Shown here in pieces: positions 1 to 39,826 of a stretch of DNA of 39,826 nucleotides (its first letter is position 1; every line of letters begins with the position of its first letter). The stretch covers positions 1-39,826 of the forward strand of contig BPDA01000009.1 in assembly GCA_019654055.1 (NCBI GenBank), given 5' to 3'. The stretch is from Methanobacteriota archaeon. Its GTDB lineage: Archaea > Thermoplasmatota > Poseidoniia > Poseidoniales > Thalassarchaeaceae. A program made the position numbers and the translations under genes. Below the pieces are notes generated by a model, which did not search any database, was not told the origin of the DNA, and worked only from the letters and a program-made list of their open reading frames with translations.

Positions 1-602
1 AAGTTGTCCCGGGTCAGGACAGTCGGGCGAATCATCTCCGAGGAAACGATCTCGCCGTTCAGCAGCCGCAGGAAGATCTCTGAGGCCTCCGCGAACACCT
101 GTCCGCGCAAGGCCGGCCATGCAGCCTCCTCGACGACATCGCGCGGCACGATGCCGTACGGTCGCGCCATGAACTCGAATCGCCCGGCGGAGAACCCGAT
201 GTGCAACCTACGGGACTCGTCCGGATCAAGTCCGTGCAGGGCTAGGAACGACCCTACTCTCTCAGCCTGAGCTATCGGGCCGCCTGAGGCCAGAATCGAC
301 ATGACGGCGCTTCCGACCTCGATGCTACTGGTCCTAGAGAACATCTCGCTTGCGACCTGGAAGAAGTCGGTGCACAGTCCGACCTCACCGGGATAGTGTG
401 GGACAACGGGCTTGGAGTTACGCTTCTGGACCTCTGTCGACAGGTGCGCCTGAGCGACCCATCCTACTCCGAAACCCAGTTCGTCAGCCAACTCAACTTG
501 ATCAAAGAAGTTGGCGAACATCTCGCTCTCGCTGGGAGTGTGACCACTCGTGTCAGGGGTCTGGGAGATTGAGAAGAAGACGTCGAAGCGCAAGCGCACC
601 AC
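1..602 (-). CDS. LLM-class (luciferase-like) flavin-dependent monooxygenase, 3' truncated by window edge
   Basis: Manual minus-strand translation from GTG 602/599: VRLRFDVFFSISQTPDTSGHTPSESEMFANFFDQVELADELGFGVGWVAQAHLSTE...; bacterial-luciferase-like N-terminus. Open to window end, so absent from the ORF track. Confidence 0.8.
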   Translation of the reverse strand, partial: MVRLRFDVFFSISQTPDTSGHTPSESEMFANFFDQVELADELGFGVGWVAQAHLSTEVQKRNSKPVVPHYPGEVGLCTDFFQVASEMFSRTSSIEVGSAVMSILASGGPIAQAERVGSFLALHGLDPDESRRLHIGFSAGRFEFMARPYGIVPRDVVEEAAWPALRGQVFAEASEIFLRLLNGEIVSSEMIRPTVLTRDN

Positions 603-605
603 CAA

Positions 606-1403
606 TCAGATTGACCTCATCCTTCCGCCGTCGATGGCTAGGCTCACTCCGCGAATCGCCCCGCTCGAGGGCAGGCACAGGAAGGTGACCGCGACAGCAG
701 TCTCCAAGGGGTCGACCAATCGCTGGATGGGGACTCCGCTGAGCCATCCCTCGGTGATGTCCTCGACCGGACTACCGGTCCTCTCTGAGATCGATGACGC
801 CAACGAGTCGAGCCGGTCGGTGTCGGTGAATCCGGGAAGGATGTTGTTGATGGTGATACAGGGATCGAGTTCGCGCGACAGAGACTTCGACCAGGATGCC
901 ATCGCTCCTCTCAGGGTGTTCGACAGACCGATGTTGTCTATGGGCTCGCGCACCGATGTCGAGATGATGTTGACTATCCTACCGCTACCGGCCTTCTTCA
1001 TGCCCGGAGAGAGCATCTGCACTATGGTGTGGGCAGCGTGGAGGTGCCTGCGGAACGGCCCCTCAAAATCCTCGAGAGTGTTCTCCAGCAGAGCTCCTCC
1101 AGGAGGCCCTCCCGAATTGTTAACGACGATTTGTACTCCTCCCATTGAGGACATGGCTCGCCGAACCGCCTCGATGTCCTCGAGGTCTAGAACCACGGCC
1201 TCGTGCCCGTCACCGTGCATCTCGGACACCAACGAGTCTAGGTCGGTCTGCGAGCGTGCACACGCGACAACACGCGCACCCGCGCGGGCGAGCATCAGGG
1301 CACATGCCCGACCGATGCCCTTCGAGGCACCGCAAACTAGGGCAGTTTGCCCCCCAAGCACGTCTTCTGCGAACGGAAATCCATCATCGAGCAATTCTTC
1401 CAT
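606..1403 (-). CDS. SDR family NAD(P)-dependent oxidoreductase
   Basis: 265 aa; Rossmann motif CGASKGIG, VVNNSGG, C-terminal IDGGRMRSI typical of classical SDR. Confidence 0.9.
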   Translation of the reverse strand: MEELLDDGFPFAEDVLGGQTALVCGASKGIGRACALMLARAGARVVACARSQTDLDSLVSEMHGDGHEAVVLDLEDIEAVRRAMSSMGGVQIVVNNSGGPPGGALLENTLEDFEGPFRRHLHAAHTIVQMLSPGMKKAGSGRIVNIISTSVREPIDNIGLSNTLRGAMASWSKSLSRELDPCITINNILPGFTDTDRLDSLASSISERTGSPVEDITEGWLSGVPIQRLVDPLETAVAVTFLCLPSSGAIRGVSLAIDGGRMRSI

Positions 1404-1411
1404 TTAATCAC

Positions 1412-2149
1412 CTAATCCATGTAGTGCGCGTAAGTCTGGTCCCTCAGTTTCCGAGCCACGACCTCGAGTACCTCCTCCGGCGCGTTGCGGAAGGTGGGGT
1501 GCTCGCTTTCACCTTGTGGTCTGCGCATCTCGTCCCATCGGCCGGCATCGTATGCCATCAATGCCTCCTTCATCAGAACTCCCGCGAGGACCAGCGTCTC
1601 GTAGCACAGGTCTTCGTAGGTCATCCCCCTCCTGACGGAAACTTCCCTCCTAAGTAGCAACTGGCCGGTGTCTATGCCGTTGTCACAGAAGTGGGTTGAG
1701 GAGCCGATTGGAATGTCGTGGTAGACGCTCCAAGCGGGGGAGGCCGAGCCACGGCAATCGGGAAGCAGTCCCGGGTGCGAGTTGATGACTCCGTCAGAGG
1801 GGTGGTCGAGAATGTCACCACGGATGATCCTAGTGCCACCAAAGACGATGAGGTCCAGCTGCATATCCGTGATGTGCGGCATCACCTGCTCGGAGTTGTG
1901 GATTGGCACCTCGACGTGCGGCACGTTCACTCCCGAGTCCGCCAGTTCGGCTAACTGCGAAGCTATCGTCGGAGCAATGGGATTCCCCTCGATGCGCTTG
2001 AGGAACTTCTCACGCTCCTCGTCCCCAATGGCCGAGTCCTCTGTAATGACTATCGCAGGGACGAATCCCTCCGAGAGGATTTGGCGCAGCATCTCGCGTC
2101 CGTACGGGTGCTCCTTCAGGAGCAGGTACGCGAATCTCGGCTTGGCCAT
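1412..2149 (-). CDS. Formyltransferase-fold protein (methionyl-tRNA/GAR formyltransferase-like)
   Basis: 245 aa; INSHPGLLPDCRG...FCDNGIDTGQLL carries the N/H/D catalytic pattern of the formyl_trans_N family. Confidence 0.8.
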   Translation of the reverse strand: MAKPRFAYLLLKEHPYGREMLRQILSEGFVPAIVITEDSAIGDEEREKFLKRIEGNPIAPTIASQLAELADSGVNVPHVEVPIHNSEQVMPHITDMQLDLIVFGGTRIIRGDILDHPSDGVINSHPGLLPDCRGSASPAWSVYHDIPIGSSTHFCDNGIDTGQLLLRREVSVRRGMTYEDLCYETLVLAGVLMKEALMAYDAGRWDEMRRPQGESEHPTFRNAPEEVLEVVARKLRDQTYAHYMD

Positions 2150-2193
2150 AATCCTCGCTCTGCGGAGGGGCCGCAGATACCCGTTATTTTCGG

Positions 2194-3603
2194 TCAGGGA
2201 GTGACTCTGCTCCGGTCCCTCGGGAACAGGACGACCTCACGCACGTTTCCAGCTCCTGTCAGCACCATCAGCAGCCTAGCAACGCCTAGGCCCCAACCGG
2301 CATGCGGCGGCGCACCGTAGCGGAAACCATCGGTGTAGAACGTGAAGTCAGCGGGCTCGAGGCCCATGTTGCGCAAGTTCTGCTCGAGAACATCGACCCG
2401 ATGCTCTCGCTGGCCGCCACTGGTCATCTCGTCGCGCCCGTAATTGAGGTCAAACCCACGACTCAACTGACCTCCTGAAGAGCCCTCCTCCCCCTCCTTG
2501 TGGTGGATATAGAACGGCTTCATCGACATCGGCCAGCGCGGGATGAAGTGAAATCCGGGGTACTCAGCCGCTATGATGTCGCAGTGATGACTCTCAATGT
2601 CGTCGCCCCACCCTATCTCGCCGCCTCCTGCCTTGACGATCTCTATGGCATCGCAGTACGGGATGCGCGGGAACGGCACGTCGGGAACCTCGAGTATGAC
2701 CGGGTCCCGGCCTTGACTGGCGTGGTACTCGTTGACCACGTCGATGAGGCTCTGATCATTGGCAGCGACCTCGCCCCAGATGTGATGGATCATGCGCTCC
2801 TGCACGCCCATCACGTCCTCGTCATCCATCCAAGCCCCCTCGATGTCGAAGGAGATGAACTCGTTGAGGTGCCTGTAGGTGTCGTGTTTCTCGGCCCTGA
2901 ACGCTGGCCCGATTTCGAACACCCGCTCAAGCCCACCCAGCACTGCCAGCTGCTTGTACAGCTGAGGACTCTGCGAGAGGTAAGCATCGGTCTCGAAGTA
3001 CTTCATAGGGAACAGGTTGGTGCCGCCTTCGGCGGCAGCGGCGATGATCTTCGGCGTGTTGATCTCCTGGAACCCTTCTGAGATTAGGTGGTCACGGCCG
3101 TATTGCAGCACCTTGCTGCGAAGTTGGAACATGGCGTTCACATGGGCTCGCCGCAAGTCGAGGTGGCGGTTGTCAAGCCTGACGTCAAGCCCCACATGGA
3201 CGTCATCAGTCACGCCCACCGGCAGAGGTGCGGCTGCATCTGCGAGCACCGCAGCAGCAGTCACGTTGACCTCGTACTCGGGCGGCGGCACGGGCTCGCC
3301 CTCGGCCACCTTGGGGGGGCGCTTCTGGGCCACCGTGCCGGTGACTTGGATGGTCGACTCGCGGGTCGCCGATTGGATGGAGCCGAACAGGGACTCGTCC
3401 ATGTTGTCCCTCTTCAGGAACGCCTGGATGTGCCCGGTCCCGTCGCGCAGCATCAGGAAGCAGACACCCCCTCGCCCACGCACCGTCTCCGCGTAGCCCG
3501 CGACGGTCACCTCGGAACCAATCATGTCGGCGCCGTTGGACGCCACCTCTCCGATGGTATGGGAGCGGTAGGCCGTAGGCCTCCACTCGCTGCTGTCTCT
3601 CAT
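2194..3603 (-). CDS. aspS: Aspartyl-tRNA synthetase, archaeal type
   Basis: 469 aa class II aaRS; OB anticodon domain N-term, FRAEKHDTYRHLNEF motif 2, GWGLGVARLLM motif 3. Confidence 0.93.
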   Translation of the reverse strand: MRDSSEWRPTAYRSHTIGEVASNGADMIGSEVTVAGYAETVRGRGGVCFLMLRDGTGHIQAFLKRDNMDESLFGSIQSATRESTIQVTGTVAQKRPPKVAEGEPVPPPEYEVNVTAAAVLADAAAPLPVGVTDDVHVGLDVRLDNRHLDLRRAHVNAMFQLRSKVLQYGRDHLISEGFQEINTPKIIAAAAEGGTNLFPMKYFETDAYLSQSPQLYKQLAVLGGLERVFEIGPAFRAEKHDTYRHLNEFISFDIEGAWMDDEDVMGVQERMIHHIWGEVAANDQSLIDVVNEYHASQGRDPVILEVPDVPFPRIPYCDAIEIVKAGGGEIGWGDDIESHHCDIIAAEYPGFHFIPRWPMSMKPFYIHHKEGEEGSSGGQLSRGFDLNYGRDEMTSGGQREHRVDVLEQNLRNMGLEPADFTFYTDGFRYGAPPHAGWGLGVARLLMVLTGAGNVREVVLFPRDRSRVTP

Positions 3604-3651
3604 GCCCTCTCGTGTCGGGACGGGGTTTTGAATGGTATCGGGCCAGGAGGC

Positions 3652-4176
3652 TCAATCATCCGACAATCGTTCGAGATATGCGTCGTCGAGCTCGGGAGGG
3701 AAGGCTATCCAGCGGATGAGCACGAAGTTGAAGAATCCGAACAAGCAGGTGTTGATCACCCAAGCGACGTAGTGGTTGATGAGCCACTTCTCTATCATGA
3801 TGTACTCGAGAGTGGTCGTCACCACCAGTTGCGCCGTGTAGCACCAGAACGCCCTGTTGAGACTGGTGGAGTAGGTAAATGTCGACTTGAAGGTGAATCT
3901 GTAGTGCATATAGTGGGCTTCGACGTTCCCTATGATGTTGGACACAACCCAAGCTGACACTGCAGTGTGAGCATCCCAGAGATTCACCCAGTACAGAATC
4001 TGGTAAATCGTAAAAGCGAACGCGGTGTTGAAGCAGCCAGTGACGTTGAACCTCATGAACTCCCGGAAGACTGTGCCTGAAGTCCAGCCGACATCGGCGA
4101 TCCTGCCCCTGAAGTTCCTAGCCCATCCCACGAGTGGCCCCTCACTCTTCTTCGTAAGGAGCAATCTTCGCCGCAA
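3652..4176 (-). CDS. GtrA-like four-TM membrane protein
   Basis: 174 aa; FMRFNVTGCFNTAFAFTIYQILY...NIIGNVEAHYMHYRFTF; start uncertain, overlaps trmI end by 35 nt. Confidence 0.6.
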   Translation of the reverse strand: MRRRLLLTKKSEGPLVGWARNFRGRIADVGWTSGTVFREFMRFNVTGCFNTAFAFTIYQILYWVNLWDAHTAVSAWVVSNIIGNVEAHYMHYRFTFKSTFTYSTSLNRAFWCYTAQLVVTTTLEYIMIEKWLINHYVAWVINTCLFGFFNFVLIRWIAFPPELDDAYLERLSDD

Positions 4177-4954
4177 TCAGCAAGAAGGCGGTATGCCCCA
4201 TCGGCTGGTTGCCGGGCCTCACCCCTCCCTTGCTCGCCTTCACCCACTTGCGCTCGATCATCTCGCCGGCCCATTCGATGACCAGACCCTGCCTCTGGGC
4301 AGACTCCCAGGACCTCTCTAACTGGATGGTGGTCGGGCAGTAGCAGGCCAGCCTGCCTCCTGCCCTCAGCAGCGGCTCAATCGCCGGGACGACACGCCAC
4401 GGCTCGGCCACATCAATGACGGCCGCATCGAGCGATTCGCAGATCTCCGATACCGAGGGCCCGATTTCGCTTAGGTCGCCATCGATTAGGTGCCAGTCGG
4501 GGAACTCAGGAAGGACCTCGGCCAGACGCTCCATGTTGGCTCTCCCGACCTCGGCATGCTCAGGCCGCGACTCTACAGAGACGAGGGTACCGGAAGAGCC
4601 GAGGACGTTCGCCAGATGCATCGCCAGTCCCGCTGAGCCATGGCCGCCCTCGAGGACCCTGGATCCGACGCCTATTCCCATCCAAGAAATCAGGAAGCCA
4701 GCATCCTTGGCACCGATGACCTGGGCTCTTCTGGCCATGTTCCTGCGAGCCTCGGGCAGCGCCGGGTCGACTATGGTCAACGACTTCTGGCCGACAGTAA
4801 TCCTGTCCCCTATCGAATAGCCATTCAGGAGCTGTTCGGCATCGAACCTGCCAAGTCCTCTGACCTTGACCTCGCCCGGTACGCGATGCAGCAGGTATGC
4901 CCTGCCGTCATCTTCCCTGAGAGCAACCCACTCGCTGCCCGATTCCCCACTCAC
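4142..4954 (-). CDS. trmI: tRNA (adenine-N1)-methyltransferase, TrmI type
   Basis: 270 aa; SAM motif VLEGGHGSAGLAMHLANVLG, DVAEPW catalytic region. Confidence 0.85.
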   Translation of the reverse strand: MSGESGSEWVALREDDGRAYLLHRVPGEVKVRGLGRFDAEQLLNGYSIGDRITVGQKSLTIVDPALPEARRNMARRAQVIGAKDAGFLISWMGIGVGSRVLEGGHGSAGLAMHLANVLGSSGTLVSVESRPEHAEVGRANMERLAEVLPEFPDWHLIDGDLSEIGPSVSEICESLDAAVIDVAEPWRVVPAIEPLLRAGGRLACYCPTTIQLERSWESAQRQGLVIEWAGEMIERKWVKASKGGVRPGNQPMGHTAFLLIAAKIAPYEEE

Positions 4955-4988
4955 GCTCAGGCGGCTGACTACGCCTAATCAAGCTCTT

Positions 4989-5006
4989 CGGCTCTCTAAA
5001 GAGCCG
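4989..5006. repeat. Perfect dyad CGGCTCT-CTAA-AGAGCCG in divergent intergenic region
   Basis: 7-bp stem, 4-nt loop, between trmI start and the 5065 CDS. Confidence 0.7.
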
Positions 5007-5064
5007 TTTCCCATACAGTCTAGAATGCAACACGGTTATACGGCGCCGCACGGGGGAGATACCG

Positions 5065-8000
5065 ATGACTACAGTGAGAATCCTGTCAATAGTCCAGCCG
5101 CTGGCTCTGGCAGCTCTGGTGGTAGTGATGTCCTTCACAGGCTTCATGGCGATGGACGAGAGGGTCGACGAGAGAGAGCAACTGAAGCAGAAGGAAATCC
5201 CACTTTACGCTACCAGTCCGGGCCATCCGGTGTTCGGCGAGTACGTCGGCGCACACTGGTGCGGACCGTGCATGAGCAGCGCCTCCCCTTCGTTGACTAA
5301 CCTGAAGACATCGAATCCAGAGGATTTCACCTTCGTCTCCATATTCGAGTCGGATTCGGGGGGCTGGCCGTCTGACAGCCCGATCAACCGCCAGAACCAC
5401 GTCATGGCTGCATCCAGCGGCTACCCGACGTTCTCGTTCGCGGACAAGCAGAGCACGACCTGCTACAAAGTCGGTTCCGCCGGAACCAACTATTACGACG
5501 CAGACTACTCAGCCGGCGGCTGCATGAGCTCGGACGTCGCTGACTACGTCGTCGAGCTCTCGATTGCCCTCGATCAGGCCGGTGAGGACGTCACCGTCAC
5601 AGTCGAGTCGACCTACCTCGGCTCGTCCTCGTCCGTGACCGTCTACCTGTACGCGGCCGTCACCGAGAAGGTGGGTGGGGACGCCTACGACAATGGCGTT
5701 CGCCCCCACCACAACTGGAGAGAGTGGCTGCTGAACAGCAATGGAGACGGCTTCGAGGAATTGACCCTGACTCCCAACAACGTGGTGGAGAGGACCTGGA
5801 CCGTCCCGCTCAACACTGTCAGGGCAGCATCCGGCAACACCCAGTACGAGAACTTCTGGCCTGTCGTCGCTTTGATGGATGGCCCTCACACCTCGTATAA
5901 CGAAGTCCTGACGGCGGCCGACCTCGACATGGCGCCGCTCATCGATGTCAGTGTTTCCGACTTCTCAGCCAGCAACCGGAACGGCAACCTTGGATTTGTG
6001 CCGGGCGACACGCTCGACCTCTCGGTCGAGGTCACTAACCTTGGCGTCGACCCCTACGAAGACGGCGGCGAGATCTCCATCTACGAGCTCGTCGGTCTCG
6101 ACGAGGTTTACGTCGGTGGCTCGTCCATAGGCAATCTAGCCTCTGGAGACACCCAGACGCTGACTATCGAGTTCGACACCTCTAGCATAGAGACATACGC
6201 GTCCGGCTCCACCACCTTCAGAGCGAGGCTCTCGGGCCTCACTGGCGACCGAGTCTCGTCCAACGACTACTCGGACGACAACGCCCTGCACGACATGGCC
6301 CCGGTGGCTAACCAACCGACGGCCATAGCCTCGACCTCAATCGAGAGGGGAGGAAGCATCCAGTTTGAGTCCACTGCGCTACCGAATGACATGGTCGACG
6401 ACATGACCACGATGACACCCACTCTGCACTACGCCGCTTCGGGCACCGAGTTGTGGGACAACTCGTGGTTAGCCTCCTCCGACTTGGTTGGCAGTGGTGG
6501 CAACGCCCGCTACGTGCAAACCATAGACGCGCCACTCAACGCCGAAGTAGGGGACTACGACATCAGGGTCCGCTGGGTGGACGCCGGCGGTCAGTACGGG
6601 GACTGGTTGGTCTCCGAGGCGGCCTTCGAGCTGCGCAACGCCCTTCCCACTGTGCTGAACAGCGACCACTCGCAGTACGCGGGAATCCCGACAGTCAAGG
6701 TCGAGACCCAGGAGAGGGTTTCCATCTTTGGGCTGGTTCACGATGCGGAGACACCACTCTCGATGCTACAAATCGACAGCAATTCGCCCGAGTTCATCGA
6801 ATGGGACCCGTCCTCGCTCGAGCTCGTAGTGGAGTTCGACGAGGTCATCAGGGACAGTCAGGGAAATCCGATACCCCAAGGCATGTTCGTCACGGTGGAT
6901 GACGGCGATGACAGCAACTCCGGCATGATGATGTTCAACGTCGTCGAGAACGGCGCCCCAAGATGGGCGCCAATCCCATCGCAGTCCTTCGAGGAGGGAG
7001 GCTCGGCGAGTATCGGACTGACCGAGTACCTGTCGGATACCGACGACAACGGATACCCCGTACCGGTCTCGGGCCTGACGCTGGAGATCCTGGAGAACTC
7101 CAACGAGGACCTAGTCGAGGTCAGCGTCTCCGGTCACACCCTCTCCGTCAGCGCGCTGGACGACGACTCGACTGGAAGCTCCGACCTCACCCTGAGGGCC
7201 AGCGACGGCGTCAAGTCCTCGGACACGGTGATCACCTTCCACGTGCTGAACGTGAATGACGCCCCTCGGATGGACATGACCGGGATTGAGGAGTTCACAG
7301 TCGAGATCGGAGACAGGATTACCCTCGAACTACTCGACCGGATGACGGACATAGACGACTCGGATGAGGAGATCTGGGCCTCGGCGATGACCTTCGTTCC
7401 CGGAGCAGCGCAGTACAACCCGATAACCGGAGTACTGACGATGGCATGGGAGGAGGCCGGAACCGAGGTAGTGACCGTCACCCTAGAGGACAGGCACGGC
7501 GACGCCAACGCCTACATGATTACCATCACGGTCGTCGATGACATGCCCCTGTTCTGGGGTACCGATATGGTAGCGACATTCAGCATCACTGAGTACGGCT
7601 CCAATCCCTCGGTCAGCATTCAGAACATCGGTCAGCACGTACTCAGCGACATCAGGGTGACATGGACTGTCTGCAACAGCATCACCGGAATCTGCCACTC
7701 CTCAGGAGTGTCTCACAACCTCGGTCCGTTCATCGTCCATCCGGTGAGCGGAGAGGGCCTCGGGGTGGGCGACTACGTCACCCTCTCGATTGAGGGCGAG
7801 GACGAGGACGGATTCGACCGGGTCACAGAGGAGCAGTACAGAGTATACGCAACAGAGCCCGAGGAGGTCATCGAGGAGCCCGAGGAGGAGGATTCCGAGA
7901 CCAAGTCCAGCGGCATCGGTTCGATGATGTCAGCCGGCCTGCTCGCCCTCGGCCTGCTGCTCGCTACAGCCCTCGTGCTAGCCCTCGCCGTCGCCCTGCG

Positions 8001-8205
8001 CCGACAGAGTATAGGGTCTGAGTCAGCCATCGACTACGCTCCTGTTGTGAGGGACGAGGACGAGCCATACTCGTCGGATTTGACGGCGGAGATCCCTCCG
8101 CCGCCCCCGATGACTCCTCCGTTGCCCCCTGAGGGCCTGCCTCCGGGGTGGACCATGGAACAGTGGCACTACTATGGCGCAGAGTATCTCCGCCGCCGCG
8201 GTTGA
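5065..8205 (+). CDS. Large surface protein: signal/TM N-term, CGPC thioredoxin-like plus Omp28-like region, CARDB/Ig-like and cadherin-like domains, C-terminal TM and proline-rich cytosolic tail
   Basis: 1046 aa; GAHWCGPCMSS; HHNWREWLLNSNGDGFEELTL; DVSVSDFSASN...VTNLGVDPYEDGG; TM SAGLLALGLLLATALVLALAVAL; tail IPPPPPMTPPLPPEGLPPGWTMEQWHYYGAEYLRRRG. Confidence 0.85.
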   Translation: MTTVRILSIVQPLALAALVVVMSFTGFMAMDERVDEREQLKQKEIPLYATSPGHPVFGEYVGAHWCGPCMSSASPSLTNLKTSNPEDFTFVSIFESDSGGWPSDSPINRQNHVMAASSGYPTFSFADKQSTTCYKVGSAGTNYYDADYSAGGCMSSDVADYVVELSIALDQAGEDVTVTVESTYLGSSSSVTVYLYAAVTEKVGGDAYDNGVRPHHNWREWLLNSNGDGFEELTLTPNNVVERTWTVPLNTVRAASGNTQYENFWPVVALMDGPHTSYNEVLTAADLDMAPLIDVSVSDFSASNRNGNLGFVPGDTLDLSVEVTNLGVDPYEDGGEISIYELVGLDEVYVGGSSIGNLASGDTQTLTIEFDTSSIETYASGSTTFRARLSGLTGDRVSSNDYSDDNALHDMAPVANQPTAIASTSIERGGSIQFESTALPNDMVDDMTTMTPTLHYAASGTELWDNSWLASSDLVGSGGNARYVQTIDAPLNAEVGDYDIRVRWVDAGGQYGDWLVSEAAFELRNALPTVLNSDHSQYAGIPTVKVETQERVSIFGLVHDAETPLSMLQIDSNSPEFIEWDPSSLELVVEFDEVIRDSQGNPIPQGMFVTVDDGDDSNSGMMMFNVVENGAPRWAPIPSQSFEEGGSASIGLTEYLSDTDDNGYPVPVSGLTLEILENSNEDLVEVSVSGHTLSVSALDDDSTGSSDLTLRASDGVKSSDTVITFHVLNVNDAPRMDMTGIEEFTVEIGDRITLELLDRMTDIDDSDEEIWASAMTFVPGAAQYNPITGVLTMAWEEAGTEVVTVTLEDRHGDANAYMITITVVDDMPLFWGTDMVATFSITEYGSNPSVSIQNIGQHVLSDIRVTWTVCNSITGICHSSGVSHNLGPFIVHPVSGEGLGVGDYVTLSIEGEDEDGFDRVTEEQYRVYATEPEEVIEEPEEEDSETKSSGIGSMMSAGLLALGLLLATALVLALAVALRRQSIGSESAIDYAPVVRDEDEPYSSDLTAEIPPPPPMTPPLPPEGLPPGWTMEQWHYYGAEYLRRRG

Positions 8206-8233
8206 CCCCATTTTCGCGGTTGTTACCGAGAAC

Positions 8234-8251
8234 GCACCTTCAAGAAGGTGC
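8234..8251. promoter_or_regulatory. Perfect inverted repeat GCACCTTC-AA-GAAGGTGC upstream of lon
   Basis: 8-2-8 dyad, 30 nt 5' of lon GTG. Confidence 0.6.
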
Positions 8252-8281
8252 CAGCTTCAGGAGTGACCCCGGGGGAGCACT

Positions 8282-10336
8282 GTGTCGAAGGATTCCGAGC
8301 AAGCGCAGGGCACCGAGGAGCCCGAGGAGGACGCCCTAGAATCGTGGGAGGACGGCCCGGCCTTCGGAGTCTCCGAGGACAAGGACCCTGTTTGCGAGAC
8401 CCCCGTCGAGGAATGGATCGACGGAGTCGACATCAACTCAACGGCAGACGTACCGATTCCCGACAAGCTCGTCGATCAAGTAATCGGCCAAGAGGCCGCC
8501 TCGATAGTGGTCAGGAAGGCCGCCGAGCAGAGGCGACATGTAATCATGGTCGGCGAGCCTGGGACGGGTAAGTCGATGCTGGCTCGCTCCATGACCGAGT
8601 TCCTGCCCCGCGAGAGGCTCGAGGACATCCTAGTTTTCCGCAACCAGGAGGACGAGAACGAGCCTAGGGTGAGGACCGTCCCGGCTGGGCGCGGCTCGCG
8701 AATCCTCTCCGAGAGGAAGGCCCAAATCAGGATCCAGAGGGAGAGGACAAACCGAACCCTGCTGTTCGTAGCTCTGGTGATTGGCGCCGCGCTGCTGCTT
8801 GCCACTATCTCGAGCGGCGAGATATTGACCTTCATCTTCGGCTCCTTCATACTCGTATTCGGGTACTTCTTCCTGAGGACCCGTCTGACAGCGGGCGATG
8901 ACGCCAATGTTCCCAAGCTGCTAATCAAGCACGAGCGCGACGACGAGCCGCCGTTCATTGACGCCACAGGGACCCTTGCCGGGGCCCTACTAGGGGACGT
9001 TCGCCACGACCCGTTCCAATCGGGAGCCGATCTGGCCACCCCGGCCCACGAGAGGGTAGAGCCGGGTGCTGTTCACAGGGCTAACAAGGGCGTTCTATAC
9101 ATCGACGAGATTCGAATGCTTAGGATGGAGGAGCAGCAGGCACTACTGGTCGCCATGCAGGAAAAGGAACTCTCCATCAGCGGCCGCTCTGAGCGCTCGT
9201 CTGGAGCACTCACCAAGTCCGAACCAGTCCCTACTGATTTCATACTCATCGCCGCTGGCAACCTCGACAGCATACAGAACATGCATCCCGCCCTGCGCAG
9301 CCGCATCCGAGGCTACGGCTACGAGGTCTACGTCAACACCGACATGCGCGACACGGAGCGCAACCGCCGACGCCTGATTCGATTCATAGCCCAGGAGGTC
9401 AACAACGAGATCAAGAAGGGCTCTGGTAGGCCCATCCCTCACTTCGATCGGGGTTCCACCTCCCTCATTCTAAAGGAGGCTCAGAGGCGCAGCGGACGAC
9501 GCGGCAAGCTGTCGCTGCGCCTGCGTGAGCTAGGTGGCCTCGTACGTATCGCCGGCGACCTCGCCGCGGAAGAGGGCGCTGAGCTGACCTGCGCGGATCA
9601 CGTCACAAGAGCGAGGATGATTGCCAAGCCCCTCGAGCAACAGGTCGCCGACCGCTACCTCGAACGCCAGGCCGAGTATGCCATGCTAGTGAACCGCGGC
9701 AATCGCGTTGGACGTGTGAATGGACTCGCGGTACTCGGTGCAGACAGCGGCCTGTCGGACTACTCGGGCGTCGTTCTTCCAGTCGAGGCTATGGTTACGC
9801 CCGCTCAGGGAATGTCCGGCAAAGTCATCGCCACCGGAGGCCTGTCCGACCTCGCCAACGAGAGCGTCATCAACATCAGCGCGGTCGTCAAGAAGCTCAC
9901 TGGCAAGGACATCAAGGACTACGACCTGCACGTCCAATTCCCAGGCACCCACAACGTCGACGGGGACAGCGCATCGATTACCATGGCCACTGCCATCATC
10001 AGTGCCTTCGAGGGCGTCCCGATAGAGCAGAATCTGGCAATGACCGGCTCGCTCTCGGTCAGGGGCGAGATCCTCCCGGTGGGCGGAGTCACCGCGAAGA
10101 TCGAGGCAGCCGCCAAATCGGGCATAGCCAAGGTGGTGATACCCCGGGCCAACCTGCAGGACGTGCTGGTGGACGAGAAGTGGGAGAAGAAGGTCAAGGT
10201 CCTTCCAGTAGATTCCTTGGACGAGGTGCTCGAACACGCACTCGTCGGGGCTGAGGAAAAGGTCAGCCTAGTAGAGCGCCTCGCCATGGTCATCGACACC
10301 ATCTCGAAGGGAACCGACACCCAACCCTCGGCTTGA
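8282..10336 (+). CDS. lon: Archaeal membrane-anchored Lon protease (LonB type)
   Basis: 684 aa; Walker A GEPGTGKS, two TM segments between Walker A and B, catalytic GDSAS and Lys in VGGVTAKIEAA; GTG start. Confidence 0.95.
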   Translation: MSKDSEQAQGTEEPEEDALESWEDGPAFGVSEDKDPVCETPVEEWIDGVDINSTADVPIPDKLVDQVIGQEAASIVVRKAAEQRRHVIMVGEPGTGKSMLARSMTEFLPRERLEDILVFRNQEDENEPRVRTVPAGRGSRILSERKAQIRIQRERTNRTLLFVALVIGAALLLATISSGEILTFIFGSFILVFGYFFLRTRLTAGDDANVPKLLIKHERDDEPPFIDATGTLAGALLGDVRHDPFQSGADLATPAHERVEPGAVHRANKGVLYIDEIRMLRMEEQQALLVAMQEKELSISGRSERSSGALTKSEPVPTDFILIAAGNLDSIQNMHPALRSRIRGYGYEVYVNTDMRDTERNRRRLIRFIAQEVNNEIKKGSGRPIPHFDRGSTSLILKEAQRRSGRRGKLSLRLRELGGLVRIAGDLAAEEGAELTCADHVTRARMIAKPLEQQVADRYLERQAEYAMLVNRGNRVGRVNGLAVLGADSGLSDYSGVVLPVEAMVTPAQGMSGKVIATGGLSDLANESVINISAVVKKLTGKDIKDYDLHVQFPGTHNVDGDSASITMATAIISAFEGVPIEQNLAMTGSLSVRGEILPVGGVTAKIEAAAKSGIAKVVIPRANLQDVLVDEKWEKKVKVLPVDSLDEVLEHALVGAEEKVSLVERLAMVIDTISKGTDTQPSA

Positions 10337-11158
10337 GTGGCGATCCAGGAGTTACAACGGCTAGGTGAGGGGATGGCAGTACCAGCGGCAATAGCTCATG
10401 GTGGCGCGGGTCCGGGACCATCAAGACAGACCAACGTCGAGGTCTCTATCTCACGCGCAGTCGAAATCTTGGAAGCAGGGGGCTCCGCAGTCGAGGCTGC
10501 AGTCGAGGCCTGCGTGGTTCTGGAGGACGACCCGGTGTTCAACGCCGGCACAGGGGCTGTGTACAGGACAGACGGCTCTGTACTGCTCGACGCCTCGCTG
10601 CAGACCTCGGATGGCAGGATGGGATTTGTAATCGCCATGCGCGACACTCCCAATCCGATACGAGTGGCAGCCGACCTCCTAGACGAGGAGATCAACGGTC
10701 TGGCAGGCGACGGCGCTAGGGAATGGGCGGATTCAAGGGGACATCCCAAGGCGGCAGTCGAAGGTAGGCCCCCGCGCCCCGAGTCCGGAGACACCGTAGG
10801 GGTGATCGCCAGGGACTCCACGGGGGCACTGGCTTGCGCCACGAGCACGGGCGGGACCAGCTTCCGCCCGCCAGGCAGGGTTGGGGACGTCCCTCTACCT
10901 GGATCCGGGTTCTGGGCCGACCACGGACTCGCGGTAGCCGCGACCGGAGTCGGCGAGGCCATCACTAGGTCACTGCTGAGCTACAGGGTCCATGATAGGG
11001 TAATCTCGACTGGGTCATCCCTCGAATCAGCGATGCATTGGGGCGTCGGTGAGCTAATCGAGGACGACGTGTCTGTCGGACTAATCTCGCTGTCCTCGGA
11101 GGGTCCGGGCAGTGGCCACTCAAACACCGATATGCCATGGGCAGCGTGGCTTGGCTGA
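10337..11158 (+). CDS. Isoaspartyl peptidase / L-asparaginase (Ntn-hydrolase)
   Basis: 273 aa; HGGAG, NAGTGAVY, autocleavage GDTVGVIARDSTGALACATSTGG. Confidence 0.9.
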   Translation: MAIQELQRLGEGMAVPAAIAHGGAGPGPSRQTNVEVSISRAVEILEAGGSAVEAAVEACVVLEDDPVFNAGTGAVYRTDGSVLLDASLQTSDGRMGFVIAMRDTPNPIRVAADLLDEEINGLAGDGAREWADSRGHPKAAVEGRPPRPESGDTVGVIARDSTGALACATSTGGTSFRPPGRVGDVPLPGSGFWADHGLAVAATGVGEAITRSLLSYRVHDRVISTGSSLESAMHWGVGELIEDDVSVGLISLSSEGPGSGHSNTDMPWAAWLG

Positions 11159-11226
11159 CTTGCTCAGGGTAGTTCCGGGGATGCGCTTAAGGACCCCTCT
11201 TTGGTGGCGGCGTCAGAGGGATATGC

Positions 11227-11502
11227 GTGACCGACATCGAAGACAGGATACAGCAGATAGCGCAGGTCATCAGACAGCTCGATGACTCGCAGGTTCCACG
11301 CAACATCAGAACATCCTCCAAGGACGCCGTCGAGCAGTGGCTGCTCAACGAGGACAAGGAAATGGACCTTAGGCTGGGCATGACCGCATCGATTCTCGAC
11401 GAGATCTTCAACGACGCCAACCTCCCCATCCACTTCGGCCCCCTATGCCTACAGGTACAGACCGCTCTGGAGACCATCTTGAACGAAGTCAGGAACTCCT
11501 GA
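11227..11502 (+). CDS. UPF0147 family small helical archaeal protein
   Basis: 91 aa; RIQQIAQVIRQLDDSQVPRNIRTSSKDAVEQWL..LGMTASILDEIFNDANLP. Confidence 0.85.
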   Translation: MTDIEDRIQQIAQVIRQLDDSQVPRNIRTSSKDAVEQWLLNEDKEMDLRLGMTASILDEIFNDANLPIHFGPLCLQVQTALETILNEVRNS

Positions 11503-11505
11503 GCC

Positions 11506-12660
11506 TTGAAGAGCGCAACTCCTGTCGCTCGCCCCGGGACCAGCATGAGGGCTTGGACAAACCTCTCCTACGCCAATGTCGCAACCACGTCACCGGCAGC
11601 GCACAAGGCATCCATGGAGTGGTCAGAAGCACTCGCTCGAGGCGGTGCCGCAGAGTTCGACGGAGAGGCGGAGAAGAACGGGATGATGCCGCTGCGCAGA
11701 GCCGCGGCCAACCTACTCTCCTGCGAGATCGAAGACGTCTGCGTCGGCTCGAGCGCGACCGAGTTGCTGTGCTCTCTCGCATGGGCTGTCTCCCCTGCCT
11801 GGGGCAGCAACATCGTATCCACCAAGGCCTCCTTCCCCTCCACCGTGTACCCCTGGCGCAGGGTGGCTGAGGCGAACGGGGCAGAGATTAGGCTGGCCGA
11901 GCACGACGAGAACCTCTACACCGATCCGGACGAAATCCTCGGGCTGATTGACGATGCCACCTCGGTGGTCACGCTGTCCCACATCGAATACTCCAACGGC
12001 CAGCGCTACAATCTGAGTAAGTTTGCCGAGGCGGCGCATTCCGCAGGCGCGCTGCTGGTGGTCGACGCGACCCAGTCGATGGGAATGGTCCCCATCGACG
12101 CTGCCTCCTCGGGAGCCGATGCCATCGTGTCCTCGGGGTACAAGTGGCTGCGTGGCACCTACGGCGCCGCAGTCGCTTACATCTCCCCCGCGATTAGAGG
12201 CGGGCTGAACCCAGGCCTGTTGGGATTCCGGAGCCACGTTGACATTTGGAACCTCAGGGCGGACCGCGTGGAGCTGCCCGACGACGCCAGCCGATTCGAG
12301 TACACCACCATCCATTTCGGTGCGGCTCTAGGGCTGGCAGCCGCGGTCGACGAGATTAATGAGATTGGGATTCAGGAGGTCTGGAGACACGACCTAGCGC
12401 TGGCTGACTCGGTAATCGACGGCGCACGTCGCCTAGGCATCGAGGTGGCCTCGCCCCTCTCGGACCCGGAGCGCAGCGCAATCGTCAGCCTAAGGCTCCC
12501 TGATGGGATTAGCAGTGAGGAAATCTCCCGCAGGCTGCAGGACGATTACTCAATCCTGGTCACGAGCAGGGCCGGACTGCTCAGGGTTTCCCCTCACATC
12601 GACAACACCGAGCAGGACGTTCAAGCGCTCCTCGAGGCACTCAGACAGATTCTCTCATAG
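11506..12660 (+). CDS. PLP-dependent class V aminotransferase (cysteine desulfurase-like)
   Basis: 384 aa; LLVVDATQSMGMVPID, SSGYKWLRGTYG PLP-Lys motif. Confidence 0.88.
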   Translation: MKSATPVARPGTSMRAWTNLSYANVATTSPAAHKASMEWSEALARGGAAEFDGEAEKNGMMPLRRAAANLLSCEIEDVCVGSSATELLCSLAWAVSPAWGSNIVSTKASFPSTVYPWRRVAEANGAEIRLAEHDENLYTDPDEILGLIDDATSVVTLSHIEYSNGQRYNLSKFAEAAHSAGALLVVDATQSMGMVPIDAASSGADAIVSSGYKWLRGTYGAAVAYISPAIRGGLNPGLLGFRSHVDIWNLRADRVELPDDASRFEYTTIHFGAALGLAAAVDEINEIGIQEVWRHDLALADSVIDGARRLGIEVASPLSDPERSAIVSLRLPDGISSEEISRRLQDDYSILVTSRAGLLRVSPHIDNTEQDVQALLEALRQILS

Positions 12661-13275
12661 GTGCGGTAGCAATATTGCCCCGGCAATCACGAACATGATG
12701 CAGGCTATTCCTATGTCGATGACCCTCCAGACTTCTGGCTTGTTCAGCACGTCAGACAGGCTCTTCGCCCCATAGCCGAGGGAGAAGAAGAACACGAACG
12801 AAGCGGTAGCGGCACCTATGCCGAACGCCAGCCGCTCGTCGCCGAGATACCTGCTGGAAGCCCCGCCAATCAGAAGCAGCGTGTCGACGTAGACGTGTGG
12901 GTTGAGGAAGGTGAATGCGAGGGCCGCCCCGATGGTAGGACCGAGCTCGCTCTCGCCTTCGCCCTCGGTAGTCATCCCGACCGGGCTCATCGCCGACTTG
13001 ATGCGCAGCAGGCCATAGCCAGTCAGGAACGCCCCGGCAGCGATGGCAATGACGAATTCAGCCCCTTCGATTCCTGACAGTATAGATCCCATTCCCAGCA
13101 CACCAGCGGCAATCAGGCTGGCATCAGCGAGGGAGCACACCAAACAGACCGCGAAGACATGCGAGCGTAGCAGGCCCTGCCTGAGGACGAACACGTTCTG
13201 GGGGCCTAGCGCGAGTATCAGTCCGAGACTAAGGGCGAATCCCTCGAGTCCGGCAGAGCTGACGCTCATGCTCAT
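12655..13275 (-). CDS. LysE/ArgO family amino-acid exporter
   Basis: 206 aa; [37 protein letters not shown]. Confidence 0.88.
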
Positions 13276-13427
13276 GTCTTCCTGCGCTCTGCAGCCTTAA
13301 TTCGCAGACCCGTGTACCCGCACTTGCGGCATACCCTCGGCTTGCGCCCCCTATGGGTCGCGGAGCAGCGCATGCAAATCCACTTCTTGAGTAGACGAGC
13401 CTCTGCCTCTGGGTGCCTCTGAGCCAT
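13272..13427 (-). CDS. rpl40e: Ribosomal protein L40e
   Basis: [51 protein letters not shown]; two CxxC; ATGA overlap with LysE. Confidence 0.9.
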
Positions 13428-13543
13428 GCAGACCGGCCGACCTGACGACCCTTCATAACCGCTTCCCAACACTAAATCACGAGGAACTATGTCTCTCCTT
13501 CCTCCAAAGCATTCATCCGCTCTTCATACTGCCCGAGGCTACG

Positions 13544-14890
13544 GTGCCTGCCAGCGTCGTGCTCGGAGCCCAGTGGGGAGATGAGGGCAAAGGCAAGGCC
13601 ATAGATCAGCTAGCAAACCATTCGACGTGGACCGTGCGCTTCCAAGGAGGCAACAACGCCGGTCATACCATCGTGCTCGGCGACACCACCCTCAAGCTTC
13701 ACCAGATACCCTCAGGAGTCTCGTACGAGCATTGCAACCTCGTCCTTGGAGACGGGATGGTAATCGACCCGTGGGTGCTAGAGGAGGAACTCGACAGGTG
13801 GCATGCCCTGACCGGCGAGAGGCCAGAGGGCAAGCGACTGTTCATCAGCGAGCGAGCCTCGATTATACTGCCCTTCCATAGGCTGTATGACGGGGCCGAC
13901 CGAGTCGTCGGAACTACCGGGCGTGGCATAGGTCCGACATACCGGGACCGGACCGAGAGGGTCGGCATCAGGTTCGCCGACCTCAGTGGTATCGTCGACG
14001 ACGTCGAGGCAGTGCGTGCCCAAGCCGAGCGCATGAACAAGCAGCTGGCTACTGTCGGCGTCAGCGAGGGCATAGAAGCAGACGCTCTTCAGTCAGACCT
14101 CAGATGGATTCTCGAGCGCTACTCGGATGCCATCAGACCGACCGGCCTGATGGTCGACCTGGCTCTGAGGAACGGCGAGAGGGTGCTGCTGGAGGGAGCT
14201 CAGGGGGCGATGCTGGACATAGACCAGGGGACCTACCCATTCGTCACCTCGTCGGTGACGAGCAGGGCCAACGCCACTCATGGCGCGGGCATCCACCCTG
14301 GGCACGTCGACCAGTGCTTCGGCATAACGAAGGCATACACGACCAGGGTGGGGAACGGCCCATTCCCCTCCGAGCTGCCCCTAGACGAGGGCCCCGGGAT
14401 GCACATGGCTCAGGTGGGCAACGAATACGGCACCACCACAGGCAGACCTAGGCGGACTGGATGGCTCGACATGGTGGCTCTGCGGGAGAGCAACAGAATC
14501 AACGGCTACACTGGCCTGGTGGTGACCAAATTGGATGTCCTAGGGGATTTGGACGAACTGAAGATATGCATCGGCTACGAGATGGATGGGCAGACCCTGC
14601 ACGTCATGCCGACCACCAGCGAGGACCTCGCCCGCTGCTCGCCGATATACGAGACTCATCCGGGATTCCCCTCCATGTCACAGGAGGACTGGGTAGCCAT
14701 GGCCGAGGCCTCGAGGTCGGAGCGCACCGGGTTCGATGCCTTCCCCGAGGTCATCAGGGACTACCTGAGGAGAATAGAGCAACTAGCGGGAGTCCCCATC
14801 GTCAGCGTGGGCGTCGGCCCAGACCGTCGCGCATCGATTGCCAGCAAGGGAGGTCCGTTCGACTTACCCGCGGACGAGGCAACCTTCTAA
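13544..14890 (+). CDS. purA: Adenylosuccinate synthetase
   Basis: 448 aa; GAQWGDEGKGKAID, GNNAGHTI; GTG start. Confidence 0.97.
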   Translation: MPASVVLGAQWGDEGKGKAIDQLANHSTWTVRFQGGNNAGHTIVLGDTTLKLHQIPSGVSYEHCNLVLGDGMVIDPWVLEEELDRWHALTGERPEGKRLFISERASIILPFHRLYDGADRVVGTTGRGIGPTYRDRTERVGIRFADLSGIVDDVEAVRAQAERMNKQLATVGVSEGIEADALQSDLRWILERYSDAIRPTGLMVDLALRNGERVLLEGAQGAMLDIDQGTYPFVTSSVTSRANATHGAGIHPGHVDQCFGITKAYTTRVGNGPFPSELPLDEGPGMHMAQVGNEYGTTTGRPRRTGWLDMVALRESNRINGYTGLVVTKLDVLGDLDELKICIGYEMDGQTLHVMPTTSEDLARCSPIYETHPGFPSMSQEDWVAMAEASRSERTGFDAFPEVIRDYLRRIEQLAGVPIVSVGVGPDRRASIASKGGPFDLPADEATF

Positions 14891-14914
14891 TCAGTCGACT
14901 TTGGCCAGCGCCGC

Positions 14915-15202
14915 ATGGGATTCAAGGCCAATGCGCGCAAGCGGCGCGAAGTGGCGTCAGCGGCAACCGGTCCTCAGGAGAAGGAGGCCGAGGAGTATGT
15001 GGGCGAGATCAAGTGCGACGTCGCAGGGTGCGACAACTGGGCCGACAAGAGAATCGGTGGACGTAAGCTGGCCTTCGACAGGGCGGCTGAAGTCTGGGGC
15101 GAATCGGGACTGAGCAAGGACTCGAAGAGAGTCACGGTCTGCAAACCCTGCTACAGGGCCTGGAAGAAGGCGAAGAAGGACGAGCCGACAGAGTGGACGT
15201 AG
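14915..15202 (+). CDS. Small basic putative zinc-binding protein
   Basis: 95 aa; KCDVAGCDNWADKRIGG...VTVCKPCYRAWKKAKK. Confidence 0.65.
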   Translation: MGFKANARKRREVASAATGPQEKEAEEYVGEIKCDVAGCDNWADKRIGGRKLAFDRAAEVWGESGLSKDSKRVTVCKPCYRAWKKAKKDEPTEWT

Positions 15203-15831
15203 TGAACGCATCAAGTGATTCCATGGATATAGCCCCGAGAACCGGCCCGATTTTTTTGGGACTCTTCATCTTCTGCTTCGGGTTGCCTTTCACTCTAGTT
15301 CCATTCATGATGTTCAGCGACGGAGTGTTCGTCCTCGAGGACCCAGTATTCACTGTCTTCATGATTGCATTCTCGCTACCATTCCTCTTGGCCGGACTGA
15401 CAATGAATCTCACGGGACTGGGTGCTATCAGATGGGGCATCGTGGCTCCCAAGGACCCCTCCTCCGCCCCCAGACTCGGAAAGATGGGGCCCGTTAGAAT
15501 AGAAATCACCGAGCACCCATATCCCGAGTACGTGGGCGAATATGTGCGGCAGTCTGAGATCATCAATGGGAGGGATTGGTACAGGATGGGTGATAGCAAT
15601 AATCGTCTGTATTATTACGCTACAAACGAGGGAGGTAGGCCCGGATGGGCTATCGACGACAGACAAGATACAGGCGCTAGGGACTGGTTCAATGGGGGCT
15701 GGTTTTCTACGAATGGCTCGACTATCCCATTGGGCCGTCGTAAGTGGAATGCACTCGACCCACCATGGGTAGAAATCGAGGTTCTGGAATCTGCCGGAAA
15801 GAAGAGGAATTGGTGGCAGAGAAAATCCTAG
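15193..15831 (+). CDS. Hypothetical membrane protein, two TM segments plus C-terminal Trp/Tyr-rich soluble domain
   Basis: 212 aa; GPIFLGLFIFCFGLPFTLVPF, FTVFMIAFSLPFLLAGL; overlaps preceding CDS. Confidence 0.6.
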   Translation: MDVVNASSDSMDIAPRTGPIFLGLFIFCFGLPFTLVPFMMFSDGVFVLEDPVFTVFMIAFSLPFLLAGLTMNLTGLGAIRWGIVAPKDPSSAPRLGKMGPVRIEITEHPYPEYVGEYVRQSEIINGRDWYRMGDSNNRLYYYATNEGGRPGWAIDDRQDTGARDWFNGGWFSTNGSTIPLGRRKWNALDPPWVEIEVLESAGKKRNWWQRKS

Positions 15832-15847
15832 AATTCTTCTGAATTCT
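15830..15847. repeat. Dyad AGAATTC-TTCT-GAATTCT at end of the 212-aa CDS
   Basis: 7-bp perfect stem overlapping the stop codon. Confidence 0.6.
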
Positions 15848-15890
15848 CAATCGGAACAATGTTAGATGGAATCTCCGAGCGAGACACATC

Positions 15891-17507
15891 ATGTCCCAGC
15901 CAATCAATGAGCCGATTCTAGGATATGTCCCCGGAAGCAGCGAGAGATTCGCCCTCATGGATGAGATGGACCGCCAGATGGGCGAAGTCGTCGAGATACC
16001 GTGCATCATCAACGGCGAAGCGGTCTACACCGGAGTCACGACTACGCAGGTCATCCCCCATGACCATGGCCACGTCATCGCAAACGTTCACTTAGCGGGA
16101 AGGGCCGAGATGGAGGCCGCCTGCGATGCGGCAGTGCAGGCCCAGCAGGACTGGATTGACATCGGTCTCGAGGGACGCTGCGCGGTTTTCGAGCGCTGCG
16201 CCGACCTTCTTGCAGGAGACTGGCGCATGAGGGTCAACGCCGCAACCATGCTGAACCAGTCCAAGACGGCCTTCCAGGCCGAGATTGACGCTGCTTGCGA
16301 ACTGATTGACTTCTGGCGCTTCAACTGCCACTACGCCCGCGGCTTCCACGACGACTTCCAACCGCTGATATCGCCTGAGGGAGTCCAGAACTCCACCGAG
16401 ATACGACCTCTCGAGGGATTCGTCCTAGCCATAACGCCGTTCAACTTCACCAGCATAGCGGCAAACCTCCCCAGTGCTCCGGCGATAGTCGGCTGCACCT
16501 CGGTGTGGAAGCCGAGCCGGAACTCGTACCATTCCAACTACGTCCTGATGCAGCTGATGATGGAGGCAGGCCTGCCGGCGGGCGTCATCAACTTCCTGCC
16601 TGGCTCGGGCGCCGAAATCACTGAGATTGCTCTGGCAAACCCCGACTTCGCTGGCCTTCACTTCACCGGTTCTACCGCGACCTTCCAAGGACTATGGCAG
16701 GAGATCGGACTCGCCCTCCCAAACCTTCGCTCGTACCCCCGTATCGTAGGGGAGACGGGTGGCAAGGACTTCGTCGTGGCCCATCCGGACTGCGACCGCC
16801 AAGGCTTGCTCGTCGCACTTCTCCGAGGGGCTTTCGAGTATCAGGGGCAGAAGTGTTCGGCGGCCAGCCGCGCCTACATCCCGCAATCGGTCTGGAACGC
16901 CATCTCGGATGACCTCTGTGCTGAGATTGGCAAGATCAAGATGGGTGACGCCCGGGACTTCACCAACTTCATGACCGCTGTGATCGACCAGCGGGCCTTC
17001 GACAAGATCACCGGATACATCGAGCGCGCTCAAGCCCGCGACTGCTGCCAAATCGTCGTCGGAGGCGGCTCTGACGACAGCGAAGGCTGGTTCATCGAGC
17101 CGACAATCATAGTCACCACCAATCCTACCTCAGAGACGATGGTAGAGGAGATATTCGGACCGGTCCTTACAGTATACGTCTACGACGACGGGGACTTCGA
17201 CGAGGTTCTGCGAATCTGCGACGAGGCATCTCCATACGCCCTTACAGGATCGATTTTTTCGAATGACGAATCCAACATACAGAAGGCGTTCGAGGCACTA
17301 CGCTTCACCGCAGGGAACTTCTACATCAACGACAAGCCGACCGGGGCAGTCGTCGGCCAGCAGCCGTTCGGAGGGGCTAGGGCTAGTGGCACCAATGACA
17401 AGGCGGGCGGCCCCCTGAACCTGCTTCGCTGGATCAGCCCGCGCTCGGTCAAGAGGGCAATCGACATCCCACAGGACTGGGGCTACCCGTTCATGGGTGA
17501 GGACTGA
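15891..17507 (+). CDS. L-glutamate gamma-semialdehyde (delta-1-pyrroline-5-carboxylate) dehydrogenase
   Basis: 538 aa ALDH; ITPFNFTSIAANLP, VGETGGKDFVVAHP, GQKCSAASRAYIP, EEIFGPVLTVYVY; ALDH4-like. Confidence 0.92.
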   Translation: MSQPINEPILGYVPGSSERFALMDEMDRQMGEVVEIPCIINGEAVYTGVTTTQVIPHDHGHVIANVHLAGRAEMEAACDAAVQAQQDWIDIGLEGRCAVFERCADLLAGDWRMRVNAATMLNQSKTAFQAEIDAACELIDFWRFNCHYARGFHDDFQPLISPEGVQNSTEIRPLEGFVLAITPFNFTSIAANLPSAPAIVGCTSVWKPSRNSYHSNYVLMQLMMEAGLPAGVINFLPGSGAEITEIALANPDFAGLHFTGSTATFQGLWQEIGLALPNLRSYPRIVGETGGKDFVVAHPDCDRQGLLVALLRGAFEYQGQKCSAASRAYIPQSVWNAISDDLCAEIGKIKMGDARDFTNFMTAVIDQRAFDKITGYIERAQARDCCQIVVGGGSDDSEGWFIEPTIIVTTNPTSETMVEEIFGPVLTVYVYDDGDFDEVLRICDEASPYALTGSIFSNDESNIQKAFEALRFTAGNFYINDKPTGAVVGQQPFGGARASGTNDKAGGPLNLLRWISPRSVKRAIDIPQDWGYPFMGED

Positions 17508-18954
17508 TGGACGTACTGGTCGCCTACGCACTTCTTCTGGGCACGCTCGGATTATTCGGTTACATCGGATACCAGGCATCGGCTGCCAAGGAAATCGAGG
17601 CTGATGAGTATCTCTCAGCCAGAGGGTCGCAGGACTGGCTGCGAATAGGGCTGAGCCTGTTCGCCTCGGGAATGGGGATATGGATTCTATTCGCCCCTTC
17701 CGAGGTCGGCTACTATGGCGGCTTCTGGGACGTCGTGGGCTATGCCGTCTCTGCCGCCACGCCATTCCTGCTGCTGGCCTATGTCGGCCCGATGATCCGC
17801 GAGAGGCTGCCTTCAGGCGTCACGCTCGCCGACTACGTACGCATCAGATTGGGCAGGCCGATGCAGGTCTATGTCGGAATAATCTCGGTGCTCTACATGT
17901 TCACCTTCCTGTTCGCCGAGTTCACTGCGATCGGGAAGGCGATGGAAACGCTATCCACAATGGAGCCGCTGATTCCGATGGCATTGGTGGGAATCGTCAC
18001 CGCGGGCTACATCTCCAGAGGGGGACTTCCCGCTTCCCTAGCTACCGATCGGGTGCAAGCATGGACCATCCTCTTTCTAGTGGTGGCCTTGCTTCTGGTG
18101 CTTTTCGGAGGTGACATCGACGGCCTGATTGCCGATGCCAAGGCATACAATCCAGAAGACTCCTGGAGCATCGGCTCGATGTCATCCATGGATTCCTTCG
18201 AATCGGGCCTAGCTCTGATAGTGGCCATCACCGCAGCAGAGATGTTCTCGCAGGGCAATTGGCAGCGGGCATGGGCATCCGAGTCCGATGAGGCCTCTGA
18301 CCAAGGGTGCATGGCTCGCTGCGGGAATGGTGCTACCGCTCGTCCTCGTGATGGGCGTCCTTGGCACCGTGGTCGCTGGACAGGGTGCGGTGGAAGATCC
18401 ATCTGCGGCATTTTTCTACCTGATAGAGGATGCAGGAACTCTCTTCGTCGCTGCATTCATCGTACTTGCCGTGGCACTAGTATGTTCCAGCGTCGATACC
18501 CTTCAGAATGCCGTGGTGGCTTCGGTCTCGCGAGACCTCAGCGACGGCTCATTGGGACTGCAAGAATGCACGCTACCTCACGATCGGCCTGATACCCATC
18601 GCGATCTACCTGGCCACCGGGCCCACAATCGCCGGATTCACGTTCGATGCGCTTAGTGTGTTCAAGATATTCCTGTTCGCCGACCTGCTCGCGGCCGCTA
18701 CTGTGATGCCCGTCCTCCTCACCCTGTGGGACAGAGTATCAGCCAAAGGCGCCCTGATGGGTGCCATCTGCGGCCTGCTATCCGTGATCGCCTACGGGAC
18801 AATCACTGAGGATATCGGGACCGGCATCGGATACGTGTTCTCGCCGACCAACGAATTCGGTCTGGCCAACCTAGATGTCTTCCTGTCGGCGGTAATCGGC
18901 TCCGCCCTCGTGACTGTGGCTGGCTCCTACGCCCTGCCCGATGAATCCGCTTGA
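17507..18954 (+). CDS. Sodium:solute symporter family protein (possible proline symporter), two apparent frameshifts
   Basis: Reading moves from frame 2 to 3 (~18290) to 1 (~18560): ...NWQRAWASESDE / LTKGAWLAAGMVLPLVLV...SVDTLQNAVVASVSRDL / NARYLTIGLIPIAIYLATGP...; TGATG overlap with P5CDH. Confidence 0.82.
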
Positions 18955-19769
18955 TTCATTTGCCTGACCGACACGCCAAGGCCGTGTTCGGCCCGCACCC
19001 ATCTAGGATTCACGCCTTGGTTATGCCTTGGAAGGGGTTCTGGCGCTCGACGTGGTCACGCCGTGAGGGGATGGGCGGATACTGGTTCCCAATCGAGATG
19101 TTCTTCTTCGGCCTGCTCTTCGTGGCCGTCCCCTACTTCGCTTCCAACAACATCGCAGCACACTACCTCGAGACTGTGTGGGACCCGGAAATCTGGCTGG
19201 ACAGGCAGATACCAGTGGTCAACTGGATGATCATCCCGTATGCCGCCCTGTACCTGTTCTACCCAGCCACACTAGCAATCAGCCCAAGGGACGACAGAGG
19301 TAGGGCCGAACTGATTCTGGCCATGCAGGGACTCATTCTCATCACCCTCTTCTGCACCTTCTTCTTCCTCGTCCTCCCTGCCGAGATTGACCTCAGGGAC
19401 CAGCTTGACATGGACTCGCTAAGTGGGATTGAGGCCTCTCTGTTCGGATTCATCCATTTCTCCGACAACCCGTGGAACGCCTGGCCCAGCCTGCACATCG
19501 TCCACTCTTACCTGCTTGCTAGGATGATGACTCTATGGATTAATCGCGAGCATGGCGAAAAGCCACTGGCGAAAGCATTCCTAGTCGTTCTTTGGGTCGA
19601 GTACGCCCTCCTGTGCGTGAGCATACTGACCACCAAGCAGCATTACCTGTTCGACCTATTTACAGGGCTCGTAACCGCCATGGTTGCTTGGAAACTGTTC
19701 GAGTACGCCCTAAGTCTCGCAGAGCGCCACTCCCCCAGCAGAATCGCTGATGAAGCGGACTGGGCATGA
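18951..19769 (+). CDS. PAP2-superfamily membrane phosphatase / phosphotransferase
   Basis: 272 aa, multi-TM; NAWPSLHIVHSYL and KQHYLFDLFTGLV; TTG start, true start possibly ATG 19023. Confidence 0.75.
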   Translation: MIHLPDRHAKAVFGPHPSRIHALVMPWKGFWRSTWSRREGMGGYWFPIEMFFFGLLFVAVPYFASNNIAAHYLETVWDPEIWLDRQIPVVNWMIIPYAALYLFYPATLAISPRDDRGRAELILAMQGLILITLFCTFFFLVLPAEIDLRDQLDMDSLSGIEASLFGFIHFSDNPWNAWPSLHIVHSYLLARMMTLWINREHGEKPLAKAFLVVLWVEYALLCVSILTTKQHYLFDLFTGLVTAMVAWKLFEYALSLAERHSPSRIADEADWA

Positions 19770-21893
19770 TTAGTTGTAAACCATCGGCAGGAAGCCGTTT
19801 GCCGCGGTTTCGCATGCATTAGATACATCGTCGAGACGTTGTAGGACTCGGTACATGTGTACGGCGGCCAGAGGATCGTCCTCGCCGATGCTGAACACGA
19901 ACCCAGCCGCCCGACTTTCTGCCAAGTCAGACTCGTGCTCAGCCAGATTGACCTGATCGATTAGATCACCTAGCTTCTCTCGGCCAGATCTGGTATATCC
20001 TGAGAGCGTCAGGTCACGCAATGCTTCGACAGTATCCTCGTAGGTAGCCGCAGTCTTAGCGACCGCTTGTGCCATTTCCTTGAGTAGGGTTTTGGCCTCC
20101 GCATTGTCATAGAGTGGTCTGAATGAGAGTTGTTCGGCGACATTTTGAGCATAGTCGGCAATTCGATCCTGGCGAGCTAGCATGTGGTAGAAATCATCAG
20201 ACCTCATCAGCAGATTCCACTTACCTGAACCGACTCTCCTTCGCAAATCATTCTTCACATTGTCAGCGTTCAATTCGGCCAATATAGTCGCCTCTATGGC
20301 TTCGCTAGGATCCTTTCCGTCTACTGCGTTGTTCACTGCATCCAACATGTGGTTGACCGTCTCCTCGACTGCCTCCGCGTGAGTGTGGAAAAGTTCGAAG
20401 TAGGTGGGAGCCCCCTTCTCAGCATCACCTCCCGCATCGGCCAGTGCGTCCTCAACGAAGATCTCGTTATCCCTAGTTACCCACATCACATAACCTACCA
20501 TCAAGAACGAAATGGGGATGATGACTAGGAGATTAATTGGATCCGACCCACTTGCCACGTATATCACCACGGATCCAAAGCCGGCAGCAGGTAGACTAGC
20601 AACCCAAGATGCTACGATTTTCCCAAATACTCTGAAATCCACATTCTTGGCACCACCTGCTAATCCAACACCAACCACTGCGCCAACAAGCGTATGAGTT
20701 GTCGAGACAGGTACCGCAAGGAACGGCATCGAGAAGAGCAGGATAGTGGTCGCTGCACCAAACTCGGCCGCGAAACCCCTTGTCGGAGTGATGTCTGTAA
20801 TCTTGTGGCCGATGGTGTCCATGACTCTCCACCCCCATGTCATCACACCAATCGCTATACCGATGCTCCCTAGGAGCACTAGCCAAGTGGGAACAGGGGC
20901 CTCGGCAGCAAGTTTTCCTCCATCGGAGAGGATTTGGTAGACCGCTGCCATCGGACCAATCGCATTAGAACGGTCATTCGCTCCGTGTGCGAATGCAACA
21001 TATGCGGCAGTGATTACCTGCAGCCAGACGAATATCCGCTCAACGCCATGGAAACCCTCCTTCTCACCCTTGAATTCGTAGTTCCTCAGAACATATGCCA
21101 GAACACCCGCGGCGATTGTCGCAATAATCAGAGCCAGAATGATGCTGTTGATCGGGAACCAGGCGTTTTCGACCATCGGATTCCAACTACCATTCTCCTT
21201 GACAGGTAACCAATCGTACTTGCTTTCTATCCAACCGTTACTCTCCGCTCTCGCGAAGAAGCCCTTCAGTGCCTTGAACTGTAGCGCGATTCCGAGGACG
21301 AAGAATGTCGGAATAGCGAGAATCGGGGCCAGCCACTTCGATCTTGCAATCGGGTCTTCGGCCTCAAGTATAGTTCCTCTAACTATGTAGAATGTGAAGA
21401 AGGCCAGCAGGCCGCCCATTAGTGGGCTCGCGACCCAAGACATCACCACCTTGCTAACGACTTCCCAGTCGATTAGTGAGGTGCTATGCTGTACCTCTAG
21501 AACTAAGCCAACTCCTAATATCCCGCCTATGATGCTGTGAGTGGTGGACACAGGAAGCCCCAGTCTGGTAGCTATGGTTAGCCAAACCGCAGCTGCCATC
21601 ATGGCAGCGATAAATGCGTACATCAGATCGTTAGCGAAGGCCGGAGATATAGTATCGAAATCCTCGATGTAGAGAATTCCCTTGCGAACTGTATCAGTAA
21701 CCGCATCCCCCGCGAAGAATGCACCAGCGAACTCAAAGATTGCAGCTACAATCACTGCTTGCTTCAGAGTTAGTGCGCGTGAGCCGACCGAAGTCCCCAT
21801 TGCATTGGCAACATCGTTGGCACCAATGTTCCAGGCCATGTAGGCACATACTGCAAGAGAGAGAATCAGAACTAGCGTCATCACTGGTTCCAT
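19770..21893 (-). CDS. PiT-family phosphate transporter fused to C-terminal DUF47/PhoU-like domain
   Basis: 707 aa; two PiT signatures GANDVANAMGTSVGS and GANDRSNAIGP, VSTTHSIIGG/VSTTHTLVGA; ~200-aa helical C-term (RSDDFYHMLARQDRIADYAQNVAE...MYRVLQRLDDVSNACETAAN). Confidence 0.9.
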   Translation of the reverse strand: MEPVMTLVLILSLAVCAYMAWNIGANDVANAMGTSVGSRALTLKQAVIVAAIFEFAGAFFAGDAVTDTVRKGILYIEDFDTISPAFANDLMYAFIAAMMAAAVWLTIATRLGLPVSTTHSIIGGILGVGLVLEVQHSTSLIDWEVVSKVVMSWVASPLMGGLLAFFTFYIVRGTILEAEDPIARSKWLAPILAIPTFFVLGIALQFKALKGFFARAESNGWIESKYDWLPVKENGSWNPMVENAWFPINSIILALIIATIAAGVLAYVLRNYEFKGEKEGFHGVERIFVWLQVITAAYVAFAHGANDRSNAIGPMAAVYQILSDGGKLAAEAPVPTWLVLLGSIGIAIGVMTWGWRVMDTIGHKITDITPTRGFAAEFGAATTILLFSMPFLAVPVSTTHTLVGAVVGVGLAGGAKNVDFRVFGKIVASWVASLPAAGFGSVVIYVASGSDPINLLVIIPISFLMVGYVMWVTRDNEIFVEDALADAGGDAEKGAPTYFELFHTHAEAVEETVNHMLDAVNNAVDGKDPSEAIEATILAELNADNVKNDLRRRVGSGKWNLLMRSDDFYHMLARQDRIADYAQNVAEQLSFRPLYDNAEAKTLLKEMAQAVAKTAATYEDTVEALRDLTLSGYTRSGREKLGDLIDQVNLAEHESDLAESRAAGFVFSIGEDDPLAAVHMYRVLQRLDDVSNACETAANGFLPMVYN

Positions 21894-21941
21894 TGCACTC
21901 CCCGCATTGCCAGAGGTACTTCATGGGGAAGATGCGTAATC

Positions 21942-21952
21942 TATATAGTAAT
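21942..21952. promoter_or_regulatory. TATA-like element TATATAGTAAT in the divergent pit/phoU promoter region
   Basis: About 25 nt upstream of the phoU ATG (21971); compatible with a leaderless archaeal promoter. Confidence 0.5.
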
Positions 21953-21970
21953 AATTAGAATCGCCGATTC

Positions 21971-23008
21971 ATGCCCATAGGGCCGGGTGAACAAGACGTC
22001 CGCAGATTGCAACTGACCGGCGGTTCGACATACACCATGAGTCTGCCCAAACCTTGGGTGTTGACGAACAATCTCTCCGCTCGGGATGGCATCCGCGTTG
22101 AATGGAGGCCAACAGGAGAACTTTCCCTTACTCCTCTAGATGTGCCAGAGGAGATAAAGACGCTCGTCGAGCTGAATCTTGACAGAATTCCCGAAGGTGC
22201 ATTGTATGATCACCTGATGGGAGCGTATCTCTCAGGGGCCCGCGAGATTTCGGCTCAAAGTGAAATTCAGTTTAGCCGAGAAATTCGCAGCGAGATACGC
22301 AGGTTCCTCCGTTCTACGAGAGGGTTTGAAATCGGAGAACAATCGGAAACCAGTGTACATCTGATTAGCCTTCTGAATGCAGGAGAGCTCCCTCTCCACG
22401 CAAGTCTGAACAGGATGTACCTACTACTATCATCCTTGGTTCGTGACACGTTTGAAGTCCTTACAGGGTCCGATGATGAGTTGATTTCTGATTTCGAAGA
22501 ACGAGAGAGGGAAGTCGATGGTCTACATTATTTGATCGAGAGACAAGTTGGTTCTATGCTGGATTCACAGCAAGTTGCTAGGTCGCTTGGATTGGGTAGG
22601 AAGCAAGGTGTTGAACACGCCAATCTTGCAAGGTCACTGGAGCGAATGATGGACCACGCGCACGAGATGGCTCGCCTAACATTGGAGACGACTCCCCGGC
22701 CACGCTTGAAGTCCGAAGAATTCCCTCTTTCCGCACTGCCTATGTGGATGGACGCGCAAAAATCTCTGATGATAAATCTGCGAACTCATGACTCCTATCA
22801 GATAGAAGAAGCACGCGATTCGCTGAAAGCCGCACAATTGTCTCTAAAAGAGCACGAAGAGGGCCTCTGGACCGGACGGAGAAAAGCCTCCCGCTTGCTT
22901 TTCGAGGATCGGATATCTGAATCGATTCGTCGGATTTGCGCCTATTCGAGAGATTTTGGGGAGATTCTGCTCAATATGATTGCATACGATTCCATCCAGC
23001 GCGAATGA
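21971..23008 (+). CDS. phoU: Archaeal phosphate-uptake regulator: AbrB-like N-terminus plus PhoU-like helical domain
   Basis: 345 aa; RRLQLTGGSTYTMSLPKPWV (AbrB-like swapped hairpin) then PhoU-like helices. Confidence 0.85.
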   Translation: MPIGPGEQDVRRLQLTGGSTYTMSLPKPWVLTNNLSARDGIRVEWRPTGELSLTPLDVPEEIKTLVELNLDRIPEGALYDHLMGAYLSGAREISAQSEIQFSREIRSEIRRFLRSTRGFEIGEQSETSVHLISLLNAGELPLHASLNRMYLLLSSLVRDTFEVLTGSDDELISDFEEREREVDGLHYLIERQVGSMLDSQQVARSLGLGRKQGVEHANLARSLERMMDHAHEMARLTLETTPRPRLKSEEFPLSALPMWMDAQKSLMINLRTHDSYQIEEARDSLKAAQLSLKEHEEGLWTGRRKASRLLFEDRISESIRRICAYSRDFGEILLNMIAYDSIQRE

Positions 23009-23011
23009 GCG

Positions 23012-24458
23012 CTAGAAAAGGGCGGCAACCTTCTCAGGCTGGGTCAAGTAAACCAGTAGCCCTATCCCGGCGAACATCATCATCCACGCACCGGTCGCCT
23101 TGACTATCCCAGTAGACCGCCGTAGGAAATCTAGCATGGCCTGCCTCCCCATCCCGACCAGCGCTGTAACCGTAATCATGAGCAACGTCACTGAGAGGAT
23201 GAGTCCGGCCATCCCGAAGGCGAAGGCACCGTTTCCGACCACTGCGAGCCAAGCAACGAACGGGAAGACCGCCGCGGCGGTGCAGTCGACCGAGGCCGCA
23301 CTGTAGCCTATGCCCCACAGGTACATGTTGCGTCTAGGTGTGAACTGCTCATCCATCTCTGTGGTCTGATAGCTGTCCAGTGCCCCTTGGACCCAGTTCA
23401 GCAGGTGAGAGGTCCATCCCAGAAGCATCAGGGCACCGAGAATTACCAGCAACCATGCAATGGCAATCGCGATGTCATGCAAAACTCCGGAGAGGTCAAT
23501 GATTTCGTCAAGTCCGAAGATGACAGCTCCTACCGCACCGAAGAAGGTCAGTTGACCTAGTGCAGCGTAGCCGCCGACCTCAATAGGCTTGGGCATGCTG
23601 CCAGAGAGCTTGCCCGCCTCTCGCAGTTCGTCCTCCCTCATCCCGAGATTGAGGTAGTACGCGATGTATGACGGAAGGACCGGGAAGGCGCACGGCGAGA
23701 AGTATACTAGGATACCCAAAAACAGGCCGATTACGAATACCCCTGAGAGCGATCGATCGGCCTTCTCAATGCCGAAGCGCAGGTCACCCGCCTCGCCAGC
23801 ATTGGCGCTAGCAACTGCCGAGTCGAATGACGACCAACCATCAAGCGGAGTCCCGGTGTTCTCCTTGGCTACGGCATAGCCCTCGTGGTCGACCACAATC
23901 ACCAGTGGGATGGCCTGGGCCGAGTAATACTCGACCAAGTCCCCTGTGCTACCATCCTCGAGGATTACGACGTCAGGGCCCTCCGTTGGCCACGGGCCAC
24001 GGCATATGCTTGTCAGAGCCGGTGTCGCCGAAGGTCCCGTTGATGTCGTCAAAACTCTCGTAGCCGTACCAGGACCCGATTGATAGTGCCACTACCCCGT
24101 ACGGGCCGTCGAGAGCCTGCCAATCCCCGAGACTCTGGTCGATGTGTGTCTGGACGTAGTGGCAGTTGGTGCAGTCGACCGCCATGAAGTCGAGGACCAC
24201 CACGCTCCCTCGCAGGTCCGAGAGCCGTACCATACCGGAATCGTCGGCGACAGCATCGTCTATCCCCGTCCGGTTCATCGTCGCGACCTCGAAGTCAGGA
24301 ACCTGTTCTATGTCGTCGGACACCCCATATGCCGATGCTGAGAGGCCAAACAGAGACAGTGAGGCGTAACCTATGATGCAGAACAGCACGACCCCGACGC
24401 CGAACGCCTGCCAAGTCTCCTTCTGGCGCAGAACCCCGAAGTCTAGTCCCGCCACCAT
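23012..24458 (-). CDS. Thioredoxin-domain plus CcdA/DsbD-like transmembrane reductase, one apparent frameshift
   Basis: N-part ...VVLDFMAVDCTNCHYVQTHIDQ...; frameshift near 23973-24000; then VVILEDGSTGDLVEYY...VYFSPCAFPVLPSYIAYYL...YSAASVDCTAAAVFPF. Confidence 0.82.
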
Positions 24459-24557
24459 GAAACGCCGAATTAGGGCCGACTTTTGATTCCGGCGGGAGTA
24501 GTGCTCCCGAGACGAGTCATCACGCTTATTGCCGAATCGCGGCTGGCAACGGGCCAC

Positions 24558-24633
24558 GGGCTCGTGGTCTAGGGGTTATGACGTCGCCTTCACACGGCGA
24601 AGATCGCAGGTTCAATTCCTGCCGAGCCCACCA
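24558..24633 (+). tRNA. tRNA-Val (CAC), 3' CCA encoded
   Basis: GGGCTCG...CGAGCCC acceptor, TCGCC-TTCACAC-GGCGA anticodon arm, GCAGG-TTCAATT-CCTGC T-arm. Confidence 0.93.
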
Positions 24634-25338
24634 TCATCCAACAAGTTCGTCGAGCAGCGAAGATGCGCCAATCCTCAGTCTCGCCGCCCCCTTTATGGCA
24701 GGATCCTCCGAGTTGACGAGACTCAGCAGGCGCTCAACATCACTGAGGGTGCTAATCCCCCCTGATAGCTTGACCCCGGGTTTGCTTCCCATCGTCACCC
24801 CGTGCCTCATTACCTCGAAGGCCAGAATCCCGGCAGCCTCGTCGCTGCACCCTCCGCGCTTGCCAGTGGAACTCTTGACGAAGTCCGCGCCCGCTGCCAG
24901 CGCCATTCGCGCGCAGGCACGCATCCGACGCTCGTCGAGCAGGGAGGTCTCGATGATGACCTTTAGCACACAACCGGCCGAGGCCTCGCGCATGGCAATC
25001 AGCATCGCCAGCTCGGACTCCCCTGGAAACCCCTCGTCCTCGCGCGGCTCGAGGACGCAGTCGATCTCGTCCGCCCCTGCCTGAACGGCAGCGCGGATCG
25101 CATCGGACGCAGCAGCGGGGTCGCTATCACCCACGGGGAAGCCAGCGGCCACGGCAGCCACCGGTATCCTGCCGTCCAATCGCCCCTTGACGTAGGGTAC
25201 GTGCTCGGAGAAGACGCATACGGCCGCAGGACGGTGCTCGTTTGCCCTCTCGCACAGGGCATCCAGGGCAGTCTCGCTGGCACTGTGGTCGAGCAGTGTC
25301 AGGTCGAGTAGGTCGAGCACGCCTCTAGCGTCCATCAT
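24634..25338 (-). CDS. deoC: Deoxyribose-phosphate aldolase
   Basis: 234 aa; DLTLLD, VKVIIETSLL, ADFVKSSTGK. Confidence 0.9.
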   Translation of the reverse strand: MMDARGVLDLLDLTLLDHSASETALDALCERANEHRPAAVCVFSEHVPYVKGRLDGRIPVAAVAAGFPVGDSDPAAASDAIRAAVQAGADEIDCVLEPREDEGFPGESELAMLIAMREASAGCVLKVIIETSLLDERRMRACARMALAAGADFVKSSTGKRGGCSDEAAGILAFEVMRHGVTMGSKPGVKLSGGISTLSDVERLLSLVNSEDPAIKGAARLRIGASSLLDELVG

Positions 25339-25343
25339 ATCAC

Positions 25344-26489
25344 TCAGCCGTGACGTGACTCAAAGTCACGCATGAACCCAACTAGGGCCTCGACGCTCTC
25401 AATGGGGCATCCGTTGTACATGCTGGCGCGTATTCCACCCACGCTGCGGTGCCCCTTCAGCCCACCAAGCCCGATGCCGCGGCTTCGGCTAAGAACGCCC
25501 CTTCGAGATCCTCGTCAGATAAGCGCCATGTCACATTCATCACCGAGCGCGAGCCTCCATGCGCGTGCGGGCGCCAGAAATCACTCCGGTCGAGCTCATT
25601 GTAGAGCAGGGCCGCCTTGGCGCGATTACGCTCGATGGCGCCCTCTAGTCCGCCGTTACGCTCGATCCAGGCAAAGACTCTGTCGAGAACGAAAATCCCG
25701 AAGGTGTTCGGAGTGTTGAACATCGAGCCCTTGGAGACGTGAGTGTGGTAGTCGAGCATGGTGGGTATGCCCTGTATACCTCGGGACAGGGCCCAAGGTG
25801 AGAGGATTACCAGCGTCACGCCGCTGGGCCCGAGGTTCTTCTGCGCCCCGGCGTAGATGACATCGTGAGCGGAGACGTCCAACGGGACACCGCATATGTC
25901 CGAACTGGCATCCACGACCCTCGGCTTGCCACCGCTGTCAGGGAGGTGGTGGAACTGGGTGCCATACAGCGTGTTGTTCGAGGTGTAGTGGAAGTAGGCA
26001 GCATCCTTGCGGATGGAGTAGTCCCCGTCCTGCGGGACCGATCTGAAGCCGTTGTCTGAATCGTCCCAGACCGAAGATGCATCCCCCACCCTGCTGGCCT
26101 CCTCGAGCGCCTTCTGGGACCAGCCACCTGTGACTAGGAAATCCGCCTTCTGCCCCTCTTCCATCAGATTAAGGGCAGTCATGTAGAACTGCGTCGAGGC
26201 GCCCCCCTGTAGGAACAGGACCTCGTAGTCCTCTGGGACAGATAGAACCCTCCTGATTCGCCTCCGCCGAGTCGATGACGCTCTGGAACGTCGGGCTGCG
26301 GTGGGACACCTCGAGCAGCCCGAAACCGCTCTCATCCAGATTGGGTAGCTCCGCTGCCACCTCCTCCACCACTTCCAGAGGCAGCACAGCTGGTCCGGCG
26401 CCGAAGTTGTGGATACGACCGGCAGGTTGCACGCCCCGACGCGCCCGCTTCGGGCCTTTCAGCCCATCGGAGCCCACGATAGGGTTCAT
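25344..26489 (-). CDS. serC: Phosphoserine aminotransferase, two apparent frameshifts
   Basis: [18 protein letters not shown]...[17 protein letters not shown] / [26 protein letters not shown]...[17 protein letters not shown]...LAEAAASG / [41 protein letters not shown]. Confidence 0.88.
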
Positions 26490-26513
26490 TTTCGGGTGGC
26501 CGGACGGACAGTC

Positions 26514-27116
26514 GTGCTCCGCATAGGCCTCGTCATGCTGCAAGGCGCCCGACACGTCCACATTGCGGCGCTACAGCGAGCCGCAGATGAGTGCGACATC
26601 GAGATTGAGGTGCACGAACTGCGCAAAGCCTCGGACCTAGCGGCAGCCGACCCTCATGCAATAGTGCTGCCCGGAGGCGAGTCCACTACAATGCGACTTA
26701 CCGGGAACCACGATACATCCAGGCTTCTACCAGCTCTTTTCGAATGGATTCGTTCGGACTCATCTCGCCCGGTGCTTGGCACCTGCGCGGGCGCGATACT
26801 GCTGGCCGACCCTCGGGATGGCGGCGACCCTCTGGTGGACGCCGACATCGACCGTAATGCGTACGGGCGGCAGGCAGACTCCTTCCAGAGCACCCTCGAG
26901 GCCACCATCCTAGGGCGCGACTTCCCAGGCGTGTTCATCCGGGCACCGCGATTCGAATCGCACAGTGAGTCGGCAACGGTGGCAGCCATGCACGGTGAGG
27001 AGGTTGTGGGAGTCAGGACTGGAAACAGGCTCGCCCTGACCTTCCATCCGGAACTATCCTCTGACACCGGCTTCCACCGCTGGCTGCTTGAGACCGCCGC
27101 AGGTGCTGGGTCATGA
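26514..27116 (+). CDS. pdxT: Pyridoxal 5'-phosphate synthase glutaminase subunit
   Basis: IGLVMLQGARHVHIAAL, LPGGESTTMR, GTCAGAILLA, NAYGRQADSF, FHPEL; GTG start inferred. Confidence 0.9.
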   Translation: MLRIGLVMLQGARHVHIAALQRAADECDIEIEVHELRKASDLAAADPHAIVLPGGESTTMRLTGNHDTSRLLPALFEWIRSDSSRPVLGTCAGAILLADPRDGGDPLVDADIDRNAYGRQADSFQSTLEATILGRDFPGVFIRAPRFESHSESATVAAMHGEEVVGVRTGNRLALTFHPELSSDTGFHRWLLETAAGAGS

Positions 27117-28284
27117 GCGTCACACTCAGTCTGCCGCAGGTGCCAGAGTTGCACGAGCCTCCCGAGGAGGCCGACGCAGAGGGCTGTATTCAGTGCCAGA
27201 TGGGTAGCAAACTGGTCCTTTTCATCACGGGCAACTGTCACTGGCGCTGCGACTACTGCCCCCTTTCAGAGACCCGCCGCGACATCGACCACATGTTCGC
27301 CAACGAGCGTCGCTGTGAGAGTTTCGACGAGGTCATCGAGGAGGCGAGGGCAATGCGTGCCACAGGTGCTGGAATCACCGGCGGCGATCCCTTGATGGCT
27401 CGAGAGAGAACGCTCGAGGGGATTAGGCGACTGAAGGCCGAGTTCGGCACGCAGTTCCACCTGCACATGTACACCAGCATCCCGTTCCGTCCCGAGGGGG
27501 CCCGTCCGAGTTCGCCGAGGCCGGGCTCGACGAGATACGATTTCACTTCCTCGACCTCGCGGCCGAAGAGTACCGAGAGACTATCGCGGCCTGCTCCGAA
27601 TCGGGGATTCTGACTGGAGTCGAACTGCCCTGCGAGCCAGACAAGGAATCAGAACTGTTCGAGCTGCTGGACGCCCTGAGGGGATACGATATCGACTTCC
27701 TCAATCTCAACGAGCTTGAAATCACGGTGGGCAACATCGACAACATGGAGTTACGCGGATTCAACCTGTCGACCGAGATAACCGCTGGTGCCGCGGGCTC
27801 CGCAGAGCTCGCCCTAAATCTACGAGATCGCGTGATTGCCGCATCGAACGGCCTCCCCGATCCGATTGACGGAGAGACGAGAGAACCCTATGGGTATCAC
27901 CTGAAGTTCTGCACGGCGGTCTACAAGGACGCCGGGCAATTGCGGAGGAGGTTCCAACGCAGGGGCGAAGCGACCATCGCGCCTCACGAGACGCTGACTG
28001 ACGACTCCACCCTGATGTTCGGCGCCGTCTACTCCTCGGAGGAGGACCAAGAGTCGTGGAGAGGGGAAATCGCAGAGCAGACTGGCCTGCCGCAGAGATT
28101 CATGCTGTGGGACCCCGAAAACCATCGCATCGAACTCCCTCTGGTGGTGGCCGAGACGATAGCCGAGCACGTTGACGCACCAGTGGCTATGGTAGAGGTC
28201 ACCCCGACCTTCGAGAGGATGGAGGTGACCGTTGTCTGGCTCAACGACCAAGCATCGGGTGAGCACTCCTCGTTGGGTTCATAG
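27113..28284 (+). CDS. Radical SAM protein, one apparent frameshift
   Basis: NCHWRCDYCPLSE CxxxCxxC, ITGGDPL; shift at GGGGG ~27495-27500, continuing SEFAEAGLDEIRFHFLDLAAEEYRETIAACSESGILTGVELPCEPDKESELFELLDALRGYDIDFLNLNELEITVGN...; ATGA overlap with pdxT. Confidence 0.82.
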
Positions 28285-28308
28285 GGTCTCGACTTTCGTT
28301 GCCTAGTC

Positions 28309-30150
28309 GTGCCGGTCAGAATCGGAGACCCAGAAGCCGCGGGAGTCAATCCGTTCCGCAGGCTCTCAGCATCGCAGGTCAACACTTGGAAATCCTGCAA
28401 TAGGCTATGGTACTACACATACATCGAGCGTCTGAAGAGCCCGCTGCCACCTCAGATAATCCGAGGCAATGCAGCCGAGGAATGTGTATGTCGAGTCCTC
28501 AGAGATTCTCCCGTTATGATTTCCGCAGACTCCCCAGATGAGATGAAATCACCCTTGTTGGATGACGGCTCCCTAGACTACGACAATCAGATGGCGTGGC
28601 CAAGCCCAGCGATGCTCGAGCTTCCCGAGGAGCAGTGGCCGGACGACAGGAAAACCCTCGAGTCTTGGGCGATGTCCCGCGTCGATGTGCACTTCGATTC
28701 GTGCTGGGACGCGGCAGTCGCAGACTGGGAATCGTCCCCCAACCGCTCCGGATCGGTGGCAGATGCAGATCCCGAAGAAGCCCTAGAAATGGTTCGGGCT
28801 GGCATCAGGATGCACCTAGATCAGGTTGAAACTTGCTTGAAGGCCGGAGGTGGGCCGAAGTTCTCAGAATGGCGCGCAGGTGGTATGAGAGGCCAGTGGC
28901 CGGCACCAGACGGCTTCCCACGTGTCTGGATAGAGAGGCACCCGGCGGCGCGTGACTCAGGCGACATCACTTGGTTCGAGGCTTGGGAGGTCGCGCGTCC
29001 GTGGTTCGTCGACCCAGATGCTGGTCAGTGGAAGCAGACCACTTCACACCCCGAGGAGTGGTTCCAGGGAGAGTACGACATGGTGTACGACTGGACCGGT
29101 GCCATTCGAATCATCGACCTCAAGGCATCGATAGGCAGGGGAGATCGCTCGGGCAGTTACATCGACCAATTACGGCTCTACTGCTGGTTGTGGTGGGAGA
29201 CTCACGGTAGGGCTGATGAGGTCGAGGCACTCGAGATCTGGTATCTTGGAACCGGTTCGGTCAAGGACGTTCCGAGGCCGACTCAGGACGAGTTGCTCGA
29301 ACTCAGTGAGGAACTTGAGGCCCTGTATGGCAGAATCCACGCTCGCGACCCAACAATCGACGAGTGCCCGCCCGAGCCCGCACCTCTGAGATACTTCGAC
29401 GAGGGCGGGGTCCCTTCGCAGACTCCCATCGACCCGGACCCACGCGCTCGTTGCAGACGCTGCGAGCTTCGTGGCGTCTGCGAGGGCAGCGAACACGACC
29501 TAGAACTCCCTCTCGAGCGCAGCATAGAGCGCTTCGGCCACAACTGGCCGGTAACCCCGCTTGGCGAGATTGTGACCCGTGTGAACGTGGTCGGGGATGT
29601 CTCGGGCTTGCGCGGTCCGAACCTAGCGGCCGATGGCTCGGTTGAACTCTCATTCATTTTGCAGGAGGGGTATGACCGAGCCAAGGTGCGACCCTCGCGA
29701 TACGGCACCCCGAGACAGATCACCCGCTCGATTGCCAATGGCAGCAGGGTCCGCATCGAGAACGCCATGGCATCGGTCTGGAAGGGCGAGGTAGTTCTCG
29801 ATTTAGACGATAAGTCCTCGGTCGCAATCGCAGATGAGTCCGACTCCGCCCCCATAGTCGACATAGAGACCAAGGTCAATGCCATCGGCAGGGTGTGGTC
29901 GGTGAACGCATTCCCAGATGGCGAGGGGGTGACCCGGTGGTCGGTGACGATGGTGGACCAGACGGGGTCTGCAGGAGTGGTTGCATTCAGACAGTTCATC
30001 CCGCTGGCTGCAGCGGGGGTGACTAGGGGTGATGAGATAGCGATTCTCAACGGGGAGATCGGCGAGTTCAACGGCCAGCCGCAGGTTCGGATCGGACCAG
30101 GGGGGCGCCTCGTGATACTGCGTGACTCCTCTGAGGTGCCTGAATTCTAG
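28309..30150 (+). CDS. Cas4/RecB-like PD-(D/E)XK nuclease with Fe-S cysteines and C-terminal OB-fold-like region
   Basis: 613 aa; LSASQVNTWKSCNRLWYYTYIERL; EYDMVYDW...IRIIDLKAS...YIDQLRLYCWLWW; CRRCELRGVCEG; C-term resembles OB strands (VNVVGDVSGLRGPNLAADGSVELSFIL..., VNAIGRVWSVNAFPDGEGVTRWSVTMVDQTGSAGVVAF). Confidence 0.82.
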   Translation: MPVRIGDPEAAGVNPFRRLSASQVNTWKSCNRLWYYTYIERLKSPLPPQIIRGNAAEECVCRVLRDSPVMISADSPDEMKSPLLDDGSLDYDNQMAWPSPAMLELPEEQWPDDRKTLESWAMSRVDVHFDSCWDAAVADWESSPNRSGSVADADPEEALEMVRAGIRMHLDQVETCLKAGGGPKFSEWRAGGMRGQWPAPDGFPRVWIERHPAARDSGDITWFEAWEVARPWFVDPDAGQWKQTTSHPEEWFQGEYDMVYDWTGAIRIIDLKASIGRGDRSGSYIDQLRLYCWLWWETHGRADEVEALEIWYLGTGSVKDVPRPTQDELLELSEELEALYGRIHARDPTIDECPPEPAPLRYFDEGGVPSQTPIDPDPRARCRRCELRGVCEGSEHDLELPLERSIERFGHNWPVTPLGEIVTRVNVVGDVSGLRGPNLAADGSVELSFILQEGYDRAKVRPSRYGTPRQITRSIANGSRVRIENAMASVWKGEVVLDLDDKSSVAIADESDSAPIVDIETKVNAIGRVWSVNAFPDGEGVTRWSVTMVDQTGSAGVVAFRQFIPLAAAGVTRGDEIAILNGEIGEFNGQPQVRIGPGGRLVILRDSSEVPEF

Positions 30151-30236
30151 TGGCGCCGAGAGAGGGATTTGAACCCCCGCGTCCAATGGACAGTGGATTT
30201 CGAATCCACCGCAATACCGGGCTATGCGATCTCGGC
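30151..30236 (-). tRNA. tRNA-Ser (CGA), long variable arm, CCA encoded
   Basis: Reverse complement GCCGAGATCGCATAGCCCGGTATTGCGGTGGATTCGAAATCCAC...GGGGGTTCAAATCCCTCTCTCGGCGCCA. Confidence 0.93.
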
Positions 30237-30269
30237 AGCGGTTCCGCCACCTGCGGATTAGAGATAAGC

Positions 30270-30491
30270 ATGACCCGACACGCAAGGACCGTGAGGATCG
30301 AGATCAATCATGACGGAGAAACACTCTCAGTCGAATCCGAGGGGCCAATCACAATATTGGAACTACTCGAGAGGCTGGGCATCCCGTCATCCACCGTCCT
30401 CGCCGTTCATGGCGAAACGATAGTGCCTCATACGTCGCGGATTGAGTCTGACATTAGTCTCGAGCTGATAGTCGTCTCGTCGGGCGGTTGA
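30270..30491 (+). CDS. Ubiquitin-fold (MoaD/ThiS/SAMP-like) small protein ending in Gly-Gly
   Basis: 73 aa; TVRIEINHDGETLSVESEGPITILELLERLGIPSSTVLAVHGETIVPHTSRIESDISLELIVVSSGG-stop. Confidence 0.85.
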   Translation: MTRHARTVRIEINHDGETLSVESEGPITILELLERLGIPSSTVLAVHGETIVPHTSRIESDISLELIVVSSGG

Positions 30492-30494
30492 GGG

Positions 30495-31258
30495 TTAGAC
30501 GTAGAAGTCACTGGAACCCTCTGACTCGCCTGCGCTGAGAACCTCCTCTATGCTGCCGCTGACCTCCATCGTCTCCATCAGTTTCCTAGCCGTCTCCTCG
30601 GTCGAATCGAGATCCAGTTCTAGTGAGAGGTCAAGCCCCGCTCCTATCCAAGAAGCCAGTCGGTCTGCTGCCAGCACGTCGGCACTGGCTCCGATGGTCT
30701 CTGCCACAAGCCCAACTGCGGGAACGCCGTACAGCGGGGAGAGGGAAATCAGCAGCCCGGCTATGCCTATCATGCCAGCCTCGGGATGCTCCCTGCTGAC
30801 CGGGATGTCGTTGGCCTCGAGGTTCTTCCTGACCTCGGGGTCGGCGCAGATTACGTGGATGCCCCTGTCGTCGCTGCCTGCTGCTAGGCCGGCCAGCACC
30901 AGCAGTTGGGAGGTGCCAGATTCCGAGGCCATCTCGAGGATTGCTTCGGAGACCTCGTGCTGACCTGCAGCCGTCATCGGCTGCAACGGCCCACCTATGG
31001 TGATCACGGTCCTGCCATCCGGGATGAGCACCGAGTCGATGTTGATGCGAGGGGGGATACCAGCCCGTCGCCATCGAGGGTCGAATGCGGGGGAAAGTCT
31101 GGGTGCAGGATCCATCCTATGGTTCGCGAGGGGTGCTTCTCGATCAGCGAGTCCACGACTATCTTGCCGACATTTCCCACTCCGGGCACAGCTTCCAGTA
31201 TCGCCGCGTGCTCAGGCAACCCCTCGCCTACGAGCCAATGAACCCTAGTTCGGTTCAT
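30495..31258 (-). CDS. PAC2-family proteasome assembly chaperone, one apparent frameshift
   Basis: MNRTRVHWLVGEGLPEHAAILEAVPGVGNVGKIVVDSLIEKH...HPDFPPHS / shift at C-run ~31055 / PRINIDSVLIPDGRTVITIGGPLQP...LSPLYGVPAVGLVAETIG. Confidence 0.8.
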
Positions 31259-31473
31259 TCCTCCTCGCCCCCGTCGTCTCTGGGCGTCGGAAGGGATGCG
31301 AGCCATTCCTCGCTGCCCACATCGAGCCTCTTCCTACGCCTCGCTCCTTGAGCGTCCTCTGGCGAGTATTTCATCGGGGACACGGCAACCATCGCTCCTC
31401 CGCACTCCTTGCATCTGGTAGCCAAGCCGTACTCGCCGCAAGAACTGCAGCGCTGCAATCTGGTGCGTACCAT
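31255..31473 (-). CDS. nop10: Nop10, H/ACA RNP component
   Basis: 72 aa; RCSSCGEYGLATRCKECGGAMVAVSPMKYSPEDAQGARRR. Confidence 0.85.
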   Translation of the reverse strand: MVRTRLQRCSSCGEYGLATRCKECGGAMVAVSPMKYSPEDAQGARRRKRLDVGSEEWLASLPTPRDDGGEEE

Positions 31474-31534
31474 CTCATCCCCGGCCTGCTTCCGCTAGGA
31501 AGGGTCAATGAAGCCTACGGCTCGATAGGTACCG

Positions 31535-32335
31535 TCAGAGGCGTTCGGCGGAGATTGAGCCCTCGACCGAGGCCATGCGCTGCGAGGCCGCCTCCTGCGC
31601 GGCTTCCCACACAGACTCGGCAGCCTGATAGTCCGGGGCGCGGATGTCTACGCGGTAGTGAGGCGCCCCGTCGTAATGGCAAGTCAGAGTGACCTCCTCG
31701 AGTCCCTCTGCGCAGGCCTCCGCGGCCAGAAGCGCCTCCTTAATCGCAGCAACTCCCTCAGGGCCCCAGACCTGCAGGTCGAACTCACCGCGAATCTCCA
31801 CGTAGGGAGGAACGATGTTCTCGACGGCCAGTTCGGTGACCACTGTCATCCAATCACCCGTGAATCCGGACTCGCTCAGGACGGTCTCGCTCAGGGCACA
31901 CTCCTCGAGGGCCCCGTATAGCGTCCCGAAGACCTCGCGCATCTCGTCACAGACCACGTTAGTCCTGTCCTCGTCCCAGCCGACTCTCTCGGCCACGACA
32001 CGCATAATCTGTCTGGCACGCTTGCGGTTCTTCCAAGACTGCAAGGTGTCCCTCCTGCGCTCTTCGGAGACGGATTTGATTGAGAGCTCGATGCGCTCCT
32101 TGTCGCGCTTAACCTGAATGGCCTTGGCGACCACGCGCTGACCCTCTCTGAGGTGGGTCCCGATGTTCTTGACCCAGCCTGAGGCGACCTCGCCGATGAA
32201 TACGAAACCGGTCCTGCCCTCGTATCCCTCGAGGTTGAGGTAGGCACCGTTCTCCTTGACGCTCCTGACCGTGCAGATCAGCAGTTCGCCTTCTTCCGGC
32301 CATTCGTTGGAACTTATCTGGAACGCCCCCTTCAC
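31535..32335 (-). CDS. eif2a: Translation initiation factor aIF2 subunit alpha
   Basis: 266 aa; S1 domain GELLICTVRSVKENGAYLNLEGYEGRTGFVFIGEVASGWVKNI; GTG start. Confidence 0.93.
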   Translation of the reverse strand: MKGAFQISSNEWPEEGELLICTVRSVKENGAYLNLEGYEGRTGFVFIGEVASGWVKNIGTHLREGQRVVAKAIQVKRDKERIELSIKSVSEERRRDTLQSWKNRKRARQIMRVVAERVGWDEDRTNVVCDEMREVFGTLYGALEECALSETVLSESGFTGDWMTVVTELAVENIVPPYVEIRGEFDLQVWGPEGVAAIKEALLAAEACAEGLEEVTLTCHYDGAPHYRVDIRAPDYQAAESVWEAAQEAASQRMASVEGSISAERL

Positions 32336-32502
32336 TCGAGGGCGTCTATGATGTCGCTGCCTGTCAGGTCCGCCCTGCCACCTGCGGGTCGAGCCAGCGT
32401 GGCTCCGCAGATTGAGCAGGAGATTGAGGTTGACGCCCTCTCGAAGATGATGGCCTCGTTACCGCAGTCCCGGCAGTTAACACGAAGGAACCTACCAGCC
32501 AT
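32332..32502 (-). CDS. rps27e: Ribosomal protein S27e
   Basis: Manual translation MAGRFLRVNCRDCGNEAIIFERASTSISCSICGATLARPAGGRADLTGSDIIDALE; short, absent from ORF track; GTGA overlap with eif2a. Confidence 0.9.
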   Translation of the reverse strand: MAGRFLRVNCRDCGNEAIIFERASTSISCSICGATLARPAGGRADLTGSDIIDALE

Positions 32503-32515
32503 CATCCTACCTCAA

Positions 32516-32797
32516 TCACTTGTCGACTAGCTCGAACTTCCTAGCGCGCTTCCCGGAAGGAGAGTGCGCCTTCCCGGTCTCCTGGCACCGGTAGATTAGG
32601 TTGACGCGCTTGGTCGGCTTCTCCCCCGACGGCTTCGGTCGTGGGAAACCGCGGTATCCAGAGGTAACTCGACGGAAGCGGCGCTGCCCCCACTTCAGCT
32701 CGCTGGCACGTCGCTTCCTGACACGCTCGACTGTGTGCTCGGTGTGCTTGCCAGCCGCGGGGCTGTAGCGCTTCACTGTCCTCGGCATCTTGACCAT
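32516..32797 (-). CDS. rpl44e: Ribosomal protein L44e (zinc ligands largely lost)
   Basis: RASELKWGQRRFRRVTSGYRGFPRPKPSGEKPTKRVNLIYRC; canonical L44e core. Confidence 0.9.
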   Translation of the reverse strand: MVKMPRTVKRYSPAAGKHTEHTVERVRKRRASELKWGQRRFRRVTSGYRGFPRPKPSGEKPTKRVNLIYRCQETGKAHSPSGKRARKFELVDK

Positions 32798-32934
32798 GTC
32801 CCTACCTCACGCCTTGCGACAGCGCGGCCACCGATGACCCGTTTATGAACTCTATCGAGACTCCTGCGTAGCAGGAAGGCCCGGTACGGGCCGATTGCGC
32901 AAATACGATGTAATGGCCCAACACGCACCGGGCC

Positions 32935-33474
32935 ATGTCCCTGTGGGCCACTCAAGTATGGCTCGGCCTGAGCATCGCCGTCATCGGCATCAGCATGCAC
33001 AGGACCGGCCCCGCATTCAGAAGGCATCCCTTCGGCACCCCGGTCGCGCTGCTGGGATTGGCTGTAATGCTGATTCGCGTCGAAGAGCCCCCCTCTCCCG
33101 AGTCGGAGGTGGTGTCTGCAGCGGTGGACACAGCCTTCTGGGCGATTCCGGCGCTGCTCGGATTGAGCCTGGTGCTGTCGGGGGCCCCGTTGTACTGGAG
33201 GTCGCGCCCGCTTCCGCTGCTGGCCGGCTGGGCCCTGATAGCCGCGGGATGGCTCCAGTACTACTCGACCTCGAGCCCGAGCCTCGCAGACGCGCTCGAC
33301 GCGGGAGGTTCACTAATCGGAATCCTCCTGTCCATTACGGTCTTCGTCCTGTGTGTTCGCACGGCGGAGAGGATGACTCCACAGGAGCCCGAGACTGAGG
33401 GGTTGGACGAGAAGGAGAGGAAGTATGTGGCAAGCGTCCTCAGGAGGCATCTGGAGGTGGACGATGAGCCCTGA
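32935..33474 (+). CDS. Hypothetical multi-TM membrane protein
   Basis: 179 aa, about 4 hydrophobic segments, charged C-terminus. Confidence 0.6.
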   Translation: MSLWATQVWLGLSIAVIGISMHRTGPAFRRHPFGTPVALLGLAVMLIRVEEPPSPESEVVSAAVDTAFWAIPALLGLSLVLSGAPLYWRSRPLPLLAGWALIAAGWLQYYSTSSPSLADALDAGGSLIGILLSITVFVLCVRTAERMTPQEPETEGLDEKERKYVASVLRRHLEVDDEP

Positions 33475-33820
33475 ACTCGACTCTGTAGCGACGGCCTTCG
33501 TGGGCTCAGCCGCGCTGACTTCCATGTTCGTAGTCCTTGCCATGATCGGCACCCTGAACCACTACCATCGCCCCATCATCCCGGTACTGGGCGCCCTGAT
33601 GGTTATGCTGTCCTGCACCTACCTTCTAGCATGGGCCGATGGCACCGCCGTCGACACCCTCACTCTCAGGATGACCATGTCCGAGGGCGTATTTGCCATG
33701 CTCAAACTACTTCCTTTTGTCTTCCTGATACTCACGGCCCTGCTTCTCGAGGCATCCCTGCGAAAACGCCCGGAAGACCCTTTGTTGGCCCTGCTGGAGT
33801 CCGAGTCAGGCTCCGAGTGA
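33464..33820 (+). CDS. Hypothetical 3-TM membrane protein
   Basis: 118 aa MSPELDSVATAFVGSAALTSMFVVLAMIGTL...; 11-nt overlap with previous CDS. Confidence 0.6.
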   Translation: MSPELDSVATAFVGSAALTSMFVVLAMIGTLNHYHRPIIPVLGALMVMLSCTYLLAWADGTAVDTLTLRMTMSEGVFAMLKLLPFVFLILTALLLEASLRKRPEDPLLALLESESGSE

Positions 33821-33885
33821 GTCGTTTCCCTTGGGCAACTCTCATAACACCCCCTTCGGTCGCCGCGCTGTCCTAGGTGGTGGCG

Positions 33886-34071
33886 ATGTCAAAGGGAACT
33901 CCGAGCATGGGCAAGCGGCAGAAGTCCACCCACATCCGCTGTAGGCGCTGTGGCAGGCACTCGTATCACAAGACCAAGAGCGTCTGCGCCCACTGCGGCT
34001 ACGGGGCGACTGCCAGAATTCGCAAGTATCGGTGGAACAAGCGCTCTAGGTCGATGGGCGCCCGCAAGTGA
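33886..34071 (+). CDS. rpl37e: Ribosomal protein L37e
   Basis: [53 protein letters not shown]. Confidence 0.93.
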
Positions 34072-34117
34072 GCCGGAAAGGGCTAAGTCCCTCACTGCTA
34101 GGGCCGAATGGTATCCG

Positions 34118-35642
34118 ATGTGCGGCATCATCGGGATCTTGGGGAACCCGAACTCCCAGGTCGCAGGCTGCATCTACGACGGCATGCTCGTTCTGCAGCA
34201 CCGAGGGCAGGACGCCGCTGGGATAGTGACCAGTGATTCCGACAACATCTCGCACCGGAGGGCCAATGGGCTCGTCAGGGACGTCTTCAGGGCCAAGCAC
34301 ATGTCCAAGCTCACCGGGTCGATGGGGCTTGGACACGTGCGCTATCCCACTGCCGGCTCCAACTCAGCGGCCGAGGCCCAGCCGTTCTACACCAACACAC
34401 CGTTCGGAGGGCAGTCTGGCTCACAACGGCAATCTGAACAACACCTCTGACATCATCAACAGCCTGCTGGAGTACGACCACAGGAGGATTAACACCAGTT
34501 CCGACTCCGAGGCTCTGCTGAATCTGTTCGCCGCCGAGATCCAGCGCTCGGTGAACGGCCGCCCGGGAGGCATGGAAGCCCTCACCGAGGAAGATGTCTT
34601 CCGCGCCGTTGAGCGCACGCACCTGAGGTCAGAGGGCAGTTACAGCGTAGTCACCATGATCACCGGGTGGGGGCTGGTGGCCTTCCGCGACCCGAATGGA
34701 ATCAGGCCGCTTTTCATGGGTAGGAACGACGTCGACGGATTCACCGAGCGCCTGTTCGCATCCGAGAGCGTGGCCTGCGCAGCCCTGGGGTTCGAGACGG
34801 ATCGCGACGTCGCTCCCGGCGAGGCGGTGATTGCGAGGATGGACGGCTCCTTCTCCTCTAGAATCTGCCACTCCGAGCCGATTCACACTCCCTGCATCTT
34901 CGAGCACGTCTACTTCGCCCGCCCCGACTCCACCCTCGACGGGATATCGGTGCACGAGGCAAGGCTGAGGATGGGAGCTGCCCTAGCTAGAAGGGCCCTC
35001 AAGGAGCGCCCCGATCATGACATAGACGCGGTGATTCCCGTTCCCGACAGCGGCAGGATAGCCGCCATGGAGATGGCCAACGAGATGAGGGTGCCGTTCC
35101 GCGAGGGCTTCGTCAAGAACCGCTACATCGGCAGGACGTTCATCATGCCGGGCCAGTCCATCAGGAAGGATTCGGTGAAGAAGAAGCTCAACACGATAGA
35201 GGGAGAGTTCGCAGGCAAGACGGTGATGATTGTCGACGACAGCATAGTCAGAGGCAACACCTCGAGGAGAATCGTCGAGATGGCGAAGCAGGCCGGGGCC
35301 AAGAGTGTGTACTTCGCCTCCTCGGCACCACCCATAGTGCACCCTAACGTGTACGGCATTGACATGCCGGCGCGCGAGGAATACGTCGCCCACGGCAGGA
35401 CGATCGACGAGATAAGGAAAGCAATCGGTGCAGATTGGCTGGTCTATCAGGAGCTGCCCGACCTCGTAGATGCCTGCCTCGGAGCGGGTAACGACGGCTT
35501 GGCGAGCTTCGACTGCTCCTGCTTCAACGGCGTGTACGTGACAGGCGGGATAACCGAGGAGTACCTAGCGAAAGTCGAAGGGTCACGCAGTGATGTGGCC
35601 AAGAGCGAAGCTCTCTCCGAGCACGCGGACGCGGCAGAATGA
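34118..35642 (+). CDS. purF: Amidophosphoribosyltransferase, one apparent frameshift
   Basis: [15 protein letters not shown]...[11 protein letters not shown]...TPFGG / shift at GGG ~34408 / [11 protein letters not shown]...[20 protein letters not shown]. Confidence 0.93.
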
Positions 35643-35667
35643 AGTCGCGAAGAACTCTCAGGAGACC

Positions 35668-37154
35668 ATGGTAGGAGTCATTGACGAACTGGTGTCCATC
35701 GAACTTGACGAGGTTGCCGGATGCGCCTGTATGCTCGATGATGGCAACTTCGCCGCAGGCTTTGACTCTGGCGAGGTTCGAGTATACGGATGCGATGGAG
35801 TGGTCACTGCCTCGGTCTCTCTGGGCAGCCGAGCCGTTGGCGTCGCTAGTCTGAGCGGCTCACTGATTACCGGCAGCAGCATCGAAGGCGTACGCGCATT
35901 CCACGACCAGCCTCTGTGGGAGCTCCCGCTCACATCAGGGTGCGAGGCGTTGGCCTCGTCGTCGTTCGGCGTAGTGGCCGCAGACGGCTCGGGGCGACTG
36001 GTCGCCATATCCGAAGACGGAAGCGAGGCCGCGCAAGCGGAGTTCGGGCACGTCACGCACCTCGCGTACTCTCCCGAGGGAGTGTGTGCGGCAGCGCTGG
36101 AGGATGGCAGATTGCTGCTGCTGGGGCCGGATCTCGCGGTGCTGCATGACTCGCCAGCAGCCGAAGACGACGTGGAGACCGTATCGGGCCTGACCTTCCG
36201 TCCCGACGGGACCCTCTTAGCAGCCCGCAACTCCCTCGGGATGACCGTCGACGACAGGCCCGAGAACAGAATTGAGTGCTGGCATCCAGAGGCAGGGCTG
36301 TTGAACGCCTCGGAACTACCATCCAAGGCCACAGCACTACTGCCGACCGAGTCGGGTGCCATCATAGGCTGCTTCGACGGCAGCATCCTGTCATTCGAGG
36401 TCGGTGAGAAAGACCACCGTCTGATTGCCGAATTGGACTACCAGGTGTCAAGAATAATCCACTGGGGTCAGGACATTCTCGTGGCTTCTTGGTTCGACGT
36501 TTTCCGAATTACCTCCGAGGGGGAGTTGGTCTGGCACTTCGAGCACATCGGGGTCGTGGAGCACATCCTTGACCTTGGCGAGAGGGCAGCCATCATGGGT
36601 GACGATAGGAAGGGAGGTAGGCCCGCTCCTCTAGTCATCATCGACCCTGACTCCCCACCTAGACACGATGACCTCCCGATCGAGGAGGAGGTTACCGCGG
36701 ACTCGGAGGGGCACTCGGGTGCCCTGTCGGAGGACGAGCTCAGACAGGTCGAGCAGAGGCCCTCCACGCACCATGAGGCCGAAGACATCCTCGACACGCT
36801 GCACGAGGAGGCCGAGGCCGAAATCGGCGACCCTGTCGTCGAAGCCGACCTGCTAGATGACCTATCGGCATCGGCGCGTGCGATCAACCTGCCTCCGGTG
36901 GCGGATGCGGGCGAGGACGTGACGCTGGGTGCCGACGAGGAGGGCAAGGCCACGGCCCTACTCGACGGTACGCGCTCCTACGACCCTGATGGCAGCATTG
37001 TGGGATGGGCTTGGGAGGACGGTGACGGAATGGTCATCGGAGACACCCCGCAGGTGCGTGTTAGGCTGTCCGCAGGAGTCCACGTTTTTCACCTCACCGT
37101 AACTGATGAAGGGCGGCCTCGAGCAGGTCGACGATCACAGTACAGGTCAAGTAA
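35668..37154 (+). CDS. Beta-propeller-like repeat protein with acidic linker and C-terminal PKD-like domain, apparent frameshift near 3' end
   Basis: Propeller-like blades (GEVRVYGCDGVVTASVSLGS..., GRLLLLGPDLAVLHDS...), then PPVADAGEDVTLGADEEGKATALLDGTRSYDPDGSIVGWAWEDGDG; shift at ~37110 restores ...SSRSTITVQVK-stop. Confidence 0.72.
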
Positions 37155-38072
37155 TCAGAGATTTCCTAACTCCGCCTTGAGGGCAGGCAAAGCATCCTCC
37201 CAAGTGGCGACGATCCCGTAGTCGGCCACTCCGAATATGGGGGCATCTGGATCCTTGTTTATGGCGACGATGTACTTACTCGTCCTCATGCCTGCCAGAT
37301 GCTGTATGGCCCCACTTATGCCGACGGCGATGTATAGGCTCGGAGTGACCGTCTTCCCGGTCTGCCCAACCTGCATCCCATGAGGTATCTCGTCCCAGGT
37401 GTCGACTGCGGCCCTACTGGCGCCGACCGCGGCTCCTATGATGTCCGCGACCTCCTCGAGATGGGAGAAGTTCGCGGGGTCACCCATTCCCCTGCCGCCG
37501 GAGATTATGATGTCGGCTTCTGCGACGTCCAGCCTCTCGCTGGCCTTCGCGATGGCCTCTCTGACGGCGACGGCCACGTCAGCGCTCTGGTTCACCGTGC
37601 TAATCTCAGCCGAACCGCCCTCGCCTGCGGCATCGAATGCATTGGCTCGTACGGTGATGGCACATGGCGCATTCAAGTCGAGGCTCTATCGCCTTGCCCG
37701 AGTAAATCGGACGTGTCACCGATATCCCGGGGGCCAGTCCAGTCGCATCTTGGATGATGGGGATGCCCCGCATGCTGCCATAGTGGCCGCTATCTCCCTC
37801 CCTGCCGGTGTCGCTGCGGCGATGATTACATCGCCTCCGGAAACTGAGTTCAGGGCCTCGGCCCAAGCACCGCCGTCGAAGCTGCCGAAACAGTCCCCGA
37901 CGACTGAGATTACCTTGGCGACCCCTGATATCGAAGCCGCATCCTCGGCACCGAACCCCCCGGCGCACAGCACTGTGGGGGTGCCACCTATGGTCACGGC
38001 GGCCCCGACGAGCTGGGCTGTGACGGGATGCAATCTGTCTCCAGAAGACTCTGCTATCACCGTGACGTCCAT
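37155..38072 (-). CDS. etfA: Electron transfer flavoprotein alpha subunit, two apparent frameshifts
   Basis: [25 protein letters not shown]... / [30 protein letters not shown] / [17 protein letters not shown]...IISGGRGMG...[16 protein letters not shown]. Confidence 0.88.
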
Positions 38073-38081
38073 CTACTCACC

Positions 38082-38843
38082 TCAAATCACATTCGCCTCG
38101 TCACGCAACTTGCTGACTACGACTGCCACCGAATCAGCGCCCTCGAACCTCTGTCCGGGGGGGTTCTCGGGGGGCGGAGAGTGACTGTCGACAGAGACAG
38201 ACGAAGTCGACGTATCGACTCCCAAGTCACTCGCCTCCAGAGTCTCAGCGACCTTCTTCTTTGCCATCATGATGCCCCGGACGTTAGGCCTGCGCAACTC
38301 GGTAGTACCCTTGTCAAAGGCGAAGACGCACGGAGCCGAGACAGCGACCCGCTGGTCGCCTCCGGAGCTGGCTCGCAGGGCCATGAAGGAACCGCCTTCG
38401 GAAGCCACCTCGGAGACCATGGTGACGCATGAGGCGCCCATCAGGTGTGCCACCCCCGGCCCGGTCGAGCCGGCATTGGTGTCCGCGGCCTGCTTGCCGC
38501 AGAACACGACTTGGGCACCGCAATGGGAGGCCGCGGCAGCTAGTATCGCCTGAATCTGGGTACTGTCTAGTGCGTTTAGGTCCTCCACGAGGACGTGGAG
38601 CAAGGAGTCACCCCCTACGGCCGCGGCATCAGTCAGCATCTTCGCAGCCCTGACCGGCCCGCATGTGATTGCGACAATATCCCCCCCGCCACTCTCCTTC
38701 AGTTGGAGCGCGGACTCCAGCGCGTACTCATCGTAGGGGCTCATCGACCACTTGCTCACCGCCGACTCGTCGACCCTGCCACCTGAGACACTTATCTTGG
38801 CTGTGGTATCGGGGACCTGCTTGAGCAGAACGGCTATCGTCAT
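38082..38843 (-). CDS. etfB: Electron transfer flavoprotein beta subunit
   Basis: MTIAVLLKQVPDTTAKISV...CGKQAADTNAGSTGPGVAHLMG...RRPNVRGIMMAKKK. Confidence 0.92.
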   Translation of the reverse strand: MTIAVLLKQVPDTTAKISVSGGRVDESAVSKWSMSPYDEYALESALQLKESGGGDIVAITCGPVRAAKMLTDAAAVGGDSLLHVLVEDLNALDSTQIQAILAAAASHCGAQVVFCGKQAADTNAGSTGPGVAHLMGASCVTMVSEVASEGGSFMALRASSGGDQRVAVSAPCVFAFDKGTTELRRPNVRGIMMAKKKVAETLEASDLGVDTSTSSVSVDSHSPPPENPPGQRFEGADSVAVVVSKLRDEANVI

Positions 38844-38893
38844 CTCGTCACCAGTGCTTCGGCGACTAAAGCCCCCTCTATGAATTTTCGGCA

Positions 38894-38912
38894 TTCCCAC
38901 CGTAGGTGGGAA
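38894..38912. repeat. Perfect dyad TTCCCACC-GTA-GGTGGGAA between acyl-CoA dehydrogenase and etfB
   Basis: 8-bp stem, 3-nt loop in the 38844-38922 intergenic region. Confidence 0.75.
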
Positions 38913-38922
38913 ACACGAGACC

Positions 38923-39826
38923 TTACTCCGTGGACTCCCTTGTGAATGCCTGTATCCCGGTGATGTGCCGGCCGAGGATGAGGTTGTGAATGTCGTGCGT
39001 GCCCTCGTATGTCTTGACCGATTCGAGGTTGGCCATGTGACGCATCACAGGATACTCGTCGAGGATTCCGTTGGCACCGTGGATGTCACGAGCCATACGA
39101 GCGATTTCCAGCGCGATGTCGACGTTGTTCATCTTGGCCAGCGAGATGTGCTCCGGGATCCAGGGTTTCCCTCGTCCTTCTTCTGGCCGAGGTGGTACGC
39201 CAGCAGCTGTGCCTTCGTAATCTCCCTCAGCATCCAGGCCAACTTGTTCTGCACTAGTTGGAAGGAGGCTATCGGGTGGTCGAACTGTATCCTGCTCAGA
39301 GCGTACTCCCTAGCAGAGTTGAAGCATGACTGAGCGGCCCCGACAGCCCCCCAAGATATCCCGTAGCGGGCGTTGTTGAGGCAGCTGAATGGCCCCTTCA
39401 GGCCCTTTACGTTAGGCAGTATCCTGTCCTTGGGTATCCTGCAGTCCTGAAACACCAGCTCGCTGGTCACGCTGGCCTTGAGGGAGTGCTTCCCCGTCAT
39501 TTCTGGAGCCGTGAATCCGGGGTCGCCCTTCTCGACGATGAAGCCGCGAATCACGCCGTCTAGCTTGGCCCAGACAACCGCAAGGTCGGCGATGGTGCCG
39601 TTGGTTATCCACATCTTGGCACCGTTGAGCAGGTAGTGGTCGCCCTTGTCCTCGGCGCGGGTAATCATGTCACCGGGATTCGAGCCGTAGTCGGGTTCGG
39701 TCAGGCCGAAGCATCCTATCCACTCTCCAGTCGTCATCCTCGGGAGATAGTGGTTCTTCTGCTCCTCGCTTCCGAAGTCCCATATCGGGTACATCGCCAA
39801 CGAGCCCTGAACGCTTGCGAAGGAAC
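38923..39826 (-). CDS. Acyl-CoA dehydrogenase, glutaryl-CoA dehydrogenase-like; 5' truncated by window, one apparent frameshift
   Basis: [23 protein letters not shown]...GKMWITNG-type core; shift ~39165-39180 then [69 protein letters not shown]. Confidence 0.87.

Follow-up and report, generated by a model that had tools for sequence, protein, structure and literature searches.

A core gene of the archaeal order Poseidoniales encodes a predicted Fe-S PD-(D/E)XK nuclease with two RPA-type OB folds in the same chain

The gene at positions 28309–30150 of the forward strand encodes a protein that almost certainly combines an Fe-S PD-(D/E)XK nuclease with two RPA-type OB folds in a single chain. 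It lies in a window of 39,826 nucleotides, the whole stretch of DNA that was analysed, from a metagenome-assembled genome of Thalassarchaeum (Marine Group IIb, Poseidoniales) of 1.3 Mb and 73% completeness. The gene, termed here B in order to distinguish it from a tandem paralogue, A, is a single frame of 613 codons with a GTG start and a product of 613 amino acids, and its closest named record, from Candidatus Thalassarchaeum sp., is 97% identical. The frame is a real gene, since relatives keep its start and Met-Pro, it is present in 59 of 60 related genomes, and its catalytic and Fe-S residues are invariant. In Dna2-type nucleases the controlling RPA is a separate partner, whereas in B the RPA-type module sits within the nuclease chain. 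The earlier note had held that an already characterised family with the same architecture would overturn its reading; no named family or paper for such a nuclease-OB protein was found, and the portions available of a pAgo survey and of a Cas4 phylogenomics paper contain no precedent for a PD-(D/E)XK-RPA-OB fusion. What appears new here is a nuclease of this architecture in the core gene set of a single order, which ranks among the most abundant archaea of the surface ocean, together with an informative paralogue pair. On balance we favour for B a core housekeeping function as an RPA-tethered ssDNA-end nuclease acting on replication or repair intermediates.

The nuclease half comprises residues 1–400 (28309–29508, forward strand). 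The earlier note had proposed an N-terminal Fe-S PD-(D/E)XK nuclease from the letters alone, and the profile and the model agree with it: the Pfam profile PF12705 (PDDEXK_1) matches B with E = 5.4e-14 and 53.2 bits, against a cut-off of 22, and is matched by 21 of 21 aligned B and 13 of 13 A proteins. The motifs then quoted are all found at their places, namely C30 in LSASQVNTWKSCNRLWYY, D270-L-K272-A-S, Q287 in DQLRLYCWL and the triplet C382-x2-C385-x5-C391; to these are added W-E-x-x-R-P-W-F at 226–233 and GEYD at 254–257. Residues D257, D270, K272 and Q287 are the same in all 55 sequences compared (40 of B, 15 of A), and E57, G254-E255-Y256-D257 and Y291 are likewise invariant in B. The proposed Fe-S ligands C30, C382, C385 and C391 do not vary among the 40 B sequences. 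One N-terminal and three C-terminal cysteines reproduce the layout of the Fe-S nucleases of the Cas4/AddB/Dna2 type, and a cluster is predicted. In the AF2 model this half is confident (pLDDT 91.7), and the best solved match in Foldseek is mouse Dna2 (3.9e-4), followed by Argonaute-associated Cas4-family proteins (ACE1 being the second-best protein), Cas4-Cas1-Cas2 complexes, AdnAB, MGME1, Cas4 and AddAB. Superposition on PDB structures reaches at best a modest TM-score by query of 0.36, because of a long insert between Glu57 and GEYD, modelled with helices at 114–142 and 155–178.

The metal site departs from that of the nearest solved relatives. Dna2 coordinates its first metal ion through His164, Asp278 and Glu299, alongside Lys301 and Gln314 (PMC4716839). 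Judged by motif order and spacing, these residues would correspond, respectively, to E57, D257, D270, K272 and Q287 of B. The metal-coordinating His of the Dna2/AddB/RecB nuclease site is thus absent, and Glu57 in its place is invariant in every A and B sequence; the source genome has four other PDDEXK_1 proteins, and in three of these a His was read at that site by eye. Glu can bind metal, so B is expected to be active as a nuclease despite its unusual site, and with Glu57 replacing the Dna2 His164 its catalysis could differ from the Dna2 type.

The C-terminal 190 residues or so were described earlier as one or two OB-type barrels; there are two, at 424–507 and 522–605 by the DSSP strands of the AF2 model, and the models of B are confident (pLDDT 89 and 92). 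OB fold 1 (residues ~424–507, 29578–29829, forward strand) is delineated by those strands, by Foldseek and by an NCBIfam ssDNA-binding protein match at residues 475–516. OB fold 2 (residues ~522–605, 29872–30123, forward strand) is of the RPA type, matching the archaeal RPA profile with E = 7.5e-8 as well as being modelled as a barrel. Among PDB structures the OB half retrieves the tandem OB proteins HIN-200, POT1 and Teb1 at 1e-7 to 1e-10, and RPA appears beside POT1 and HIN-200 among the matches of the pair. B therefore carries OB folds with sequence similarity to RPA, in tandem, and by fold and by that similarity they would bind ssDNA. The structural check suggested by the earlier note, in which the loss of either the nuclease or the OB assignment would have counted against it, recovered both folds.

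B is a core gene of the Poseidoniales. In a class-wide sample, whose split by order was derived from genome numbering, all 34 of the 34 Poseidoniales genomes with a completeness of 90% or more carry it, as do 161 of the 174 Poseidoniales genomes overall, which argues against an accessory defence gene, and it was found in none of the 21 genomes sampled from the class's other orders. Elsewhere in the phylum, weak matches are all that the full-length profile gives. In 10 Thermoplasmatota genomes inspected these cover the OB half alone, in RPA-like frames, and of 35 genomes 4 give matches to the nuclease profile, all of them short motif hits in frames 277 to 1137 amino acids long; such matches were rejected as relatives of B, and profile searches found no nuclease-OB fusion there. 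Beyond the phylum the search was one pattern-based scan for close relatives, so that a wider distribution is possible. No relatives occur in 50,697 phage records, 72,556 plasmid records or viral contigs, and a viral or plasmid origin was discarded. In one Thalassarchaeaceae genome (G018) B is broken into several frames (L057:4971-6773 and L073:5522-7324), as a pseudogene or by assembly error.

In most Poseidoniales a second gene, A, of ~530–680 amino acids and the same architecture, lies directly upstream of B. ABCE1 (RLI) directly precedes A: in 16 of the 16 loci that have A, the genes ABCE1, A and B stand in an uninterrupted row, several of them with a 4-bp overlap between A and B. The catalytic residues are kept in A, and so are four cysteines in most members. 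Several members have their last Cys ahead of the C-x2-C pair instead of behind it; this is the case in L058-L060 and L064-L069, where the total is mostly still four. Within the Thalassarchaeaceae A is present in genera g2, g3, g5 and g8; 57 genomes from seven genera, the source genus among them, yielded no A, and a search for A as a hidden second copy elsewhere in the source genome found none. The A-less B sequences form one clade (support of 99% on the nuclease and 89% on the OB half), for which a single loss of A in the clade of the source would be the simplest reading. The description of B as standalone consequently holds for this A-less clade, source genus included, but in most of the order B is the second gene of a tandem behind ABCE1.

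The tandem pair and its natural loss provide a built-in experiment, in which the constraint on the OB half appears to follow the presence or absence of A. On a fixed tree the ratio of OB to nuclease branch length is 0.64 for A, 0.78 for B without A and 1.55 for B with A. Of the 182 OB positions, those conserved at 90% or above amount to 62 for B without A, 46 for A and 3 for B with A; since the groups compared differ in depth, these counts overstate the contrast. In pairs matched at 50–60% nuclease identity, OB identity is 56% for A-less B and 40% for B with A. A paired test gives p = 0.056 for five plus five sister pairs that were chosen after the tree was seen. One genus (L034/L036) is an exception, since its B keeps constrained OB folds (ratio 0.55) in the presence of A; the shift in constraint may hence have begun before A was lost. 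A graft of the OB half of A-less B from its paralogue was rejected (AU p = 0.021). Taken together, these comparisons of sequences suggest one constrained ssDNA-binding platform per A/B system, and the resulting prediction is that A supplies ssDNA binding in the A/B lineages and B alone supplies it in Thalassarchaeum.

Of the known systems Dna2, the eukaryotic nuclease-helicase with a bacterial homologue, Bad, is the closest: it shares with B the Fe-S-stapled PD-(D/E)XK domain, of which it is the best solved match, and relies on RPA-type OB domains in order to handle ssDNA. It differs in that its C-terminal SF1 helicase is missing from B, which ends in OB folds, and B has its RPA-type OBs in the same chain, Glu for His164 and a long helical insert. 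In Dna2 a loop braced by the Fe-S domain turns the active site into a tunnel, and it is RPA that determines the end to be admitted, thereby controlling polarity (PMC4716839). B would then be a Dna2-like Fe-S nuclease without helicase and with RPA-type ssDNA-binding domains in one chain. The OB pair would hold it on ssDNA, at 5' or 3' flaps, resected ends or stalled forks, beside its own tunnel entry, and the DNA end would thread through the Fe-S-bridged tunnel to the PD-(D/E)XK metal site. Binding, polarity and the displacement of genomic RPA would be governed by the fused OBs, a part that falls to the separate RPA in the case of Dna2. Across most of the order B would work with the tandem A, and the two probably form one complex with A as its main OB platform; in the clade of the source, where A was lost, B would do both jobs. 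Nuclease activity, threading, polarity, the A-B complex and the role in replication or repair, like the DNA end-processing proposed at the outset, are what we infer.

Other relatives resemble B in part. EXO5 and MGME1 are RecB-like nucleases (ssDNA exonucleases) that also dispense with a helicase, EXO5 has an Fe-S cluster and RPA dependence, and MGME1 is among the PDB matches; both are eukaryotic and are not known to have built-in OB folds. Archaeal RPA (replication factor A) has DNA-binding domains like the OB folds of B, without a nuclease, and the source genome has a gene for an RPA of its own, separate from B, at another locus. A bolder proposal, which we put forward tentatively, is that A and B are the two subunits of an order-specific Fe-S nuclease that has an RPA-type clamp built in, the Poseidoniales counterpart of Dna2-RPA, with the platform on one subunit and the constraint regained by B upon loss of A. 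The exchange of His for Glu at the metal site would, as a part of that joint reading and with equal reserve, be the mark of a distinct catalytic subfamily.

A recombination nuclease that resects ends, either replacing or assisting AddAB or paired with a helicase encoded elsewhere, is an unlikely alternative. The nearest families, AddB, AdnAB and Dna2, do act in resection (PMC4716839), and the nuclease domains of AddB and AdnAB are Fe-S PD-(D/E)XK domains of modest structural similarity to B. However, B lacks any helicase or helicase-like module, neither B nor A is linked to a helicase, and the source genome already has an AddA-like helicase-nuclease and an AddB-like nuclease. The absence of a helicase, AddA or cas gene stands for the window proteins scanned, but the genome as a whole does hold an AddAB-like pair. 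With its own RPA and this pair, neither role is vacant in the source genome, and B probably acts on a different kind of substrate, flaps or ssDNA tails for instance. The pair itself, found here in an archaeon, consists of a 1686-aa UvrD helicase-nuclease of AddA type adjoining the 1204-aa AddB-like nuclease (L111:9257-17787, reverse strand). Two more stand-alone PDDEXK_1 nucleases are encoded on contigs C34 and C10, one of 395 aa (L110:4948-6135), near an NAD-dependent DNA ligase-like gene, and one of 339 aa (L112:4471-5490).

That B is instead a solo-Cas4-like or defence nuclease against invading DNA, in the style of DruK or of the Argonaute-associated Cas4 proteins, is improbable. It would account for the weak PADLOC matches of B to DruK and Cas4 and for the rank of ACE1 among solved folds, but those PADLOC matches are limited to the generic nuclease core, and a defence role was set aside. 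Cas4 and solo-Cas4 (PF01930, TIGR00372; the Cas4-like group of pfam12705) share the PD-(D/E)XK fold and the C...CxxC...C layout; B is about three times longer, has tandem OBs and no CRISPR, and is a core gene. With TIGR00372 it scores 12.6 bits, well short of the equivalog cut-off of 65, and Cas1 occurs in 0 of 13 genomes of the source genus, so that membership in Cas4/CRISPR was rejected and the lack of a CRISPR context is upheld. Moreover, the synteny of B is conserved across the order and not patchy, mobile-element records hold no relatives, and its neighbours are ABCE1, translation and biosynthesis genes. A nuclease related to RNA or the ribosome is very improbable: ABCE1, the tRNA-Ser and a conserved translation-gene neighbourhood (L44e-S27e-aIF2alpha-Nop10) point that way, but the solved structures closest to the nuclease domain belong to DNA enzymes, the OB folds are RPA-type, and the same translation cluster, the LSIN cluster, almost systematically adjoins the replication genes PCNA, PriS and GINS15 in other archaea (PMC2643942).

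For the RPA-tethered nuclease preferred here, the neighbouring LSIN cluster (described in PMC2643942) hints at replication, though weakly, because it is convergent with B and not co-transcribed. It occupies 30495–32797 of the reverse strand, with a PAC2-family gene (taken as COG2047), Nop10, aIF2alpha, S27e and L44e. The synteny expected from the window was seen in part: COG2047-Nop10-aIF2alpha-S27e-L44e is the neighbour of B common to the whole order, but the pdxT/radical SAM neighbourhood was seen in the A-less clade only. The 24-nt gap between the radical SAM frame and B (28284 to 28309) was given correctly; the radical SAM gene itself (27113–28284, forward strand) is frameshifted in the source assembly, being split into two frames with a break near 27466–27502, and is a single 380-aa frame in relatives. 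The break is probably an assembly indel, or else a real frameshift. SerC (25457–26561, reverse strand) also appears split between two frames, and is one frame in relatives; both breaks suggest indel errors in the source assembly. A convergent tRNA-Ser(CGA) (30151–30236, reverse strand) abuts the stop codon of B and is context, not part of the system. The listed ORF of 113 aa at 30150–30491 (forward strand) begins antisense to this tRNA and reads 'REGFEPP', which we take to be a known signature of spurious translation; the ThiS-like gene proper probably begins close to 30252.
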